A DNA stretch of 64,000 nt, taken from Clostridia bacterium (GTDB lineage Bacteria; Bacillota; Clostridia; Christensenellales; Borkfalkiaceae). The notes under the pieces were generated by a model, which was given only the letters and a program-made list of their open reading frames with translations, ran no database searches and was not told the origin of the DNA. Positions 1 through 64,000 of the stretch are shown piece by piece. Each line of letters begins with the position of its first letter. Position 1 is the first letter of the stretch. The stretch lies in assembly GCA_017626305.1 (NCBI GenBank), contig JAGAIW010000138.1, positions 62,001-126,000 of the forward strand, written 5' to 3'. Made by a program: the position numbers and the translations under genes.

Positions 1-2532
1 GGCAATCGTTTCCGTTTGCTTTTCGATAGCAGAGCGAAGGGACGTATACTCGATTTCCGCGTCGCGAAGGCGCGCGCTCTTTTGCGTGCGTTCTTCCTTG
101 AAATTCTCCCATTGACTGCGCTGCGTTTTCATTTCTTCCTGCGCGGCAAGCTTACGGGAACGGAGCTGTTCTTCGCTAAGCGAAGAATCGGCTTCTTCGG
201 ACTGCAACAAGCGGAGCTTGGTTTCCAAATCCGCCAAAGCGGCGCGATAGGTTTCGATATCCCCCGACGCGTCGGCGATTTGTTGATTGAGCGCCGTTTC
301 ACGTTGCAAAAGCCCCGCGATTTCGGTGGTTGCGCCTTGGTATTTTTCGCGCAAGGTTTCCACCGCTTCTTCCGCTTCTCTTCTCGCTTTTTCGCTTTCG
401 GCAATCGCCGTTTTCAGCTTTTCGATATACTTTTGTTTCTTGGCGATATTTTCCTTACATTCTTGAATTTTACGTTCGTTGGACAAAAGATTGCCCGCCG
501 ATTTCGAGCGGCTACCGCCCGTCATTGAACCGCTGGTGGCGATAATATCGCCGTCAAGCGTAACGATTTTGAACATATTACCGTACTTTTTCGCAATCGT
601 CGTTGCGTTGGCAATATTGTCGCAAACAAGCGTGTTGCCAAGCAGGTTGGATATAACGTTGTAATAATAATCGTCAAATTTTACGAGCTCGGTTGCAAGA
701 CCCATAGCGCCGCGTTCGTCCAACGCCCTGCGGATTTCGCGGGAATCGGGACGGGGACGCATGCTGGTAACGGGCAAAAAGCTTGCCACACCGCCGTTGG
801 TGCGTTTTAAATATTCAATTAAATATTTCGCGTCGTCCGCCGTCGGCGTGACGATATTTTGCATAGCGCCGCCAAACGCCGTTTCGATTGCCGTTTCATA
901 GCGTTGGTCGGTGGATACGACGTCGGCAAGCGCGCCGCGAAGATGTTTGCCGATTTCAGGGTTGGTCTTTGCGATAGAAAGCAAACGGCGTACGGAATCT
1001 TTATAGCCGTCAAAACGGTTTTTCAAACTTACGTACATTTCCAAGTTTTCTCTCAGCGACGCAATTTGACCGTTGGCGTTAAAGAGTTCTTGGTTGAAAT
1101 CGTTTACCGTCATTTGCATTTCACGCGCTTCTTCTTGCTTTTCTTCAAGTTCGCGCATGCCGCCCGAAGTCAAGTCGCGTAATTTCTTCAAGTCCTTATG
1201 TACGGCGGAAAGTTCGTCTTGTAAACGTTCCTTTCTTTCTTCCGTCTTTTTCAAGGTTGCCGTGACTTCCGCAATACGGTCTTTGGTCGCGTCCATACGC
1301 GCCGCCAAATTCCCCAAGCTTTGCTTTAAGTCGGACAGCGTTTCCGCGGTGGCTTCGTCCCCTTCGCGGCTTTCGTCCGACATTTTTTCAAAGAGCGCAA
1401 TCTTCTTGTCCAGCGCAAGTACTGCCGAACGCAAAACTTCCGTTTCCGTTTCCAGCTCGGCTACGCGCTTGGTCGCGTCGGCGTTAGCGCGCGTGGTGGT
1501 AGCGATTTCGTCGTCAATTTCCCCGATACGCGTTTTGCTTGCGTCCAACATTTCCGCCGCCGCCGCGATTTGCGAACGATAAGTACGGATACGTTCTTCA
1601 ACGAGTTTTCTCTCCCCGTCCTTTCTTTCGTTGCCGACGGAAAGCTCGACGCGTTTATCGTTGAGTTCGGTAAGACGCATATCCGCCGCCGCAATCTTTT
1701 CGCGGTTGCTATCGATTTTGCGGTTGATACGTTCGATATTCGTATTCAAGTCGATAATTTTATCGGAGATGAGCGCAACGTCCTTTTTAAACTTCGCCTT
1801 TTCGCCTTCGGCGTTTTCATAGCGGTAAATATACGTATTCGCTTCGTTGCGTTTGAGCGCTTCGGCGTATTCGTTGTATTCCTTCGCCGCTTCCGCCGCT
1901 TTTTTCATTTTCGGCAATCGGCTTTCTACTTCGTCGATACGCTGACGGTAGATGAAAAGGTTCGAGTTGGAGTCTTCTATCTTGCGTTCGATTTCTTCTT
2001 TACGGGATTTGAAAATCATAAGCCCCGTCGCTTCTTCAAAAATCAAACGTCTATCTTCGGGACGGGCGTTCATGATTTGTTCCACCTTGCCCTGTCCGAT
2101 AATAGAATACCCTTCCTTTCCCAAACCGATACCGTGGAATAAGGTCGTCAAATCACGCAAACGGCAGGCTTGTCCGTTGATTAAGTATTTGCTTTCGTAT
2201 TTATCTTCGGATACCTTTTGCAGTCTACGGGTCATTGCCACTTCGTCCGCGTCCACGTCAAAAATACGGTTGCCGTTGTCGAATACAAGCGTTACTTCGC
2301 AAAACGAATGTGCTTTTCTTTCCAACGTACCCCCGAAGATGACGTCCTTCATGTTCGAGCCGCGCAACGATTTCGCGGACTGTTCGCCAAGCACCCAGCG
2401 CACGGCGTCCGCAACGTTACTCTTTCCGCAACCGTTAGGCCCTACGATACAGGTTACCCCTTCTTCAAAGCGGATAACCGTTTTGTCGGCAAACGATTTG
2501 AAACCGACGAGTTGTATTTCTTTTAAATCCAA
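1..2532 (-). CDS. smc: Chromosome partition protein SMC (C-terminal part outside window)
   Basis: SMC ATPase that compacts and segregates chromosomes with ScpA/ScpB. About 844 residues are present. The N-terminus reads MDLKEIQLVGFKSFADKT, followed by the Walker A motif GPNGCGKSN. After it come a long coiled coil, the globular hinge (about residues 520-665, with SFLPVTSMRPRP and GDIIATSGSMTGG) and part of the returning coil. The ATPase signature and Walker B half lies beyond base 1. The start is a TTG at 2532, chosen because the SMC N-terminus begins exactly there and AAAGGAG lies about 8 bases upstream. It sits 19 bases after rnc, in the common plsX–rnc–smc order, so it is probably co-transcribed. 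Identity is certain; only the TTG start is inferred. Confidence 0.97.
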   Translation of the reverse strand, partial: MDLKEIQLVGFKSFADKTVIRFEEGVTCIVGPNGCGKSNVADAVRWVLGEQSAKSLRGSNMKDVIFGGTLERKAHSFCEVTLVFDNGNRIFDVDADEVAMTRRLQKVSEDKYESKYLINGQACRLRDLTTLFHGIGLGKEGYSIIGQGKVEQIMNARPEDRRLIFEEATGLMIFKSRKEEIERKIEDSNSNLFIYRQRIDEVESRLPKMKKAAEAAKEYNEYAEALKRNEANTYIYRYENAEGEKAKFKKDVALISDKIIDLNTNIERINRKIDSNREKIAAADMRLTELNDKRVELSVGNERKDGERKLVEERIRTYRSQIAAAAEMLDASKTRIGEIDDEIATTTRANADATKRVAELETETEVLRSAVLALDKKIALFEKMSDESREGDEATAETLSDLKQSLGNLAARMDATKDRIAEVTATLKKTEERKERLQDELSAVHKDLKKLRDLTSGGMRELEEKQEEAREMQMTVNDFNQELFNANGQIASLRENLEMYVSLKNRFDGYKDSVRRLLSIAKTNPEIGKHLRGALADVVSTDQRYETAIETAFGGAMQNIVTPTADDAKYLIEYLKRTNGGVASFLPVTSMRPRPDSREIRRALDERGAMGLATELVKFDDYYYNVISNLLGNTLVCDNIANATTIAKKYGNMFKIVTLDGDIIATSGSMTGGSRSKSAGNLLSNERKIQECKENIAKKQKYIEKLKTAIAESEKARREAEEAVETLREKYQGATTEIAGLLQRETALNQQIADASGDIETYRAALADLETKLRLLQSEEADSSLSEEQLRSRKLAAQEEMKTQRSQWENFKEERTQKSARLRDAEIEYTSLRSAIEKQTETIA

Positions 2533-2551
2533 ATTCGTACTCCTTTGGTTA

Positions 2552-3205
2552 TTATTTTTTCTGTTTAAGCTCCCATAAAAGCCGCGCCGCCGCTATGGCT
2601 TGCGCTTCTTTTTGCGTTTTGCCTTCCCCCTTGGCACTTTCACCTAAGGCGTATACCGTGGTGTAAAATACGGGCGCGTGGTCTTTCCCCGTCTTTTCCG
2701 TACGGTAAACGGGTTCTTTTTCTCCCCGTTTTTCTAAAAATTCCTTTAATTCCCCTTTGGGATTGTCCATCGACTTACCTGCCGTCAAATTGCCGTGTTC
2801 AAGAATAAACTTCTTCGCCGCGTCCATGCCCCCGTCGAGATAAATCGCCGCGACAATCGCCTCGAATAAACTGGACTTGGGCTTGCCCTGTAAGTTATAC
2901 TCCGACCCTTCGTAAAGAAGATATTGCCAAACGTCCAAGCCGTCCACCGCCGAATCGAGCGCGTTTTGACAAACGAGCTTTTGGCGTTCGGACGTCATTT
3001 TTCCCGCCGTAGCGTTATCCCGTCTATCGTACTGCCAGACGGTAACGACGAGCTGTAACACCGCGTCGCCTAAATATTCCAACCTATCGTTATGCTTGAC
3101 GTTATGTCGGTTGGAATAGGTCACGTGGGTGAACGCTTCTTTGAGCAGAGCTTTATCCTTGAAGGTATATCCAAGCTTTTTTTCGATTTCCAAAATGGGC
3201 AACAT
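2552..3205 (-). CDS. rnc: Ribonuclease III
   Basis: Double-strand-specific endoribonuclease that processes rRNA precursors and structured mRNAs. The 217 residues match the usual length. The RNase III signature NDRLEYLGDAVLQLVV is near residues 41-56, with the second acidic catalytic cluster around FEAIVAAIYLDGG (about 114-126). A C-terminal double-stranded-RNA-binding domain covers roughly residues 150-217 and ends in a Lys-rich tail. The ATG overlaps the plsX stop by one base (TAATG), so translation is probably coupled. smc follows 19 bases later. The acyl carrier protein gene that often sits between plsX and rnc in Firmicutes is absent here. Confidence 0.97.
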   Translation of the reverse strand: MLPILEIEKKLGYTFKDKALLKEAFTHVTYSNRHNVKHNDRLEYLGDAVLQLVVTVWQYDRRDNATAGKMTSERQKLVCQNALDSAVDGLDVWQYLLYEGSEYNLQGKPKSSLFEAIVAAIYLDGGMDAAKKFILEHGNLTAGKSMDNPKGELKEFLEKRGEKEPVYRTEKTGKDHAPVFYTTVYALGESAKGEGKTQKEAQAIAAARLLWELKQKK

Positions 3206-4248
3206 TAAGCGTTTTCCCCTGCCGCGGGCGTTGCCGCTTGGTCAAGATTGCATTGATCGATCATGGCTTTCATTTTGCCTACCATATCCCCGCGGACAGC
3301 GTTTGCCGCCTGCTGAATACATACGGAAAAGCCGCGCTGTTTAGAGTTACCGTGACCCTTCACTACCGTTTTGGAAAGCCCTAAAAATACCGCGCCGCCG
3401 CAGCCTTCGTAGTCCAAGCCCTTGCGGATATTTTTAATAACGCCGCCTGAAATGAGCGCGCAAATTTTCGTCCAAAGCGTGCGCTTATATTCCCGTTTGA
3501 GGATGTCGGAAACGGCTTTACCACAACCTTCTACCGCTTTCATGGCGATATTGCCCGTAAATCCGTCGGACACCATTACGTCGACGTCGCCGTACATTAA
3601 ATCGCGGCCTTCGCGATTGCCTACGTAGTTGATACCTGCCGTTTCTTTGAGCATAGCGTTGGCTTCTTGGTGCAGCAAAAGCCCCTTATGGTCTTCCGTG
3701 CCGTTGTTCAAAAGCCCGACGCGCGGTTCTTTTTGCCCAAACGCCGATTGCGCGTAAGCGGTTGCCATAATGGCAAAGTGTACTAAATTGATAGGCTTAC
3801 ATTCCAAATTCGCGCCGCAATCGCAAAGCAACGTAATACCGCCGTGACTGTTGGGAATAGCAGGGCAAAGCGCAGGACGGGAAACGCCCTTTAATCTACC
3901 CAAAATGAGTACGCCTGCGGTGAGCACCGCTCCCGTCGAACCGGACGATACCAAGCCGTCGACTTTGCCTTCTTTGAGCAAGCGGAAGGCTACGACAAGG
4001 GAAGAATCTTTTTTCGTTTTCACCGCTTTGGTGGGAACTTCTTCCATGCCGATCGTTTCCGTCGTATGGACGATTTCCACACGCGCTTTATCGTATGTAT
4101 AGGTAGCAAGTTCCGCTTCGATTTGCGGTTTGTCCCCTACGAGAATAAGCGATAAATCTTTGTCTTTTTCAAGCGCAACCACCGCGCCTGCAATTTGTTG
4201 TTTGGGCGCATAATCGCCACCCATAACGTCTACTACGATTTTTACCAT
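3205..4248 (-). CDS. plsX: Phosphate acyltransferase PlsX
   Basis: Peripheral membrane enzyme that converts acyl-ACP and phosphate into acyl-phosphate, the first step of phosphatidic acid synthesis in most Gram-positive bacteria. The 347 residues start VKIVVDVMGGDYAP, the typical PlsX N-terminus. The conserved stretches SGSTGAVLTAG, GVSRPAL and SDGFTGNIAMKAVEG are visible. AAGGAG sits 8 bases before the ATG. It heads plsX–rnc–smc. The 330 bases upstream hold repeats and no clear promoter that I could find. Fatty acid genes that usually accompany plsX are not next to it. Confidence 0.96.
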   Translation of the reverse strand: MVKIVVDVMGGDYAPKQQIAGAVVALEKDKDLSLILVGDKPQIEAELATYTYDKARVEIVHTTETIGMEEVPTKAVKTKKDSSLVVAFRLLKEGKVDGLVSSGSTGAVLTAGVLILGRLKGVSRPALCPAIPNSHGGITLLCDCGANLECKPINLVHFAIMATAYAQSAFGQKEPRVGLLNNGTEDHKGLLLHQEANAMLKETAGINYVGNREGRDLMYGDVDVMVSDGFTGNIAMKAVEGCGKAVSDILKREYKRTLWTKICALISGGVIKNIRKGLDYEGCGGAVFLGLSKTVVKGHGNSKQRGFSVCIQQAANAVRGDMVGKMKAMIDQCNLDQAATPAAGENA

Positions 4249-4304
4249 GGTTGTTTCTCCTTATTGAAAAAGTGAATCGGTGTGGTATGGATTATTTTCC
4301 CTAA

Positions 4305-4431
4305 CGTCATACTGAGCATTGGCGAAGTATCCCTTCACACGAAGTCCGTAATCTCTTCCATGGGATTCTTCCCTTCGGTCAGAATGACGGGTTAGTGAGA
4401 GTTGGGATTCTTCACTTTGTTCAGAATGACG
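4305..4431. repeat. Mosaic inverted repeat, copy R1
   Basis: The left arm begins CGTCATACTGAGC and ends GAAGTATCCC. The right arm runs GGGATTCTTC to CAGAATGACG and is an imperfect reverse complement of the left arm. The centre contains CGAAGTCCGTAATCTCTTCCAT, here split by the arms. A second right arm follows at 4404-4431. The same modules recur near 19376, 29495, 48061 and 51407. This is a miniature inverted-repeat or REP-like element with no coding capacity. Confidence 0.8.
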
Positions 4432-4439
4432 GGTTGGGA

Positions 4440-4506
4440 CGGATTACATGCCATCTTGCGATGGATTACATACCGCTAACGCGGATTACATGCCGTGATT
4501 ACGGAT
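4440..4506. repeat. Row of three small hairpins with shared linkers
   Basis: Three hairpins in a row: CCATC-TTGC-GATGG (4451-4464), CCGC-TAAC-GCGG (4473-4484) and CCGT-GATT-ACGG (4493-4504). They are joined by nearly identical linkers GATTACATR. The stems differ but each pairs perfectly, so pairing rather than sequence is conserved. Period is 20-22 bases. Confidence 0.7.
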
Positions 4507-4578
4507 TGAATAATGACAGTACGTGACCAAGAACAAACGCAAACTCGACGCAGTATTGCGAAGTATTTCAACCGTTTT

Positions 4579-5970
4579 TTAGTATTTGCAGTCGCCAAAC
4601 GTACGGGGATAGGGCAGCACGTCACGAATATTCGAGATGCCCGTAAGGTACATAACCATACGTTCAAAGCCCAAGCCAAAGCCGCTGTGGGTCGTACCGC
4701 CAAAACGGCGCAAATCCAAATACCACCAGTAATCTTCGGGGTTCATACCCAGTTCTTTGATACGCGCCACGAGCTTATCGTAGTCGTCTTCTCTTTGCGA
4801 ACCGCCCACGAGCTCGCCGATACCGGGAACGAGCAAATCCGCTGCGGCAACCGTTTTGCCGTCGTCGTTTTGTTTCATGTAGAACGCCTTAATTTCCTTG
4901 GGGTAATCGGTAAGGAATACGGGTTTTTGGAAAATCGTTTCCGTCAAGAAACGTTCGTGCTCGCTTTGCAAATCCTTGCCCCAGAAAATATTTTTATCGT
5001 CGAATTTATCGGCGTTTTGTTTGAGAATTTCAATCGCCTCGGTGTACGTCAAACGCACGAACGCGTTTTCGGAAACGTTCTTCAAGCGTTCTAAAAGTCC
5101 CTTGTCGACAAACTGATTTAAGAAGTTGAGTTCGTCTTTACACGTATTGGAAACGTAATCGATAACGTATTTCACCATAGCTTCGGCTACGTCCATGTCC
5201 CCTTGTAAATCACAAAAAGCCATTTCGGGTTCAATCATCCAAAATTCCGCAGCGTGGCGCGCCGTGTTGGAGTGCTCCGCACGGAAGGTAGGTCCAAACG
5301 TATATACGTTGCCAAACGCCATAGCGTACGTTTCGGCGTTGAGCTGACCGGAAACGGTGAGCGCCGCTCTCTTGCCGAAGAAGTCGTTTTTGTAATCGAC
5401 CGGTTCTTTCTTGTTCAAGTTTTCCATATCCATGGTGGTGACTTGGAACATTGCCCCTGCGCCTTCGCAGTCGCTACCCGTAATGATGGGGGTATGCACG
5501 TAAACAAATCCCCTGTCGTTGAAGAATTTATGAATGGCGATTGCCGCTTCGCTGCGAATACGGAACGCCGCGCCGAATAAGTTGGTGCGGGGACGAAGAT
5601 AGGCAATCTCACGCAAAAATTCTACCGAATGGCGTTTCTTTTGTAAGGGATAATCGGGCGTGGACGCGCCTTCAATACGAATGGCTTTCGCCTTAATTTC
5701 GTACGGTTGTTTGTTTTCGGGAGTGAGCTCTACCACGCCTTCCACGACGATAGACATACCCACGTTACCGTGCGCAATTTCGTCGTAGTTAGCAAGATTT
5801 GCCCGCTCGAAAACGATTTGCGTGCATTTAAAGCAACTGCCGTCGTTGAGTTCGATAAACCCAAACGCCTTAGAATCGCGAATCGTCCTTGCCCAGCCCG
5901 CAACGGTGACCGTCTTTCCACCGTATGCCGACATGTTTTCGTTGAGTGTTTTAAGCTGTAATCTTTCCAT
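4579..5970 (-). CDS. asnS: Asparaginyl-tRNA synthetase
   Basis: Class II aminoacyl-tRNA synthetase that charges tRNA-Asn. The 463 residues match the family length. An N-terminal OB-fold anticodon-binding domain ([14 protein letters not shown], about 19-32) precedes the class II catalytic domain. Motif 2 ([14 protein letters not shown]) and motif 3 ([11 protein letters not shown]) are clear, and the end is PRTFGDCKY. The ATG at 5970 was chosen over an in-frame start at 6012 because it gives the normal length and has AAAGGCAGG in front. A sigma-A promoter lies about 75 bases upstream. It is probably a single-gene unit. Confidence 0.97.
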
Positions 5971-6045
5971 ATCAAACCTGCCTTTGCGCCAAGGAAAAAC
6001 CGCTTGTTTCACGCAAAGCTGCTTTTCCCGATTTTATACGGTTTT

Positions 6046-6074
6046 ATTATAACATTTTTCGTAGAAAAAAACAA
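6046..6074 (-). promoter_or_regulatory. Sigma-A promoter for asnS
   Basis: On the minus strand, -35 TTGTTT (6074-6069) and -10 TATAAT (6051-6046) are 17 bases apart. Predicted transcription starts near 6039, giving an untranslated leader of about 70 bases. I see no T-box elements in that leader. Confidence 0.75.
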
Positions 6075-6088
6075 GCGTTCAAGCACAT

Positions 6089-6871
6089 TTAATCGGGCGG
6101 ATTTTCGATTTTTTTGACGACGACCGCCTGTATAGGCAGATATTCGTCCGTACGCAGCAGCTTTCGGCTGATCAAACGCTCCCCTTTGTAGCGTTCAAGA
6201 TACGCTTGGCTTTTGAGCCCGTTTTTGGGCGCGCGGAGTATTTCTTCCTTTTCTCCTTCCTTAACGACGGGGGGCGGCGGCGCAATTTCCGCAAGCGCTT
6301 GGGAAACGATTTCCAGCCTATCCACCTTGATTTCCCCGTAAAAACATACGCGGATATAGCCGTCGCCCACTTGGGCGCGAAGACGAACGGGCGAGTCGTG
6401 GGTATTAAAAAGACACAAATCGCTCTGCGACGAAACCATGGCGTCGCGCGAAGGCGGTACGTATCCCACCCGAAGGGAATGGGCGTGGAATTCGGTGATT
6501 TCCAGTCCTGCCTTGATAGCGGCGTTATACAGCGTCGTGCTCACCTGACAAACGCCGCCGCCTACCCCCAAAACGTACTCTCCCCCGACGATAATTTTCG
6601 CTTGACGAAAGCCCGCGTCCGCCGTTCGGCGTCCGACGGTGCGGTTAAAGGAGAATTCTCCGTACGGTTGAATGGTTACGCCGTCGATAAGCTCGGCTGC
6701 GATCGCTATGTTTTCACAGCGGTTTTTATCTTCCGTTTGGTAATAGGTGGTGTAGGAAGAAATCCGCGGCCATTCAGGGGCTTGCGCCCTAGCGGATATG
6801 CCGTTTGGATAGAAAAAAACGACGAGCGAAAGAACCGTCGAACAAATAAAAATAAGCAAGCGTTTTAACAT
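6089..6871 (-). CDS. VanW-family protein with signal peptide
   Basis: A 260-residue exported protein. The N-terminus MLKRLLIFICSTVLSLVVFF is a signal peptide or membrane anchor (about 1-28). The rest is the VanW domain: FSFNRTVGRRTADAGF, then GGGVCQVSTTLYNAAIKAG with its conserved Cys, then HSLRVGYVPPSRDAMV. VanW proteins occur across Firmicutes and are named after a gene in some vancomycin-resistance clusters. Their biochemical role is unsettled, and this copy is no evidence of resistance because no van genes are near. The ATG at 6871 has AAGGAAC in front; a longer in-frame reading to 7009 runs into the upstream repeat and is rejected. Confidence 0.9.
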   Translation of the reverse strand: MLKRLLIFICSTVLSLVVFFYPNGISARAQAPEWPRISSYTTYYQTEDKNRCENIAIAAELIDGVTIQPYGEFSFNRTVGRRTADAGFRQAKIIVGGEYVLGVGGGVCQVSTTLYNAAIKAGLEITEFHAHSLRVGYVPPSRDAMVSSQSDLCLFNTHDSPVRLRAQVGDGYIRVCFYGEIKVDRLEIVSQALAEIAPPPPVVKEGEKEEILRAPKNGLKSQAYLERYKGERLISRKLLRTDEYLPIQAVVVKKIENPPD

Positions 6872-7267
6872 GGTACGTTCCTTTTTTATGTACGGTAAAC
6901 GCATACATGGGTGGTTGTTTTTAGTATGCGTAACTCCAAAAAAAGTATACGCCCCGTTAGTGGCGTAGCGATAAATCGCTACGCCACAACTATATTTGCC
7001 TAACGGCAAGTGATATGCCTATCGGCGTGATATTTTGCTAACGCAAAGTGATATTTGCACTTGCGTGAAAGTTATGGCAAATATAATATCACTTTGACCA
7101 CAGGTCAAAATATAACGCAAGAGTTATCTTGCATATCACTTTTAGCCATGCTAAAAATATAACTACTTTATCGTGGATAAGAAAAGGCCACTACATTTCG
7201 CTTTTTGCGAAGTATAGTGGACTACACTTTTATCATATATCGATTGCAAGCTACGGGAGCGTAGGTG
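6872..7267. other. Gene-free gap filled by the multi-hairpin repeat
   Basis: No gene is supported. Most of the gap (6960-7235) is copy 1 of the multi-hairpin repeat described separately. The remaining 88 bases before it hold the VanW ribosome binding site and presumably its promoter, which I could not assign with confidence. Confidence 0.7.
6960..7235. repeat. Multi-hairpin dispersed repeat, copy 1
   Basis: A 276-bp element made of about ten consecutive hairpins. The first has 13-base arms GTGGCGTAGCGAT/ATCGCTACGCCAC (6960-6987). Then come TTGCC-TAAC-GGCAA, GCC-TATC-GGC, TTTTGC-TAAC-GCAAA, TTTGACC-ACA-GGTCAAA, GCAAG/CTTGC and TTTTAGC-CAT-GCTAAAA. The last is CCACTA...TTCGC/GCGAA...TAGTGG. 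Linkers are variants of GTGATAT and ATATAAC. A second copy in the same orientation lies at 11757-12040. It has no coding potential. Confidence 0.85.
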
Positions 7268-8353
7268 TTATTCTTTGATTTTTCCTTTTTCTATGCGGAT
7301 TTTATTACATTCCGCGCCGTAGAGCACCCGTTCGGCGTGCGTACAGGTAAGCAGCGTTTGCATATCACGGACAAGGCGGAGCAGTTTTTTCCTGCGGGGC
7401 AGGTCCAACTCACTCATGACGTCGTCCAAAATGAGCACGGGCGGTTCGCCCGATAATTCTTTAAAAATTTCCACTTCGGCAAGTTTCATAGACAACGCCG
7501 CCGTACGCGTTTGACCTTGCGACGCATACGCCTTGGCTTCTACGCCGCCGACGTACACGGCGAGATCGTCGCGGTGCGGACCTACCGTCGTAAAGCCTAA
7601 GCGAATATCCTTTTCATACGCGCCCGCCAACCGTTTTTGTAAACGCCGCGCGATTTCTTCTTCATCCCCTTCGTACGTTTTATCGGGGGAGATTTCCAGC
7701 GTTTCGGCGTTGTCGGTGAGATAGGCGTGCATTTCCTTGGCGTACGGCGCAAGCTTGGCGATAAATTCCGCGCGTTTTTTTACGACGGTTGCCGCATAGC
7801 GGCAAAGCTGCTCGTCCCAGACGGGCAAAGTGTCAAGCACCAAGGAAAAATCGGGGTTTTTTAGCAGCGCGTTGCGCTGGTCGAGTATCTTATTATACCG
7901 CAAAAGCGCGGTGTAATAGGTAGGCGACGTTTGGGAAATAGAAACGTTCATAAACCGCCGACGCTCGTCAGGGCCGTCTTGGATTAAACGCAGCTCCCCA
8001 GGGGAGAAAAACACGCTGTTGATATGCCCCATTAAATCTGCGTTTTTGGCGATTTTACTACCGTTGACGCGCAGCTCGCGCTTGTTTTCAAAAATATTCG
8101 CTTCGACGGTTACGTTACCGTAACGATTTTCCGCTTCCGCGCGAATATAGGCGTGTTCTTCCCCCATTTTGATAAGCTGTTTATCGTGACGGATACGGAG
8201 TGACGCGCCCGTACAAAGGTAAAATACCGCTTCCGCGCAGTTGGTTTTGCCCTGCGCGTTTTTGCCGAACAAAACGTTTAAACCGTCGGAAAAAGTAAAC
8301 GTTTCCCCTTCGTAATTTCTAAAATTTTCAAGGAATAATTTTTTTATTTTCAT
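7268..8353 (-). CDS. recF: DNA replication and repair protein RecF
   Basis: RecF is an SMC-like ATPase that helps load RecA at single-strand gaps through RecOR. The 361 residues are the usual length. The start KIKKLFLENFRNYEG is a standard RecF N-terminus; Walker A is GKNAQGKT (about residues 32-39), and the ABC signature and Walker B ILDDVMSELD lie near the C-terminus. ATG 8353 is chosen because the longer in-frame reading to 8437 would begin upstream of the predicted promoter. The Shine-Dalgarno is weak. recF is divergent from dnaA here, whereas dnaA–dnaN–recF in one direction is the usual Firmicutes order; dnaN is absent. Confidence 0.96.
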   Translation of the reverse strand: MKIKKLFLENFRNYEGETFTFSDGLNVLFGKNAQGKTNCAEAVFYLCTGASLRIRHDKQLIKMGEEHAYIRAEAENRYGNVTVEANIFENKRELRVNGSKIAKNADLMGHINSVFFSPGELRLIQDGPDERRRFMNVSISQTSPTYYTALLRYNKILDQRNALLKNPDFSLVLDTLPVWDEQLCRYAATVVKKRAEFIAKLAPYAKEMHAYLTDNAETLEISPDKTYEGDEEEIARRLQKRLAGAYEKDIRLGFTTVGPHRDDLAVYVGGVEAKAYASQGQTRTAALSMKLAEVEIFKELSGEPPVLILDDVMSELDLPRRKKLLRLVRDMQTLLTCTHAERVLYGAECNKIRIEKGKIKE

Positions 8354-8408
8354 AAATATCGCAAAGACCGCCCAAAATTGCTTTCTTTTCGCGGCGTTTT
8401 GTATTATA

Positions 8409-8437
8409 ATTATATCAAATAATTTTAGAAATTTCAA
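8409..8437 (-). promoter_or_regulatory. Sigma-A promoter for recF
   Basis: Minus-strand -35 TTGAAA (8437-8432) and -10 TATAAT (8414-8409), spacer 17. The -10 overlaps a plus-strand TATAAT (8405-8410) that may serve dnaA, so the divergent promoters may compete. Confidence 0.7.
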
Positions 8438-8485
8438 GTTATAGTGCGTAGAAAAGAAAAATAATTACAAGTAGGGGATAAAGTT

Positions 8486-9820
8486 ATGGCAGAAAATTCA
8501 CAGCTTCAAGTCGTTTGGAAACAAATTCGGGAACGGGTGCAAAATATCCTTTCGCCCGCCGTTTATAATACGTTTATCAAGCCGTTAGAGCCTGTGGATA
8601 TTATCGGGCGTAAACTGGTACTCAAAGCCCATTCGGACATGGGCGCGAACGTGCTTGTCAACAAGCACGGCGAAGAACTGCGCGACGCCATTAAAAAGTG
8701 CGAGCTTGGAGTAAGCGATTTCCGTATCGTCGTCGACGGCAGCACGACCTTTACCTTAGACGAAAGCGAAGACGCTTTGGACGCATTTTTGCCGTCCCCT
8801 ATCAATAAAAGCTTTACATTCGATTCGTTCGTCGTAGGTCCAGGGAATAAATTTGTATACGCGGCGGCAAAAGCGGTTGCCGAAGCCCCCGGCGAAACGT
8901 TTAACCCCCTGTTTATCTACGGGGAATCGGGACTTGGGAAAACGCACTTAATGCACGCTATCGCCAACGAGATTGCCAAAAACGCTCCTGAAAAGAAGGT
9001 GCTGTATACCACCTGCGAAAACTTCTTGAACGAGTTTATTTCGTCGATTACGCAAAAGAACGGCGCTAACTTCCGTATGCACTATCGCAACGTAGACGTG
9101 CTTATGATAGACGACGTGCAGTTTTTAAAAGGTCGTATGCAGTTACAGGAAGAGCTTTTCCATACCTTTAACGAGCTGTCGGCGCAAAACAAGCAAATCG
9201 TGCTTACGTCCGACCGTTCGCCTAAGGAAATCGCAACGCTGGAAGATAGACTTCGCACCCGTTTTGAAGGCGGTATGATTGCCGATATCCAACCCCCTTC
9301 CACCGAAACGAAAATCGCCATTTTAAAGAGAAAGGCTTTGGATAGAAAGTGCTCCGTTCCCGACGACGTATTAGAGTTCTTGGCGCAAAATTCAGGACAC
9401 GACGTACGTACGCTGGAAGGTAGATTGACAAAGGTTATTTTCGCCAGCAAGTTGCACGAAGAGCCCATTACCATGACGCTTGCCAAGCTTGCCTTGAACG
9501 AATCGGTGAACGAAGACCAAGAACAGGAAGACGTTACACCCGACAAGATTATCGCGGCGGTATGCTCGTACTTCAAGCAAAAGAAAGAAGACCTTTTGGG
9601 CAAAGGCAAAAAAGCCGACCTTGCCAAAGCAAGACAAATTTGCGCGTATCTTTTATGCGAAATGCTTTCCCTGCCGCTTGTGTCCGTCGGAAAACTGCTT
9701 GGGGGCAGAGATCACACCACCATTATGTACGCAAGAGATAAAATGGAAAAGCTGGAAAAGCTGAACGACCACGTCGCAAAAGAAATCGACGATATCAAAA
9801 ATATCGTATTAAAACAATAA
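8486..9820 (+). CDS. dnaA: Chromosomal replication initiator DnaA
   Basis: AAA+ initiator that binds DnaA boxes and opens the origin. The 444 residues contain domain I (1-80), a short linker, and the AAA+ core with Walker A GESGLGKTH (about 146-154), Walker B VLMIDDVQF (about 205-213) and sensor/arginine-finger region LEDRLRTRFEGG. Domain IV ends with the DnaA signature GGRDHTTIMYARDKM. The start has GTAGGGG upstream. The gene is followed by a hairpin and mnmG, not by dnaN. It runs on the plus strand while most genes in the window run on the minus strand. I found no consensus DnaA-box cluster on either side. Confidence 0.98.
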   Translation: MAENSQLQVVWKQIRERVQNILSPAVYNTFIKPLEPVDIIGRKLVLKAHSDMGANVLVNKHGEELRDAIKKCELGVSDFRIVVDGSTTFTLDESEDALDAFLPSPINKSFTFDSFVVGPGNKFVYAAAKAVAEAPGETFNPLFIYGESGLGKTHLMHAIANEIAKNAPEKKVLYTTCENFLNEFISSITQKNGANFRMHYRNVDVLMIDDVQFLKGRMQLQEELFHTFNELSAQNKQIVLTSDRSPKEIATLEDRLRTRFEGGMIADIQPPSTETKIAILKRKALDRKCSVPDDVLEFLAQNSGHDVRTLEGRLTKVIFASKLHEEPITMTLAKLALNESVNEDQEQEDVTPDKIIAAVCSYFKQKKEDLLGKGKKADLAKARQICAYLLCEMLSLPLVSVGKLLGGRDHTTIMYARDKMEKLEKLNDHVAKEIDDIKNIVLKQ

Positions 9821-9821
9821 A

Positions 9822-9846
9822 AACGGGCGGACGCAAGTCCGCCGTT
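9822..9846 (+). other. Hairpin between dnaA and mnmG
   Basis: A perfect 7-bp GC-rich stem GGCGGAC/GTCCGCC with a GCAA tetraloop (9826-9843), extended by AAC/GTT on the outside. There is no following U-run, so it is more likely an mRNA processing or stability hairpin than an intrinsic terminator. Confidence 0.6.
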
Positions 9847-9863
9847 ACATTTACGGAACGAAT

Positions 9864-11738
9864 ATGAACGCAAACGAACATACTTTTTTAGAATACGCCG
9901 CGCAAGCGGTGGTTGTGGGCGCGGGTCACGCAGGCGTAGAAGCCGCCCTTGCTTTGGCGCGCACGGGTATAAACACCGCCCTTTTAACGCTCAATTTAGA
10001 CAGTATTGCTTTTTTGCCCTGCAACCCGTCTATCGGCGGTACGGCAAAAGGGCATTTGGTGCGCGAGATTGACGCGCTCGGCGGAGAAATGGGCATTAAC
10101 GCCGATAAAACGGCGTTGCAAATCCGTATGCTCAACGTCGGCAAGGGCGCGGCGGTACAGTCTTTGCGCGCACAATCGGATAAAAACGCCTATCACCGTG
10201 AAATGAAACGGGTGTTAGAGCATACCAAAAATTTACGGATTATCCAAGCCGAAGCGTCGGAAATCCTTGTGGAAAACGGGAAATGTACGGGCGTGAAAAC
10301 GACGTACGGCGGAATTATCAGCTGTCAAGCGGTTATTTTATGTACGGGCGTTTACTTGAACGGCGAAACGATTACCGGACACGTCGTACAAAAATCCGGC
10401 CCGAACGGGTTTGCTCCTGCCAACCACTTAACGCAAAGCTTAATAGATATCGGGTTTAACGTGCGCCGTTTCAAGACGGGCACGCCCGCGCGTTTAGACG
10501 GGCGGACGGTGGATTTTTCTAAGTGCGAAATTCAAAACGGGGATACGGATATTTATCCGTTTTCGTTCATGCACGACAAACCGCCTGAAAATAAGCTCCC
10601 CTGCTATCTTACGTACACGAATTTGCGCACGCATGAAATTATCATGGAGAATTTAGACCGTTCGCCGTTATACGACGGAACGATACAATCGACTGGCCCG
10701 CGCTATTGCCCGTCGATTGAAACCAAAGTGGTACGCTTTAAAGACAAGGAACGGCATCAAATTTTCCTTGAACCAGAAGGCGCGGATACCTTGGAAATTT
10801 ACGCGCAAGGGCTTTCCACTTCTATGCCCCACGACGTACAACGCGCTATGTACGCGTCGGTAGCGGGCTTGGAAAACGCCGATATCGTGCGCTACGGCTA
10901 CGCCATTGAATACGATTGTATCGATACGCTGGACGTTTTGCCGACGTTGGAATTTAAAAAGGTGGAAGGCGTTTACACCGCAGGACAAATCAACGGTACT
11001 TCGGGCTACGAAGAAGCGGCGGCGCAAGGACTTATGGCGGGTTTGAACGCGTCGTTAAAGCTCCGCGGACTGCCCCCGTTCGTGCTCCGCAGGGACGAAG
11101 CGTATATCGGCGTACTCATTGACGACCTTGTTACCAAAGGCACGGACGAACCGTACCGTATGATGACTTCGCGCGCCGAACACCGCATTTGTTTACGGCA
11201 GGACAACGCCGATTTCCGCTTGACGGAAAAGGGCTACGCCTGCGGTTTGGTTACCCAAGAGCGGTACGAGCGGTATCTTGCGCGCAAGCAAAAATACGAA
11301 GAATTGCTTGCAAAAATGCGCGAGCGTATTCCGCAAAAGCAAGTAACGGAATTTTTGAAAAATTACGGCTATGAACAGCCGAGCGGCGGCGTTTCCTGCG
11401 CCGATATGTTAAAGCGTTCTATCCCCTTAAAGGACATCATGGCGCATTTTGGGTTATACGGCGAATACTCCAAGGACGTTATCGAAACGGCGGAAATCAC
11501 CGTCAAGTACGAAGGGTATTTAAAGCAAGGCTTAGAACAAATTGAAAAGGCGAAACGCTTGGAAGATAAGGCGTTGCCAGCGGATATCGACTACAATCAA
11601 ATTTTAGGCTTGCGCTTGGAAGCGCGCGAAAAGCTAGAACGGGTGCGCCCGTTTAACCTTGGACAGGCTGGACGGATATCGGGGGTCAACCCTGCGGATA
11701 TCTCCGTACTCATGGTATGGCTGTCTACGAGAAAATAA
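9864..11738 (+). CDS. mnmG: tRNA uridine 5-carboxymethylaminomethyl modification enzyme MnmG (GidA)
   Basis: FAD-dependent partner of MnmE that modifies the wobble uridine of several tRNAs. The 624 residues are full length. The N-terminal FAD-binding motif is VVGAGHAGVEAALALARTG (about residues 17-35). The family stretches CNPSIGGTAKGHLVREIDALGG and GYEEAAAQGLMAGLNA are clear, as is the C-terminal SGVNPADISVLMVWL. GGAACG precedes the ATG. It lies 43 bases after dnaA and could share its transcript. mnmE, which usually stands just upstream, and rsmG/parAB, which often follow, are not in this window. Confidence 0.97.
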   Translation: MNANEHTFLEYAAQAVVVGAGHAGVEAALALARTGINTALLTLNLDSIAFLPCNPSIGGTAKGHLVREIDALGGEMGINADKTALQIRMLNVGKGAAVQSLRAQSDKNAYHREMKRVLEHTKNLRIIQAEASEILVENGKCTGVKTTYGGIISCQAVILCTGVYLNGETITGHVVQKSGPNGFAPANHLTQSLIDIGFNVRRFKTGTPARLDGRTVDFSKCEIQNGDTDIYPFSFMHDKPPENKLPCYLTYTNLRTHEIIMENLDRSPLYDGTIQSTGPRYCPSIETKVVRFKDKERHQIFLEPEGADTLEIYAQGLSTSMPHDVQRAMYASVAGLENADIVRYGYAIEYDCIDTLDVLPTLEFKKVEGVYTAGQINGTSGYEEAAAQGLMAGLNASLKLRGLPPFVLRRDEAYIGVLIDDLVTKGTDEPYRMMTSRAEHRICLRQDNADFRLTEKGYACGLVTQERYERYLARKQKYEELLAKMRERIPQKQVTEFLKNYGYEQPSGGVSCADMLKRSIPLKDIMAHFGLYGEYSKDVIETAEITVKYEGYLKQGLEQIEKAKRLEDKALPADIDYNQILGLRLEAREKLERVRPFNLGQAGRISGVNPADISVLMVWLSTRK

Positions 11739-11756
11739 GATAAAACCACGGATTTA

Positions 11757-12040
11757 GTGGCGTAGCGATAGGGATTTATCACTACGCCACAACTATATTT
11801 GCCTAACGGCAAGCGATATACCTTCGGCGTGATATTTTGCTGTCGCAAAGTGATATTTTCATTTGCGGTGAAAGTTAAGGCAAATATAACTTTGACCGTA
11901 GGTCAAAATATAACGCAATGTACTTGCATATTACTTTTAGCCACACGGCTAAAAATATAACTTATTTTATTATTGCGGTAAAGATAAAGCCCACTACATT
12001 TCGCTTCAAGCGAAGTATAGTGGGCTACACATTTATCTTA
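11757..12040. repeat. Multi-hairpin dispersed repeat, copy 2
   Basis: Second copy of the element at 6960-7235, same orientation, 284 bp. Stems are mostly kept while loops change: GTGGCGTAG/CTACGCCAC outer arms; TTGCC-TAAC-GGCAA; TTTTGC-TGTC-GCAAA; TTTGACC-GTA-GGTCAAA; TTTTAGC...GCTAAAA; CCCACTA...TAGTGGG. The two copies bracket recF–dnaA–mnmG as 4.8-kb direct repeats. Confidence 0.85.
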
Positions 12041-12082
12041 AATTAAAACCTCTATGTCTATTACGGATTTGTGTCCGTAATT

Positions 12083-12400
12083 TTATTTTTTCTTGCGGAA
12101 AATTTTCATAACTTCCGCCGCTATTTCAAACGGCGAAAATGCATTTCTTGGGATACGCCCGTTGTTGATACAAAACAACGGCGTTTCCTTTTGCGCGTTT
12201 TCCGTTTTTATCGGCGTGGCGTTTTGCGTTTCCCTTTCCGCCATTTGCATAGACGGTTGCTCCGTCGGCGGCAAACCTTCTCCGTTGTTTGTATCCGTTC
12301 GGGCAGATGTTTGTAATTGCGGTTTCTCTGCCCGAACAGATTCGGTATGAGAACTTTTATTCCCTTTTATCGCTACTTGTTTCTTTTCATTTTCTTTCAT
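12083..12400 (-). CDS. Hypothetical low-complexity polar protein
   Basis: I do not recognise this 105-residue protein. It is very polar: the first 80 residues are rich in Lys, Glu, Gln, Thr and Asn and look disordered. The C-terminus carries a short amphipathic stretch, FEIAAEVMKIFRKKK. There is no signal peptide or membrane segment. GGGTG stands about 6 bases before the ATG. Two shorter plus-strand readings overlap it but have no better ribosome binding site. It lies between the multi-hairpin repeat and the 12-bp repeat array, so it may be accessory DNA. It could also be non-coding. Confidence 0.4.
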   Translation of the reverse strand: MKENEKKQVAIKGNKSSHTESVRAEKPQLQTSARTDTNNGEGLPPTEQPSMQMAERETQNATPIKTENAQKETPLFCINNGRIPRNAFSPFEIAAEVMKIFRKKK

Positions 12401-12645
12401 TTTTCACCCGATTATCGTATCATACAAATATAAAGCGCCGCCAAAGTACTCTACTATCCGTTGCATATGTCTATTTACATATACAAAAACACACTCCGCT
12501 AATATAATTTCACGTCTAAACCTGTTGCGCTGCTAGACTTAAAACAACACAAGCCGCTAGCGTATAACTTAAATCCACGGCGCTATCCCATCTGCGCGCA
12601 GAGCACCGTCAAACATATCATCCATATAAATGCGGTGCATACAAT

Positions 12646-12812
12646 ATCGTATAGAATATCATATAGAATGTCATATAGAATGTCATATAGAATGTCATAT
12701 AGATGTCGTATAGAATGTTGTATAGAATGTCGTATAGAATGTCGTATAGAATGTCGTATAGAATGTCGTATAGAATGTCGTATAGAATGTCGTATAGAAT
12801 GTCGTATAGAAT
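12646..12812. repeat. Fourteen 12-bp direct repeats (iteron-like)
   Basis: Fourteen head-to-tail copies of a 12-bp unit with consensus GTCGTATAGAAT. The first five are variants ATCGTATAGAAT, ATCATATAGAAT or GTCATATAGAAT, and the fifth is one base short. The seventh is GTTGTATAGAAT; the sixth and the last seven are exact. Every unit contains TATAGA, nearly always TATAGAA. The last unit runs straight into palindrome 1. The homogeneous right end suggests recent expansion there. Confidence 0.9.
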
Positions 12813-12819
12813 ATTCTAT
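12806..12819. promoter_or_regulatory. Palindrome 1, ATAGAA-TA-TTCTAT
   Basis: Perfect 14-bp palindrome. Its left half is the TATAGAA core of the last 12-bp repeat. It is probably a dimeric protein-binding site. Confidence 0.7.
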
Positions 12820-12863
12820 GTATATACAATAGCATACTCCATAGCATTTGTCAAGCAGTTTTT

Positions 12864-12877
12864 ATAGAATTTTCTAT
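12864..12877. promoter_or_regulatory. Palindrome 2, ATAGAA-TT-TTCTAT
   Basis: Same 6-bp arms as palindrome 1 with a TT centre. Its centre is 58 bp from palindrome 1. Confidence 0.7.
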
Positions 12878-12892
12878 ATTTTTCATTAAAAA

Positions 12893-12906
12893 ATAGAAAT
12901 TTCTAT
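12893..12906. promoter_or_regulatory. Palindrome 3, ATAGAA-AT-TTCTAT
   Basis: Perfect 14-bp palindrome with the same arms. Its centre is 29 bp from palindrome 2, exactly half the spacing between palindromes 1 and 2. Confidence 0.7.
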
Positions 12907-12924
12907 ATAATAATGATGTAGGAC

Positions 12925-13170
12925 TTTTGATTTAGGGATAACTTATCCCCTTAGACACGCATATCAATACTGGGGTTGCCTGTATAATAACAAGGCGTTC
13001 CAGCGTTTTTGATTTAGGGGTATTTTATCCACTTAGACACGCATATCAATACTGGGTTTGCCTGTATGACAACAAGGCGTTCCGTCGTTTTTGATTTAGG
13101 GATAACTTATCCCCTTAGACACGCATATCAATACCGGGGTTGCCCGTATGATAACAAGGCGTTCTGGCGT
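12925..13170. repeat. Three tandem 82-bp repeats
   Basis: Copies at 12925-13006, 13007-13088 and 13089-13170, with an exact period of 82. Each starts TTTTGATTTAGGG and contains TTAGACACGCATATCAATAC, GTTGCCYGTATRA and AACAAGGCGTTC. Copies 1 and 3 carry a perfect inverted repeat GGGATAA-C-TTATCCC, which is damaged in copy 2. Copy 2 instead has TTATCCACT, one base from the DnaA box TTATCCACA. Scattered substitutions show that the units are not very recent duplicates. Confidence 0.9.
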
Positions 13171-13321
13171 CATGGAAAAATACCAGCTAGCCTATCGACA
13201 TAAAGCGTTATCGCGAAAATTATCAAATAATGGACTATGGAAAAAGCAATTTGAGCAAATCAAAATAGTTCAAACGTATTGCTTATTACATAAATCAAAC
13301 TGAATAGTATAGGTAGGTTAC

Positions 13322-13537
13322 ATGCAAGTAATGGAATTTAAGGAAATACTTAAATATTTTCTCAAAGAAAACGACTTAACGCAAACGCGTTTTGCCGATA
13401 TTATCGGCGTAAAACAAAGTCAGGTAAGCGAATGGATTAAAGGGAAAGCCAAACCCGGGTATGACATTTTACGGCAAATGTCCAAAGCCTTCTCTATCCC
13501 TGCGGACTTTTGGCTTGGGATTACCGACGAATATTAA
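13322..13537 (+). CDS. Small XRE-family helix-turn-helix regulator
   Basis: A 71-residue protein that is almost entirely one Cro/C1-type helix-turn-helix domain. The turn region is LTQTRFADIIGVKQSQVSEW (about residues 18-37), followed by IKGKAKPGYDILRQMSKAF and ending FWLGITDEY. AGGTAGG stands just before the ATG. It is monocistronic and ends in a strong terminator. Proteins of this type are phage or plasmid repressors, antitoxins or stand-alone regulators; no toxin gene or phage gene is adjacent. The repeats upstream, with palindromic TATAGAA sites, are its most obvious possible targets, but that is inference. Confidence 0.88.
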   Translation: MQVMEFKEILKYFLKENDLTQTRFADIIGVKQSQVSEWIKGKAKPGYDILRQMSKAFSIPADFWLGITDEY

Positions 13538-13540
13538 AAA

Positions 13541-13566
13541 ACCACGGATACGTCCGTGGTTTTTTT
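13541..13566. terminator. Bidirectional intrinsic terminator
   Basis: Perfect 8-bp stem ACCACGGA/TCCGTGGT with a TACG loop. It is followed by TTTTTT on the plus strand and preceded by AAAAAA, so it can end both the XRE gene and the convergent glycosyltransferase. Confidence 0.9.
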
Positions 13567-13588
13567 ATTCAACGCATACATGCTATGC

Positions 13589-14521
13589 TTATTTATCAAA
13601 ATTGATACGCTTATCTATGATATATTTGGGCCTATTTTGCACTTCTCTATAAATCATGGCGGTGTGCATATTTGCAAGGCCTTGACATACGAGAAGAATA
13701 GAAACGAGCCCGCCGATAAACGGGAACAGCCAAGCTGTCAATCCGCCAAAGTCAATACCGCTGCACGCAAGTACGATAAACGTAATCAAACAAGCTGCCG
13801 AGCAAAAGCCGAATAAAAGCCCAAGCTTGATAGGCAAAGTCAGCGTATATTCGGTGTTGGGGAATATCCCCGCCTGCGCCAAGCGCACCATTTTTTTGAC
13901 GGTGTAATGGGTAGAACCCGCCACCCGTTCGGGGCGGTCAAATTCGACGAACGTTTGCTTAAAACCAACCCAACCCGTCTGCGCGCGGAGCAGTCTATCG
14001 TGTTCGTTCATGGAAAGCAGCGTATCCACAACTCTACGGCTGTACAGTTTAAAATCCCCTACGTTTTGGGGCAAATCCAAACCCGTGATTTTACGGGTAA
14101 AGCCGTAAAACAAACTCGCGGTTGCCTTTTTAAACAAGCCGTCGCCGCGGCGTTTGCGACGTTTGCCGTGCACGATATCATATCCTTCTTTCCATTTTTC
14201 AATCATTTGCAAAGCCACTTCGGGCGGGTCTTGCAAGTCGGCGTCCATAGCAATCACCGCGTCGCCGCAAGAGAGCTCCATACCGCAAAGGAGAGCGGCT
14301 TGCTGACCAAAATTGCGTGAAAAGCTACAAACCTTGACTTTATTATCTTGCTCGGCAAGCTCTTCCAAAACGACTTCCGTACCGTCGGTGCTGCCGTCGT
14401 TGACGAAAATTATTTCGTAGTCTTCTTGTAAGGTGGCAAAAAGCGGCGTTACGGCGTTATAGAAAAGCCGTAGCGTTTTTTCTTCGTTATAGGCAGGTAC
14501 GATAATGGAATATTTTGACAT
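13589..14521 (-). CDS. Family 2 glycosyltransferase, GtrB/DPM1-like
   Basis: A 310-residue membrane-associated glycosyltransferase. The GT2 fold is clear: SIIVPAYNEEKTLRLFYNAV, FVNDGSTDGT, then the metal-binding AMDADLQDPPE (about residues 92-102) and the acceptor region GDFKLYSRRV. Two C-terminal membrane helices (about 232-254 and 264-286) match GtrB-type enzymes, which move a sugar from a nucleotide donor to undecaprenyl phosphate. The sugar cannot be told from sequence. It has its own fully consensus promoter and shares a terminator with the XRE gene, so it is probably a single-gene unit. Confidence 0.9.
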   Translation of the reverse strand: MSKYSIIVPAYNEEKTLRLFYNAVTPLFATLQEDYEIIFVNDGSTDGTEVVLEELAEQDNKVKVCSFSRNFGQQAALLCGMELSCGDAVIAMDADLQDPPEVALQMIEKWKEGYDIVHGKRRKRRGDGLFKKATASLFYGFTRKITGLDLPQNVGDFKLYSRRVVDTLLSMNEHDRLLRAQTGWVGFKQTFVEFDRPERVAGSTHYTVKKMVRLAQAGIFPNTEYTLTLPIKLGLLFGFCSAACLITFIVLACSGIDFGGLTAWLFPFIGGLVSILLVCQGLANMHTAMIYREVQNRPKYIIDKRINFDK

Positions 14522-14539
14522 TTTTATTTCTCCGCCTTC

Positions 14540-14568
14540 ATTATACTATACTTAAAAAGCTTTGTCAA
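14540..14568 (-). promoter_or_regulatory. Fully consensus sigma-A promoter for the GT2 gene
   Basis: Minus-strand TTGACA (14568-14563), 17-base spacer, TATAAT (14545-14540). GGCGGAG precedes the ATG a short distance downstream. Confidence 0.88.
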
Positions 14569-14633
14569 CTTTTCACGGGGCAAACGCGAACGGAATTTAG
14601 CCGTTTTATTCCCTTTCCCCCTAAACAATCGAC

Positions 14634-14659
14634 AAAAAACGCCCCTATGCAGGGGCGTT
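14634..14659 (-). terminator. Intrinsic terminator after pnp
   Basis: Nine-base stem AACGCCCCT/AGGGGCGTT with a 4-base loop, followed on the minus strand by a run of T (14639-14634). It lies 17 bases after the pnp stop. Confidence 0.9.
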
Positions 14660-14676
14660 TTCCATATTTTTTGATA

Positions 14677-16776
14677 TTAGTCCATTTTTTCAAGCAAACG
14701 CAAATCGATACCCTTTTCGCCGATTTTGATGATTTCCACTTTCACCTTATCTCCGATATTGAGTACGTCTTCTACTTGATTTACTCTTTGTTCGGACAGC
14801 TTGGAAATGTGAATCATACCGTCTTTACCAGGAGCAAATTCTACGAACGCGCCAACCTTGGAAAGGATACGAACGACTACGCCGACAAACATGTCGCCCA
14901 CTTCGGGGTCATGCGCAATCGATTCCACGATAGCCTTCGCGCGGTTCGCGTTCGCGATATCGCCGTAGCAAGCGATACAAACCGTACCGTCTTCTTCGAT
15001 ATCAATCTTCGTGCCCGTTTGTTCGATAATCTTATTGATAACCTTACCTTGCTTACCAACGACGTCACCGATTTTTTCAGGATTGATTTTGAAGGTAACA
15101 ATCTTGGGTGCGTATTCGGAAAGTTCGGTGTTCACCGCAGGGATACATTCAAGCATCTTGCCAAGGATATGACGGCGAGCGTCTTGCGCTTGCGCAATCG
15201 CGTCGAGCATGATTTCTTCGGAGATACCTTTGATTTTGATATCCATTTGGATAGCGGTAATACCTTTTTCCGTACCCGCCACCTTGAAGTCCATATCGCC
15301 AAGGAAGTCTTCCAAGCCTTGGATATCCGTCATGATAACGTACTTGCCCGTTTCGGGGTCTTTGATAAGACCCATTGCGCAACCTGCTACGGGCGCTTTA
15401 ATGGGAACGCCTGCATCCATAAGCGCCATGGTCGAACCGCAAACGGACGCCATGGACGACGAACCGTTGGACGACATGATGTCGGATACCACACGGATTG
15501 CATACGGGAATTCTTCGGGGCTAGGGATAACGGCAACAAGCGCGCGTTCCGCCAAAGCGCCGTGACCGATTTCACGACGGCCGGGACTTCTCAACGCCTT
15601 TGCTTCACCCGTGCAGTAGCCGGGGAAGTTGTATTGATGCATATATCTCTTTTCTTCTTCTTCGTCAAGACCTTCCATTCTTTGCGCTTCGCCAAGCATA
15701 CCAAGCGTACAAGTGGTAAGCGCTTGCGTTTGACCGCGAGTAAATACCGCCGAACCGTGTACTCTGGGCAATACGCCGTGTTCACACCAGATAGGACGAA
15801 CTTCTTTGAGCGTTCTGCCGTCGGGACGGATACCTTTGTCGAAAATCTTCGCGCGGACGATACCTTTTACAATATAGTAAATGGAATCTTTTACTTCGCG
15901 CATTTGGTCGGGATAGATATCCGCGAAATGTTCGATAATTTCTGCTTCTGCCGCCGCCTGACGAGCTTGACGTTCTTGACGGTCAAACGTGTCGAGCGCT
16001 GCATACAATTTATCGTAGCCGTACGCTTTAACCGCTGCGTCCAAATCTTCGGGAATGTGGTAAAGTTCCATTTCCTTCTTAGGCTTACCGACTTCCGCCG
16101 CGATCGTTTCAATCCATGCGCAAACCTTTTTGATTTCTTCATGACCGTACATGATTGCGCCAACCATTTCCGCGTCGGTAACTTCGTTTGCGCCTGCCTC
16201 AATCATCAGGATAGCGTCTTTCGTACCGGCAAGGTTCAAATGAATGGTGCTCTTTGCGCGTTCTTCTACGTTGGGGTTGATGACGTATTTACCATCTACG
16301 CAGCCAACGACGACCGAACCCGTAGGACCTGCCCAAGGAATGTCCGAAATGGAAAGCGCGATAGACGAGCCGACCATTGCCAAAGGTTCAGGGGCAATAT
16401 CAGGATCAACGGAAAGCGCGGTAGCAACCACAACGACGTCGTTGAAAATTCCCTTCGGGAACAAAGGACGGATAGGTCTATCGATTAAACGACTGGTCAA
16501 AATTGCCTTATCCGACGCTCTGCCTTCGCGTTTTTTGAAACCGCCGGGGATTTTACCCACAGCGAACATTTTTTCTTCATAATCAACCGAAAGGGGGAAG
16601 AAGTCCATACCTTCTCTTGCCGTTTCGGACATACATACCGTTACGTTTACCGCGGTATCGCCGCAACGAACCAAGCAAGCGCCGTTTGCCTGTTCGGCAT
16701 ACTTACCGATTTCTACTACGAGCTCTTTCCCCGCGTAATCCGTTTTGAATACTCTGCTGTTTTCTAAAAGTGGCAT
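14677..16776 (-). CDS. pnp: Polyribonucleotide nucleotidyltransferase
   Basis: Phosphorolytic 3'-to-5' exoribonuclease that degrades mRNA. The 699 residues contain two RNase PH domains (about 1-220 and 305-545), the second with GRREIGHGALAERAL and the conserved ADLxFxVAGT-like stretch (DMDFKVAGTEKGIT). A KH domain follows (about 555-615, GVVGKQGKVINKI) and an S1 domain at the C-terminus (GDMFVGVVVRILSKVGAFVE). It follows rpsO, the order found in most bacteria, but a terminator lies between them, so pnp depends on read-through or an unseen promoter. Confidence 0.98.
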   Translation of the reverse strand: MPLLENSRVFKTDYAGKELVVEIGKYAEQANGACLVRCGDTAVNVTVCMSETAREGMDFFPLSVDYEEKMFAVGKIPGGFKKREGRASDKAILTSRLIDRPIRPLFPKGIFNDVVVVATALSVDPDIAPEPLAMVGSSIALSISDIPWAGPTGSVVVGCVDGKYVINPNVEERAKSTIHLNLAGTKDAILMIEAGANEVTDAEMVGAIMYGHEEIKKVCAWIETIAAEVGKPKKEMELYHIPEDLDAAVKAYGYDKLYAALDTFDRQERQARQAAAEAEIIEHFADIYPDQMREVKDSIYYIVKGIVRAKIFDKGIRPDGRTLKEVRPIWCEHGVLPRVHGSAVFTRGQTQALTTCTLGMLGEAQRMEGLDEEEEKRYMHQYNFPGYCTGEAKALRSPGRREIGHGALAERALVAVIPSPEEFPYAIRVVSDIMSSNGSSSMASVCGSTMALMDAGVPIKAPVAGCAMGLIKDPETGKYVIMTDIQGLEDFLGDMDFKVAGTEKGITAIQMDIKIKGISEEIMLDAIAQAQDARRHILGKMLECIPAVNTELSEYAPKIVTFKINPEKIGDVVGKQGKVINKIIEQTGTKIDIEEDGTVCIACYGDIANANRAKAIVESIAHDPEVGDMFVGVVVRILSKVGAFVEFAPGKDGMIHISKLSEQRVNQVEDVLNIGDKVKVEIIKIGEKGIDLRLLEKMD

Positions 16777-16878
16777 TGTTTTTAATTCTCCTTATTCTTC
16801 AATTCTTTATTTGTTCTTGTCCGTTTATTTCGCCTGAAAATAAACGGGTAATTTCATTAAGCTATGGCTTGTCCGCAT

Positions 16879-16907
16879 AAAAAAGGGCGAGTTAAACAAA
16901 CCCGCCC
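16879..16907 (-). terminator. Terminator between rpsO and pnp
   Basis: Stem GGGCG(a)GTT / AAC(c)CGCCC (16885-16893 with 16899-16907) with one mismatch, followed on the minus strand by six T (16884-16879). Some transcription probably reads through into pnp. Confidence 0.8.
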
Positions 16908-16921
16908 CTTTCGCGCTTGCA

Positions 16922-17176
16922 TTACTTTCTCAAACCCAACGCTTCGATAATCGCTCTGTATCTTTCAATATCTTTTTCTTTAAGATAGTCCAAAAGACCA
17001 CGGCGTTTACCGACCATTTTCAAAAGGCCGCGACGGGAATGGTTATCATGCTTGTGTTCTTTCAAATGTTCGTTGAGATGGTTAATACGCTGCGTCAACA
17101 AAGCAATTTGAACTTCGGGCGAACCGGTGTCGCCTTCGTGCGTTGCGAATTTTGCAATGATTTCATTCTTTTCCAT
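16922..17176 (-). CDS. rpsO: Ribosomal protein S15
   Basis: Small-subunit protein that binds 16S rRNA early in assembly. The 84 residues contain the conserved [20 protein letters not shown] and [17 protein letters not shown] blocks. It is a few residues shorter than the usual 88-89 because the N-terminus starts directly at [11 protein letters not shown] strong AGGAGG lies about 10 bases before the ATG. A consensus promoter lies about 85 bases upstream, and the leader between can fold, so autoregulation by S15 is possible. Confidence 0.97.
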
Positions 17177-17221
17177 TTGTTTTTATCCTCCTATGGAATT
17201 TTATCCCGATACGCTAAGGGA

Positions 17222-17253
17222 AACGTGGAGTTTCGATTCTCTTGGCGCACGTT
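17222..17253 (-). promoter_or_regulatory. Hairpin in rpsO leader, possible S15 autoregulatory site
   Basis: In the 5' leader, AACGTG (17253-17248) can pair with CACGTT (17227-17222), and GAG/CTC can pair inside. S15 is known to repress its own mRNA through such leaders in several bacteria. The structure here is only suggested by pairing. Confidence 0.4.
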
Positions 17254-17259
17254 AGTATT

Positions 17260-17288
17260 ATTTTACCATATTCTAAGTAGAATGTAAA
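17260..17288 (-). promoter_or_regulatory. Sigma-A promoter for rpsO
   Basis: Minus-strand TTTACA (17288-17283), 17-base spacer, TAAAAT (17265-17260). Confidence 0.8.
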
Positions 17289-17320
17289 TTAAAATTAGCC
17301 CGTTTTCCGTTTTTTTTATA

Positions 17321-18703
17321 TTATTCGGTGAAAAATTTGCGCTTTTTCTCGATTATGCTATCGATATTCGACATATACGTGGGGATATCCTTTTGCGTAG
17401 CAAAGCGCGTAATCAGCCCCTGCGCCGTTTTGACGCGCTTGGAAATGGCGTTTGCCCCCACCGCTAAATTATCCGCCGTTTCTTCCATGACGTCGATATT
17501 GTAAATACACGCTTTATTCGGTTTCGTCCAACCGACGTTTTCGTTATTGCCCGCCTGATATTTTTGCCGATACATATAATAGGGTAAATATCCGCTTTCT
17601 AAAAGTAACTTTCGCGAAAGCCCAACCATGTCGGAAATTCTATCGTTTTCAATATAGGACGTTTCTTCTTTGAGCTTTGCACCCGATTTTAACGACAAAC
17701 AATGCACCGTGATATTGTCCGCGCCCGTCTGTATGGCTTGGGTTACGCCGTTTGCAAATTGCTCTGCGCTTTCCCCTTCTAGTCCTGCAATCAAGTCGAT
17801 ATTCACCAAAAAATCGTACTTTTCACTCATTTCATAGGCACGGTAAAAATCAGCGACGGTATGTTTTCTGCCTATTAACCGCAACGTTTCGTCCGAAAAG
17901 GTTTGCGGATTGATACATATACGGGTGACCCCATACTCCTTCAAAAGACGGAGCTTGTCTTCCGAAAACACGTCGGGACGACCTGCTTCTACGGTGTATT
18001 CCACCTGCGGATTGTATTTTTCTTTAATGGGCGCAAGCGCGGCAAGCACCTTTTGCAAATAGGGCGTATCTAACGCGAACGGCGTTCCGCCGCCGATATA
18101 CATACTGCGAAGATTGCCGATATAATCGTTTGCGCTAAGGATTTCCTTTTCCAAACAAGTAACGTATTCGTCTAGAAAATGACGGGTCTTTTCAATGGGC
18201 GCGGTGATAAACGAGCAATACGCGCACTTGGTAGGACAAAAAGGCAAGGACACGAACAAATCGGTGTTGCCGTCGCGCTTTTCGTATAGTCCTTTTTGCG
18301 TTTGTAAAACGGTTTGTACCAAAGCGATATTCTCTTGACAAACGTGCATTTGTTCAAAGAGCGGAATAAACGCCTTTCCCCGTTCTAATTCGGTATACGC
18401 AAGCTTAGTAGGTCGTATCCCCGTCAACGCGCCCCAAGGCATTTTCTCTCCGTATTTTTGGCTTAAAATCTCGTATAAACGGAGCTTGGCAAAACGGCGT
18501 TCCAACCGCTTATAATCAAGTTCGTTTAATACCTGCCCCCTATCTTCAAAGGAAAACGTTTCGCCGTCGATATCGAACGTATTATAAAAAACGCCCCCTT
18601 TTTCGCTGTAAGAGTGCGTTATCGTTTGCGGACGGTTTTTAAACAAACGCGCCGCGTCGAGCAATTCGTTTTCTAAAAAGGAACAGTTGGTGATAAGCTG
18701 CAT
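17321..18703 (-). CDS. hemZ: Coproporphyrinogen dehydrogenase HemZ-type radical SAM enzyme
   Basis: A 460-residue radical SAM protein of the HemN/HemW/HemZ group. The iron-sulfur motif is SLPFCPTKCAYCSF (three Cys, about residues 170-183), followed by YIGGGTPFALD and the oxygen-independent coproporphyrinogen oxidase fold. The N-terminal 150 residues, with GALTGIRPTKLAY, are typical of the clostridial HemZ form. Its true substrate in organisms without haem synthesis is unclear. It lies 2 bases after the metallo-hydrolase gene, at the end of the tgt-to-hemZ block. hisS and aspS often follow it; here rpsO does. Confidence 0.92.
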   Translation of the reverse strand: MQLITNCSFLENELLDAARLFKNRPQTITHSYSEKGGVFYNTFDIDGETFSFEDRGQVLNELDYKRLERRFAKLRLYEILSQKYGEKMPWGALTGIRPTKLAYTELERGKAFIPLFEQMHVCQENIALVQTVLQTQKGLYEKRDGNTDLFVSLPFCPTKCAYCSFITAPIEKTRHFLDEYVTCLEKEILSANDYIGNLRSMYIGGGTPFALDTPYLQKVLAALAPIKEKYNPQVEYTVEAGRPDVFSEDKLRLLKEYGVTRICINPQTFSDETLRLIGRKHTVADFYRAYEMSEKYDFLVNIDLIAGLEGESAEQFANGVTQAIQTGADNITVHCLSLKSGAKLKEETSYIENDRISDMVGLSRKLLLESGYLPYYMYRQKYQAGNNENVGWTKPNKACIYNIDVMEETADNLAVGANAISKRVKTAQGLITRFATQKDIPTYMSNIDSIIEKKRKFFTE

Positions 18704-18705
18704 AA

Positions 18706-19323
18706 TCAGTCCTGTAAAAAGGGATTGTATTCCCGTTCGGTTTGCAGAGTGGTTTCTTCGCCGTGCCCTGCGTAAATAGGATAATCCCCCGAAAGATTTT
18801 TAAGTTTTTTCAAGCTATCCATCAGCATGGAAGTGTCGCCCGTGAGAAGATCCGTCCTGCCCACGCTGCCTGCAAACAAGGTGTCGCCCGTAAAGAGCGC
18901 GCGTTCTTGTCCGTCTGTGACGAGATAACAAACGCTGCCCTGCGTGTGCCCGGGGGTGAGCAGGGCTTGGATTTGTAAGCCGCAAACGGTTTTTATTTCC
19001 GTATCTTCAAACGTTTCGTCGACGGTATACCGCGTTTGGGGCGCGCCGAAAAACGTCGCCATATCCGCCTTCGTGCAGGCAAGCGGTTTTTCCACCGCCG
19101 AAGTGTACACCCTTGCCCCCTGCGCTTGCAAAGCGGGAACGCCTTCTACGTGGTCGAAATGACAATGGGTGAGCAGTACGCAAACGGGAGTAAGACCGCG
19201 GCGCAAAAGCTCGGTTTCAATACGGGGCGACGACGGGTCGATAACGATTGCCGTTTTGCCGTCTTTGGTGATTGCGTAGGTGTTGGACGCAAACATTTTC
19301 GGGGGAATGGTAAGAATTTGCAT
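18706..19323 (-). CDS. MBL-fold metallo-hydrolase, glyoxalase II-like
   Basis: A 205-residue metallo-beta-lactamase-fold hydrolase. The metal-binding motif LLTHCHFDHVEG is near residue 57, with TPGHTQGSVCYLV, FTGDTLFAGSVGRTDL and YAGHGEETTL supplying the remaining ligands. This group is usually called a hydroxyacylglutathione hydrolase-like protein; the substrate is unknown. ATG 19323 is chosen because the protein fold starts there. An in-frame start at 19374 falls inside the dispersed repeat. Its place between rsh and hemZ is common in Clostridia. Confidence 0.88.
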   Translation of the reverse strand: MQILTIPPKMFASNTYAITKDGKTAIVIDPSSPRIETELLRRGLTPVCVLLTHCHFDHVEGVPALQAQGARVYTSAVEKPLACTKADMATFFGAPQTRYTVDETFEDTEIKTVCGLQIQALLTPGHTQGSVCYLVTDGQERALFTGDTLFAGSVGRTDLLTGDTSMLMDSLKKLKNLSGDYPIYAGHGEETTLQTEREYNPFLQD

Positions 19324-19375
19324 AAGCGAATAGGAAATGTGGTAAGATGAAAACGGTTGCGTGCTTTCTTGCATG

Positions 19376-19405
19376 GGATTCTTCCGCTTGCGCGTCAGAA
19401 TGACG
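19376..19405. repeat. Mosaic inverted repeat, partial copy R2
   Basis: Right arm only: GGGATTCTTCCGC to CAGAATGACG. It is followed by the module TGGTATTATATAAACG and the GCCCGTTTGAAA box, which lead into the structured element at 19487. Confidence 0.7.
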
Positions 19406-19429
19406 TTTTTGAAAAAAATGGTATTATAT

Positions 19430-19605
19430 AAACGCCGCCCGTTTGAAAGGAAAACGGTTCAAATACAGGTACATACGCCGCTTGTCGTGCGGCGTAGATG
19501 CAAGCAAGACAAGGAGAAGGAGCATTTTCGCCGTGAGCGTACTTGGCGTACGTGAGCAAGAAAAGCGCACCTTCGACGACGTATTGCGCCGCATATACGT
19601 CGCAC
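19430..19605. ncRNA. Structured element A with covarying stems
   Basis: Three nested stems. Outer: GTGCGGCGTA(g)AT (19487-19499) with AT(a)TACGTCGCAC (19593-19605). Middle: TTTTC (19525-19529) with GAAAA (19560-19564). Inner: CGTAC-TTGGC-GTACG (19538-19552). The homologous copy at 48247-48368 keeps all three stems with different bases. Conserved single-stranded blocks include GCAAGCAA, GAGCATTT, TGAGCAA and TTGCGCCG. The outer arm touches the stop codon of the RelA/SpoT gene at 19606. The functional strand is unknown; the 3' UTR of that gene (minus strand) is likely. Confidence 0.65.
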
Positions 19606-21738
19606 TCAGGTGGTGCGGTGGACGGAGTATATACGCCTATCCCCCTGCATCTTCTTGATGAGTAAATCGATTTCGGAAATATCCGTGAGTGAGATAGACG
19701 CTTCTAAAACGGCGTCGCGGTTTTTGTCTATACGCCCGTTAACGGCGGTGATTGCAAGCTTTAATTCAGAAACCACTAAGGACAGGACGGAAAGCGCCGC
19801 GCCTTGGTCGGTTGCTCGAATAGAGATATTCGCGTTATAGCGTTGCTTTGCGCCTGCTTCGATACGCCACGTAGCAGAGAGCAATCTTTGCCCGTCCACG
19901 CCTGCGATATTCGGACAATCGTGACGGTGAATAACGACGCCGCGACCACGGGAAGTGTACCCGACGATAGCATCCCCCGGAACGGGCGAACAGCAGCCCG
20001 CAAAGCGGACGAGCATTCCCGATTGACCGTTGACAAGCACGCCGCCCGGCGTTCTGCCGCCGACAGCCGTGTGCACGTCGGGCGCAAGGGGCGTTTCTTT
20101 GCGATAAAAATCAATCAGCTTAAATAAAATTTGATTGACGGAAATCGAGCCGTAGCCCACCGCCGCATACATTTCTTCCACTTCTCCAAACGAGAACCGT
20201 TCGGATATGCGGCGAAAGCTTTCTTCGGTGAGCAGCGCCGTCCAAGTAAAGCCGCGTTTTTTGGATTCTTCTTCCAGCTTGGCTTGTCCAACGCGGATAT
20301 TTTCTTCTTTGAGCTCGTTTTTATAGAACTGTTTAATTTTCGCTCTTGCCGACGACGATTTGATAAACTTCAACCAGTCGCGCGAAGGACCTTTGGAGTT
20401 GGGCGAAGTGATAATTTCCACGACGTCCCCCACTTCCAAGGTGGTGTTCAGCGGCACGATTTTGGAATTGACCCTAGCCCCCGTACAATGGTTGCCTACT
20501 TCCGAGTGAATGGCGTACGCAAAGTCGACGGGCGTAGCCTGCGGCGGCAACGAGATAACTTTTCCACGGGGCGTAAATACCAACAATTCATGGCTATAAA
20601 GCTCGGTTTTAAGCGCGTTGATAAACTCACGGGAGTCCTTTAAATCGCCCTGCCATTCCATAACTTCTCTCAGCCACGTAAGACGATTTTCAAAGTTGGT
20701 ATCTTCACCCGTGCGTCCTTCTTTATATTTCCAATGCGCGGCGATACCGAATTCCGCAACGCGGTGCATGTCTTCCGTACGAATTTGTATTTCAAACGGC
20801 TGACCATACTTCGTCATAACGGTGGTATGAAGCGATTGATACTTGTTGGGCTTGGGCGTTGCGATATAGTCTTTAATACGCCCGGGGATAGGTTTCCACT
20901 TTTCGTGAATTTCCCCAAGCACGGTATAACATTCTCTTACGTCCTTTACGATAACGCGAACCGCCGTTAAATCGTAAATTTGGTCGAGAGATTTGCCCTT
21001 ATTTTTCATTTTTTTATAGATGGAATAGAAGTGTTTGGGACGCCCGAATACTTCCCCTTCTACTCCGTCCGCTTGCATGAGCTGTTTGATTTCTTCCACG
21101 ATTTGCGCCACGAAGTCCTTGCGCTCGGAAAGACGTTCGCGAATGTTATACACGAGATAATCGTACGCTTCGGGGTCGAGATATTTCAAACATAAATCTT
21201 CTAATTCGCACTTAATTTGCGAAATACCCAGTCGTCCTGCAAGGGGCGCGTAGATATCCAGCGTTTCGCTTGCCATACGGTGCTGACGTTCGTGCGAAAG
21301 AAAGTTAAGCGAACGCATATTGTGCAATCTATCCGCAAGCTTGATAATGATAACGCGTACGTCTTTCGCCATAGCGACGAAAATTTTACGGAAGTTTTCC
21401 GCGTCCGCGTCTTCTTGGGATTTGAATACGATTTTTTCAAGCTTGGTAACGCCCGAAACGAGCGCAAGCACTTCGTCGCCGAATTCTCGACGAATATCTT
21501 CTTCGGTGCTTGCCGTATCTTCAATGACGTCATGAAGGAGCGCCGCTGCAATCGTCGCCGCGTCTAACCCAAGCTCCATCAAAATATCGGCTACGGCGCA
21601 AGGGTGTATAAAATACGGCTCTCCGGAAGCGCGTTTTTGATTTGCGTGCGCTTCCTTAGCGTATTCATACGCCTTATAAAGCCCCGCCGCATCCTGCTCG
21701 GAGTAGTATTGTTTGATTTTTTCCAAAATATTTTCCAT
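19606..21738 (-). CDS. relA: Bifunctional (p)ppGpp synthetase/hydrolase (RelA/SpoT homolog)
   Basis: Makes and degrades the stringent-response alarmone. The 710 residues contain an HD hydrolase domain (SGEPYFIHPCAVADIL, then AALLHDVIEDT near residue 68). The synthetase domain follows (about 230-345, DYIATPKPNKYQSLHTTV and EIQIRTEDMHRVAEFGIAAHW). A TGS domain (about 385-445, VFTPRGKVISLPPQATPVDFA split by position) and a C-terminal ACT domain complete the long RSH architecture. AAGGATA precedes the ATG. It starts 6 bases after recJ, so the two are probably co-transcribed. Confidence 0.97.
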   Translation of the reverse strand: MENILEKIKQYYSEQDAAGLYKAYEYAKEAHANQKRASGEPYFIHPCAVADILMELGLDAATIAAALLHDVIEDTASTEEDIRREFGDEVLALVSGVTKLEKIVFKSQEDADAENFRKIFVAMAKDVRVIIIKLADRLHNMRSLNFLSHERQHRMASETLDIYAPLAGRLGISQIKCELEDLCLKYLDPEAYDYLVYNIRERLSERKDFVAQIVEEIKQLMQADGVEGEVFGRPKHFYSIYKKMKNKGKSLDQIYDLTAVRVIVKDVRECYTVLGEIHEKWKPIPGRIKDYIATPKPNKYQSLHTTVMTKYGQPFEIQIRTEDMHRVAEFGIAAHWKYKEGRTGEDTNFENRLTWLREVMEWQGDLKDSREFINALKTELYSHELLVFTPRGKVISLPPQATPVDFAYAIHSEVGNHCTGARVNSKIVPLNTTLEVGDVVEIITSPNSKGPSRDWLKFIKSSSARAKIKQFYKNELKEENIRVGQAKLEEESKKRGFTWTALLTEESFRRISERFSFGEVEEMYAAVGYGSISVNQILFKLIDFYRKETPLAPDVHTAVGGRTPGGVLVNGQSGMLVRFAGCCSPVPGDAIVGYTSRGRGVVIHRHDCPNIAGVDGQRLLSATWRIEAGAKQRYNANISIRATDQGAALSVLSLVVSELKLAITAVNGRIDKNRDAVLEASISLTDISEIDLLIKKMQGDRRIYSVHRTT

Positions 21739-21744
21739 ACGTAT

Positions 21745-24069
21745 TTATCCTTGCTGTAAAAGACAAACTTTGCGATAGATAGACGAATCGTGGAGTTCAG
21801 CTTTCACGCCGCGATAGACGGTGAGCCTACCGTCCCCAAACGCCACCAAGCCAAGCTCTTCAAAAACGTGAATGGCGAAAATAAAATCTCGCTTTTCAAA
21901 GCCTAAGCCGTTGCAGGCAAAAGCCACTTCTTCCGCCGTTGCGCCGACGAGCGAACCGACGTCGCGACGGAGCGCGGCGAAAATATCCAAAAGGCTTTCC
22001 CGTGAAACGGGCAGGGTTTCAAACATTTTATAACCGCAAATATCGCGGTTATAATATACCGTTTTTCCCGTCAACGCCGTTACGTTAAAATCACACGGCG
22101 TGTCCAAGAAAATAAAGTCGCGATATCCCGAAAGGTCTGCGTCAGGCGCAGGAGAAACGATAAGCGTGTTGGAAAGATTTCTTGACGAAAGATAGAACAA
22201 ATCACAGCCGAACTCTTCCAAATCTTGATAAAAGCGGAGCGTACGCCTATCCGACGCGACAAGACAAAGCCCGTACGCACATTCTGCGCGTTTTTGCGCG
22301 ATAAGCGCCTTGGTTTCTTCCATGGAAAGGGAGATGGCTTGCGTCGGTACGGTAGCTATGCCACAACGGGATATCGCATTAGCGAAAATACTATCCGCGG
22401 TGTTTTTTCCCGTCTTGCCGTCGTAAAGCACGTCCTTGACGAGCCCCTTGATATACTCTCTACCCTTATAATGGGAAACCCCGATTTCAAAAACAAACTG
22501 CTTTTGCACGTCGCTTTCGATAATTTTTAAATGTTTGAGCCCCGAAAAATAGGTAAGCTCGATATAGTTGCTTTTTATCGATAAATGGGTAGATCCGTAC
22601 TTAATCGGTCTTGCCTGACACGCGCCTACCGCAAAGGAAAACAAGGGACGGCGGTGACCCACACCGTAGGGCTCTAACAGCATGAGCTCTTTGGCAAACT
22701 TTTCATGCACCGCGCCGTCGAGCTGTTCGCTGACGACAATGCTCTGCTGGAAATCTTTTTGCGTATACGTATCCCCGATTTCCTTATCCAGCGCCCTTTC
22801 CAGCTCGTCAAATTTATCGATACGGACGTTAATTCCCGCGGCTTGCGCGTGTCCGCCGAATTCTTCGATATGCTGCGAACAGTTTTTCAACGCGGTAAAG
22901 ATATTCACACTTTCAATACTGCGCGCGCTGCCTTTGAGCATATCGCCGTTATGCACGAATAAAAGGGTGGGACGGTTGTATTCTTCCGCTATCCTTGCGG
23001 CAACGATACCGATAAAGCCTGCATTCCAGCTTTCATCTGAAAGCATAATCACGTTACCGTACGCGCCCTTTTCCAACAGTTTACGCTTTGCAGAAAGATA
23101 CAGCTTGTCACAATGCTGTTGCCGTTCGGTATTATACGCGCAAAGCTTGACGGACAAATCGTACACGTCGGTGGGCGAGATAGCCGTAAACAAACGGAAC
23201 GCCGCGTATGCGTCCCCCATTCTGCCCGCCGCGTTTACGCGGGGCGCGACATTGAACGCCAGCGTTTGCGCCGTAACGGCGTCGTACGTCTTCCCAAGAA
23301 GTTCTATAAAACAAGGACGGGGCGCGTCGTTAAAAAGCTTTAACCCTTCCGCTACGATATCGCGGTTTTCGCCCAAAAGGGGCACGCTGTCCGCTACCGT
23401 CGCAAGGGCGGCAAAATCCAAATACTCGTACGCCTGCTCTCCCAAAAGCGCGCATGCAAGCTTAAAGGCAACCCCCGCGCCGCAAAGATTATCGTAGGGA
23501 TAATCGTCTTGCAGTTTTGGATTGACCACGATACAATCGGGCAGCGTTTCAGGCAATTCGTGGTGGTCGGTAACGATAATATCCGAGCCGAGCTCGTAGA
23601 TATATTGCGCTTCCTTGGCGTTGGAAATACCGCAGTCAACGGTGATAAACAGCTCGGGATTACATTCGTCGAAAATGCGGTCGATCGCTTCTATGGAAAG
23701 CCCGTATCCGTCCGAACGTTCGGGAATATACACGTGCGGCTCGATACCGAATTTTTTCAAAGCGTGATACATAATGGTCGAGGCGCAAACGCCGTCCGCG
23801 TCATAGTCGCCAAAGACGGCTACCGTCCTACCTTCGTCACGCGCCCTTGTAATCAGATCGACCGCTTCTTGCATGCCGCTCATGGTAAAGGGAGAAAGAA
23901 AGTTCGCCTTTGACGGGTGCAAAAACAAACGGATTTTTTCTTCCGTATCAATACCGCGCGCATATAAAATACGCGTAATTTGCTCCGTCAGTCCCAAATG
24001 TTTCGCCAAGGCGGATATGGTATGCAGTTGTTCCGCCGAAAACGAGTATTCGGGTACGATTTTTTTCAT
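21745..24069 (-). CDS. recJ: Single-stranded-DNA exonuclease RecJ
   Basis: 5'-to-3' exonuclease of recombination and mismatch repair. The 774 residues match the long Firmicutes form. The DHH phosphoesterase motifs are AVFGDYDADGVCAS (about residue 84), FITVDCGISN and IVTDHHELPETLP, followed by the DHHA1 domain with FGGHAQAAGI. The C-terminal 250 residues form the low-complexity extra domain usual in Firmicutes RecJ. AAAGGAG precedes the ATG. A terminator separates it from secF upstream. Confidence 0.96.
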   Translation of the reverse strand: MKKIVPEYSFSAEQLHTISALAKHLGLTEQITRILYARGIDTEEKIRLFLHPSKANFLSPFTMSGMQEAVDLITRARDEGRTVAVFGDYDADGVCASTIMYHALKKFGIEPHVYIPERSDGYGLSIEAIDRIFDECNPELFITVDCGISNAKEAQYIYELGSDIIVTDHHELPETLPDCIVVNPKLQDDYPYDNLCGAGVAFKLACALLGEQAYEYLDFAALATVADSVPLLGENRDIVAEGLKLFNDAPRPCFIELLGKTYDAVTAQTLAFNVAPRVNAAGRMGDAYAAFRLFTAISPTDVYDLSVKLCAYNTERQQHCDKLYLSAKRKLLEKGAYGNVIMLSDESWNAGFIGIVAARIAEEYNRPTLLFVHNGDMLKGSARSIESVNIFTALKNCSQHIEEFGGHAQAAGINVRIDKFDELERALDKEIGDTYTQKDFQQSIVVSEQLDGAVHEKFAKELMLLEPYGVGHRRPLFSFAVGACQARPIKYGSTHLSIKSNYIELTYFSGLKHLKIIESDVQKQFVFEIGVSHYKGREYIKGLVKDVLYDGKTGKNTADSIFANAISRCGIATVPTQAISLSMEETKALIAQKRAECAYGLCLVASDRRTLRFYQDLEEFGCDLFYLSSRNLSNTLIVSPAPDADLSGYRDFIFLDTPCDFNVTALTGKTVYYNRDICGYKMFETLPVSRESLLDIFAALRRDVGSLVGATAEEVAFACNGLGFEKRDFIFAIHVFEELGLVAFGDGRLTVYRGVKAELHDSSIYRKVCLLQQG

Positions 24070-24090
24070 GCTTTCTCCTTTGCTAAATGT

Positions 24091-24132
24091 AAAAAACGGG
24101 CGGAGAGTAGGTTTTGCCTACCTTCCCCGCCC
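24091..24132 (-). terminator. Terminator between secF and recJ
   Basis: Long stem: GGGCGG pairs with CCGCCC and GTAGG with CCTAC around a CAAAA loop (24098-24132). It is followed on the minus strand by GTTTTTT (24096-24091). Confidence 0.85.
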
Positions 24133-24146
24133 ATTGTGTCTTTCTA

Positions 24147-25193
24147 TTATTCTGCGTCTTGTTCTACGCTTTCTTCGGCATTTTTCGCCGCCGCTTTCGC
24201 CGCGCGTTTTGCCGCAAGCTGTTTGCCGTACGTTGCGTTTTTCAGCGCCTTATTGTCCGACGCGCCTTTCAAAAGCGCGTACAGCGCAGGCACGTAGAAA
24301 AGCGCAATCGCCGTCGTCGCGATAAGCGCGATAAGCGCCGCAAGCGCAAACCATCTCGTCGACCACGTTGCTACCGCGCCTACGAGCACGAGCGCAACGC
24401 CCGCTACTGCTGCAAACGACAAGATTTCTTTGCATGCAACCGAATTTTCCGCAAGCGCTTGCGCGGATTGTTCTTCTTCCGATTGCAAACTTGCGCGAAT
24501 CTTATTCAAGCTAAGCAACGTCAGCACAGCCGTAAGAATAGCCGCAATAGCCGCAATATACAGCGTGGAGTTGGTTACGGGAATACGGGTAAGCAAAATA
24601 ACCGCCATGGAAAGCGCGCCGCCTGCGAACGTTGCAATTCCTGCAACCGCGCCGCTAATCAAGCCGTAACGGATAGCAGTATACGCAAACGCGAGCACGG
24701 CAATCACCGCAACTGCGACGCTTGCGCGGACAACGTATGAAACGGGCCAGTTGGCAAGCAACGTTTCCGACGCGGAAGTTACCGTAATGAATACGATATC
24801 GTCTTTCCAAGCGCCGTTTTCTACGTTGGTTTTATTTTCAAACGTAGCTTTAAGCGCCGTCTTTGCCGCATTTACCTTCTTTTGCGTTTCTTCCCCTGCG
24901 GAGAAGACGTATACAAGTTCTCTATCGTCACCGATAAGCGACGTCATAGTATAGCTATCGGAAATGCCCTGCTTGGTAAATTCCGCTTCGCAAACCGACT
25001 TAATATCGTCTTCGTGCGTGGTGTAGAACGTCTTATTGACGGTAACCGTCAAGGTGTTTGCATCCGAAAGGGTTGCCGCGTACGATACGCCGAAGATGGC
25101 GGAAACGACTACGGACACCGCGATAACGACCGCTAAGATAATGGACAGAAGAACGCCTTTGTTTGCCGTTTTGGAAATGAGCTTATTCATCAT
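24147..25193 (-). CDS. secF: Divergent protein-export subunit SecF
   Basis: A 348-residue membrane protein in the position of SecF. One N-terminal membrane helix (about 14-38) is followed by a periplasmic-type domain (about 45-145) and a group of helices (about 150-320), the normal SecF layout. The C-terminus is a Lys/Ala-rich cytoplasmic tail ending EESVEQDAE. Sequence motifs of SecF are weak, so the call rests on topology and on the yajC–secD–secF context. It overlaps secD by 11 bases. SecDF uses ion flow to pull exported proteins through SecYEG. Confidence 0.8.
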   Translation of the reverse strand: MMNKLISKTANKGVLLSIILAVVIAVSVVVSAIFGVSYAATLSDANTLTVTVNKTFYTTHEDDIKSVCEAEFTKQGISDSYTMTSLIGDDRELVYVFSAGEETQKKVNAAKTALKATFENKTNVENGAWKDDIVFITVTSASETLLANWPVSYVVRASVAVAVIAVLAFAYTAIRYGLISGAVAGIATFAGGALSMAVILLTRIPVTNSTLYIAAIAAILTAVLTLLSLNKIRASLQSEEEQSAQALAENSVACKEILSFAAVAGVALVLVGAVATWSTRWFALAALIALIATTAIALFYVPALYALLKGASDNKALKNATYGKQLAAKRAAKAAAKNAEESVEQDAE

Positions 25194-26643
25194 CTTCGTC
25201 CTCCTCTCTTACAAAACGGAAGTATTTGTATTTATTTTTGCTTGCTGAAAGGAAGGTGAAGTTGATGGCTCTTGCCCACAGCAAGTTACAGAACGCCGCC
25301 ATAACGATACAAATCAGCGCTTGGATTGCCAACGCTTGCATACCTGCCGCACCGATAAACAACGCGATTGCCGCAATCAGCGAAAGCGCGTAGATATCCA
25401 CAACGCCCCACAGCGTCTTTTTGTATCCGCCCTTGACGGAAGATTCTACCGTTTTACCTAAATTAAATTCTGCCTTAATGGCGTCGTAGATTTGCACCTG
25501 CAATACGTTGATAAGCACCAACCCTACAAGGAATACGAGTACCGAACCGAGCGTGAATTCAAACGCCGCCGAGCCAAGAAGGAATGCATAGCAGGTCGCT
25601 ACGACCAACAAATAGGAAAGGCTTGCGTATGCGTTGACGACACCAAAACGCCCCATCTTCACGATACCAAGCGCCACGATTGCCACGAAAATAACTGCAA
25701 TCGCAATATAGAGAAGGAGCTGCGCATTGTCGCCGTATACGGCGTTGAACGAACGGATATCACCGTTAGCCACAACCGTACGGAAGTCTACGCCCAAATC
25801 CCCTGCGCTAAGCGAAGAGTTCAAAAGCGCTACGTACGTTTCCGCCGCCGCTTTATTTTCTTCCGCGTAGAACATTATGCGAAGTTCGCCGTTGTTATAG
25901 TTATCTTGATAGATATCGGTAATGGTGTTATCGCCAACCTTCAAGGTAAGCTTAACCGCGTCGGAAGACGAAGAATTGTCGCTGGTGGACAGCTCGTCCT
26001 TAACGCCTTCGATTAAATCATAGCCGGCAGACGTAAGGCTGATTTTAATATACGCTACGTCGTACTGCGTCGCTACGGAGAAACCCGAAAAGAAGTCCGA
26101 CGCCTTTGCTCCGTCTTCTGCGAATTCGTCCATAAGCGTACCGCTCTTTTCCAAGGTGATTGCGCCCGTGTAGTTAAAAATGGTAAGCGTTTCGCTGACC
26201 GTTGCGTCGGAAGAAGGAACTTCCACGCGGAGCGCGTAATCGTCCACTACCGCTACGCGGTAATCGGAATAGCCTTTGTTTTCAAAACGGTCTGCAATCG
26301 CCTTTGCCGCTTTTGCAAAATCCGTCTTAAACGTTTGAGAGATAGCGCCGTCTTTTACAAGACCGTACTGTTCATCCTTGCTAAGATACAGCGAACCGTT
26401 TTGGATATAGTCCGCCTTGTCTTCTTCATCCGCTTCCATTTCCAGTTCGGTTTTTACCCCCTCCGGATAATAGTAAGCGTAGTAACCGCCCCCAAGATCT
26501 GCGCCGAGATCGTATTGCCAAATCGTGGGATTAAAGCTTTGCGGCGTTCCAAAAATGGGGAACGGCACAAGCGTAACCACGCTGAATACGACGATTACGA
26601 TGGTAAGTAAAACCATCAATACCACCGACTTCTTCTTGCCCAT
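25183..26643 (-). CDS. secD: Divergent protein-export subunit SecD
   Basis: A 486-residue membrane protein with an N-terminal helix (about 5-27), a large extracytoplasmic domain (about 30-300) and a C-terminal bundle of about five or six helices (310-465). The segment YDLGADLGGGYY corresponds to the conserved D-LxGG region near the SecD N-terminus. Other motifs are poorly kept, but order and topology support SecD. ATG 26643 has a strong AGGAGG; a longer reading to 26727 starts within the promoter -35 and is rejected. The C-terminus is acidic (REEDEDDE). Confidence 0.84.
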   Translation of the reverse strand: MGKKKSVVLMVLLTIVIVVFSVVTLVPFPIFGTPQSFNPTIWQYDLGADLGGGYYAYYYPEGVKTELEMEADEEDKADYIQNGSLYLSKDEQYGLVKDGAISQTFKTDFAKAAKAIADRFENKGYSDYRVAVVDDYALRVEVPSSDATVSETLTIFNYTGAITLEKSGTLMDEFAEDGAKASDFFSGFSVATQYDVAYIKISLTSAGYDLIEGVKDELSTSDNSSSSDAVKLTLKVGDNTITDIYQDNYNNGELRIMFYAEENKAAAETYVALLNSSLSAGDLGVDFRTVVANGDIRSFNAVYGDNAQLLLYIAIAVIFVAIVALGIVKMGRFGVVNAYASLSYLLVVATCYAFLLGSAAFEFTLGSVLVFLVGLVLINVLQVQIYDAIKAEFNLGKTVESSVKGGYKKTLWGVVDIYALSLIAAIALFIGAAGMQALAIQALICIVMAAFCNLLWARAINFTFLSASKNKYKYFRFVREEDEDDE

Positions 26644-26697
26644 TGATGCCTCCTGTGTTTCTTCGGTTTGTACCGAATTTACAATGAATACTTCTTT

Positions 26698-26727
26698 ATT
26701 ATACCTTATTTCGCCGCTTTCCGTCAA
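26698..26727 (-). promoter_or_regulatory. Sigma-A promoter for secDF
   Basis: Minus-strand TTGACG (26727-26722), 18-base spacer, TATAAT (26703-26698). It shows that secDF is transcribed separately from scfB. Confidence 0.75.
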
Positions 26728-26763
26728 GTTATATTTACGGAAAACGAAAAATTTTTACCCTTT

Positions 26764-28095
26764 TTATTGCATTTTCGCCATTTTTTTAACGGCTAAAATA
26801 TGCATGGCGCACTCCACGCGTTTTTTCATCATAGCGCACGTCGTTTCGTACGGGTCGTTAATATCGCCGTTGAAGTGATAATTATTCGCGCTGCAACCGC
26901 CCGAGCAAATGAATTTTGCAAAGCAATCTTCGCATTTTTTACGGGTGAACAAACACGAATTTTTAAACAACTCTCTCGTGTCTTTGCGCGTAATGCCTTC
27001 GTATACGCTGCCCATGCGGAATTTTTCGTCCCCTGCAAATTGATGGCAGGGATACAAATCGCCATTCGGCGTAACCGAAAAATATTCGTTGCCCGCCCCG
27101 CAAGCGGATACGCGTTTAGAAAGGCAAGGCCCGCCTTCCAAATCAATATTGAAGTGGAAGAAGTTGAACCCCTTTCCTTCGGCGTGGCGCGCAAGGTATG
27201 CTTCGCATAAGTTTTCGTATTCCTTCTCGATTTCGGGAATATGCTTATCGGTAATTTGCAAATCGGGAATATCCGTTACGACGGGCTCCATGGAAATGGA
27301 ATCCACGCCCTGATCGGCAATAAAGAGCACGTCCTTGGCAAAATCCAAATTTTTCGCCGTGAACGTACCGCGCACGTAATAGCTTTTTTCGCCGCGAAGG
27401 GAAATGAATTTTTTAATTTTGTCGATAATCAAATCGAACGTGCCTTTACCGTTAATCGTCTTACGAATGGCGTCGTGCACTTCCTTTCTACCGTCCAAAG
27501 ATAAAACGACGTTTTCCATTTCTTCGTTAAAAAACGCGATCGTTTCGTCGTTGAGAAGAAGAGCGTTGGTCGTCGTGGTGAACAGGAATTTCTTCCCCAC
27601 CTTCGCGCCGCGTTCTTTGGCGTAATAGACCGTTTGTTTTAAAACGTCCAAATTCATCAGCGGTTCGCCGCCGAAAAAGTCCATTTCCAAAACCTTGCGT
27701 TTGCCGCTGTTTTCGATAAGGAAATCCACCGCTTTTTTAGCGGTTTCAAGCGACATGCTTTCGCGTTTGGAATGGTACGCTCCTTCGTCGGCAAAGCAGT
27801 ACCGACAACGGAAATTGCAATCGTGACAAATGTGGATACAAAGCGCCTTGACTTCGTCCGATTTCATGGGATAGCTTTTGACTTCTTCTTTAAAAAGAAG
27901 ACCTTGCTCTTTCAAGCCTTCCACGTCGGAAAGAATTTCCTTGATTTGTTCGTCCGTGATATAGGTGATATCGACGGCTTGTCCTTCTTCCTTGGCTTTA
28001 AGGTAGTCCGCCGTGGGCGTGTCACATTCGTGCAAAGAACCGCTACCCACGTCGTAAATGTAATTGTGGTCTTTATAACTGAAAACGTGTATCAA
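26764..28095 (-). CDS. scfB: SCIFF peptide radical SAM maturase
   Basis: Radical SAM/SPASM enzyme that makes thioether crosslinks in the six-cysteine SCIFF peptide. The 443 residues carry the cluster motif CHDCNFRCRYC (about residues 89-99), then DFFGGEPLMN. The C-terminal SPASM region supplies more Cys: ACGAGNEYF, GDLYPCHQF and KCEDCFAKFICSGGCSANNYH. The start is a TTG at 28095 with TAGGAG about 9 bases upstream. The substrate gene scfA lies 94 bases upstream with a terminator-like hairpin between them. This pair is a hallmark of Clostridia. Confidence 0.96.
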   Translation of the reverse strand: MIHVFSYKDHNYIYDVGSGSLHECDTPTADYLKAKEEGQAVDITYITDEQIKEILSDVEGLKEQGLLFKEEVKSYPMKSDEVKALCIHICHDCNFRCRYCFADEGAYHSKRESMSLETAKKAVDFLIENSGKRKVLEMDFFGGEPLMNLDVLKQTVYYAKERGAKVGKKFLFTTTTNALLLNDETIAFFNEEMENVVLSLDGRKEVHDAIRKTINGKGTFDLIIDKIKKFISLRGEKSYYVRGTFTAKNLDFAKDVLFIADQGVDSISMEPVVTDIPDLQITDKHIPEIEKEYENLCEAYLARHAEGKGFNFFHFNIDLEGGPCLSKRVSACGAGNEYFSVTPNGDLYPCHQFAGDEKFRMGSVYEGITRKDTRELFKNSCLFTRKKCEDCFAKFICSGGCSANNYHFNGDINDPYETTCAMMKKRVECAMHILAVKKMAKMQ

Positions 28096-28130
28096 AATAC
28101 TTCTCCTACCAAGTTTTACAAAACTCGGTT

Positions 28131-28161
28131 AAAAACGGCGTACGAACCATACGCCGTTTTT
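28131..28161 (-). terminator. Attenuator-like hairpin between scfA and scfB
   Basis: CGGCGTA/TACGCCG stem extended by A/T pairs, 7-base loop (28143-28149), with T run on the minus strand (28135-28131). Partial termination here would give more SCIFF peptide mRNA than maturase mRNA. Confidence 0.85.
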
Positions 28162-28189
28162 TTCTGCGATTGTGAAAATTGCCGGTTGC

Positions 28190-28342
28190 TTATTTGCGTT
28201 CGATTTTATCTTCGCGCGTGATTCTTTCGCAGGACTGGTTACCTACCGTGCAGCTGGTTTTGCAAGCCGATTGACAGGTGCTTCTACATTCGCCGCAAGC
28301 CGTTACTTTCTTTTCGGTGGGTTTTGCAATGGTCTTAATCAT
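28190..28342 (-). CDS. scfA: Six-cysteine peptide SCIFF
   Basis: A 50-residue ribosomal peptide precursor. The leader MIKTIAKPTEKK is followed by the core with six Cys at residues 16, 19, 23, 27, 31 and 38 (ACGECRSTCQSACKTSCTVG). This is the SCIFF (six Cys in forty-five) pattern conserved across Clostridia. ScfB crosslinks its Cys side chains to nearby residues; the biological role of the product is unknown. AGGAG precedes the ATG, and it has its own strong promoter. It is too short for many gene finders. Confidence 0.96.
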   Translation of the reverse strand: MIKTIAKPTEKKVTACGECRSTCQSACKTSCTVGNQSCERITREDKIERK

Positions 28343-28378
28343 AACTACTTTTCTCCTATGAATGGATTTGTTGGTATT

Positions 28379-28407
28379 ATTATAATATACTTTTGAATAA
28401 ATTGCAA
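28379..28407 (-). promoter_or_regulatory. Sigma-A promoter for scfA
   Basis: Minus-strand TTGCAA (28407-28402), 17-base spacer, TATAAT (28384-28379). Confidence 0.8.
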
Positions 28408-28453
28408 GCAGTTTAAAAGAATTTACCGCACTTTTTTCTCTTTTAAGCCCGAT

Positions 28454-28837
28454 TTATTCGCTACGGCGCAAATTTACCGCAATCGCGCCGCATACCATGC
28501 CCGAAAATACGGCAAGCGCCAGCTCGGCAAAAATCAGCCACGAAAGAGAAAAATCGCCCCCGATTGCCGAAAAGGAAAGATAGGAAAGAGCAGTAAACAG
28601 CGCGCCGATTATCCCGCCTTTGATAAAACCCTTCTCCCCGCGCACGAACAGCAGCGCTCCAAGCGCGGTGGAAATAACTTTCAGCGTTTGATTAACGGGA
28701 TAAATCACGCCGTCGGAAAGGGACGTTACGCGAAGAATACTCGCCAAAATAATCACGCCTAAAAAAGAGAGAGCAAGGGCTAGCCCCGTGCCTTTGAGAA
28801 TTTGAAAAATACCGTTGGTTTTTACGTCCGTTTGCAT
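28454..28837 (-). CDS. TIGR04086 family membrane protein
   Basis: A 127-residue integral membrane protein with about four helices (GLALALSFLGVIILASIL, an Ile/Leu-rich second helix, GALFTALSYLSF, and LIFAELALAVFSGMVCGAI). Proteins of this size in the gap between yajC and scfA belong to the TIGR04086 family, whose function is unknown. Its ribosome binding site GGAGG lies inside the 3' arm of a terminator-like hairpin, so its translation or transcription is probably limited. The steady link with yajC, scfA and scfB suggests a role related to export or SCIFF, but nothing in the sequence proves it. Confidence 0.85.
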   Translation of the reverse strand: MQTDVKTNGIFQILKGTGLALALSFLGVIILASILRVTSLSDGVIYPVNQTLKVISTALGALLFVRGEKGFIKGGIIGALFTALSYLSFSAIGGDFSLSWLIFAELALAVFSGMVCGAIAVNLRRSE

Positions 28838-28874
28838 AAAAAATACCTCCGCATTATCGTATGCGAAGGTATTT
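28838..28874 (-). terminator. Hairpin with T run that hides the TIGR04086 ribosome binding site
   Basis: Stem AAATACCT(t)CGCAT / ATGCG(g)AGGTATTT as read on the minus strand, loop of 6, followed by TTTTTTT and then the ATG at 28837. The GGAGG used for initiation is in the 3' arm. It could end the yajC transcript or block translation. Confidence 0.8.
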
Positions 28875-28888
28875 TCATTTATAACTAA

Positions 28889-29311
28889 TTATTCGTTTTC
28901 TTTGTTTTCTTCCGCTGCGGGCGTTTCTTCCACGGACGTTTCTTCCGCAGGTTTTTCTTCTACGGGCTCTTCTTTGACGGGTTGTTCTTCCACTACCGCG
29001 TCCGTTTGATAGATTGCCTGACGGTCAAACTTGATATACGATTTGCCGCTATTTTCCGTGCCCGTTTCCAACACGAACGTGTTATCGTCGGGACAAACTT
29101 CTACGACGATACCGCAAATCCCGCCGATCGTTTTCACCTTGTTGCCGGGTTTGATAGCGTTGAGCATTTTGTCCGCTTCTTCCTGTCTTTTTTTCTGACT
29201 GCGACGGTTTACGAACATCATGCCCACGAAAAGAGCCACGATAACCACTACCCAAATGAGCGTCATCCAAGGGCTAGAAGTGGTATCGGATACGATTGCC
29301 AACATATTCAT
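28889..29311 (-). CDS. yajC: Preprotein translocase accessory subunit YajC
   Basis: Small single-span protein of the SecDF–YajC complex. The 140 residues contain one helix (about 15-34, TLIWVVVIVALFVGMMFV). The YajC core follows: RRSQKKRQEEADKMLNAIKPGNKV split over residues 36-60, then KTIGGICGIVVEV. The C-terminal 40 residues are a Glu/Pro/Val repeat tail (VEEQPVKEEPVEEKPAEE), longer and more acidic than in most YajC proteins. AAGGAG precedes the ATG. Confidence 0.95.
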   Translation of the reverse strand: MNMLAIVSDTTSSPWMTLIWVVVIVALFVGMMFVNRRSQKKRQEEADKMLNAIKPGNKVKTIGGICGIVVEVCPDDNTFVLETGTENSGKSYIKFDRQAIYQTDAVVEEQPVKEEPVEEKPAEETSVEETPAAEENKENE

Positions 29312-29358
29312 ACTTATTTTCTCCTTATATCGGCTGCGCCGATTTTTATTCTATTACT

Positions 29359-29387
29359 ATGATATCCTTTTTTGGAAAAATTTGCAA
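29359..29387 (-). promoter_or_regulatory. Sigma-A promoter for yajC
   Basis: Minus-strand TTGCAA (29387-29382), 17-base spacer, TATCAT (29364-29359). Confidence 0.65.
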
Positions 29388-29447
29388 GCGATTTTCCACG
29401 CGATTTTACTTTTTTTTGTTTTTCACCTATTTTTCAAAAAAGGAATA

Positions 29448-29652
29448 GTGAATAGGTAAGAGTGAATAAGTGCGGCGGGATTGAAACGTCCAAACGTCAT
29501 ACCAAGTGGATCAAAGCGAAATAAAGTATTCCAAGTTACGTAAGTCCGTACCCCATCCGCAAAACGGTCATTCTGAACGAAGTGAAGAATCTCATAATAC
29601 GAAGTCCGTACTTTCTTCCATGGGATTCTTCCGCTTACGCGTCAGAATGACG
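29448..29652. repeat. Mosaic inverted repeat, copy R3
   Basis: Begins with the module GTGAATAGGTAAGAGTGAAT and GTGCGG (also at 47875). Then CGTCATACCAAGTGG, GTCATTCTGAACGAAGTGAA and a right arm GGGATTCTTCCGC to CAGAATGACG. The core CGAAGTCCGTACTTTCTTCC is present. It ends beside TGGTATAAATTAAAC, the lead-in module also seen near elements A and B. It fills most of the 378-base gap between yajC and the ABC permease; nothing else is seen there apart from the yajC promoter. Confidence 0.8.
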
Positions 29653-29689
29653 TTTGGGCAAATGGTATAAATTAAACAATTAACCGTTT

Positions 29690-31282
29690 TTATAAACTTT
29701 CAAATACTCTCGTTCCGCGCTTATACACCCACCACCAAAGCAGGGCGGTAACGGCGAAGAATAAACAGCTGACCAGCGTTAAATACAGCTCTGCGTATAA
29801 GTATTTTCCAAACCAAAAATATCCGCCGATAACCAGCAAGGATACGCCCCAGCAAGCAAACATGGCAAGGACTGCGGAAAAGCTTTGCTTGACCGCCACC
29901 ATTTCATTCGTCCATTTTAAGTTGGGCATTTTCAAATTGATCACCAGCCCCAACGTAGCGCAAAGCAAGGTTATACAAATCAGCGTTATTATCGCACAAA
30001 CCGTCATCAGCACGGGAATTTCCAGCAATACACATATAAGCACGGTTACGGGCGCTAACGGGATAAGCGTATACGCCGCGTGAAACGCCGTTTTCGCGCC
30101 GAAAATTTCCATAGCGGATACGGGCATGGAACGGAGCAACCACAGATTTTGTCCTTCCAACGATATCGACGACGCGCTGATAATATTCGACGCGGCGATA
30201 AAGCATAAAATCACCGTCAAAATCACCGCCACTTCCCCTTTATAGATAGGCGCGTGGGCAATGGTAGCGCAAAGCTCGGTATTAAACAGCGCAACCCCTG
30301 CAAACACGACGCCGATCACCGAACCGATACCACAGTTAAAAAGAATCATAGGGTTTTTCAAATAACGGGTGCATTCCTTGAAAAAGATAGCCCAAACCGC
30401 ACTGCGCGATTTGCTTTGCTTTTCCACGTATTTGGCTTTTGCGCCGCTCTTTTTCATGGTAGCGGTTTTCAAAAACGTTACCGAAAGCAGCAAATAGGTC
30501 AAAGCGAATACGCCCGCAAAAAGCAAGACAAAGATAAGCATACCGATACTATCGCCCGTCGCGCCCAAGCCCATTTGACGGAAGACAATCAGCAAGGGAT
30601 TTTCAAAGCCCTGCGCAAGCGCTTCGCCGTTGGTCATAATAAAGGTAAGCACTTCGTTCATGTTGGAAACCAACACGGCATAGCCGATAAAAAAGGCAAT
30701 CAACAGCACGGTGGTGATCAGATTTTTTGCAGGCAAGCGTGCCGTCAAAACGGCAATCAGCCAACCCAGCAAGCAACTCACCGCCAACACGCCAAGCGGC
30801 AATAAAAGGGTAATGAGTATACAAAAAATCAAGGGTAAAACGCTAAACGTCGTCAGCGTAAAATAGCGCACGATACACGGGATAAAGGCGATAGACGTAA
30901 ACAAAAACGCCATAGCGTATAAGGCAATCATACGCACGAGCAGCAGGGCTTTCGGCGGTATGGGCATAGACAAAAGCAAATCGTTATCCTTGGCTTCGTA
31001 TAAGATAGACTTGGTCATAAATACGCTGCCGATTAAGCCCGTGCCAAACGCAAGCGTACCCATAAACGCAAAGTACACCCACGGTTTGCCTATGGTAAGC
31101 ATAACTTGGCACATACTATCCGACAAAACCCACATTAAATACACCATAGCCGCAAGCGCGTACAGCATAAGGATACCCACCAAAACGAGCATGCCCGTCT
31201 TGCGCCGTTTCTTCTCTCCGCCGCGGAACGCAAACGCCGATAACAGCTCGGCAAACTGTTTTTTAAGTAAGGCTTTCAGCAT
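29690..31282 (-). CDS. ABC-2 type transporter permease
   Basis: A 530-residue integral membrane protein with about 12 helices in two sets separated by a cytoplasmic loop near residues 280-310 (KKSGAKAKYVEKQSKSRS). It starts MLKALLKKQFAELLSAF and includes DNDLLLSMPIPPKALLLVRM, the coupling region seen in putative ABC exporters. It overlaps the ATPase gene by 20 bases, so they form one transporter. The substrate is unknown. The pair is inserted between tgt and yajC, which are usually adjacent. Confidence 0.85.
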   Translation of the reverse strand: MLKALLKKQFAELLSAFAFRGGEKKRRKTGMLVLVGILMLYALAAMVYLMWVLSDSMCQVMLTIGKPWVYFAFMGTLAFGTGLIGSVFMTKSILYEAKDNDLLLSMPIPPKALLLVRMIALYAMAFLFTSIAFIPCIVRYFTLTTFSVLPLIFCILITLLLPLGVLAVSCLLGWLIAVLTARLPAKNLITTVLLIAFFIGYAVLVSNMNEVLTFIMTNGEALAQGFENPLLIVFRQMGLGATGDSIGMLIFVLLFAGVFALTYLLLSVTFLKTATMKKSGAKAKYVEKQSKSRSAVWAIFFKECTRYLKNPMILFNCGIGSVIGVVFAGVALFNTELCATIAHAPIYKGEVAVILTVILCFIAASNIISASSISLEGQNLWLLRSMPVSAMEIFGAKTAFHAAYTLIPLAPVTVLICVLLEIPVLMTVCAIITLICITLLCATLGLVINLKMPNLKWTNEMVAVKQSFSAVLAMFACWGVSLLVIGGYFWFGKYLYAELYLTLVSCLFFAVTALLWWWVYKRGTRVFESL

Positions 31283-31988
31283 GGTCGTTCTCCAACTCTA
31301 AAAATACTTCTTCTAAGCTATCGTCCCCTTTCACTTCATCCATGGTACCCGCTTTTATCAATTTTCCGCCCTTGATAATGGCTACCTTATCACACAGCTT
31401 TTCCGCCACTTCCAACACGTGCGTAGAGAAAAAGATAGCCCCGCCCTGTTTACAAAATTCGCGCATGATTTCTTTGAGCGTATGCGCCGCCTTGGGGTCT
31501 AATCCCACGAACGGTTCGTCCATTAAAATCAGCTTAGGCTCGTGTATAAGCGCGGAGATAACGGCAAGCTTTTGTTTCATACCGTGCGAATACGCCGCAA
31601 TCGGCTGCGCCAAATCTTGCGTCAAGCTAAACGCGTCGGCAAAATGGCGGATTTTTTCCTGCCGCTTATCCGCCGATACCCCGTAAATATCCGCTACGAA
31701 ATGCAAGTACTGTATACCCGTCATAAAGGTATATAAGTCGGGGTTGTCGGGAATGTACGCCAACATTTTTTTGCAGGCGATAGGGTCTTTGGCGACGGAT
31801 ACGCCGTCAATGCGAATTTCCCCCTTTTCAAACTGCAAAATACCGCAAATTGCTTTCAGCGTCGTCGTCTTCCCCGCGCCGTTATGGCCGATAAACCCGA
31901 AAATTTCCCCCTTTTGAATGTGCAAGGACAAATTATCCACCGCATTCTTATTTCCGTACGTTTTGGTGAGATTTGTAATTCGTAACAT
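31263..31988 (-). CDS. ABC transporter ATP-binding protein
   Basis: A 241-residue ATPase partner of the ABC-2 permease. Walker A is GHNGAGKTTT (about residues 34-43). The Q-loop lies in YIPDNPDLYTFMTG, the ABC signature is YSHGMKQKLA, and Walker B is LILMDEPFVGLDP. The C-terminal part has SLEEVFLELEND, common in exporters of the CcmA/YhcH type. A fully consensus -35 precedes it. Proteins of this kind export drugs, peptides or cell-wall precursors; the sequence does not say which. Confidence 0.93.
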   Translation of the reverse strand: MLRITNLTKTYGNKNAVDNLSLHIQKGEIFGFIGHNGAGKTTTLKAICGILQFEKGEIRIDGVSVAKDPIACKKMLAYIPDNPDLYTFMTGIQYLHFVADIYGVSADKRQEKIRHFADAFSLTQDLAQPIAAYSHGMKQKLAVISALIHEPKLILMDEPFVGLDPKAAHTLKEIMREFCKQGGAIFFSTHVLEVAEKLCDKVAIIKGGKLIKAGTMDEVKGDDSLEEVFLELENDHAESLT

Positions 31989-32022
31989 ACTTCCACTCCT
32001 TTTTATTTCGTTTGATATTAAA

Positions 32023-32051
32023 ATGATATCACAATGTAATCAATTTGTCAA
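32023..32051 (-). promoter_or_regulatory. Sigma-A promoter for the ABC ATPase–permease operon
   Basis: Minus-strand TTGACA (32051-32046), 17-base spacer, TATCAT (32028-32023). Confidence 0.82.
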
Positions 32052-32062
32052 GCATTTTTGAC

Positions 32063-32102
32063 AAAAAAAACGGGAAACGGACGAAAAATTTTTCGCCCGT
32101 TT
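32063..32102 (-). terminator. Terminator after tgt
   Basis: Dyad AAACGG(G)CGAAAAA / TTTTTCG(T)CCGTTT (32075-32102), followed on the minus strand by CCCG and eight T (32070-32063). Confidence 0.75.
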
Positions 32103-32106
32103 GTGT

Positions 32107-33366
<1,260 letters not shown>

Positions 33367-33382
33367 TTAACGGCAAAAACGA

Positions 33383-33411
33383 TTGACTTTATCGCGTTTT
33401 ATCGCTACAAT
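33383..33411 (+). promoter_or_regulatory. Sigma-A promoter for the amino-acid ABC operon
   Basis: TTGACT (33383-33388), 17-base spacer, TACAAT (33406-33411). AAAGGAG precedes the ATG at 33453. Confidence 0.8.
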
Positions 33412-33452
33412 GAGAAAACGATAGTATATTATATATTGAAAGGAGAAATATC

Positions 33453-34295
33453 ATGAAAAGATTTTTCAAAACGCTTGCAGTCGTGCTTACCGCTGCGATT
33501 TGTTTCGTGTTTACCGCATGCAGCGGCAAACCCGTTAAGGTAATGAAAGATATTCTTCTCACCGAAGAAGACTACGCTTTTGCTATCAACAAGGACAACG
33601 ATACCTTACGTGAAACGGTAAACGGCTACCTTGCCGAATGGGCGGAAGACGACAGCTTGGATACGTTGATTAACTCGTACTTCAACGGCTCGGCTACCTT
33701 CACCTACACCAACAAGACCAACGCGCCTGCAAAAGACGACTTCGTTATGGCAACCAACGCGGCGTTCCCCCCGTTTGAATACAAAAAGGGTTCGGCGTTC
33801 GCCGGGATTGACGTAGAGCTTGCCTATAAAATCGCCACCAAGCTCGGCAAAAATCTGTTCGTCTTTAACATGGACTTTAACGCAATTATTTCCAGCGTTA
33901 AAACGGGCGAAAGCGATATCGGTATGGCGGGTATGACCGTCAACGCTACCCGTTTGAAGGACGTAGATTTCGCTACGCCTTACTATACTTCCGCGCAGGT
34001 AATTACCGTTTTGCAGGAAGACACCACCTTTGACAAATGCAAAACGGCTACCGACGTAGAAAATATTTTGAAAGCCAAAGGCAAGGACTACACGATCGGC
34101 GCGCAAAACGGCACGACGGGGTATATGTACGCAAAGGGCAACGTCGACTTTGAATACGACGGCTTTACCAACTTGACGACGAAGGGCTACAACACGGGCG
34201 CTTTGGCTATGACCGATTTGTCCAACGGAAAAATTAACGCCGTTATTCTTGACTTACAGCCGTCGCTTATGATTGCGCAGAGCACCAACAAATAA
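33453..34295 (+). CDS. Amino-acid ABC transporter binding lipoprotein, apparently circularly permuted
   Basis: A 280-residue periplasmic-binding-protein-like lipoprotein. The signal ends in the lipobox FTAC, with lipidated Cys23. The main body (about 93-275) is a family 3 solute-binding protein: FVMATNAAFPPFEYKKG, GIDVELAYKIATKLGK, GESDIGMAGMTVNATRLKDV and IGAQNGTTGYMY. Residues 36-80 (LTEEDYAFAINKDNDTL, then a helix ending LINSYFNG) look like the segment that normally ends such proteins (LTEEEYAIAV... to KYF). The C-terminus stops at the hinge strand. So the usual C-terminal helix sits at the front. It feeds the permease and ATPase that follow. Confidence 0.88.
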   Translation: MKRFFKTLAVVLTAAICFVFTACSGKPVKVMKDILLTEEDYAFAINKDNDTLRETVNGYLAEWAEDDSLDTLINSYFNGSATFTYTNKTNAPAKDDFVMATNAAFPPFEYKKGSAFAGIDVELAYKIATKLGKNLFVFNMDFNAIISSVKTGESDIGMAGMTVNATRLKDVDFATPYYTSAQVITVLQEDTTFDKCKTATDVENILKAKGKDYTIGAQNGTTGYMYAKGNVDFEYDGFTNLTTKGYNTGALAMTDLSNGKINAVILDLQPSLMIAQSTNK

Positions 34296-34297
34296 GT

Positions 34298-34990
34298 ATG
34301 AGCAGTATACAAACGTTTTGCGAATACTTTTTCACGTACGGGGGGTATAAGGACTATTTGTACGGGCTGTCCAACACCGCGCTTATCGCGGTGTTTGGGC
34401 TGTTAATCGGTTTCGTTATCGGCTGCTTGATTGCCACGGTGAAAATTTTCCCCACGAAAAATCCCTTTATCGTCGTTTTGGAAACGATTGCCGACGGATA
34501 CGTCGCGCTGTTCCGCGGTACGCCGATTGTCGTACAGCTTTTGCTGTTGCATTTCGGGTTATTCCCCTTACTGGGCATTGATTTGGACGCCGTCGTTGAA
34601 GCGATTATTATCTTCGGTTTAAATTCGGGCGCATATATGTCCGAAATTTTGCGCGGGGGTATCAACGCCGTAGACGCAGGGCAAATGGAAGCGGGACGCT
34701 CGCTGGGGTTTGGGTTTGGCGAAACCATGCTGCGTATCATTTTACCGCAAGCCATTAAAAATATCCTGCCCACGCTTGGCAACGAATTTATCGCGCTCTT
34801 AAAAGAAACGTCCGTCGTCAGCTTTATTGCGGTAATCGACGTTACCCGTTCGCTGCAAAGTATCGCCGATTCGACGTACGAATATTTCGTGCCGTATATC
34901 GTACTTGCCATCACCTATCTCGTGATTGTGCTTGTCATCACGTATTTTATCCGTATCATGGAAAGGAGATTGTCGAAAAATGAGCGATAA
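34298..34990 (+). CDS. Amino-acid ABC transporter permease
   Basis: A 230-residue HisM/GlnP-type permease with about five membrane helices. The N-terminal [19 protein letters not shown] and [19 protein letters not shown] are family hallmarks. The EAA loop that docks on the ATPase is near residues 122-150 ([19 protein letters not shown]). It starts 2 bases after the binding-protein stop with no strong ribosome binding site, so it may rely on coupled translation. It overlaps the ATPase gene by 11 bases. Confidence 0.94.
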
Positions 34991-35858
34991 CGTAATACTT
35001 TCCGTCAAAAATTTATATAAAAAATTCGGCAAACTAGAAGTACTCAAAGGCATTGATATCGACATTAAAAAAGGCGACGTCGTTGCCGTAATCGGCCCGT
35101 CAGGCTGCGGAAAATCCACCTTTCTTCGCTGTTTAAACCGCTTGGAAACACCAACCGCTGGTGAAATATTATTTGAAGGCAATTACATTTTCAAAAACGA
35201 ACGCATTTATTTAAAGCAACGCTTAAAATCTTTTGTCTTGCCCAAGAACGCGGACGACGCCACAAAAACGGAGTACGAAAACTTAAAAGCGGAATACGCG
35301 GCTTTGCGTAAAGAAGAAAAAGCCATTGAAAAATACCTGCAAAAGCATTTGGATTTACACCGCCAAAAAATCGGTATGGTTTTCCAGCAGTTTAACTTAT
35401 TCCCCCATCTTACCGTCCTGCAAAACGTCACGCTCGCCCCTATTCGTTTAAAAAAACTTTCGCAAGAAGACGCTCAAGCGCAGGCGCAAAGGCTGTTAAA
35501 ATTAGTCGGCTTGGAAGATAAGGCAAACGTATACCCGTCCACTCTTTCGGGCGGACAAAAACAGCGTATCGCTATCGTGCGCGCCTTAGCTATGAGCCCC
35601 GACGTCATGCTGTTTGACGAGCCCACTTCCGCCCTTGACCCTGAAATGGTCGGCGAAGTGTTAAAGGTTATCACCGACCTTGCTAAGGACGGTATGACCA
35701 TGGTGGTGGTTACGCATGAAATGGGCTTTGCCAAGGAAGTGGCAAACCGCGTTATTTTCATGAGCGAAGGCGTTATCAAGGAAGAAAACGAACCCAAGGC
35801 GTTCTTCGCAAATCCCAAAGACGAACGGTTGAAGGAATTCCTTTCCAAAGTACTCTAA
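34980..35858 (+). CDS. Amino-acid ABC transporter ATPase with helical insertion
   Basis: A 292-residue GlnQ-type ATPase. Walker A is GPSGCGKST (about residues 37-45), the Q-loop is [13 protein letters not shown], the signature is LSGGQKQR and Walker B is [13 protein letters not shown]. It is about 50 residues longer than the usual 240. The excess is a charged, probably helical insertion between Walker A and the Q-loop (about residues 70-125, with [19 protein letters not shown]). GAAAGGAG precedes ATG 34980; a longer reading from 34926 lies inside the permease and is rejected. A terminator follows. Confidence 0.94.
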
Positions 35859-35868
35859 AACAAAATAT

Positions 35869-35900
35869 AATCCCTTGCCGTGACGGCAAGGGATTTTTTT
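35869..35900. terminator. Strong terminator after the amino-acid ABC operon
   Basis: Perfect 12-bp stem AATCCCTTGCCG/CGGCAAGGGATT, TGA loop, then TTTTTTT on the plus strand. It also lies just after the convergent GT8 gene and may work in both directions. Confidence 0.92.
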
Positions 35901-36720
35901 ATTTTTCAAACTCTTCCTTTAAAGCAAGGTATTCGTTTAAGATATCGTCAAAGCAGGTATAGCGGAATACTTTATGCACCCTATCCACGTGCCATTGTTT
36001 GACGTTTTCGGTGTGCGGATAAGGCAGGTAAAACAGTCGCTTGGAAAAATGCCGCACTACCGTCTTTTTATAGAGAAATTTTTGGTCGTTAAACCGTTGC
36101 GATATCATTTTCTTTTTCGTCGTCGAACGGATTAGCGCCGACTGATCGGCAAAGAGCAGTTTTTTCCGTCTGATTTGCGCCCTTGCTTTTTCAAAAATAC
36201 CCGTTTCGCGGCAGCGTTTCATGTTAAACAATAACACCCCTGCGTTGATATAATTCGGGTACAGCAAAAACTTTCCGTAATGATCTCTTGCGGCGGCGTA
36301 TTCCACCCCCGACACGTCGATATCGTAGAGCAAAGAAATATCCTTATGCAGCATGATATCCGCGTCCAAATACAACAGCTTATCAGGCAGCTCCACCAAA
36401 TCGGCAAGCAAACGCAACAGCGTATACGGCGAACAATAGCAGCCTTCGTTGGGGCTTTGTTTTAAGTGCGTTTCATATAAATCCGTCACGTCGTAGAGCA
36501 AAACCTTGGTGTCCGCATTGTGTTTTTGTAACGCCCGTTCCATAAACGCCCTGTGTTTTTCTTGCATAGCCGTATAAGCGGGTTTCACGCGCGTAAGCTC
36601 CATGGTGAATATATAAACGCGCAAGGGCTTAGGCGTTTGCATACGCATAACGATAGACAGCGCGGACGTCAACACACCGTCAAACACTTTATCATTTCCG
36701 CAATATAATACGTTCATCAT
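35899..36720 (-). CDS. Family 8 glycosyltransferase
   Basis: A 273-residue GT8 enzyme. The N-terminal strand NVLYCGNDKVFDGVLTSALS, the metal-binding LLYLDADIMLHKD (DxD near residue 118) and NYINAGVLLFNMKRCRE are typical. C-terminal HFSKRLFYLPYPHTENVKQW contains the conserved His region. GT8 enzymes move glucose or galactose from UDP-sugars to lipids or glycans; the acceptor is unknown. It overlaps the acyltransferase gene by 4 bases and ends a four-gene operon with a heterodimeric exporter. Confidence 0.9.
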   Translation of the reverse strand: MMNVLYCGNDKVFDGVLTSALSIVMRMQTPKPLRVYIFTMELTRVKPAYTAMQEKHRAFMERALQKHNADTKVLLYDVTDLYETHLKQSPNEGCYCSPYTLLRLLADLVELPDKLLYLDADIMLHKDISLLYDIDVSGVEYAAARDHYGKFLLYPNYINAGVLLFNMKRCRETGIFEKARAQIRRKKLLFADQSALIRSTTKKKMISQRFNDQKFLYKKTVVRHFSKRLFYLPYPHTENVKQWHVDRVHKVFRYTCFDDILNEYLALKEEFEK

Positions 36721-37508
36721 TCTTCTTTCTCCTTAGGACGGTAGGCGATATATTCGCAGCTGGAAAGCGCGGCGCGGCTACGCATGGTTTCGTATACTCT
36801 ATCGCGCAAGCGCTGCGCCTGCTCTTTGGCGGGCAAATCTCTATCGGGATAAAACGGTCCGTCAAGATAGGTAACCGCTTTGGGCTTTATCCCCCGTCTA
36901 CGTTTTTGATAGGTGGTCGTCATGACGAAACACGGCGCGTTATATTCCACGGGGTAACGAAAGGACTTTGCCGAAAAATTACGAATACCGATATAGTACG
37001 GCCAAATATGCGCTTCGGGGTAAATGGCGATACAATGTCCTTGACCGTAGCGCAAAGCAATCGCCGCCTTAAAGTTTTTCGCCGCCTGCAAGGTATCGGG
37101 CAGGGGTAATGCGCCCATGTACGGGGTTATCTTGCCCATAACAGGCATGGAAACGTTGTTGGCGTGCACGATTATCGAAACCTTTTTAGGCATACACGCA
37201 AGGGACGGGATAAAGGCGTCCGCCGTTTCCTGCGTGTGGTTAGCGAACAAGAAATATCCCCCCTTCACGCCTTTGAGTACTTGACGGTTCTTTACCTTCC
37301 ATTTGAGCTTACATTTACAATACAACCACGCAAGCGGCGTGGCAAGCAAGCGGTAACAAATAAAACGCGCAAGCCGTCCGAAAAAGCCGTCGCGGATATA
37401 GCGGTAATCCCCGTCGATTTTTTTCGGGATAATGACCGCCGACGAAAATTCGTCGGCGGTTTCATCTGTGTAATATTCCGTTTTAACGGGTAGTCTTTTT
37501 TCTTGCAT
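36717..37508 (-). CDS. Lysophospholipid acyltransferase family protein (PlsC-like)
   Basis: A 263-residue membrane-associated acyltransferase. The catalytic block is YFLFANHTQETADAFIPSL, where His and Asp are separated by five residues rather than the four of the textbook motif. The second block is AIYPEAHIWPYY. Related Firmicutes proteins share this NHTQ form. ATG 37508 is preferred to an in-frame TTG at 37523. It would acylate a lysophospholipid or a glycolipid. Its operon partners, GT8 and an ABC exporter, suggest that it works on a cell-surface glycolipid. Confidence 0.86.
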   Translation of the reverse strand: MQEKRLPVKTEYYTDETADEFSSAVIIPKKIDGDYRYIRDGFFGRLARFICYRLLATPLAWLYCKCKLKWKVKNRQVLKGVKGGYFLFANHTQETADAFIPSLACMPKKVSIIVHANNVSMPVMGKITPYMGALPLPDTLQAAKNFKAAIALRYGQGHCIAIYPEAHIWPYYIGIRNFSAKSFRYPVEYNAPCFVMTTTYQKRRRGIKPKAVTYLDGPFYPDRDLPAKEQAQRLRDRVYETMRSRAALSSCEYIAYRPKEKEE

Positions 37509-37509
37509 A

Positions 37510-39489
37510 TTATTCCAACTCAAACGCGCCCGTATACAGTTGATAGTACGTGCCCTTTTGTTCTAACAGCTGTTCGTGCGTGCCGCGTTCGATAATCTTA
37601 CCGTGGTCAAGCACCATAATCGCGTCCGAATTACGGACGGTGGAAAGGCGGTGCGCAATGACGAAAACCGTTCTACCGTGCATGAGTTTATCCATACCGT
37701 CTTGCACGAGCGCTTCGGTGCGCGTGTCGATAGACGACGTCGCTTCGTCCAAAATCATAACGGGCGTATCCGCCACTTCCGCGCGCGCAATAGACAATAG
37801 CTGTCTTTGCCCTTGCGAAAGGTTAGAGCCGTTGTTGGTCAAAAGCGTATCGTATCCGTCGGGCAAACGACGAATAAAGTCGTCCGCGTTAGCCAGCTTT
37901 GCCGCCGCAATACATTCTTCGTCCGTAGCGTCCAACCGTCCGTAACGGATATTTTCCATAACCGTACCCGTAAACAGGTTGGTGTCCTGTAAAACGATAC
38001 CAAGCGATCGGCGTAAATCACTCTTTTTGATTTTATTGATGTTAATACCGTCGTAACGGATTTTTCCGTCGGCAATATCGTAAAAACGGTTGATAAGGTT
38101 GGTAATCGTCGTTTTCCCTGCGCCCGTCGCGCCGACAAACGCAATTTGCTGACCGGGCTTAGCGTACAGCGAAACGCCACTAAGCACCTGCTTTTCGGGT
38201 ACGTAGCCAAAGTCTACGTTTTCCAAAACGATATCCCCTTTCAGCTCGGTATACGTCGTGGTGTTATCCGCTTTATGGTAATGTTTCCAAGCCCACAGCC
38301 CCGTACGGTGCTCCGTTTCGGAAAGCGTGCCGTCTTCATTCCGCACGGCATGGACGAGCGTAACGTACCCTTCGTCCGTTTCCGATTCTTGATCCATCAG
38401 CGTAAACGCGCGGCTTGCGCCTGCAAGCCCCATGGCGATCATGGATACCTGTTGGGACATTTGGTTGACGATTTGCGTGAAGTTTCTCGACATACCAAGA
38501 AAAGCCACGATCGTACCGATTGACAGCGTTTCGATACCGAAAAAGATGCTCGATATCCCGATATTCTTTGCGCCCAAGGTATATAAAAGTCCACCGATAA
38601 TGGCAAGTAAAACGTAGGTGAAGTTCCCGATATTGCTAAGGATAGGCCCTAAAATATTCCCAAATTTATGCGCGCGCTGGCTGTCTTGATACAGCTGTGT
38701 ATTCAGCTTATCAAAATCTTCCTTCGCACGTTCTTCATGAGTAAAGACCTTGACGACCTTTTGCCCCTTCATCATTTCTTCCACAAACCCTTCTGCGCGG
38801 GCGAGGGAAGTCTGTTGCGCAACCATGAATTTTGCGCTGTTGCCGCCGATAATTTTGACGACGAGCGTCATTGCCACCGTACAAAGCAACACCACCGCAA
38901 ACAGCCAAAGGCTGTTCCACAGCATAAACCCTACGGACGCAAGCAGCGTAATCGAGCTGGAAAACAGCGTAGGCAAGCTTTGCCCGATAAGCTGACGACA
39001 AGCGTCGGTATCGTTGGTGTACGTACTCATGATATCGCCGTGTGCGTGCGTGTCGAAATACTTAATAGGCAGGGTTTGCATTTTGGTAAACATATCCTTA
39101 CGCAAATGATACAGCATACCCTGCGTAACCGTCGCCATAATTCTATGCCAAAAGAACCCTGCGATAATGACGGTGAGATATATCCCCGACATGGTAAGCA
39201 CGATACTAAGTAGCGTACCTGCAACGGCGTCAAAGCCTTGCGCTACCCCGGGTTCGATAACGTCGTCGATCAGCGATTGCACGAACACCGACGAAACCAA
39301 GCTGCCCATGGCGTTGATAATAATGCAAAGGAATATAAACAGCATTTGCCATTTATAATACTTAAATACCGTTTTGAGCAATCTTCCCAGCGTACCTTTT
39401 TTAATCGCGCCCTTCGGGACGGGCATACCGCGCCCGCGCATAGGACGCATGGGACGGGGTTTTTGCTGATAGCCTTTTTCTTCGGACAT
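37510..39489 (-). CDS. Heterodimeric ABC exporter, subunit with canonical ATPase site
   Basis: A 659-residue half-transporter: an N-terminal Arg/Pro-rich tail (about 1-30, RPMRPMRGRGMPVP), six membrane helices (about 45-340) and an ATPase domain. Walker A is VGATGAGKTTI, the signature is LSQGQRQL and Walker B is VMILDEATSSID with the catalytic Glu. A segment of about 45 residues with charged and aromatic content (RNEDGTLSETEHRTGLW) extends the linker before the ATPase domain. It pairs with the next gene, whose stop overlaps its start in TAATG. Confidence 0.93.
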   Translation of the reverse strand: MSEEKGYQQKPRPMRPMRGRGMPVPKGAIKKGTLGRLLKTVFKYYKWQMLFIFLCIIINAMGSLVSSVFVQSLIDDVIEPGVAQGFDAVAGTLLSIVLTMSGIYLTVIIAGFFWHRIMATVTQGMLYHLRKDMFTKMQTLPIKYFDTHAHGDIMSTYTNDTDACRQLIGQSLPTLFSSSITLLASVGFMLWNSLWLFAVVLLCTVAMTLVVKIIGGNSAKFMVAQQTSLARAEGFVEEMMKGQKVVKVFTHEERAKEDFDKLNTQLYQDSQRAHKFGNILGPILSNIGNFTYVLLAIIGGLLYTLGAKNIGISSIFFGIETLSIGTIVAFLGMSRNFTQIVNQMSQQVSMIAMGLAGASRAFTLMDQESETDEGYVTLVHAVRNEDGTLSETEHRTGLWAWKHYHKADNTTTYTELKGDIVLENVDFGYVPEKQVLSGVSLYAKPGQQIAFVGATGAGKTTITNLINRFYDIADGKIRYDGININKIKKSDLRRSLGIVLQDTNLFTGTVMENIRYGRLDATDEECIAAAKLANADDFIRRLPDGYDTLLTNNGSNLSQGQRQLLSIARAEVADTPVMILDEATSSIDTRTEALVQDGMDKLMHGRTVFVIAHRLSTVRNSDAIMVLDHGKIIERGTHEQLLEQKGTYYQLYTGAFELE

Positions 39490-41267
39490 TACGCTTCACC
39501 CCCTTCCGTTTCCACCGCGCGGCTCTTCGTCTGCGCGTCGTAAATTTCTTTATAAATTTCGCTTGTTTGTAACAGCTCGTCGTGATTACCGCACGCCAAA
39601 ATTTTACCGCCGTCTAAAACGATAATCTTATCCGCGTGTTCTACCGACGCAATACGCTGCGCGATAATAATCTTCGTCGTATCGGGGATTTCCTGCGTAA
39701 AAGCGTGGCGAATGAGCGCGTCCGTCTTAGTATCTACCGCGCTGGTGCTATCGTCCAAAATAAGCACCTTGGGTTTTCTAAGCAACGCGCGCGCAATACA
39801 AAGGCGTTGTTTTTGTCCGCCCGAAACGTTCGTGCCGCCCTGTTCGATATACGTGTCGTAGCCGTCTGGGAAAGCGTTGATAAATTCGTCGGCTTGCGCC
39901 AGCTGACATACGCGGACAAGTTCTTCGTCCGTCGCGTTTTCATTCCCCCAACGCAGGTTTTCCTTAATCGTACCCGAAAAAAGCACGTTCTTTTGCAAAA
40001 CGATAGAAACGTCTTTTCTAAGCGTATCCAAATGATAATCCTTGACGTTAACGCCGCCCACGTATACGTTCCCTTCCGTCGCGTCGTATAAACGGGGAAT
40101 GAGCTGAATGAGCGTCGTTTTCGACGAGCCTGTCGAGCCTAAAATCCCCACCGTTTCCCCTGCGTTTATCGTCAAATCAATATCCGAAAGCGCGTATTTG
40201 CCCGCTTTTTCGGAATATTTAAAGCTGACGTTTTCAAAACGGATAGAGCCGTCTTTCACTTCCGTAACGCCGTTTTCGGGACTGACGATATCCGACTGCT
40301 TGGTTAACACTTCGCTGATACGGCGCGCCGATTCAAAAGACATGGTAATCATGACGAATACCATGGAGAACATCATACAGCAAGAAAGCACCTGTATCCC
40401 GTAAGTAATCAGCGCGGATAATTCGGTGGGCGTAAAGTCGCCGCTAAGCGTACCCGATTGAATAATCGCCGTTGCGCCAAGATAAGAAATAAGTACCGCC
40501 GCCACGTTGATAAAAAACGTCATAATGGGGTTGTTAAGCGCAAGAATTTTTTCTGCTTTCGTGAAATCGTTACGTACTTCGCTTGCCGCTTTGTCAAACT
40601 TTTGCGTTTCGTACTGTTCACGAACGAACGATTTAACCACGCGGATACCCCCTACGTTTTCCTGTACGGAATTGTTCAAGGCGTCGTACTTTTTAAAAAT
40701 ACGCTTGAAAAAGGGCATGACCACGCGCATAATGGCAATCAAACACAGCGCCAAAAGGGGCATGATGACGATAAAAATCCAAGCAAGGCTTGCGTTAATC
40801 GTAAAGCTCATGATAATGGCGAAAATAAACTGCAAGGGTACGCGGATAGCAATACGCAAGCACATTTGATAGGATTGCTGTACGTTGGTAACGTCCGTCG
40901 TCAAACGGGTAACCAGCGACGACGTGGAAAATTCGTCCACGTTGGCAAACGAGAATTTTTGCACCTTATAAAAAAGGTCGTGACGTAAGTTGCTAGCAAA
41001 GCCGCAGCTTGCCGTTGCGGCAAACTGCCCCGCCAAAACGCCGCTCATAATCGAAAAGCAAGCAAGCAAAATCAAAATACCGCCGTACGTTAAAATATGC
41101 GCCATTGCGCCTTCCTGCGCCAACGCATCCTGATTGATCATCTGCGCCATAAAAAAGGGAATCAGACATTCGCACAGAGCTTCAAGCGCCATGAAAAAGG
41201 GCGTAATGACAGACGGTTTTTTGTATTGCCTTACGCTTTTGAGTAAAGGTTTAATCGTCTTTACCAT
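39489..41267 (-). CDS. Heterodimeric ABC exporter, subunit with degenerate Walker B
   Basis: A 592-residue half-transporter with six helices (about 15-310) and an ATPase domain. Walker A is LGSTGSSKTTL and the signature is VSGGQKQRL. Walker B is VLILDDSTSAVD, where Asp replaces the catalytic Glu. One degenerate and one intact site is the mark of heterodimeric exporters such as TM287/288 and BmrCD. It is the first gene of the operon, behind a fully consensus promoter, but its best ribosome binding site (AAGGAG) is about 14 bases from the ATG, longer than usual. Substrate unknown. Confidence 0.94.
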   Translation of the reverse strand: MVKTIKPLLKSVRQYKKPSVITPFFMALEALCECLIPFFMAQMINQDALAQEGAMAHILTYGGILILLACFSIMSGVLAGQFAATASCGFASNLRHDLFYKVQKFSFANVDEFSTSSLVTRLTTDVTNVQQSYQMCLRIAIRVPLQFIFAIIMSFTINASLAWIFIVIMPLLALCLIAIMRVVMPFFKRIFKKYDALNNSVQENVGGIRVVKSFVREQYETQKFDKAASEVRNDFTKAEKILALNNPIMTFFINVAAVLISYLGATAIIQSGTLSGDFTPTELSALITYGIQVLSCCMMFSMVFVMITMSFESARRISEVLTKQSDIVSPENGVTEVKDGSIRFENVSFKYSEKAGKYALSDIDLTINAGETVGILGSTGSSKTTLIQLIPRLYDATEGNVYVGGVNVKDYHLDTLRKDVSIVLQKNVLFSGTIKENLRWGNENATDEELVRVCQLAQADEFINAFPDGYDTYIEQGGTNVSGGQKQRLCIARALLRKPKVLILDDSTSAVDTKTDALIRHAFTQEIPDTTKIIIAQRIASVEHADKIIVLDGGKILACGNHDELLQTSEIYKEIYDAQTKSRAVETEGGEA

Positions 41268-41304
41268 CTGTTGATTTCAAACTCCTTAGATTAAGTATAT
41301 TGTC

Positions 41305-41333
41305 ATTATAGTACTTTGAAAAAATAATGTCAA
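41305..41333 (-). promoter_or_regulatory. Fully consensus sigma-A promoter for the exporter–acyltransferase–GT8 operon
   Basis: Minus-strand TTGACA (41333-41328), 17-base spacer, TATAAT (41310-41305). Confidence 0.88.
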
Positions 41334-41346
41334 ACGCTCAAACGCA

Positions 41347-41395
41347 AAAATGCGGACTTTCACCGCATTTTCATTTTACAGTCCCTTTGGGACTG
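41347..41395 (-). terminator. Two hairpins after the YhaN-like gene
   Basis: CAGTCCC-TTT-GGGACTG (41379-41395) lies right behind the stop codon. It is followed by AAAATGCGG/CCGCATTTT (41347-41355 with 41363-41371) and then T-rich DNA on the minus strand. The second is the likely terminator. Confidence 0.75.
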
Positions 41396-41397
41396 AG

Positions 41398-43632
41398 TTA
41401 AAGCATACGTTCCTGCTTACAGGTACAATAGACGATTTGTCTATCCTTGGAAAGCGTTCTCAACAACTTTTTGCCAAGCTCCGTCTTCGTATCGTCCAAA
41501 TCGGTAAACGGATCGTCCAGCACAAGCAAGGGTTTCTCGCCCGTAAACATGCAATCCGCCAAGGCAAGCCGAATACAAAAATCCCAAAGCCCGCGCAAGC
41601 CTTTGCTATAATAGTCCGTTTCTTTGAGAATACCCCGTTCTTCGGCGTACGGTATTCCGTCGGCGGAAAAACGTACGCTTTTGTCTATCCCCATTGCCAA
41701 AACGTAGCGTTTACACCCTTCTTCTACGGGCGTAAGATAGCGAGCCGCCAAGTTATGCCTTGCGCGAATAATCAACTCTTTTGCCGCTCGAACGGCAAAC
41801 AGGCGTTTTTCCAACCGTGCTTTTTCCGCTGCGCACGCCTTTTCTTCCGCGCGGTACGTCCCGTCCTTTGCCGCTTGCAACTGCGCTTCTTCACGCTTTG
41901 CCGCGTAGTACGCTTTGCTTTCGGACGCCGCCCGTTTTTCGCTGTCCAACACGGCTTTTTTCCGTTTGAGCGTAAGATATTCGTCTTCGCTAATATTTTC
42001 CGCTTGCGTCGGTTCTTCGCCAAACGCCGCAAGCTGCTCTTTCGCCACATGAACTTCTTCCGTTAGCGCGGCGTGGCTTTCCACGTTTTCCTGCAAGCTG
42101 CAAAGCGCGGCGCGGTAGTCGTACGTTTGCGCAAACGCAAAGTTTTGCAAAAAAGCTTGTATTGCTTTATCTAGCGCCTGCAAACGCTCCGTTTGTCCCG
42201 CGCGTTCGTCTTTGAGCGCGGTAAATTGCTTTTCTCTTTCACAAAGGCGTTGATAGTTCTCTTGCGCCGCCGCGTGTTCGGTTTTTGCCCGCTCGTATTC
42301 TTCGTTTAACGTTTTATCCGCAAACGCGTCGGTGCTTTTCGGCGCAGGGGAAAAGGCGTTTTTCCAAAAGATACGCATACTGATCAGCAAGCCCAAACCG
42401 CCGACGCCCGTAAAGCTCCAACCCAAGACAGCGTCTACGTTGATTTGCGATATCCCGATAAGCAGCGCCCCCAAAAACAAACAAATGGCAATCAGCGCAT
42501 ACCCCATGCGCTTGCCCTTGCGTTTCTTGTTTTCCTTTTTCTCGTGGACGTCTTCCCCTTTTGCCTTGCGCTGTTGCGCCTGTGAAAGCATACGGAATGT
42601 ATCTAACGCCTTTTCGCAAGCGGCAAGCTCGCCAAGCGCGCGTTCCTTTTCATTCGTCAGCGTTTGCAGCTCCGCCCAACGGCTTTGCAACCGTTCTTCT
42701 TCCGCTTTTAAGGTATAATATTCGTCTACCGCCGCGCGAATACCTGCCAAATTGACCGTTCTCGGCGTCGTTTGTCCAAAAAATTCGTCTAACGCCGCCA
42801 AGCGGCTTTCCGCTTGGGTAACGCGGTTTTGTAATTGCTCGTACGCAAGCCTGTTTGCCGCGCGTTCTTTACGGCGCTCGTATTCGGACAACGCCCGTTC
42901 CGTTTGCGCATACCCTTCTTCTGCGGATTGCAAAGCGGCAACCGCTTGCTTTTCTTTTTGCGTATAGCTTGCGGAAAGCTCCGCCGCGCGTGCGGCTTCG
43001 GCGCGCAGCGTAGTCAGCTGCGTCAGCCTTGCGTCGATTTCGTCCAGTTTACCCTTATACGGCGCGCGTTTAGAGCGTAGCTCCCTTTCTGCTTTTTCCA
43101 AAATAGCAACGGCGTCCGTTTCCCCGTCCGTTTGATTAGTAGACGCAAGCAAAGCGGTCAGCTTACCCTTGATATCGTCGGTAAACGCACCCGTGGGGAT
43201 TTCCCCTTGCGGAAGATATACGCTGCGGCGATAGCTTTCTCTATCCACCCCAAACAGCGTTTCGCCCAAACGCTCTGCCCGTTCCCCGAATAGGGAAGTG
43301 GGGAAGTTGTTCGTATCGTACACCTTGGACGTATCCTGCGACGGTTTTTCGCCGAATACCCGTTCTACACGGTAGGTTTGATTTTGATAGGTAAAGGTGA
43401 GCGTTCCGCCAAACACGCCCCCTTGAAAGGGACGGTATTTCACGCGGAAATTTTCTTCTACCGAACGTTTACGGCTTTCGTCCATGCCGTAAAACATACA
43501 TTCTAAAAAGTCAACGAAGGTGGTTTTTCCCCAACCGTTGTCCTGTTTGATTTGCACGATATCCTGCGCAAGGTCAAATTTTTTATCGTAAAAACAGCCA
43601 AAGCCCGAAACGTGCGCGGAAATCATTCTCAT
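41398..43632 (-). CDS. Membrane-anchored Rad50/YhaN-like ATPase
   Basis: A 744-residue SMC-like ATPase. The N-terminal P-loop is IKQDNGWGKTT: the first Gly of the canonical GxxxxGKT is Gln (residue 30). Two coiled-coil arms (about 180-350 and 430-600) flank a hinge that holds two membrane helices (about 374-420, YALIAICLFLGALLIGI and a Gly-rich second one). Walker B is LLVLDDPFTDLD near the C-terminus. It overlaps the SbcD-like nuclease by 4 bases. B. subtilis YhaN/YhaO are the closest named pair that I know. It is probably a DNA-end or envelope-linked repair complex; function not shown. Confidence 0.85.
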   Translation of the reverse strand: MRMISAHVSGFGCFYDKKFDLAQDIVQIKQDNGWGKTTFVDFLECMFYGMDESRKRSVEENFRVKYRPFQGGVFGGTLTFTYQNQTYRVERVFGEKPSQDTSKVYDTNNFPTSLFGERAERLGETLFGVDRESYRRSVYLPQGEIPTGAFTDDIKGKLTALLASTNQTDGETDAVAILEKAERELRSKRAPYKGKLDEIDARLTQLTTLRAEAARAAELSASYTQKEKQAVAALQSAEEGYAQTERALSEYERRKERAANRLAYEQLQNRVTQAESRLAALDEFFGQTTPRTVNLAGIRAAVDEYYTLKAEEERLQSRWAELQTLTNEKERALGELAACEKALDTFRMLSQAQQRKAKGEDVHEKKENKKRKGKRMGYALIAICLFLGALLIGISQINVDAVLGWSFTGVGGLGLLISMRIFWKNAFSPAPKSTDAFADKTLNEEYERAKTEHAAAQENYQRLCEREKQFTALKDERAGQTERLQALDKAIQAFLQNFAFAQTYDYRAALCSLQENVESHAALTEEVHVAKEQLAAFGEEPTQAENISEDEYLTLKRKKAVLDSEKRAASESKAYYAAKREEAQLQAAKDGTYRAEEKACAAEKARLEKRLFAVRAAKELIIRARHNLAARYLTPVEEGCKRYVLAMGIDKSVRFSADGIPYAEERGILKETDYYSKGLRGLWDFCIRLALADCMFTGEKPLLVLDDPFTDLDDTKTELGKKLLRTLSKDRQIVYCTCKQERML

Positions 43633-44720
43633 AAGTCAATCGTCTCCCCGGCAAGCGCCTTTAAGCCCACTTCTATTATCTCGCTGCGCTGTTCTTCGCT
43701 CATAGGCTGGGCGTACGCTTCGCGGATAAACTCTCCGCGTTGAGAGATATCGTTTGCAAAATCCTTCGGGTCGATTGCCAAACGGCTTTCGTCCTTGATA
43801 CGCAAATAAAAAAAACGTTCCTGTAAGCGCGTAGCCAGCAAGGATAAATCCTTTTTCAGCTCCGAACGGTAATTACCGCAAAGCACGATTTTCACGGGGT
43901 CTTTTTGCGGAACGTCCTTGGTTTGGGTAAGTACGGCGTTTTCTACGTCAAAGTACGTTTGACAATGGGAAATATCCACGCGCGCCAAGCGGCTTTCCCG
44001 CGTAGCAACCGAGTAAAACTTCTCGCCTTGCAATCGTTTGTTTTGGATATCCAAAAGGAAAAATCCCCTGCCGCCACATTCGCCGATTTCGTCAAAGCCC
44101 CTGCCTTCTAAACAGCCGCAATAGCGCATAACGCCGCGCACGCCGACGGGCAACGTCTGCAAGTCGGGCTGGTGATAATGCCCCAGCGCAAGATAGTCGA
44201 TAGGCTGATTTTTCAAAATCCCCAAAGGAATCGCGTAAGCAGCGTTCGCGTTCGCAGAATCGGTGCGTTCGCCGTGTAACAGTAAAAAATTGTATTTGTC
44301 GGGATTTAAGCGAAGGGAAGTAAAATTTTCCATGCTAAACCGACGGGTATCCAAGCCCGTTACAAGAATATTTTCCCCGATATCGTAGCTCTTCCAACCA
44401 CCCGCAAACGTATAGAAGTTTTCGGGTAACGGCTCGTAGTCTTCAAAGCCTTCGTCGTGATTGCCCGATACGTAGAAAAACGCAACGGGCGCGGCGTCGC
44501 GAATGAAAGATAACGTCTGCTGCATAAGCGATTTGACGACGTGTTTTTCGTCGAATAAATCCCCGACGAGCAGTACGGCGGCTACGCCGTTTTCCTTAGC
44601 AAACACGCACAAACGACGAAACCCGTCCAAAAGTTCCGTTTGCCGTATTTGCGCTTTTTGCAAGGATAAGCCTTGAAAGGCCGACCCAAGGTGGATATCT
44701 GCCGTGTGAATAATTTTCAT
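43629..44720 (-). CDS. SbcD/YhaO-like DNA repair exonuclease
   Basis: A 363-residue calcineurin-like phosphoesterase. Metal-binding motifs are in order: IIHTADIHLG (residues 3-12), LLVGDLFDE, YVSGNHDEG, LLLHGER and LALGHYHQPD. This is the Mre11/SbcD pattern. The C-terminal 130 residues form the capping region that binds its ATPase partner, encoded next and overlapping by 4 bases. ATG 44720 has GGAG upstream; a longer reading to 44837 would begin upstream of the promoter. Confidence 0.9.
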   Translation of the reverse strand: MKIIHTADIHLGSAFQGLSLQKAQIRQTELLDGFRRLCVFAKENGVAAVLLVGDLFDEKHVVKSLMQQTLSFIRDAAPVAFFYVSGNHDEGFEDYEPLPENFYTFAGGWKSYDIGENILVTGLDTRRFSMENFTSLRLNPDKYNFLLLHGERTDSANANAAYAIPLGILKNQPIDYLALGHYHQPDLQTLPVGVRGVMRYCGCLEGRGFDEIGECGGRGFFLLDIQNKRLQGEKFYSVATRESRLARVDISHCQTYFDVENAVLTQTKDVPQKDPVKIVLCGNYRSELKKDLSLLATRLQERFFYLRIKDESRLAIDPKDFANDISQRGEFIREAYAQPMSEEQRSEIIEVGLKALAGETIDL

Positions 44721-44742
44721 ACTATTTTCTCCGTGTACGTTT

Positions 44743-44771
44743 ATTATAGCACACCGCAAAAAAAAATGCAA
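44743..44771 (-). promoter_or_regulatory. Sigma-A promoter for the SbcD–YhaN pair
   Basis: Minus-strand TTGCAT (44771-44766), 17-base spacer, TATAAT (44748-44743). The -35 lies within the stem and T run of the clpB terminator. Confidence 0.75.
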
Positions 44772-44783
44772 GCATAGCTTGCA
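44758..44783 (-). terminator. Intrinsic terminator after clpB
   Basis: Perfect stem TGCAAGC/GCTTGCA with a 3-base loop, followed on the minus strand by nine T (44766-44758). Confidence 0.9.
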
Positions 44784-44811
44784 GGAAGAAAAAAGAAACG
44801 CCCCGCCGTTT

Positions 44812-44854
44812 GATATGCGCCCCAAAAGTTTGTCCAACTTTTAAGGTACATATC
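44812..44854. repeat. Palindrome between clpB and its terminator
   Basis: Imperfect dyad GATATG...CCAAAAGTT-TGTCC-AACTTTTAAGG...CATATC. Inner arms AAAAGTT/AACTTTT (44824-44830 with 44836-44842) and outer arms GATATG/CATATC are perfect. It is probably a transcribed hairpin in the clpB 3' UTR. Confidence 0.65.
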
Positions 44855-44883
44855 ATAATCCGACGGGATTTCCTTATACTTTT

Positions 44884-47484
44884 TTACGCCTTTTCAATGA
44901 CGAGCGCGCCGTCCTTTTCGTCCACCTTCAAAGTATCGCCCGCGGAAAGTCCGCCCGATAAAATACGCTTGGCAATCGCCGTTTCCAAAGCATGCTGCAT
45001 ATACCGTTTGAGCGGTCTTGCCCCAAACACGGGGTCGTAGCCGTTCTCCACGATATGCGCCACCGCTTTATCGGTGATTTGCAAGGCAAGCTGTTTTTCC
45101 TGCAAGCGCGCCGCAAGCTCCGTTGAAAGCAAGCGTACGATATTCGAGATTTGTTCTTTGGTGAGCGGTTTGAAAAAGACGATTTCGTCAAGGCGGTTTA
45201 AAAATTCCGGTCTAAACGACGCTTTTAACAAACGTTCCACTTCCGCTTTTGCCGTTTCGGATAAATCGCCTGCATAGTCAATCCCTTCCAAAATAGCGGC
45301 AGAGCCCAAATTAGAAGTCAGGATAACGACGGTGTTTTTAAAATCTACCGTCCTGCCCTGCCCGTCGGTGATACGTCCGTCGTCAAGCACCTGCAACAGC
45401 ACGTTAAACACGTCGGGATGCGCCTTTTCCACTTCGTCAAACAAAATAACGCTGTACGGACGGCGGCGCACCGCTTCGGTAAGCTGACCGCCTTCGTCGT
45501 AACCCACGTATCCCGGGGGCGCGCCGATCAAGCGCGATACCGAATATTTTTCCATATATTCGCTCATGTCGATACGCACCATGTTCTTTTCGTCGTCAAA
45601 CAGGGCTTTGGCAAGCGTTTTGGCAAGCTCGGTTTTCCCAACGCCCGTCGGCCCTAAAAACAGGAACGAGCCGATCGGCCGTTTGGGGTCGGCTATCCCT
45701 GCGCGAGAGCGCAAAATAGCGTCGGCTACCGCGCGTACCGCTTCGTCTTGACCGATTACCCTTTCGTGCAAGGTTTCGTCTAAGCGGAGCAGCTTTTCCC
45801 GTTCGCCTTCCATAAGCTTTGCCACGGGTATACCCGTCCAACGGGCGATAATACGGGCAATTTCTTCTTCGCTAACGCGGTCGCGCAGCAAAGAATTTTC
45901 ATTTGAACGCATACCTACCCCGTCCGTTTTGGCTTTTTCGCTGTCTTCTAAGCGTTTTTTAAGCTCGGGAATTTTGCCGTATTGCAATTTAGACGCCGTT
46001 TCCAAATCGTACTCCCTTTGCGCTTTTTCCAGCTGCGCGTTTGCCTTTTCCAGCTCTTCACGCAGTTTTTGCACGTCGGCAATAGAGTTCTTTTCATTCT
46101 CCCATTTCGCCTTCATTTCGTTATAGCGCGCGCGGTGATCGGCAAGCTCTTTACCGATTTCGTCTAAGTGCGATTTGCTCAACGCGTCCGTTTCTTTTTT
46201 TAACGCGTTTTCTTCGATTTCGAGCTGCATAATCTTTCGCGCGATTTCGTCCATTTCGGACGGCATAGACTGCATTTCCGTCTTAATCATGGCGCACGCT
46301 TCGTCCACAAGGTCAATTGCCTTATCGGGCAAGAAACGGTCGGTGATATACCGATTAGACAGCGTAGCCGCGGCAATAAGCGCATTGTCTTGAATTTTTA
46401 CCCCGTGGTATACTTCGTAGCGTTCTTTTAATCCGCGCAAAATGGAGATGGTGTCTTCCACCGTCGGCTCGCCCACCAAAACGGGTTGGAAACGCCGTTC
46501 TAAGGCAGGGTCTTTTTCGATATATTTACGGTATTCGTCCAACGTCGTCGCGCCGATACAATGCAGTTCCCCACGGGCGAGCATGGGTTTTAAAAGATTG
46601 CCTGCGTCCATAGCCCCGTCCGTCTTACCTGCGCCGACAATGGTGTGCAGCTCGTCGATAAACAGGATAATGCCGCCTTCGCTTTTCTTGACTTCGGCAA
46701 GGACTGCCTTTAAGCGTTCTTCAAACTCCCCGCGGAACTTCGCACCTGCAATCAGCGCGCCGATATCCAAGGAAAACACCTTACGGTTTTTCAAGGAATC
46801 GGGTACGTCCCCTTTCATGATACGAATGGCAAGCCCTTCGGCAATCGCCGTTTTCCCTACGCCCGCTTCCCCGATTAAAACGGGGTTGTTTTTCGTCTTA
46901 CGCGAAAGAATACGCAAAACGCTGCGGATTTCTTCGTCCCTGCCGATAACGGGGTCAATCTTTTGCGCGCGCGCCTTTTCCACCAAATCCGTGCCGTATT
47001 TGTTGAGTACGTCGTACGTTTCTTCGGGATTTTCCCCCGTCACACGCGCGTTGCCACGCACCTTGGCAAGCTGCGTCATAAACGCGTTTTCGTCAATGGA
47101 AAAGCTTTCCAAAATGGCTTTCACCGTCTTGTCCGCTTTTTCCATTAAGCCGTAAAACAAGTGCTCTACCGAAAGGTATTCGTCCCCCATTTCCTTGGCT
47201 TTGCTTTGCGCCCTTTCTATTACTTGCGCCAAGCCTTGCCCTACGTATTGCTGTCCGCCGCTTACCTTGGGCAGCTTTTGTATTTTGTCCATTGCTGCCT
47301 GCGCGATTGCCGCAGGCGATTTTTCCATGCGCGAAAGCAACTGATAAATGAGTCCGTCTTCCGCCGATACGAGCGCGTACAAAAGATGCATTTGCCCGAT
47401 TTCCTGATTGCCGTATTCCCGCGCAAGCGATTGCGCCGATTGCAACGCCAGCGCTGATTTTTCCGTAAAATTACGCATATCCAT
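44884..47484 (-). CDS. clpB: ATP-dependent chaperone ClpB
   Basis: Disaggregase that works with DnaK. The 866 residues contain the N-terminal Clp repeat domain (1-145). The first AAA+ module follows (Walker A GEAGVGKT near residue 203, [14 protein letters not shown]), then the M-domain coiled coil (about 400-520) and the second AAA+ module ([10 protein letters not shown] near 605, [20 protein letters not shown]). The C-terminal D2 small domain is complete. AAGGAG stands 9 bases before the ATG. I see no clear CtsR or HrcA operator upstream. It appears to be a single-gene unit. Confidence 0.97.
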
Positions 47485-47622
47485 ATTCGTACACTCCTTG
47501 TTTTTTCGTTCGTTATATTTGTAAACGCTTTCTAAAAAATTTAAACGTTTGTTTATAACTTTTCGTAAAACACAAAAAAGACGAACGGATAAAGGCGTAT
47601 CTTTTAGGAATTTTGAGCAATA

Positions 47623-47647
47623 AAAAAGCTCCCCTTTTTAGGGGAGT
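47623..47647 (-). terminator. Terminator after the zinc-ribbon gene
   Basis: Stem CTCCCC/GGGGAG, 6-base loop, then CTTTTTT on the minus strand, 7 bases after the stop. Confidence 0.88.
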
Positions 47648-47653
47648 GCGATT

Positions 47654-47848
47654 TTACGCGATTTGATTGATGACCAAAATAACGACGAACACGGCAAAAA
47701 GAATACCGCCTAATATCCAACGAATTTTGCGTAGTTTTTTTTCGTCCATAGGTACGTATTCGCTATAATTACATACGGTGCATTTGCCGTTGTCCTGCAT
47801 GGGCGATTTACAGCGTGGACAAATTTTTCTTTGGTGTTGTTCGGACAT
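47654..47848 (-). CDS. Small zinc-ribbon membrane protein
   Basis: A 64-residue protein of unknown function. Residues 9-28 form a zinc ribbon with two CxxC pairs (ICPRCKSPM and KCTVCNYSEY). One C-terminal membrane helix (about 43-62, IRWILGGILFAVFVVILVI) anchors it, so the ribbon is probably cytoplasmic. AAGGAG precedes the ATG and a clean terminator follows, which supports a real short gene. Zinc-ribbon membrane proteins of this kind are common in Firmicutes and uncharacterised. Confidence 0.85.
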   Translation of the reverse strand: MSEQHQRKICPRCKSPMQDNGKCTVCNYSEYVPMDEKKLRKIRWILGGILFAVFVVILVINQIA

Positions 47849-47874
47849 AGGAAACTCTCCTTTGAAAAGTAATC

Positions 47875-48172
47875 GTGAATAGGTAAAAGGGAATAGGTGC
47901 GGTTTGGTTAAAACGGTTGCGCGCTTTCTTGTTTACCGTTATACTCAATAGAACGTAGCGAAAGGAAGTATCCCTTCATAAGCAAGTCCGCAATCTCTTT
48001 ATTGCCATACCGAGCATTAGCGAAGTATCCCTAATTGCGCAAGTCCGTACTTTCTTCCATGGGATTCTTCACTTCGTTCAGAATGACGGATTGGAAAGAG
48101 TTGGGATTCTTCACTTCGTTCAGAATGACGGATTGGAAAGAGTTGGGATTCTTCACTTCGTTCAGAATGACG
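47875..48172. repeat. Mosaic inverted repeat, copy R4, with a 42-bp triplication
   Basis: Begins with GTGAATAGGTAA and GGAATAGGTGCGG. It continues with two diverged left arms (CTGA or CCGAGC... GAAGTATCCCT) and AAGTCCGTACTTTCTTCC. It then has three tandem 42-bp units (48061, 48103, 48145) that each contain the right arm GGGATTCTTCACTTCG and CAGAATGACG. A reading frame on the minus strand is open only because 42 is divisible by three. It fills much of the 519-base gap between the zinc-ribbon gene and cls. Confidence 0.85.
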
Positions 48173-48189
48173 TTGGGGAAAACGGTATA

Positions 48190-48368
48190 ATCTAAACGTT
48201 GCCCGTTTGAAATAGGTTTCGTTAAACGTTGCCCGTTTGAAACGGGAAAACGGCTCAAATGCAAGCAAATCAAGAAAAATGAGCATTTGCCGACGGGAGT
48301 TTACTAATAGTAAATGAGCAAGGCAAAGCGGAATTTGACGTAGAGTTGCGCCGTATTTCAGCCGTTTT
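48190..48368. ncRNA. Structured element B with covarying stems
   Basis: Homolog of element A. Outer stem AAAACGGCT(c)AAAT (48247-48260) with ATTT(c)AGCCGTTTT (48355-48368). Middle TTTGCC (48286-48291) with GGCAAA (48322-48327). Inner TTTAC-TAATA-GTAAA (48300-48314). Upstream, the box TAAACGTTGCCCGTTTGAAA occurs twice; a related box precedes element A. The outer arm touches the cls stop codon at 48368. Element A has different bases in all three stems but the same pairing. Confidence 0.65.
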
Positions 48369-49972
48369 TAGAGTAGATTTTCGAAAACGCGGAGCACCGC
48401 ATCCACCCACCGCCCTATAAATCCGCGCTTGTTGGTTTCTTGGGTGCAGGCTTTGGAAACGGCAAACGTTTCTTCGCAGTCGCGCTTTAAATCGATCACC
48501 GCTTGGCAACCCGAAAAATAAACGGCGTTTTCAAAATGCAAATATAAGCTGCGGTAATCAAAATTCATTGTGCCGACGACGGCGTATTCGTCGTCGCAAA
48601 CCATACTCTTAGAATGAATAAATCCCGGCGTGTATTCGTAAATTTTCACCCCTGCTTTCATAAGCACGGCATAGTTGGCGCGCGTTAAACGGTACACCAT
48701 TTTCTTGTCGGGTATCCCCGGCGTGACAATCCGCACGTCCACGCCGCGGAGCGCGGCACGGCACAGCGACGCGCGCAGCATATCGTCCAACACCAAATAC
48801 GGCGTAAAGATATACACGTAATTTACCGCTCGGTTGATAATGTCGACGTAAACCGTTTCCCCTGCGCTAATGCTGTCCAAGGGCGAATCGGCGTACGGCT
48901 GTAAACGAAACGTCGTGTTTTCTTCGGTATATTTTTCAGGCATTTGGGGAATAAGATAATTACGGATATCTTCTTTATCGTTACGGCAAGCGTTCCACAT
49001 ATAGAAAAACATATGCGTAAAGGACGCTACGGCGTTACCCTTGACGCGTACGCCGCTATCTTTCCAGTAGCCGAAACGCACCTTTTCCCCGATATATTCG
49101 TCGGCAAGGTTAATCCCGCCCGTAAACGCCACTCTCCCGTCAACAACGAGAATTTTTCTATGGTCGCGATTATTCATGCGGACGGCAAATAAAGGGACGA
49201 CGTTATTAAACGTCATACACTTGATATTTTCGTGCAGGCTTTCCAAATACCGCTCGTATTTGGGCGGCAGGGTCATCATACTCCCAAAATCGTCGTAAAT
49301 AATACGGATTTGCACGCCCTTTTCGGCTTTTTCACGCAGAATATCCAAAATGGAATACCACATTTTCCCAGGAGCGATAATAAAATAATCCAGCAGGATA
49401 AATTTCTTGGCTTTTTGGAGTTCTTCTATCATAACGGGAAACATGTCTTCCCCGCATTTATAATAGTCGATTTCTCCGTCGTAGAATACGGGATAGTTAC
49501 AATGCTCCGCCAAATACCGCGTAACGCCGTCGCGGCGGTCGTTGACCGTCGGTAACGGGCGTTGACCGTAGTAGGCGTCCAGCTTTTCCAAATTATCCCG
49601 TTTCGCCGCGGTGATGTGATGATTCATCTTCCGCGTCGGTCTGCCGCCGCCGTTGAATAAATACATGGCTACGCCAAATACGGGAAAGACCAAAATGAAA
49701 ATAATCCAGCTCATTTTAGACGAAGGCCTATCGTTTCGGTTGATTAAGTGCAAAACAAATATCAGCGCCAACGCCATAGCCACCACTTGCGCAATCGTCG
49801 CATACGGCGAACCGTACGCAAACCACGTTAAAAACGCCGCGTAAAAGCAGAGCTGCAAAAACACGGAAATCAGACAGGTAAAAAAACGACCGTAGACGAT
49901 TGCTTTATAGCTGCGCTTGTTTTCTAAGGTCCGTTCTATTTTCTTTTTTTGTCGGTTGGTAAGCGGTTTCAT
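48368..49972 (-). CDS. cls: Cardiolipin synthase (phospholipase D family)
   Basis: Membrane enzyme that joins two phosphatidylglycerol molecules into cardiolipin. The 534 residues have about three N-terminal helices (23-45, 50-70, 78-98) and two phospholipase D motifs. These are HRKILVVDGRVAFTGG (about residue 260) and HSKSMVCDDEYAVVGTMN (about 443). Each supplies the His-Lys-Asp set of the active site; in the second the Asp is in CDDE. The length fits bacterial Cls. It has its own consensus promoter and ends inside structured element B. Confidence 0.95.
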   Translation of the reverse strand: MKPLTNRQKKKIERTLENKRSYKAIVYGRFFTCLISVFLQLCFYAAFLTWFAYGSPYATIAQVVAMALALIFVLHLINRNDRPSSKMSWIIFILVFPVFGVAMYLFNGGGRPTRKMNHHITAAKRDNLEKLDAYYGQRPLPTVNDRRDGVTRYLAEHCNYPVFYDGEIDYYKCGEDMFPVMIEELQKAKKFILLDYFIIAPGKMWYSILDILREKAEKGVQIRIIYDDFGSMMTLPPKYERYLESLHENIKCMTFNNVVPLFAVRMNNRDHRKILVVDGRVAFTGGINLADEYIGEKVRFGYWKDSGVRVKGNAVASFTHMFFYMWNACRNDKEDIRNYLIPQMPEKYTEENTTFRLQPYADSPLDSISAGETVYVDIINRAVNYVYIFTPYLVLDDMLRASLCRAALRGVDVRIVTPGIPDKKMVYRLTRANYAVLMKAGVKIYEYTPGFIHSKSMVCDDEYAVVGTMNFDYRSLYLHFENAVYFSGCQAVIDLKRDCEETFAVSKACTQETNKRGFIGRWVDAVLRVFENLL

Positions 49973-49991
49973 TTTCTTTTCCTTATTATAT

Positions 49992-50020
49992 ATTATAAGT
50001 ATTTTTTACGTTCTTGTCAA
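49992..50020 (-). promoter_or_regulatory. Fully consensus sigma-A promoter for cls
   Basis: Minus-strand TTGACA (50020-50015), 17-base spacer, TATAAT (49997-49992). Confidence 0.88.
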
Positions 50021-50196
50021 CCCCCGTTGAAAAGCGTGATAAGAAATTTTTGCGGATTTTTGTTTTTTACTTGACTATTATATTCTTTTGATGTTTGTAA
50101 ACGGTGTGTAAATTGTTAAAATTCCGTTAAAATTACTACACAAACCAAACTTTTTTCCAAATAAAAAATTTTTTTGAAAATTTTGCAAAAAAACTA

Positions 50197-50225
50197 TTGA
50201 CAAACGGTCAATTTTGTATTATACT
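50197..50225 (+). promoter_or_regulatory. Sigma-A promoter for rubrerythrin
   Basis: TTGACA (50197-50202), 17-base spacer, TATACT (50220-50225). A small dyad TTGAC-AAACG-GTCAA overlaps the -35 and may be an operator. The 300-base divergent gap between cls and this gene is very AT-rich and otherwise empty. Confidence 0.82.
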
Positions 50226-50281
50226 AATATCAGTTAATAAAACTAAATCCTATTAACAGGAAAAAATTAAGGAGTAAAATC

Positions 50282-50923
50282 ATGAAAAAATTTGAATGTA
50301 AAGTATGTCACTACGTGCACGAAGGCGAAGGCGCGCCCGAAGTTTGCCCCGTTTGCAAGCAAAGCGGTAAATTTGAAGAAAGACCCGCATTGAAGGGCTC
50401 GAAAACCGAACAAAACTTAATGCAAGCGTTCTCGGGCGAATCGCAAGCAAGAAACAAGTACACCTATTTTGCAAGCAAGGCAAGAAAGGAAGGTTTCGTG
50501 CAAATCGCTGCGCTTTTTGAAGAAACGGCGAAGAACGAACAAGAACACGCAAAAATTTGGTTTAAACTTCTCAACGGCGGCGAAATCGGTACGACGGCAG
50601 AAAACCTTTTGGCGGCTGCGGAAGGCGAAAACTACGAATGGACGGATATGTACGCGGAATTTGCAAAGGTTGCGCGTGAAGAAGGTTTCAACGATATCGC
50701 TACCCTGTTTGACGGTGTTGCAGCGATTGAAAAGGAACACGAAGAAAGATATAGAAAGTTGCTTGCAAACGTAAAAGGCAACTTGGTATTCTCCAAGGAA
50801 GGCGAAGCCGTATGGCAATGCTCGAACTGCGGTCATATCGTGGTTGGTAAGAAAGCGCCCGAAGTTTGCCCTGTATGCGCGCATCCCCAAGCATACTTCC
50901 AAGTACGTGCGGAAAACTATTGA
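50282..50923 (+). CDS. rbr: Rubrerythrin with rubredoxin-like domains at both ends
   Basis: A peroxide-reducing non-haem iron protein. The 213 residues hold three parts. An N-terminal rubredoxin-like domain has [21 protein letters not shown] ferritin-like diiron domain (about 40-175) has [27 protein letters not shown] and [12 protein letters not shown]-terminal rubredoxin has [20 protein letters not shown]. Classical rubrerythrin carries only the C-terminal one, and reverse rubrerythrin only the N-terminal one. TTAAGGAG precedes the ATG. Single gene with its own promoter and terminator, typical of an oxidative-stress gene in an anaerobe. Confidence 0.95.
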
Positions 50924-50945
50924 TTTTTCGGTAGACAATATAATT

Positions 50946-50980
50946 AAAAAAACACCCGACGCCCTTTCGTCGGGTGTTTT
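50946..50980. terminator. Bidirectional terminator after rubrerythrin
   Basis: Perfect 11-bp stem AACACCCGACG/CGTCGGGTGTT, 6-base loop, T run on the plus strand and A run before it. It also serves the convergent small gene that ends at 50991. Confidence 0.92.
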
Positions 50981-50990
50981 GCTTATTCTT

Positions 50991-51272
50991 TTAACGCTTA
51001 TCTTCTTGCTCTTCCGATAAAATTTGCCCTACTTCTCGTAAAATAACCAACACGTCTTGCAACGCGCGTAAAGCCGCGTCGCGCTGGTATCGTTTGGTGG
51101 GACGTTGTATAAAGCCTTCACAGGTTTCGTGCTTATCCACGACAATTTGTTTGCGATTGCACCGCCCCATATCCGTTTTATCAAAATGCACGTATCCTTT
51201 GGTATAAAACACTTTATAAAACATGCATTGATAACACCTACGTTTTCGTTCGCTTTGTTCCGTTTCCGACAT
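50991..51272 (-). CDS. Small Cys-containing hypothetical protein
   Basis: A 93-residue soluble protein that I do not recognise. Four Cys (RCYQCMFYK, MGRCNRKQ, HETCEGF) could bind zinc or an iron-sulfur cluster. The C-terminal half is a helix rich in Ala, Leu and Glu (DAALRALQDVLVILREVG). AAGGAAGG stands 8 bases before ATG 51272; an in-frame GTG nine bases earlier is less likely. It faces rubrerythrin and shares its terminator. Cys spacing suggests a structural metal site, but no function can be given. Confidence 0.75.
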   Translation of the reverse strand: MSETEQSERKRRCYQCMFYKVFYTKGYVHFDKTDMGRCNRKQIVVDKHETCEGFIQRPTKRYQRDAALRALQDVLVILREVGQILSEEQEDKR

Positions 51273-51406
51273 AATAATCACCTTCCTTTACTATTTCTTA
51301 CATTATACATCATAATTTTTTAAAAGTCTTTGCATTTAAGAAATCTTGATGAAATATATGGATATTTAAAGGAACTGGCATTTTCGTAAGAAAATTATCC
51401 CTAAAA

Positions 51407-51567
51407 CGTCATTCTGAGTGGAGCAACAGCGTAGCGAAGAATCCCAAATTACGTAAGTCCGTACCGACCTAACGTCATACTGAATGGAGCATAGCGTAAT
51501 GAAGTATCCCTTTATACGAAGTCTGCGATTTTCTTCCATGGGATTCTTCACTTCGTTCAGAATGACG
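51407..51567. repeat. Mosaic inverted repeat, copy R5
   Basis: Two left arms (CGTCATTCTGAGTGG and CGTCATACTGAATGG), each followed by GCGTA and GAAGAATCCC or GAAGTATCCC. Then AAGTCCGTACC or GAAGTCTGCG, CTTCCATGG and a right arm ATTCTTCACTTCGTTCAG ending GACG. It occupies most of the 368-base gap between the small Cys protein and trxA; the rest holds the trxA terminator. Confidence 0.8.
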
Positions 51568-51605
51568 GGTAGAAATAAGCACCTTGAAAAAATGTCCTTC
51601 TGTAT

Positions 51606-51633
51606 TAAAAATACCCGACTTTTCGTCGGGTAT
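51606..51633 (-). terminator. Terminator after trxA
   Basis: Perfect 9-bp stem ATACCCGAC/GTCGGGTAT, 5-base loop, then TTTTTA on the minus strand. Confidence 0.9.
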
Positions 51634-51640
51634 CCTTTGT

Positions 51641-51958
51641 TTACAAATTGTTTTCAACGAACGCCTGCAAGGCTTCGGCAGGGACAAAGCCCAAATGATT
51701 CGCCGCCACTTGTCCGTCCTTAAAAATAAGCACGTTGGGAATGGACGAAATGCCGTACTTGATTGCCGCCGCTTCTTCTTCGTCGACGTTTACCTTGACA
51801 AATCTTGCCCTATCCCCTATCTTTTGGGCTACCGCTTCAAAGGCAGGCGCAAGCATTCTACAAGGCCCGCACCAGCTTGCCCAAAAATCACATACCACGG
51901 GCACGGGGGACGCGGTAATCAGTTGTTCTAATTGTTGGCTCGTTACGTGTTGTACCAT
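51641..51958 (-). CDS. trxA: Thioredoxin
   Basis: Small redox protein that reduces disulfides. The 105 residues carry the active site FWASWCGPCRML (Cys near residues 26 and 29) and the cis-proline loop SIPNVLIFKDG. ATG 51958 has AAGGAG upstream; a reading 6 residues longer is possible but lacks it. It lies 68 bases after hisS, on the same strand. It may read through from hisS or use its own promoter, which I could not place. No thioredoxin reductase gene is near. Confidence 0.95.
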   Translation of the reverse strand: MVQHVTSQQLEQLITASPVPVVCDFWASWCGPCRMLAPAFEAVAQKIGDRARFVKVNVDEEEAAAIKYGISSIPNVLIFKDGQVAANHLGFVPAEALQAFVENNL

Positions 51959-52026
51959 AGTGTTTCTCCTTATCACAAATATTTTGTTTTATTTAGCCAT
52001 TACAGAATGAGTTGAACCCGTAATGA

Positions 52027-53271
52027 CTATAAAAAATATGTTACTAAGTCGTCGAAAGCCACCTTTTCGCTTTCTCCGTTAAGCATATTTTTCACGCTGA
52101 CCGCGCCTTCGGCAAGCTCGTTACCGCCAAGCACCGCCACGTATTTTGCGCCGATTTTATCGGCGTATTTGAACTGCGCTTTAATCGAACGCTCCATATG
52201 GTCGATTTCCGTTTTTACCCCTGCGCTCCGCAAAGCCGCCGCCAAGCCAAACGCTTTTTTGCGACATTCGGTATCCATACCTGCAAGGTACACCGTCGGC
52301 GTTTCGGGTTCGGGTAAGCGCGCGCCCGTTTGTTGCATAACCATAAGCAAACGCTCAATGCCAGCGGCAAAGCCCACGGCGGGCGTAGGCGCGCCGCCAA
52401 GGCTTTGGATAAGCCCGTCGTATCTACCGCCGCCGCATACCGTGCCTTGCGCGCCGATATCGGTGGATACGAATTCAAACACCGTACGAGTGTAATAATC
52501 CAACCCACGCACGATACGGTTATTGATTTCGTACGCAATACCCGCTTGGGTCAAACATTCCTTGACGTCTGCAAAGTGCTTGGCGCAATCTTCGCAAAGA
52601 TAGTCGAGCATGCTGGGCGCGACGGCGTTGATTTTCTTACATTCTTCTTCCTTGCAATCCAAAAGGCGCAGGGGATTTTTTTCATAACGCGTTTTGCAAT
52701 CATAACAAAGTTTGTCCAAATTGGGCGCAAAAAATTCCTTCAAGGCGCGATTATAGTTGGCTCTGCAAGTGGGACAGCCGATAGAGTTGATATACAGCTT
52801 TACCCGTATTCCCAGCTTTTTGAGCAGCGTATCCGCAACCAAAATGGCTTCCGCGTCCGTTTGCGCGTCTTTTGCGCCAAAAATTTCCACACCGAATTGA
52901 TGGAATTCGCGCAAGCGACCTGCTTGGGGGCGTTCGTAACGGAACGCAGGGATAATGTAATACATTTTTGCAGGCAACACGCCGCTGCCCATACCGTTTT
53001 CGATAAACGAACGCACGACCCCTGCCGTCCCTTCGGGTTTGAGCGTGATACTTCTATCCCCTTTGTCCTTAAAAGTGTACATTTCCTTCGTCACCACGTC
53101 GGTGGTTTCGCCGACGCCGCGTTGGAACAGCTCCGTGTGTTCAAACACGGGGGTACGGATTTCGTTGATGTGGAAAAGTTTCGCCGTTTCTCTTGCTACG
53201 CTTTCCACGTATTGCCATTTATACGATTCGTTGGGCAAAACGTCTTTTGTGCCCTTGGGTACGTTGATCAT
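52027..53271 (-). CDS. hisS: Histidyl-tRNA synthetase
   Basis: Class II synthetase that charges tRNA-His. The 414 residues carry motif 2 (FRYERPQAGRLREFHQFG) and the HisRS signatures VRGLDYYTRTVFEF and AVGFAAGIERLLM (motif 3). The C-terminal anticodon-binding domain is about 325-414 (TVYLAGMDTECRKKAF). A four-Cys segment (CPTCRANYN... CYDCKTRYE, CKEEECKK and LCEDCAKHF) is inserted in the middle, as in many clostridial HisRS. It follows hslU by 21 bases; in many Clostridia hisS lies after hemZ instead. I see no T-box. Confidence 0.97.
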   Translation of the reverse strand: MINVPKGTKDVLPNESYKWQYVESVARETAKLFHINEIRTPVFEHTELFQRGVGETTDVVTKEMYTFKDKGDRSITLKPEGTAGVVRSFIENGMGSGVLPAKMYYIIPAFRYERPQAGRLREFHQFGVEIFGAKDAQTDAEAILVADTLLKKLGIRVKLYINSIGCPTCRANYNRALKEFFAPNLDKLCYDCKTRYEKNPLRLLDCKEEECKKINAVAPSMLDYLCEDCAKHFADVKECLTQAGIAYEINNRIVRGLDYYTRTVFEFVSTDIGAQGTVCGGGRYDGLIQSLGGAPTPAVGFAAGIERLLMVMQQTGARLPEPETPTVYLAGMDTECRKKAFGLAAALRSAGVKTEIDHMERSIKAQFKYADKIGAKYVAVLGGNELAEGAVSVKNMLNGESEKVAFDDLVTYFL

Positions 53272-53292
53272 AGATATACTCTCACTTTGCTT

Positions 53293-54600
53293 TTATAAAA
53301 CGTATTTGCGCAGGTTTCTATCGCCCGTGAGCTTTTGCAAATGCTCGTCGACGTACTTCCTGTCGATTTTTAAGGTGAACGTGGGATAATCTCCCCCCGC
53401 GTTAAAGGAAATGTCTTCCAAAAGGTATTCCATAACGGTGTGCAATCTTCTCGCGCCGATATCTTCGGACGTAGCGTTGAGCTCTACCGACACTTCGGCA
53501 ATTCGTTCGATTGCGCCTGCGTCAAATTGCAAATCGATATGGTCCACGCTTAAAAGCTGCGCGTACTGGAAGGTGAGCGAATTTTCCGTTTCCGTCAAAA
53601 TGCGTACGAAGTCTTCCTTTGTCAAGCTATTCAGCTCTACCGAAACGGGGAATCTACCCTGCAATTCGGGAATTAAATCTTCAATGGACGAAACGTGGAA
53701 CGCCCCTGCCGCAATAAACAAAATGAAGTCCGTTTTTATCGGTCCGTACTTGGTTACGACGGTGCTGCCTTCTACGATAGGCAAAATATCGCGCTGTACC
53801 CCTTCGCGGGAAACGTCTGCGCCGCTTTGGTTGCCCTTGCCTGCAATTTTATCAATTTCGTCGATAAACACGATACCGTCGTTTTCCGCGCGGTAGAGCG
53901 CTTCACTCTTAATCGCGTCTTCGTCGACGAGTTTAGACGATTCTTCTTCCAAAACGATTTGGAAAGCTTCTTTGACGGGGAATTTACGTTTTTTCTTCTT
54001 TTGCTGGAACATATCCCCAAAAATACTGCCGATAGAGATTGCCGCGCCGCCGGGAACTAATTCCATGGGCTGGGGATTGTCCGTCACTTCCATTTCGATA
54101 ACGAAGTTATCGTACAAGCCCTTGCGCAAGCCGTCTAACAAATTGTTTTCAAAAACGTCCTTGGCAAGCTCGCCCTTTTCGTCCTTTTTGGCTTCGGCAA
54201 GCGCGCGGACGATTCGTTTTTCGGTAGCAAGCGTCGCTTTGGCTTTGACCTGTTCTTCTTTTTCCGCTTTTACAAGGCGATACGCACATTCCGCCAAATC
54301 TCGAATCATGCCTTCTACGTCCTTGCCCACGTAGCCCACTTCGGTGTACTTGGTGGCTTCTACCTTGACGAACGGAGCTTTGACCAGCTTAGCAAGGCGG
54401 CGGGCGATTTCCGTTTTCCCGACCCCCGTCGGCCCTTTCATGATAATGTTTTTCGGCGTGATTTCTTCACGGATTTCCACAGGCAGCTGCGCGCGGCGGT
54501 AGCGGTTGCGCAGAGCGATTGCCACAGCCTTTTTCGCGTCGTCCTGTCCGATAATATATTTATCTAATTGATAAACGATTTGTTTCGGGGATAAATCCAT
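53293..54600 (-). CDS. hslU: ATP-dependent protease ATPase subunit HslU (ClpY)
   Basis: AAA+ unfoldase that feeds HslV. The 435 residues begin [19 protein letters not shown]. Walker A is [10 protein letters not shown] (about residue 54), Walker B is GIVFIDEIDKIAG, and the I-domain lies between (about 105-235). The pore motif and sensor region DLIPELQGRFPV are typical, and the C-terminus ends in a hydrophobic tail (RKYVL) that docks into HslV. Its ATG overlaps the hslV stop (TAATG). The pair is one operon with trmFO and topA upstream. Confidence 0.97.
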   Translation of the reverse strand: MDLSPKQIVYQLDKYIIGQDDAKKAVAIALRNRYRRAQLPVEIREEITPKNIIMKGPTGVGKTEIARRLAKLVKAPFVKVEATKYTEVGYVGKDVEGMIRDLAECAYRLVKAEKEEQVKAKATLATEKRIVRALAEAKKDEKGELAKDVFENNLLDGLRKGLYDNFVIEMEVTDNPQPMELVPGGAAISIGSIFGDMFQQKKKKRKFPVKEAFQIVLEEESSKLVDEDAIKSEALYRAENDGIVFIDEIDKIAGKGNQSGADVSREGVQRDILPIVEGSTVVTKYGPIKTDFILFIAAGAFHVSSIEDLIPELQGRFPVSVELNSLTKEDFVRILTETENSLTFQYAQLLSVDHIDLQFDAGAIERIAEVSVELNATSEDIGARRLHTVMEYLLEDISFNAGGDYPTFTLKIDRKYVDEHLQKLTGDRNLRKYVL

Positions 54601-55190
54601 TATTCGTTGTCCCCCTTACTTTTTTTGGTCTTTTTCTTGGGCGTTTCTTGCACCTGTCCTACCGTTTCCATACGGATATTATCGTTGGTAAACACGCAAA
54701 TTTGCGACGCAATTTTCAACGCTTTTTGCGCAATCGTCGGCGCGTCGTAGTCCGTTTCCTGATACAAAGCGCGCGCCGCCGCCAACGCATAGTTGCCGCC
54801 GCTGCCGATAGCGCACACCCCTTCGTCGGGCTCGATCACTTCGCCCGTACCCGATAAAATAAGCAGGGTGTTTTCGTCCGCCGTAATCATCATGGCGTCT
54901 AACTTTCTGCCGAGCTTATCACTTCTCCAAAGCTCCGCAAGCTCTACTGCCGAGCGCATGAGATTGCCCGAAAATTTATTCAACATACCTTCAAAGCGTT
55001 CGGTAAGCGCAAACGCGTCGGTAACCGAGCCGGCAAAGCCCAAAATAACTTTACCCCCGAAAATGCGGCGTACCTTTATCGCCGTGTTTTTAAAAATGAC
55101 CGATTCTCCCATGGTGACCTGTCCGTCACCGGCAATCGCCGTCACGCCGTTTTTCTTGACGGCGCAAATGGTCGTACCCCTAAATTCCAT
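54600..55190 (-). CDS. hslV: ATP-dependent protease peptidase subunit HslV (ClpQ)
   Basis: Proteasome-like threonine protease. After a short propeptide MEFRG, the mature enzyme would begin at Thr6 ([19 protein letters not shown]). [15 protein letters not shown] and [16 protein letters not shown] are family blocks. At 196 residues it is about 20 longer than the E. coli form; the excess is a C-terminal Lys-rich tail ([14 protein letters not shown]). Thr nucleophile, rather than the Ser used in Bacillus ClpQ, is the ancestral form. Translation is coupled to hslU. Confidence 0.97.
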
Positions 55191-55208
55191 TATGCTATTC
55201 TCCTGTCG

Positions 55209-56528
55209 TTAGTCTTTACAAAGCTTTTCTATTGTTTCCAACGCGCGCACCGCCATGGCTTTATAGCGTTCCTTTTTATCCCGTATGCGTACGGGCATAG
55301 GCGTTAAAATGCCGAAGTTGGCGTTCATGGGCTGGAAGTCCTTGGTCGGCGTAGAGATATGCGTTTGCAACGCGCCGCAAACGGTGGTGTCGTCAAACCG
55401 TCTTATCTCTTTTCCCTGTATTTCGTCTACGATAGCGATTGCCGCAAGCAATCCGCTTGCCGCGCTTTCTACGTATCCTTCCACACCCGTGATTTGTCCT
55501 GCGAAGAAAAGCTTTCTATTATTCTTAAACGCAAATTGCCTTGTTAAAACGTTTGGCGAATGAATAAACGTATTTCTATGCATAACGCCGTAGCGCAAGA
55601 ACTCCGCGTTTTTCAGCGCAGGTATCATGGAAAACACCCGTTTTTGTTCGGGGAATTTCAAGTTGGTTTGAAACCCGACAAGGTTATACGCCGTGCCCTG
55701 CTCGTTTTCCTTTCTCAGCTGTAATACGGCGTACGGACGCGTACCGTCTTCATAGCAAAGCCCTACGGGCTTTAACGTACCGAAACGCAAAGTATCCCTG
55801 CCGCGGCTTGCCATGACTTCCACGGGCATACACCCTTCAAAAATTTCCCCTTTCTCAAACTCGTGCAGGTTAGCTCTTTCGGCGGAAAGTAGCGCGTCGA
55901 CAAAGTCGTAATACTCGTCCTTGGTCATGGGACAGTTGATATAATCTCCCGTCCCCTTACCGTATCTATCCCCCGTAAACGCTTGGGATAAATCGATACT
56001 CTCTGCCGAAACGATAGGCGCGGACGCGTCGAAAAAGTGCAGCTCGCCGCCCGTTTTTTGCTTGATATCGTCAAACAGCTTATCGCCCGTTAAAGGCCCT
56101 GTCGCTACGACGATATACGTATCCCCGTCTTCGTCCACTTCGGGCAAAGACGTTATCTCTTCCGCACGCACCGTCAGGTTTTCACACGAACGCAATTTTT
56201 CCGTAACGTATGCGGAAAATTTGTCCCTATCCACGGCAAGCGCCGCACCTGCGGGGACACGCGTTGCGTCCGCCGCCTGCATGAGCATAGAGCCTAATCG
56301 GCGCATTTCTTCTTTCAAAAGTCCGCAGGCGTTGGCGTAAATATCGTTGCTTTTTAAGGAGTTCGAGCAAACGAGTTCCCCAAAATTTTCACTTTCGTGC
56401 GCGGGCGTGAATTTGACGGGTTTCATATCGACAAGCGTCGTTTTTACCCCGTGCGTCGCCAAATAATACGCCGCTTCGCTGCCTGCAAGTCCGCCGCCGA
56501 TTACGACGGCTTTATATACCTTTTCCAT
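55209..56528 (-). CDS. trmFO: tRNA m5U54 methyltransferase TrmFO
   Basis: Folate- and FAD-dependent enzyme that makes ribothymidine at position 54 of tRNA. The 439 residues begin with the FAD motif VIGGGLAGSEAAYYLA, followed by ESENFGELVCSNSLKS and a Cys-containing catalytic region (FEGCMPVEVMASRGRDTLR). C-terminal AGQITGVEGYVESAASGLLA matches the family. It lies 18 bases upstream of hslV and overlaps topA's stop by one base. xerC, often between trmFO and hslV, is absent. Confidence 0.97.
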   Translation of the reverse strand: MEKVYKAVVIGGGLAGSEAAYYLATHGVKTTLVDMKPVKFTPAHESENFGELVCSNSLKSNDIYANACGLLKEEMRRLGSMLMQAADATRVPAGAALAVDRDKFSAYVTEKLRSCENLTVRAEEITSLPEVDEDGDTYIVVATGPLTGDKLFDDIKQKTGGELHFFDASAPIVSAESIDLSQAFTGDRYGKGTGDYINCPMTKDEYYDFVDALLSAERANLHEFEKGEIFEGCMPVEVMASRGRDTLRFGTLKPVGLCYEDGTRPYAVLQLRKENEQGTAYNLVGFQTNLKFPEQKRVFSMIPALKNAEFLRYGVMHRNTFIHSPNVLTRQFAFKNNRKLFFAGQITGVEGYVESAASGLLAAIAIVDEIQGKEIRRFDDTTVCGALQTHISTPTKDFQPMNANFGILTPMPVRIRDKKERYKAMAVRALETIEKLCKD

Positions 56529-58858
56529 TATTCAAAGTCGTTAAAATTATCAAAATCCTGCAATTCCTGATCGCTTAAAGGCGGCGCTTGAAAAGAGCTA
56601 ACGAACGTGGGCGCGGAAGTTTCCATTTCTTCCTTTGCCGTTTGCGCTTTTACGCGATAGGTGCAATCTTTATTGCTGCAACGCTTAGCCCCGCGCGCGG
56701 ATTTTACCATGGCGCTACCACAGGTGGGGCATTTCTCTCCCGTGGGGACGTCCCAGCTCATAAACTTACAATCGGGATAGCCTAAGCAGCTGTAATATAC
56801 CTTGCCTTTTTTGGATTTTCTCACCGTCATGGGCGAACCACATTCGGGGCATTTCCCCGCAAGCTTGGGTTCTTCGTCGGACGGCATGGGCGCGGTGGAT
56901 TTACAGTCGGGATAGTTAGGACAAGCCAAAAATCTACCGAATTTCCCGCTTTTTACCACCATGTTTTGTCCGCACTTAGGACAGCGCACGGAAGAAAGCT
57001 CTTCCTTGTTTTCGCTGACGATATTGCGACATTCGGGATAGTTAGAACAAGCCAAGTATTTCCCGAACTTACCCATTCTCCTAAGCATGAAGTGTCCGCA
57101 TTTCGCGCAGGTCACGTCGGTGAGCTCGTCGCCGTAGGTGGACGCTTTGAGCAGATTTTTCTCAAACCCGGGGTAAAAATCTCCGATAACGTCACGCCAT
57201 TCTACGCCGCCGTCTTCGATATCGTCTAATTTATTTTCCATGCCTGCCGTAAAGCCTACGTCCATGACGTCGACGAAACACTTCACCAGCATATCCACTA
57301 CGTCGTACGCAATCGGCGTGGGGAACATATACTTCCCGTCCTTTTTTACGTACTTTTGCATGAGCTTGGAAATAATCGTTGCGTACGTAGACGGTCTGCC
57401 GATTCCCTTTTCTTCCATGGTTTTAACCAAGGACGCGTCGGTGTAACGCAGGGGCGGTTTGGTGAATTTTTGTTCCTTTTGCATTTTGGTTAAATCCAAA
57501 ATATCCCCTTCGGCAAGCTTAGGAAGGAGCTTGGACGTATCCACGCCGTCTTCGTCGTCCTTCTTTGCCGAAACGTCTTGATATACGGCGGTAAACCCTG
57601 CAAAGAGCAGTACCTTACCGCTTGCCTTAAAGATATAACCGCTGTTGTCAATTTCCATTTGCGCGCTGTTATACTGCGCTTCGGACATTTGGGACGCCAA
57701 GAAACGTTCGTACACGAGCTTATACAAAAGATAGTGTTTTTTATCCAAAAGCCCTTTTGCTTTGTCGGGCGTCATATCCATATCGATAGGACGAATGGCT
57801 TCGTGCGCGTCCTGCGCGCCTTTTTTGGACGCGTAGTAGTTGGGCTTTTCGGGCGCGTATTTATCCCCGTAGATACGGCGAATTCTATCCAGCGCCTTTG
57901 CCTGCGCTTCCTTGGAAACGCGGACGGAGTCGGTACGCATATACGTGATAAACGCGATATGGTCGCCGTTTTCCGTTTCCACACCTTCGTACAGGTGCTG
58001 AGCAAGCGTCATGGTTTCGGGCGCGGTAAAGCCGAGTTTCGTCGACGAATCCTGTTGCAACGACGACGTCGTAAACGGCGCGGGCGCGTGCGATTTGGTA
58101 ACGGCGTTTTTCACCTTGACGACGGTGAATTTGCCTTTGGTGATTTCGTCCAAAACCTTTGCTGTTTCTTCGGCGGAAGAAGGCTTATATTTCTTCGTGC
58201 CGCGCTTTTCCAGCATAGCCTTGAAAGGCGCGTGCGCTTTGGGAATATCTTGCAGCTCTGCCGTTAAGTTCCAGTATTCTTCGGGTTTAAACGACGTGAT
58301 TTCCCGCTCTCTTTCCACAATCAAACGCAGGGCGACCGACTGCACTCTGCCCCCCGAAAGGGTGCGCTTGCCGCTGCCGTTTTTATCTTCGATTTTATGG
58401 TTGAGCAGCGTAGAGAGCTTATACCCCACCAAGCGGTCTAACACACGGCGCGCTTGCTGCGCGTCTACCAAGTTATAATTGATAGGACGGGGCGAACGGA
58501 GCGCCGCTTCAATGGCGCGGGGAGATACTTCGTTGAATTCGATACGGTTATCCCCATGTTCGTCCAAGCCCAAAACCGTTTGTAAATGCCATGCAATCGC
58601 TTCTCCTTCTCTATCAGGGTCGGTTGCAAGATAGACTCTATCCGCGCGGCGGGTAGCGTCTACCAAACGACGAATGACGTCTTCCTTGCCTTCGGAGTTC
58701 ACGTAGCGCGGCTCGAAACGGTTTTCGATATCTACGCCAAGCGTATGCACGGGCAAATCGCGAATGTGTCCCGCCGAAGCGTCCACACGGTATTTGCCTT
58801 TGAGATACTTGGAAATGGTTTTCGCCTTGGAAGGCGACTCTACGATAATTAAATCCAT
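56528..58858 (-). CDS. topA: DNA topoisomerase I
   Basis: Type IA topoisomerase that relaxes negative supercoils. The 776 residues contain the Toprim domain (1-140, IVESPSKAKTISKYLKGKY and ATDPDREGEAIAWHL). The active-site Tyr is in FITYMRTDSVRVS (about residue 307). The C-terminus has four zinc ribbons with CxxC pairs (CAKCGHFML, CPKCGQNMV, CPECGSPMT, CPTCGSAMV; about 590-745). It follows dprA by 39 bases and overlaps trmFO, the common order in Firmicutes. Confidence 0.98.
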   Translation of the reverse strand: MDLIIVESPSKAKTISKYLKGKYRVDASAGHIRDLPVHTLGVDIENRFEPRYVNSEGKEDVIRRLVDATRRADRVYLATDPDREGEAIAWHLQTVLGLDEHGDNRIEFNEVSPRAIEAALRSPRPINYNLVDAQQARRVLDRLVGYKLSTLLNHKIEDKNGSGKRTLSGGRVQSVALRLIVEREREITSFKPEEYWNLTAELQDIPKAHAPFKAMLEKRGTKKYKPSSAEETAKVLDEITKGKFTVVKVKNAVTKSHAPAPFTTSSLQQDSSTKLGFTAPETMTLAQHLYEGVETENGDHIAFITYMRTDSVRVSKEAQAKALDRIRRIYGDKYAPEKPNYYASKKGAQDAHEAIRPIDMDMTPDKAKGLLDKKHYLLYKLVYERFLASQMSEAQYNSAQMEIDNSGYIFKASGKVLLFAGFTAVYQDVSAKKDDEDGVDTSKLLPKLAEGDILDLTKMQKEQKFTKPPLRYTDASLVKTMEEKGIGRPSTYATIISKLMQKYVKKDGKYMFPTPIAYDVVDMLVKCFVDVMDVGFTAGMENKLDDIEDGGVEWRDVIGDFYPGFEKNLLKASTYGDELTDVTCAKCGHFMLRRMGKFGKYLACSNYPECRNIVSENKEELSSVRCPKCGQNMVVKSGKFGRFLACPNYPDCKSTAPMPSDEEPKLAGKCPECGSPMTVRKSKKGKVYYSCLGYPDCKFMSWDVPTGEKCPTCGSAMVKSARGAKRCSNKDCTYRVKAQTAKEEMETSAPTFVSSFQAPPLSDQELQDFDNFNDFE

Positions 58859-58897
58859 GCTGTATTCCTTTATGATAAACTTAAATTTTTTTCTTGA

Positions 58898-59743
58898 TTA
58901 TACGGGTGCGTAGCGGTTTCCGCCAAGCGCAACCGCAAGCCCTTTTACTTCCAGCGACGAAAGCACCGCCCTTGCCTTGAATACGGGCACGCCCGATTTT
59001 TGGGATAACGCCGTGATATGCTCTTCCGCGCTATCTTTTAAGGCGGCAAGCATTTTTTCTTCGTCCGTAGTTAATCGAATGGTTTGTACTTTCTTCTGTA
59101 AGGATATCCCCATCTTTTGCGCTACGTCTTCCGCCGTTTCGGTGAGATACGCGCCCGTTTTGATAAGAGCGTTACAGCCTGCTCCGCAGGCAGAGCCAAC
59201 CGTATAAGGCAGCGCAAATATAGGTTTTTCGTATTGTCTTGCGTACTTTGCCGTAATCAACGCGCCGCTCTTTTCCGCCGCCCCGACGACGAGCGTGCCT
59301 TCGCTAAGCGTTGCCAGCAGCTTGTTGCGGTACTCGTAAGAAAAGGTGCGCGTGGGCGTATCGGGCGGATAGGGTGAAAGGAGCAGTCCGTTTTGCATAA
59401 TTTGTTGCATCATGCGGTAATTGCTTTGGGGCATAGCGGACATGCCGCCTGCTAAAATACAAATCACCTTCCCGTTTGCGCTAAGCGCGCCTTCCACCGC
59501 CGCAGTATCCCCACCGTCCGCCGCGCCCGATACAATCGTATAAACGGCGGAAAGCGATTTGGCGATTTCCCCTGCCGTTTTCAATGCCGCAACGGGCGTT
59601 CTGCGCGAACCGACGATCGTAAATTTTCTCGTTTGTAACAAGGAAATATCCCCTACGCACCAAAGCGTTTGCGGCGCGTCGGGCAGGGAAAGCCATTCCT
59701 TGGGATAATATGGGGAATTCGTCAAAATCGATTGAAGTTGCAT
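58898..59743 (-). CDS. dprA: DNA-processing protein DprA
   Basis: Protein that loads RecA on incoming single-stranded DNA during natural transformation, and is widespread in bacteria not known to be competent. The 281 residues cover the Rossmann core: FTIVGSRRTPVAALKTAGEI, SGAADGGDTAAVEGAL, ILAGGMSAMPQ and FSYEYRNKLLATLSEGTLVV. A C-terminal winged-helix domain follows (about 215-281). The N-terminal SAM-like domain is short. The common SGxAxGID motif reads SGAADGGD here. It is followed by topA and preceded by comM. Confidence 0.94.
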   Translation of the reverse strand: MQLQSILTNSPYYPKEWLSLPDAPQTLWCVGDISLLQTRKFTIVGSRRTPVAALKTAGEIAKSLSAVYTIVSGAADGGDTAAVEGALSANGKVICILAGGMSAMPQSNYRMMQQIMQNGLLLSPYPPDTPTRTFSYEYRNKLLATLSEGTLVVGAAEKSGALITAKYARQYEKPIFALPYTVGSACGAGCNALIKTGAYLTETAEDVAQKMGISLQKKVQTIRLTTDEEKMLAALKDSAEEHITALSQKSGVPVFKARAVLSSLEVKGLAVALGGNRYAPV

Positions 59744-59749
59744 AAATTG

Positions 59750-61285
59750 TTAATCCAGCTCGTTTAAGGTAGTAGCGTAGGTGCGATAGGATATCGCTTC
59801 GTATAAATGCTCCGCGGTGATATGTTCAGAATAGTCCAAATCGGCAATCGTACGCGCTACTTTTAATATACGCGAACGCGCACGGGCGGATAAGTGTAAA
59901 CTTTCAAACGCTTCTTTTAAAACGGATTCACATTCTACGCTGAGCGCGCAAAATTGCCGCGTTTCCTTTTCGCTCATTTCCGCGTTGGACTTTACGCCGC
60001 TCCCTTCAAAACGGGCGCGCTGTATCTTTCTCGCCATTTCGGCGCGCGCTTTTACGAGCGCGCTGCTTTCTTCTTCCGTTTGGGAAATCAAATCGTCGTA
60101 TTCCACGCCGTCCACTTCTACTTGGATATCAATTCTATCAAGTAGCGGCCCTGAAATACGGGCGCGGTATTTACGGATATCGTTGGGCGTACAGCTACAA
60201 CGTCGTTTACTGCTGCCGTAGTTGCCGCAAGGACAAGGGTTCATACTAGCGCAGAGCATAAAGGACGCGGGATAGGTAACCGTACCCATAGAACGGGAAA
60301 TGGTAATCACCCCGTCTTCCAACGGCTGACGGAGCGATTCTAACGACGAACGCTTATATTCGGGCAATTCGTCCAAGAACAGCACGCCCCCGTGCGCAAG
60401 GCTAATCTCCCCTGGGCGCACCGCTTTCGAGCCGCCGCCGCAAAGAGAAACGGTGGTTGCCGTGTGGTGGGGCGTTCGAAACGGTCTTTTGGCGACGATA
60501 CCGCTTTCGCCAAGCGTACCTGCTACCGAATGGATTTTGGTGATTTCCAACGCTTCGTCAAAGGTCATATCGGGAAGTACGGTAGGAATAGCCCTTGCCA
60601 GCATGGTTTTACCACTCCCCGGCGGCCCGACGAAAAGGATATTGTGTCCGCCTGCAACCGCCACTTCCAAAGCACGTTTTGCAATCGGTTGACCTTTGAC
60701 AAACGCCAAATCGTGTGAAGAACGTTCCGCGGAAAGGCTTGCCGAAAAGACAGCCGATTCTACGGGCGATAAAGGTTTATTTCCCGAAAGGTGGTCGATA
60801 ACTTCCCGCAAGGACTTCGCGGCGTATACCGTTACGCCTTGCACGAACCCCGCTTCCTTGCGGTTGTCGTACGGAACGACGAAGGTGGTAAAGCCCTTAT
60901 CTCTCGCGGAGATAATCGACGGAAGTACGCCCGTTACGGGACGAAGTTCGCCGCTTAGCGCAAGCTCGCCTAAAAAGACAATACCCGATACGTCGGCGAC
61001 AAGCTCTCCGTAGGCAAGCATTAAGCTTACCGCTACGGGCAAATCGAAGGACGAGCCTTCCTTTTTGACGTATGCGGGCGCAAGATTGACGGTGATTTTA
61101 TGCGCAGGGAATTCCAGCGCGCTATTTTTCACGGCGGACTTCACGCGCTCTTTGGATTCTTTTACGGCGGCGTCGGGCAGCCCTACCATTTCGTAAGACG
61201 GTATCCCGCGCGAAACGTCCGTTTCGACGGTTACGCAAACGCCTTCCAAACCCGAAAGCGCATAGCTTTGCACCTTAGCAATCAT
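59750..61285 (-). CDS. comM: ComM/YifB family Mg-chelatase-like AAA+ ATPase
   Basis: A 511-residue hexameric AAA+ protein. In naturally competent bacteria ComM drives branch migration during DNA uptake. The N-terminal domain (about 1-180, SYALSGLEGVCVTVETDVSRG and GIPSYEMVGLPDAAVKESKE) is Lon-protease-like. The ATPase core has Walker A FVGPPGSGKTMLAR (about residue 216) and GGVLFLDELPEYKRSSLESL. The four-Cys zinc segment CASMNPCPCGNYG is present. It is the first gene before dprA (6-base gap), with its own promoter. Confidence 0.96.
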   Translation of the reverse strand: MIAKVQSYALSGLEGVCVTVETDVSRGIPSYEMVGLPDAAVKESKERVKSAVKNSALEFPAHKITVNLAPAYVKKEGSSFDLPVAVSLMLAYGELVADVSGIVFLGELALSGELRPVTGVLPSIISARDKGFTTFVVPYDNRKEAGFVQGVTVYAAKSLREVIDHLSGNKPLSPVESAVFSASLSAERSSHDLAFVKGQPIAKRALEVAVAGGHNILFVGPPGSGKTMLARAIPTVLPDMTFDEALEITKIHSVAGTLGESGIVAKRPFRTPHHTATTVSLCGGGSKAVRPGEISLAHGGVLFLDELPEYKRSSLESLRQPLEDGVITISRSMGTVTYPASFMLCASMNPCPCGNYGSSKRRCSCTPNDIRKYRARISGPLLDRIDIQVEVDGVEYDDLISQTEEESSALVKARAEMARKIQRARFEGSGVKSNAEMSEKETRQFCALSVECESVLKEAFESLHLSARARSRILKVARTIADLDYSEHITAEHLYEAISYRTYATTLNELD

Positions 61286-61320
61286 GCGATTTTTACTTCC
61301 TTATATATATTCCGTTTATT

Positions 61321-61349
61321 ATTTTACCCTAAACGCAAAAAAAAGTAAA
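61321..61349 (-). promoter_or_regulatory. Sigma-A promoter for comM–dprA–topA operon
   Basis: Minus-strand TTTACT (61349-61344), 17-base spacer, TAAAAT (61326-61321). Confidence 0.65.
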
Positions 61350-61370
61350 CAATTTCAAGGCAATTTTTTA

Positions 61371-61410
61371 AAATAAAATATCCGCCCGATACAATTCAAG
61401 CGGATATTTT
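61371..61410 (-). terminator. Terminator after the FAD oxidoreductase
   Basis: Stem AAAATATCCGC/GCGGATATTTT with a 14-base loop, followed on the minus strand by T-rich TTTTATTT. Confidence 0.75.
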
Positions 61411-61426
61411 TTATTTTACGTCCCCA

Positions 61427-63175
61427 TTAGTACAATTCAAAGGCAAACACGTCCGTTTCGTCCGTTTTTCCCCAGTTGGAGCAAACCTGCAACGTAACCG
61501 CGCGAACGGCTTTGTCCACGGGGATAAGCACGTTCCTTTTCGCGTTTTCGTTTTCTTGGAGCGTTTGCGTCGTTCCGTCTGCAAAAGTAAGCTCGATTGC
61601 ATACGCCTTAGCCAGCGTGGACGGCATGGACATCAGCGGCGAATCGTCCAAGATATTCGCGCGCGTGGAATGGAATTTCTCCACGTAATCCATATCCAAC
61701 GTCGTACGCTCTAAATCGCTTTCAAACACGAGCTTTACACCCTGAATTTTCGTTGGCGTATCTAAGAAATACGTTACCTTTTCACCGTTTTTCAGCGTTA
61801 CGCTATTGCGTTTTCCGTTCAAAGTCCTGTCTTCGCCGTTACGCAAAAGCTCTTTACCGTCCGTAAGCTTTGCCGACAACGTAACGGGCGAAACCTGCCG
61901 TTTTACGTAAGGCAAATAACAATCGTTCAGCAGCAAAAACTGTTGCAATTCTCGTATGTGCTTGCCTACGCCGCAAGGGCTTACGCCGTATTTTTTACAC
62001 AGCCAAGCTGCGCCGCCAACGGCTTGCCCGATCGTCGTACAGGTCGCCATGACGCGCGCCGAACTCATTGCCATATGCGTAGCGGAAATGTTGCGCCCTG
62101 CAAAAAATAAATTGTCGATATTTGCCGAATACAAACAGCGGTACGGAATACCGTACACCTTATCCAAGGACGTGGCGGTGTTGGCGTAATCCCCGTCAAA
62201 GCCCTTGGGGTTATGGTCGTCTAACGGCCAACCGCCGTAGGCGACGACGTCGGGGAATTTTCCCCCGTCTAAAATATCGTTTGCCGTCAAAACGTACTCC
62301 CCTTTCATGCGGCGGGATTCGCGTTTTGCGCCCAAAAAGCCTAAAAATTCCAGCTCGAATTCGTCGGCGTCAAATTCTCCTGAATTTTTAACCGTATCCC
62401 ATACGCCTAAGCAAAGGGCAATCAATCTTTGATTGATATGCTCGGCGTCTTTAATGACGTCTAACTCACCGCCCAGCTCGATATACCAAAAGTTTTCGCC
62501 CGTACTATACAGGTTTAAGCCAAGGCCTTTCAGCTTTTCTACCGATACCTTTTCCGCCCAAGACGGCGCGCGGAAGGGTACTTTTTTATTCGTCTTTCTC
62601 GCCTGTATCAAACAGCTGTTGCCCATGGTTTTTTTATCCTGCTCGCCGTGCAGTTTCATAGGCTCGTTATATTCGTCCCGTCCTTCCCGTCCGTACATGA
62701 ACGCCGCGCCCGTAAGCGGCGCTAAAATGCTATCGCCCGAACAGTCGGCAAAGTTGGTCGCCCGCACTTCAAACAGCGTTTGCGTCGTCATTTGATACGC
62801 CGTTATCGAGCGGATTTTGCCCTTTTCCGTTTTGGCGTCAAAACAGGTACAGTTTAAGAGCGGCGTGATGTTTTCTTCTTCGTTCACCTTTTCGTAGAGC
62901 ACGCTGTTCCACAAATACACGTTTTTGGTGGGGTTATACAGGTAGTTATGTAAATTGATTTCTTCCGTTAAACCCGTTTCCCGATACTCTTTTTGTTGCG
63001 CGCCGCATACCCACATGCGAATTTCGCCCGAAGCGTTTCCCCCGTACATGGGTCGTTCGTGCACGAGCACGACCTTCACTCCTGCGCGCGCCGCCGTAAT
63101 CGCTACGCTAATACCCGCCATACCGCCGCCTATTACGCATAAATCGGCGTTGAGAATTTGTTTATCTAATGCCAT
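61427..63175 (-). CDS. FAD-dependent oxidoreductase of unknown substrate
   Basis: A 582-residue flavoprotein. The N-terminal FAD-binding fold is CVIGGGMAGISVAITAARAG (residues 13-32), followed by PMYGGNASGEIRMWVCG and FADCSGDSILAPLTGA. A conserved FAD contact FFAGRNISATHMAMSSARVM is near residue 360. This combination fits the FAD-dependent oxidoreductases grouped as PF12831. The last 140 residues are beta-rich and may be a carbohydrate-binding-like domain. There is no signal peptide. TAGGAG precedes the ATG. Single gene; the substrate cannot be inferred from neighbours. Confidence 0.82.
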   Translation of the reverse strand: MALDKQILNADLCVIGGGMAGISVAITAARAGVKVVLVHERPMYGGNASGEIRMWVCGAQQKEYRETGLTEEINLHNYLYNPTKNVYLWNSVLYEKVNEEENITPLLNCTCFDAKTEKGKIRSITAYQMTTQTLFEVRATNFADCSGDSILAPLTGAAFMYGREGRDEYNEPMKLHGEQDKKTMGNSCLIQARKTNKKVPFRAPSWAEKVSVEKLKGLGLNLYSTGENFWYIELGGELDVIKDAEHINQRLIALCLGVWDTVKNSGEFDADEFELEFLGFLGAKRESRRMKGEYVLTANDILDGGKFPDVVAYGGWPLDDHNPKGFDGDYANTATSLDKVYGIPYRCLYSANIDNLFFAGRNISATHMAMSSARVMATCTTIGQAVGGAAWLCKKYGVSPCGVGKHIRELQQFLLLNDCYLPYVKRQVSPVTLSAKLTDGKELLRNGEDRTLNGKRNSVTLKNGEKVTYFLDTPTKIQGVKLVFESDLERTTLDMDYVEKFHSTRANILDDSPLMSMPSTLAKAYAIELTFADGTTQTLQENENAKRNVLIPVDKAVRAVTLQVCSNWGKTDETDVFAFELY

Positions 63176-63197
63176 ATCTTTTTACTCCTATACGATA

Positions 63198-63226
63198 ATT
63201 ATATCATACGTTTTTATAGGAATAAA
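63198..63226 (-). promoter_or_regulatory. Probable promoter for the FAD oxidoreductase
   Basis: Minus-strand -10 TATAAT (63203-63198) with a weak -35 TTTATT 17 bases upstream. Confidence 0.5.
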
Positions 63227-63293
63227 GCGGTTTTTGTGCTTAATGTCTATAATTTTGTGCTTTTTTGCAAAAATCCGTTACGGCGTATTCGTA

Positions 63294-63331
63294 TAAAAAA
63301 AACAAGTCCGCCTTTGACTTTGGGCGGACTT
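63294..63331 (-). terminator. Terminator after rplS
   Basis: Perfect 9-bp stem AAGTCCGCC/GGCGGACTT with a 10-base loop, then TTGTTTTTTTT on the minus strand. Confidence 0.9.
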
Positions 63332-63359
63332 GCCTTTTGGGAATATCCCGATTTGTTTT

Positions 63360-63704
63360 TTAGATCTTTTCTTTGACTTTGGCAGCCTTGCCCGTCAAAC
63401 CACGCAGATAATAGAGTTTCGCTCTTCTAACCTTACCTTTTCTTACGACCGTGATGGACGCAATTTTCGGCGAATGAAGGGGATACGTCTTTTCTACGCC
63501 TACGCCGTAGGAAATGTGGCGAACGGTAAACGTTTCGGAAATACCGCCGTTTTTCTTCGCAATTACGACGCCTTCAAAGTTTTGCACACGTTCCTTGCCG
63601 CCTTCAATAATCTTATAGCCGACCTTAACGGTGTCGCCTACGTTGAACGCGGGAACTTCTGCTTTCATGTTTTCTGCGTTGATAGCTTCGATCAATCCTT
63701 TCAT
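63360..63704 (-). CDS. rplS: Ribosomal protein L19
   Basis: Large-subunit protein at the interface with the 30S subunit. The 114 residues match the family: [54 protein letters not shown] and [21 protein letters not shown] 63704 has a strong GGAGG; a longer reading to 63794 runs through the leader RNA and is rejected. rpsP–rimM–trmD, which usually precede rplS, are absent here; it has its own promoter and leader. Confidence 0.97.
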
Positions 63705-63727
63705 GACTTTACCTCCGTTATTTACGA

Positions 63728-63785
63728 AACGTTCATAACCCGCTGCGTGATTTCTCACCACGCCCAAAAAAGGCAGCGGAACGCT
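63728..63785 (-). promoter_or_regulatory. Structured leader of rplS (L19 leader-like)
   Basis: The 5' leader folds into an extended hairpin: GAACGCT region pairs with AACGTTC (63779-63785 with 63728-63734), CCGCTGC with GCAGCGG (63740-63746 with 63773-63779), and an inner CGTG/CACG. An L19 leader RNA is known in Firmicutes and is thought to mediate autoregulation. I see the right position and a good fold but cannot test the family match. Confidence 0.6.
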
Positions 63786-63799
63786 CGAAGTCAACGATT

Positions 63800-63828
63800 A
63801 TTATATATGATTTTAAACGGTTTGGCAA
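63800..63828 (-). promoter_or_regulatory. Sigma-A promoter for rplS
   Basis: Minus-strand TTGCCA (63828-63823), 17-base spacer, TATAAT (63805-63800). Confidence 0.82.
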
Positions 63829-63897
63829 GCGTTTTTGCATGGCTTTTTGCAAATTTTTTAACTTTTTTATTTAATTGCTTTTTCTTCTTTTATTTGA

Positions 63898-63926
63898 TTG
63901 ACTTCTTTTTGCCTTTGTTTTATAAT
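63898..63926 (+). promoter_or_regulatory. Sigma-A promoter for the gene at the right edge
   Basis: TTGACT (63898-63903), 17-base spacer, TATAAT (63921-63926). Divergent from the rplS promoter. Confidence 0.82.
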
Positions 63927-63964
63927 GTTTATTGCAATCTTTAAATATTACGATGGAGGAATTT

Positions 63965-64000
63965 ATGGAATTTTTATTAGAAGGTTTCCAAAATCTTTCT
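63965..64000 (+). CDS. Start of an unidentified gene, cut by window edge
   Basis: ATG at 63965 with GGAGG 7 bases upstream, behind a strong promoter. Only 12 residues are visible: MEFLLEGFQNLS. This resembles the beginning of some sodium-pumping decarboxylase beta subunits, but 12 residues cannot support a function. Confidence 0.6.
   Translation, partial: MEFLLEGFQNLS

Follow-up and report, generated by a model that had tools for sequence, protein, structure and literature searches.

Organization of the locus

The window analysed here is a 64,000-nucleotide stretch of the genome of a Clostridia bacterium (draft assembly of 189 contigs, 2.55 Mb, 95% complete). It carries dnaA (8486-9820) and, by translation, mnmG (9864-11738), both to the left of a 12-bp tandem array. 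Between mnmG and the array lies a 105-codon ORF on the minus strand; the array leads into three palindromes (dyads 1 to 3) associated with two divergent promoters, and these are followed by a 404-bp insertion and a gene for a small XRE protein. The resulting gene order is dnaA-mnmG-gene-XRE-PNPase. With its core-gene neighbours, the region is an ordinary chromosomal locus. Further to the left, a Gut-1 RNA (Rfam RF01706) was found at 6987-7059, overlapping the 5' end of a VanW-domain gene (6089-7009, minus strand).

The XRE gene (13322-13537, plus strand) starts 416 bases past the last dyad, as had been stated in an earlier note made from the sequence without database searches. Its 71-aa product contains a Cro/CI HTH domain (HTH_3, E=1.2e-12, 48.1 bits with a cut-off of 23). 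The ORF, the HTH_3 match and the presence of dyads upstream of the gene in relatives all point to a repressor, the presumed binder of the dyads.

Promoters and probable operators

The exact dyad ATAGAA-NN-TTCTAT occurs only three times in the whole 2.55-Mb genome (G000), each time at this locus. Dyad 1 (ATAGAATATTCTAT, 12806-12819) is a putative operator at the start predicted for the divergent promoter, dyad 2 (ATAGAATTTTCTAT, 12864-12877) one between both promoters, and dyad 3 (ATAGAAATTTCTAT, 12893-12906) one before the -10 box of the XRE promoter, which it overlaps by one base; no strand is assigned to the dyads, or to the array, the insertion and the repeats described below. These positions bear out the three perfect palindromes of the earlier note, with centres 58 and 29 bp apart. 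When up to two mismatches are allowed, the window contains 18 matches to the pattern, compared with an expectation of 2.35, and none of 100 shuffles reached that number. A wider regulon is not apparent genome-wide: further exact dyads are absent, and one-mismatch sites are fewer than in a reversed control (16 against 28 per strand).

The XRE promoter has its -10 box, TATAAT, at 12906-12911 on the plus strand. Relatives keep this box next to dyad 3, and among the 56 loci with that layout the distance to the ATG is 6 nt in 39 and 7 nt in seven. The XRE mRNA of these relatives, as read from the sequence, is apparently leaderless, starting at or beside the AUG. On the minus strand, the divergent promoter TTGACA-17-TATTGT, with an extended -10, is located at 12826-12854. 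The corresponding TTGAC-TATAAT element is present in 55 of 79 relatives, compared with 17 of 1302 control stretches.

When the region itself served as query, matches came from 23 of 57 genus genomes, many matches being confined to the XRE gene with dyads 2 and 3, and the promoters of these matches mostly hold two to five exact dyads directly before the gene. To reduce circularity, 80 relatives were gathered from GTDB genomes by XRE protein sequence alone. An exact dyad lies at most 450 bp upstream of the XRE gene in 67 of the 80 and two or more in 45; the spacing between neighbouring dyads is exactly 29 bp in 37 of 59 pairs. Counted together, 126 exact dyads lie upstream of XRE genes versus a single one elsewhere in the same loci, and four control palindromes are not found upstream at all. 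Most of the 13 relatives that have no exact dyad show one- or two-base variants at equivalent places; in one of them (L150) neither an exact dyad nor a near-variant precedes the XRE gene. Moreover, the identical consensus emerges when the start codon and the -10 box, instead of the motif, serve as anchors for the sites. Upstream enrichment, 29-bp spacing and a motif-independent consensus in relatives thus identify the dyads as operators tied to this XRE family. Relatives that carry the XRE gene but no ATAGAA sites were what the earlier note had held against such a link, and the outcome of that comparison favours it. Indeed, two-fold symmetric sites in the gene's own promoter, kept across relatives, are the mark of an autoregulated XRE repressor and are found here.

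Exchange of the divergent gene

The first ORF downstream of the divergent promoter is the 105-codon ORF (12083-12400, minus strand, by ORF reading). It is an orphan, with no match in Pfam, NCBIfam or PHROG, and represents a possible target of the promoter; it may not be the true one. Of 78 relatives, 71 have a divergent gene, and these 71 genes fall into 44 BLAST families. The proteins encoded are lipoprotein-like, membrane, bacterial PH-domain, YccF, zinc-ribbon or recombinase proteins, and many have no assigned family. A role in defence was considered and rejected: of nine divergent-gene proteins, PADLOC matched only a UvrD-type helicase in L166. At L049:6515-9333, three dyads accompany a related XRE gene in the vicinity of a likely tyrosine integrase, as read from the translation.

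The same chromosomal position is occupied in several species. The XRE gene is flanked by mnmG in relatives G038, G004, G026, G027 and G030, with PNPase or a glycosyltransferase on the other side where visible, and G017 shows this glycosyltransferase/PNPase side of the locus. The divergent genes found at this one locus encode a 349/372-aa family (two relatives), a 108-aa protein, a DUF4190-like protein, a glycosyltransferase and a B-box-like protein, and in the window the 105-codon orphan. The order dnaA-mnmG-gene-XRE-PNPase recurs in L035, L036, L038, L041, L047 and L050, where the facing gene varies and the XRE gene and its operators are constant. Such differing divergent genes at one locus indicate that the regulator and its operators stayed and that the partner gene was replaced. 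The earlier note considered an array of this type unexpected near dnaA-mnmG in a normal chromosome; this holds for the 12-bp array alone, but not for the XRE gene and the dyads, which form the same module there in relatives. The locus is of interest in part because the regulator has held its position as the divergent target was exchanged between species. One tentative but conceivable reading is that the XRE gene and its bidirectional operators constitute a fixed regulatory dock, whose docked gene is repeatedly exchanged and whose shut-off is tuned by the array in the present species.

The insertion upstream of the XRE gene

In relatives, the region search joins query position 358 directly to position 763, so that the dyads meet the XRE start codon. 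The 404 bp located in the window between the XRE promoter and the start codon (12918-13321) are not in relatives, and the leaderless arrangement is broken in this species by the insertion. Since it separates promoter and gene, the promoter described above is perhaps no longer the sole XRE promoter.

A repeat search identified in the insertion three 82-bp direct repeats (12925-13170), each with GGGATAACTTATCCC or a variant of it, which occur nowhere else in this genome or in the other genus genomes. These are followed by a 28-bp stretch (13207-13234, plus strand) that resembles the 3' end of tuf, comprising the last eight codons and the stop. It is 93% identical to the genome's own tuf (G000:C167:15508-15535, E=3e-4) and could be an att-site-like copy or a product of chance. 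Possibly an integrative element left the insertion behind, but an integrase was encountered neither next to it nor among the window proteins scanned.

The 12-bp array

The array extends from 12639 to 12812 (TRF: period 12, 14.6 copies, 95% matches, score 285) with the consensus ATAGAATGTCGT. Thirteen of its units are twelve bases long and one is 11 (12699-12709), and the series runs into dyad 1 at 12806 without a change of register. From the left, the units are ATACAATATCGT, ATAGAATATCAT, three of ATAGAATGTCAT, the 11-base unit, ATAGAATGTTGT and seven of ATAGAATGTCGT, after which dyad 1 begins. The fourteen repeats leading into the dyads had been counted in the earlier note with no error of substance, the number being that of a draft genome, in which a 174-bp array, longer than a typical short read, may be represented inexactly. 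The half-site that was said to recur in every unit is kept as ATAGAA in the full-length units, except in the first, which reads ATACAA. Only this left half-site is good; the facing half, TCGTAT or TCATAT, is off at two of six bases. With a weight matrix built from relatives, most units score about 6 bits, within reach of the window background, versus about 24 bits for the dyads. The unit at 12710 reaches 12.4 bits and is the best non-dyad site in the window, the best elsewhere scoring 11.1.

The array sits to the left of dyad 1, where the divergent transcript (minus strand) has its 5' leader. No copy was found in 56 other genus genomes or 250 other family genomes, a sample with one genome per species. 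As a lineage-limited tandem array of near-identical units, it resembles a minisatellite (VNTR). The second unit from the left edge (ATAGAATATCAT) is one base nearer the dyad than most inner units. Tandem duplication starting at the operator would account for the register with dyad 1, for the near-identity of the inner units and for the divergence of those at the edges. The array is therefore best read as a minisatellite that probably grew from dyad 1, with tuning of repression as a possible effect.

Two other explanations of the array were rejected. The ORFs across it (12635-12832, plus strand; 12695-12847, minus strand) would encode SYRM.. and TTFY.. repeats, which have no support as proteins. 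A structured RNA is disfavoured, the folding of the array strand being no better than that of shuffled sequences (z +1.07). No Rfam family scored above its gathering threshold in the array or in the 404-bp insertion. In one relative (L176:2780-2833), 4.5 copies of another 12-bp tandem repeat, TAGTTAGTGCTA, lie between the XRE promoter and the XRE gene.

Proposed regulation and comparison with known systems

Very probably, the XRE protein is a lambda-type repressor that controls both its own gene and a divergent target, with the dyads as operators and the array as a minisatellite derived from dyad 1. The dyads, their spacing, the promoters, the tie to the XRE gene and the restriction of the array to one species are established by comparison; from these we infer binding, repression, cooperativity and the origin of the array. 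One XRE dimer would presumably cover each 14-bp dyad. A dimer on dyad 3 would block the -10/-35 spacer of the XRE gene's own promoter and a dimer on dyad 1 the start of the divergent promoter, while dyad 2, in between, would let neighbouring dimers assist each other. The net result would be negative autoregulation together with control of one divergent target. The array could have grown from the left side of dyad 1, within the divergent leader, by slippage or unequal exchange. Its units, with one good half-site each, would at most hold the repressor weakly; the array is probably mainly a by-product that could make repression of the divergent gene stronger or better buffered.

The arrangement recalls the CI/Cro systems of lambda and 434, with a small HTH_3 protein and sets of 14-bp two-fold operators at regular spacing between divergent promoters. 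The repressor mRNA is apparently leaderless, a further likeness to lambda cI, whose transcript was the first to be described as such (PMC3017554). However, the XRE protein, with 71 aa, has no C-terminal oligomerisation or cleavage domain, its gene has settled beside core genes, and its divergent partner varies by species. The best NCBIfam match of the protein is to the RstR phage repressors (NF041951, E=1.1e-11), which are small HTH repressors too, but at 44.9 bits against a cut-off of 80 it is not a member of that family. A further difference is that a scan of window proteins turned up no phage genes.

The omega repressor of pSM19035 is a ribbon-helix-helix protein, whereas the XRE protein belongs to HTH_3; in addition, no partition ATPase accompanies the repeats described here and the repeats are unconserved. 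Common to both systems are a small repressor and short direct repeats overlapping promoters, which in pSM19035 are the heptad iterons of omega/parS (PMC5016525). The array shares with bacterial minisatellites its head-to-tail units, the inner ones most alike and those at the edges diverged, and its occurrence in one species only, but differs from them in that the unit is apparently derived from, and in register with, an operator. No paper was found in the literature on tandem-repeat operators of XRE regulators.

Alternative explanations

Short direct repeats beside a promoter, combined with dyads and a nearby small DNA-binding protein, could also be those of an iteron-type replication origin or a partition centromere derived from an integrated plasmid or element; centromeres such as parC consist of tandem repeats upstream of the par operon (PMC5016525). 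This is very improbable. Among 30 window proteins scanned there is neither a Rep domain, so that the adjacent initiator gene of a plasmid iteron origin is missing, nor ParA, ParM or TubZ, the motor ATPases/GTPases that adjoin centromeres (parC, parS, tubC), nor a relaxase; the neighbours are core chromosomal genes, and relatives have the dyads and the XRE gene without any array. From the three layouts proposed in the earlier note, the cooperative operator and the link to the XRE protein are thus retained, and the iteron origin and the centromere are abandoned for want of partner genes and of conservation of the array. A chromosomal oriC, with the array as unwinding or DnaA-assembly region, would agree with the location of dnaA and mnmG 0.9-4 kb to the left, with the AT-richness of the region and with the occurrence of TTATCCACT and TTATCCCC in the 82-bp repeats. 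In 104 kb, however, the exact DnaA box TTATCCACA is absent and GC skew is negative on both sides with no reversal at the locus, so that no cluster of DnaA boxes at a skew switch was found. Moreover, the 82-bp repeats and the array are missing from the other genomes searched, though an oriC should be conserved, and this origin too is very improbable.

Two further readings concern the role of the array and the provenance of the module. The array might act as a functional sponge or rheostat, its dozen half-sites in a row catching XRE monomers or dimers and its unit number setting the repression of the divergent gene. The retention of ATAGAA beyond the first unit, the score of the unit at 12710 and the position in the leader of the regulated transcript are in line with this, and there is a precedent in the omega repressor, whose affinity depends on iteron number (PMC5016525). 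Nevertheless, nearly every unit has a bad half-site opposite the good one, and adjacent units, taken as 14-bp operators, overlap, so that two neighbours cannot both hold dimers. The array is also conserved in no relative, and uniform ATAGAA is expected from recent homogenisation as well; such a function is unlikely. Rather doubtful, if somewhat less so, is the view that the XRE gene and its dyads are the relic of a mobile element (the repressor region of a phage or integrative element) and that the insertion, with its tuf-like 28 bp, is the footprint of a second element. The PHROG and RstR-like matches of the XRE protein suggest such an origin, as do the dyads and related XRE gene that G033 carries close to a likely tyrosine integrase (by translation) and the recombinase-like genes that face XRE in L165, L168, L169, L175 and L180, with a Resolvase domain confirmed for L175. 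Against it, the same core-gene locus is occupied in at least five species, which makes XRE a settled chromosomal gene there, and no integrase was seen among the window proteins scanned. A phage origin of this XRE protein was rejected, as it has no relative in 2.9 million viral contigs.

For a group of uncultured gut Clostridia whose regulation is largely uncharted, the preferred reading, an autoregulated repressor with a divergent target, yields a clear recognition sequence, ATAGAA-NN-TTCTAT, together with the regulator that belongs to it. The array would represent a natural case of an operator growing into a minisatellite, and could be used to ask whether arrays of half-sites tune repression.

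Elsewhere in the window, at 48060-48172, there is a perfect 42-bp tandem repeat of 2.7 copies, beginning with TGGGATTCTTCACTTCGTTCAGAATGACGG.

Follow-up and report, generated by a model that had tools for sequence, protein, structure and literature searches.

A gene at positions 33453-34295 (+ strand) of a 64,000-nucleotide stretch of Clostridia bacterium DNA, hereafter the window, encodes a 280-aa lipoprotein (start codon ATG) related to the family 3 amino-acid binding proteins, and raises the question of whether its chain runs in the order that this family normally shows. An earlier note on this DNA had read the gene as an amino-acid binding protein in circularly permuted form, with the C-terminal segment moved to the front. 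Our joint reading, which we consider highly probable, is that the gene encodes a lipid-anchored, circularly permuted solute-binding protein (SBP) of a polar amino-acid ABC importer, and that this permuted form would have arisen by duplication and trimming.

Chain order of the window protein

The protein begins with a signal peptide and lipobox, as read from the sequence (33453-33521); the lipobox, FTAC at residues 20-23, is intact, as had been claimed, and residue 23 (codon 33519-33521) would be the lipidated cysteine. Between the lipobox and the body of the protein lies a segment of two strands and two helices (residues 28-79; 33534-33689), which is the counterpart of the canonical C-terminal segment. 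A linker that would connect the old C-terminus to the old N-terminus follows (residues ~80-93, with limits estimated from alignment A1; 33690-33731), and then the body (33732-34292), which comprises the first part of lobe 1 and most of lobe 2 and terminates in VILDLQPSLMIAQSTNK. The canonical order is the first part of lobe 1, then lobe 2, then the last part of lobe 1. The window protein departs from it by opening with the end of lobe 2, followed by the last part of lobe 1, and is thus classed as a circularly permuted SBP_bac_3 homologue rather than a canonical member. Two boundaries in the earlier note had to be shifted: the moved segment, placed there at residues 36-80, does have C-terminal homology but starts near residue 28 (strand VKVMKDI), and the body does lack the C-terminal segment but, instead of reaching the hinge strand, stops a little ahead of the second hinge, within lobe 2.

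Family homology is clear from the Pfam SBP_bac_3 model (PF00497; 93.7 bits against a curated cut-off of 26.4), and the match is limited to residues 98-207 (profile positions 2-98 of 132), which is the pattern expected of a permuted protein. When PDB chains were searched with phmmer, body residues 98-269 aligned with residues 13-167 of the arginine-binding protein ArgBP (6svf), and query residues 8-78 (the good part being ~28-78) matched the C-terminus of the same chain (160-228) out of order, with an i-E of 0.03. This second match improved to i-E 1.5e-7 (6svf) and 3.6e-6 (4zv1) with a 13-row profile. The tandem SBD1-SBD2 junction of GlnPQ (6h30) was crossed colinearly (query 40-272, chain 186-397); this tandem apart, none of the 60 highest-ranking profile matches in the PDB, out of 114, showed the permuted order. 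The matches listed from plasmid records for a permuted query (15 of 239) look canonical in order or tandem.

Profile-profile comparison by hhalign, using 111 permuted homologues and 15 canonical genes, aligned the moved segment to the canonical C-terminal segment with a probability of 97.9% (E 5.8e-13). When the canonical profile was taken in full, the segment matched with an E value of 4e-11, and the next match was at only E 0.4. A single alignment of 231 columns, which crosses the junction, joined the full permuted profile to a doubled canonical profile (E 3.1e-46). These sequence comparisons confirm that the out-of-order match is far beyond chance, and with it the circular permutation that had been proposed. 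Residues 28-79 could in principle be an unrelated N-terminal domain that merely resembles C-terminal helices, since helical segments can give weak matches by chance; this reading, to which we assign next to no probability, is refuted by the strength of the segment homology, the sole other match to the canonical profile being that at E 0.4, and by DNA from genus g336 (below), in which the segment has left the 3' end and follows the lipobox instead.

Predicted fold, operon and function

AlphaFold2, given the mature window protein and 78 homologues, predicted one compact fold (mean pLDDT 96.3, pTM 0.89) with 249 of 258 residues at a pLDDT of at least 90, the moved segment included (elements in mature numbering: E6-8, E15-19, H28-43 and H46-55). 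A separate domain at residues 36-80, which the earlier note regarded as the outcome that would count against a permutation, is not what the model predicts: the segment, at pLDDT 96-98, appears to be seated in its own fold, where it would complete lobe 1. Using VIA-align, model residues 71-258 superposed on residues 26-196 of ArgBP 6ggv (Z 17.9, rmsd 1.9, 170 aligned), and most rows left unaligned the first residues of the model and the last of the target, which is unavoidable when a sequential aligner meets a permutation; Foldseek agreed. GlnH 1wdn aligned to the model as far as residue 171, and by its numbering, with the GlnH lobe limits that we assume, the cut falls in the small lobe. Type II binding proteins for amino acids or opines, and relatives of these, made up the structural matches listed (Z 15.4-17.9); type I binding proteins were absent from these lists, which does not exclude type I matches.

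The C-terminal helix of Thermotoga maritima ArgBP is domain-swapped, and ArgBP is among the best matches of the body, which suggests an alternative in which the moved segment completes the chain of a neighbour, in a domain-swapped dimer or chain. The model, however, is a one-piece monomer with a pTM of 0.89, and the linker seems to have the length needed for the chain to close on itself; we regard a swap as very improbable. Under the preferred reading, a permuted protein closed on itself, the linker would bridge the former C- and N-termini, which both belong to lobe 1, and the chain would be cut in lobe 2 immediately before the second hinge. Both new termini, the anchored N-terminus and the free C-terminus, would thereby come to lie on lobe 2. 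As the ligand residues are kept, the protein should close its lobes on the amino acid and deliver it to the permease in the canonical manner.

These ligand residues, which we take to be an Arg on the lobe 1 side and an Asp in lobe 2, were scored across canonical ORFs and three classes of permuted ORFs, all cut in lobe 2: cut I, the class of the window gene; cut II, that of a paralogue in the same genome; and cut III, at the start of lobe 2. The Arg (state 74) is present in 66/67 canonical, 120/122 cut I, 27/27 cut III and 2/2 cut II ORFs, and the Asp (state 156) in 66/67, 116/122, 27/27 and 2/2, respectively. Both R167 and D267 are invariant in alignment A1, from which the ligand Asp of the window protein was read. 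A lipobox was found in 64/67 canonical, 116/122 cut I, 26/27 cut III and 2/2 cut II ORFs. The permutation may bring a benefit from anchoring through lobe 2. We rejected a shorter anchor tether as the benefit: median lengths are 11 in canonical, 9 in cut I and 11 in cut III proteins, no useful difference.

Immediately 3' of the window gene lies an amino-acid ABC permease gene of the HEQRo/3TM subfamily (34298-34990, +, 230 aa), overlapped by a GlnQ-like ABC ATPase gene (34980-35858, +, with a probable ATG start at 34980); the three genes form one operon of the polar amino-acid type. Comparison with three relatives, among which L006 and L034 count as one gene, or almost, indicates purifying selection (pN 0.19-0.215 against pS 0.74-0.80); the row of L005, read in a wrong frame, is left out. 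With Arg and Asp kept, selection acting and the operon intact, these genes are best read as encoding a working amino-acid importer: the lipoprotein is most likely its working binding protein, and the system would bind and transport amino acids. Between its Walker A motif and its Q-loop, the operon's ATPase carries an insert of ~52 aa with many charged residues (window 35190-35345); it is comparable to inserts in the relatives L257 and L258 and is missing in L255. Upstream of the SBP gene, a divergent gene (32107-33354, -) presumably encodes a queuine tRNA-ribosyltransferase-like protein, and an ORF resembling it also lies upstream of the permuted gene at locus L023.

Spread and origins of the permuted forms

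Within the genus, 39 of 57 genomes gave a match, and 13 rows (L004-L016) were in permuted order from residue 28 or earlier, with four more distant ones besides. The family sample yielded matches in 223 of 301 genomes; the 150 matches listed comprised 81 in full permuted order (from 80 genomes), 12 with the cut III pattern, 53 covering the body only and 4 others. Scanning of genome contigs left 80 loci kept out of 565 confirmed. Every one of these 80 carries a homologue of the permuted form, and the N-terminal segment is colinear in 79 of them (L058 is aberrant). The records are mostly metagenome bins of Clostridia; Thermobacillus xylanilyticus XE and Thermoclostridium caenicola DSM 19027 are isolates among them. 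A gene that is degenerate or misassembled (a frameshift, a truncated copy or an assembly error) might likewise lack the canonical end at its C-terminus, yet the missing piece is intact and conserved at the front, pN is far below pS, and the form recurs in the 80 loci from other genomes; this spread and the isolates refute a frameshift, pseudogene or misassembly, whose probability we put close to nil. The earlier claim of an organised permutation rather than a frameshift thus holds, given the intact frame, lipobox and ligand residues, the order common to the kept loci and the one-piece model.

As an unbiased detector of cut sites, we used the canonical profile doubled to 440 positions (period 220), in which start positions of 95-102 denote cut III and 161-169 cut I. 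At the level of the class, 295 of 341 genomes matched, and the 150 matches listed comprised 121 canonical, 17 cut III, 8 cut I, 1 tandem and 3 partial rows; the partial rows resolved into cut I (G886 and G995) and an internal duplication of lobe 2 (G802). In the phylum 339 of 398 genomes matched, and nearly all of the 150 matches listed were canonical, with one cut III (G550) and two tandem rows (G672 and G438); a separate search added one cut III (G384) and one cut II (G400) row. Permuted forms therefore seem frequent in the window's class and rare outside it. Every observed cut is in lobe 2, and no lobe 1 cut occurred among the 300 matches listed in the class and phylum searches. With a cut III protein as query, the 60 top-ranked of 110 PDB matches held no chain in permuted order apart from the tandem 6h30, whose colinearity spans two domains. 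Labels were assigned by end state, or by hand for 15 split matches and for L150, L154, L183, L187 and L175. All fetched ORFs, duplicates included, comprised 142 cut I, 27 cut III, 2 cut II and 69 canonical ORFs and three with no rule-based label, counts that are no measure of frequency as the sample was drawn largely with permuted queries. Two cut I proteins of family f1 (L183 and L187) have altered motifs of the GTTG type and a body interrupted by long inserts.

The rearrangement can be read in DNA in genus g336, where the same locus (three neighbouring gene clusters in common, followed by SBP, permease and ATPase genes) carries a cut I gene in G754 and G886 and a canonical gene in G779, G846, G977 and G825. 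G995 (cut I), G944, G925 and G1012 share the SBP, permease and ATPase genes within the stretch compared. After rotation, cut I and canonical proteins are up to 81-84% identical (G754-G779 and G995-G779). In the DNA of G754 and G779, the upstream region and signal peptide are colinear (G754 1-424, G779 3-424; 70%); 149 bases (~150 bp) from the canonical 3' end (G779 1000-1148) now lie behind the lipobox (G754 427-575; 81%), followed by the body (G754 628-1142, G779 460-989; 83%) and the downstream region (G754 1186-1249, G779 1191-1255; 83%). G886 shows the same pattern, as does G995 with no upstream match. In the g336 tree the permuted rows lie among canonical ones, and a single permuted clade was not rejected (AU test, p = 0.155); since canonical G779 adjoins permuted G995 (96/97), a single event, one event plus a reversal and two separate events are equally possible.

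For a wider tree, 78 rows were folded into canonical order (220 columns), excluding L002 and L058, near-copies by identity thresholds and rows with fewer than 165/220 states filled. It requires 11 changes among the four states (cut I, 5; cut III, 5; cut II, 2), and in 0 of 200 bootstrap trees did cut I, cut II or cut III form a single clade. AU tests rejected one clade for cut I (p = 4e-50; 20 rows), for cut III (p = 2e-5; 21 rows) and for all permuted rows (p = 5e-6; 43 rows). Within the window's own genome, the cut II paralogue (L003, contig C142) pairs with the third family 3 gene, which is canonical (L001; 100/98), both on long branches and with only 35% identity. Whole permuted operons might instead have been transferred from one or two ancient events, the tree overstating the number of origins: it has 220 columns only, 14 of its 75 inner branches are open, and the cut I gene of Thermobacillus, a member of the Bacilli, is close to those of Clostridia. 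This we judge unlikely, as the AU tests reject a single clade, the cut sites differ, the g336 change occurred in situ and spared the signal peptide and the terminator region, and the cut labels are independent of the tree, though the rows were chosen by us. Judged from sequence, several separate permutations of family 3 SBPs in related bacteria is the reading we retain.

Most likely, the mature domain would first have been duplicated in tandem and in frame downstream of a single signal peptide; the first copy would then lose its front and the second its end, leaving a permuted gene, and this route would have been repeated in Clostridia. G672 looks like the expected intermediate type, as a single signal peptide precedes two in-frame canonical copies (528-aa frame; 80.2% identity over 227 residues). 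In G802 (L256), lobe 2 is duplicated in frame (397-aa frame; 66% over 86 residues), and the duplication ends near cut sites I and III. For the window gene, no close canonical relative was found, and we therefore infer its duplication route from another genus, g336.

Permuted units also occur fused to permeases: as cut III register arrays of three units in G746 (L253) and two in G438 (L254), as one cut III register unit in G701 and G997 (the permease part of the latter rests on a 501-aa frame), and as a cut I SBP and permease in one frame of 532-548 aa in L007 (1360-2964), L190 and L191. In G746 and G438 the register of each unit opens in lobe 2 and closes with the first part of lobe 1, and each lobe 1 could pair with the preceding or the following lobe 2, making the pairing ambiguous. 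A broader proposal, which is possible though we lean slightly against it, is that permutation is a standing habit of clostridial family 3 SBPs: in-frame duplication would yield the registers, selection would keep only lobe 2 cuts as a moved anchor or permease alters docking, and the shifted genes would then be fused to permeases as one-, two- and three-unit arrays.

Comparison with known systems

Natural circular permutations are usually viewed as rare and ancient, and are reconstructed from distant homologues. Here one textbook family offers several cut sites and origins, a within-genus case with readable DNA and a duplicated gene of the intermediate type, so that the duplication route and the effect of shifting the anchor become testable with close natural pairs. 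We found no earlier report of permuted family 3 binding proteins in the open-access literature searched. They matter for annotation, because domain models cover only part of them, and also for the design of biosensors, a field in search of artificial permutants of such binding proteins.

Once rotated, the window protein is homologous over its whole chain to the SBP_bac_3 proteins GlnH, ArtJ, T. maritima ArgBP and AncQR, and shares with them the ligand residues and the setting of a lipoprotein with a permease and an ATPase; unlike them, it has the C-terminal segment first and its termini on lobe 2, whereas theirs are on lobe 1. It is colinear across the SBD1-SBD2 junction of Lactococcus GlnPQ (6h30), a tandem fused to a permease, but GlnPQ has two whole domains in canonical register and the window protein one domain in shifted register.

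A natural permutation in a lipid-anchored ABC binding protein is also found in TpMglB-2 (Tp0684) of Treponema pallidum, a sugar-binding lipoprotein for which the class 'Type Ic / Cluster Bc' was proposed and which, in the parts of the report consulted, has relatives in Gram-positive gut bacteria (PMC4990184). Its authors suggested anchoring as a possible reason for the permutation (PMC4990184). TpMglB-2 differs in having a type I sugar-binding fold, of a different family from the window protein, and its permuted part is only 13% identical to the canonical one in the alignment given there (PMC4990184). The parts consulted describe no canonical ortholog at the same locus (PMC4990184), whereas the g336 locus has both canonical and cut I genes.
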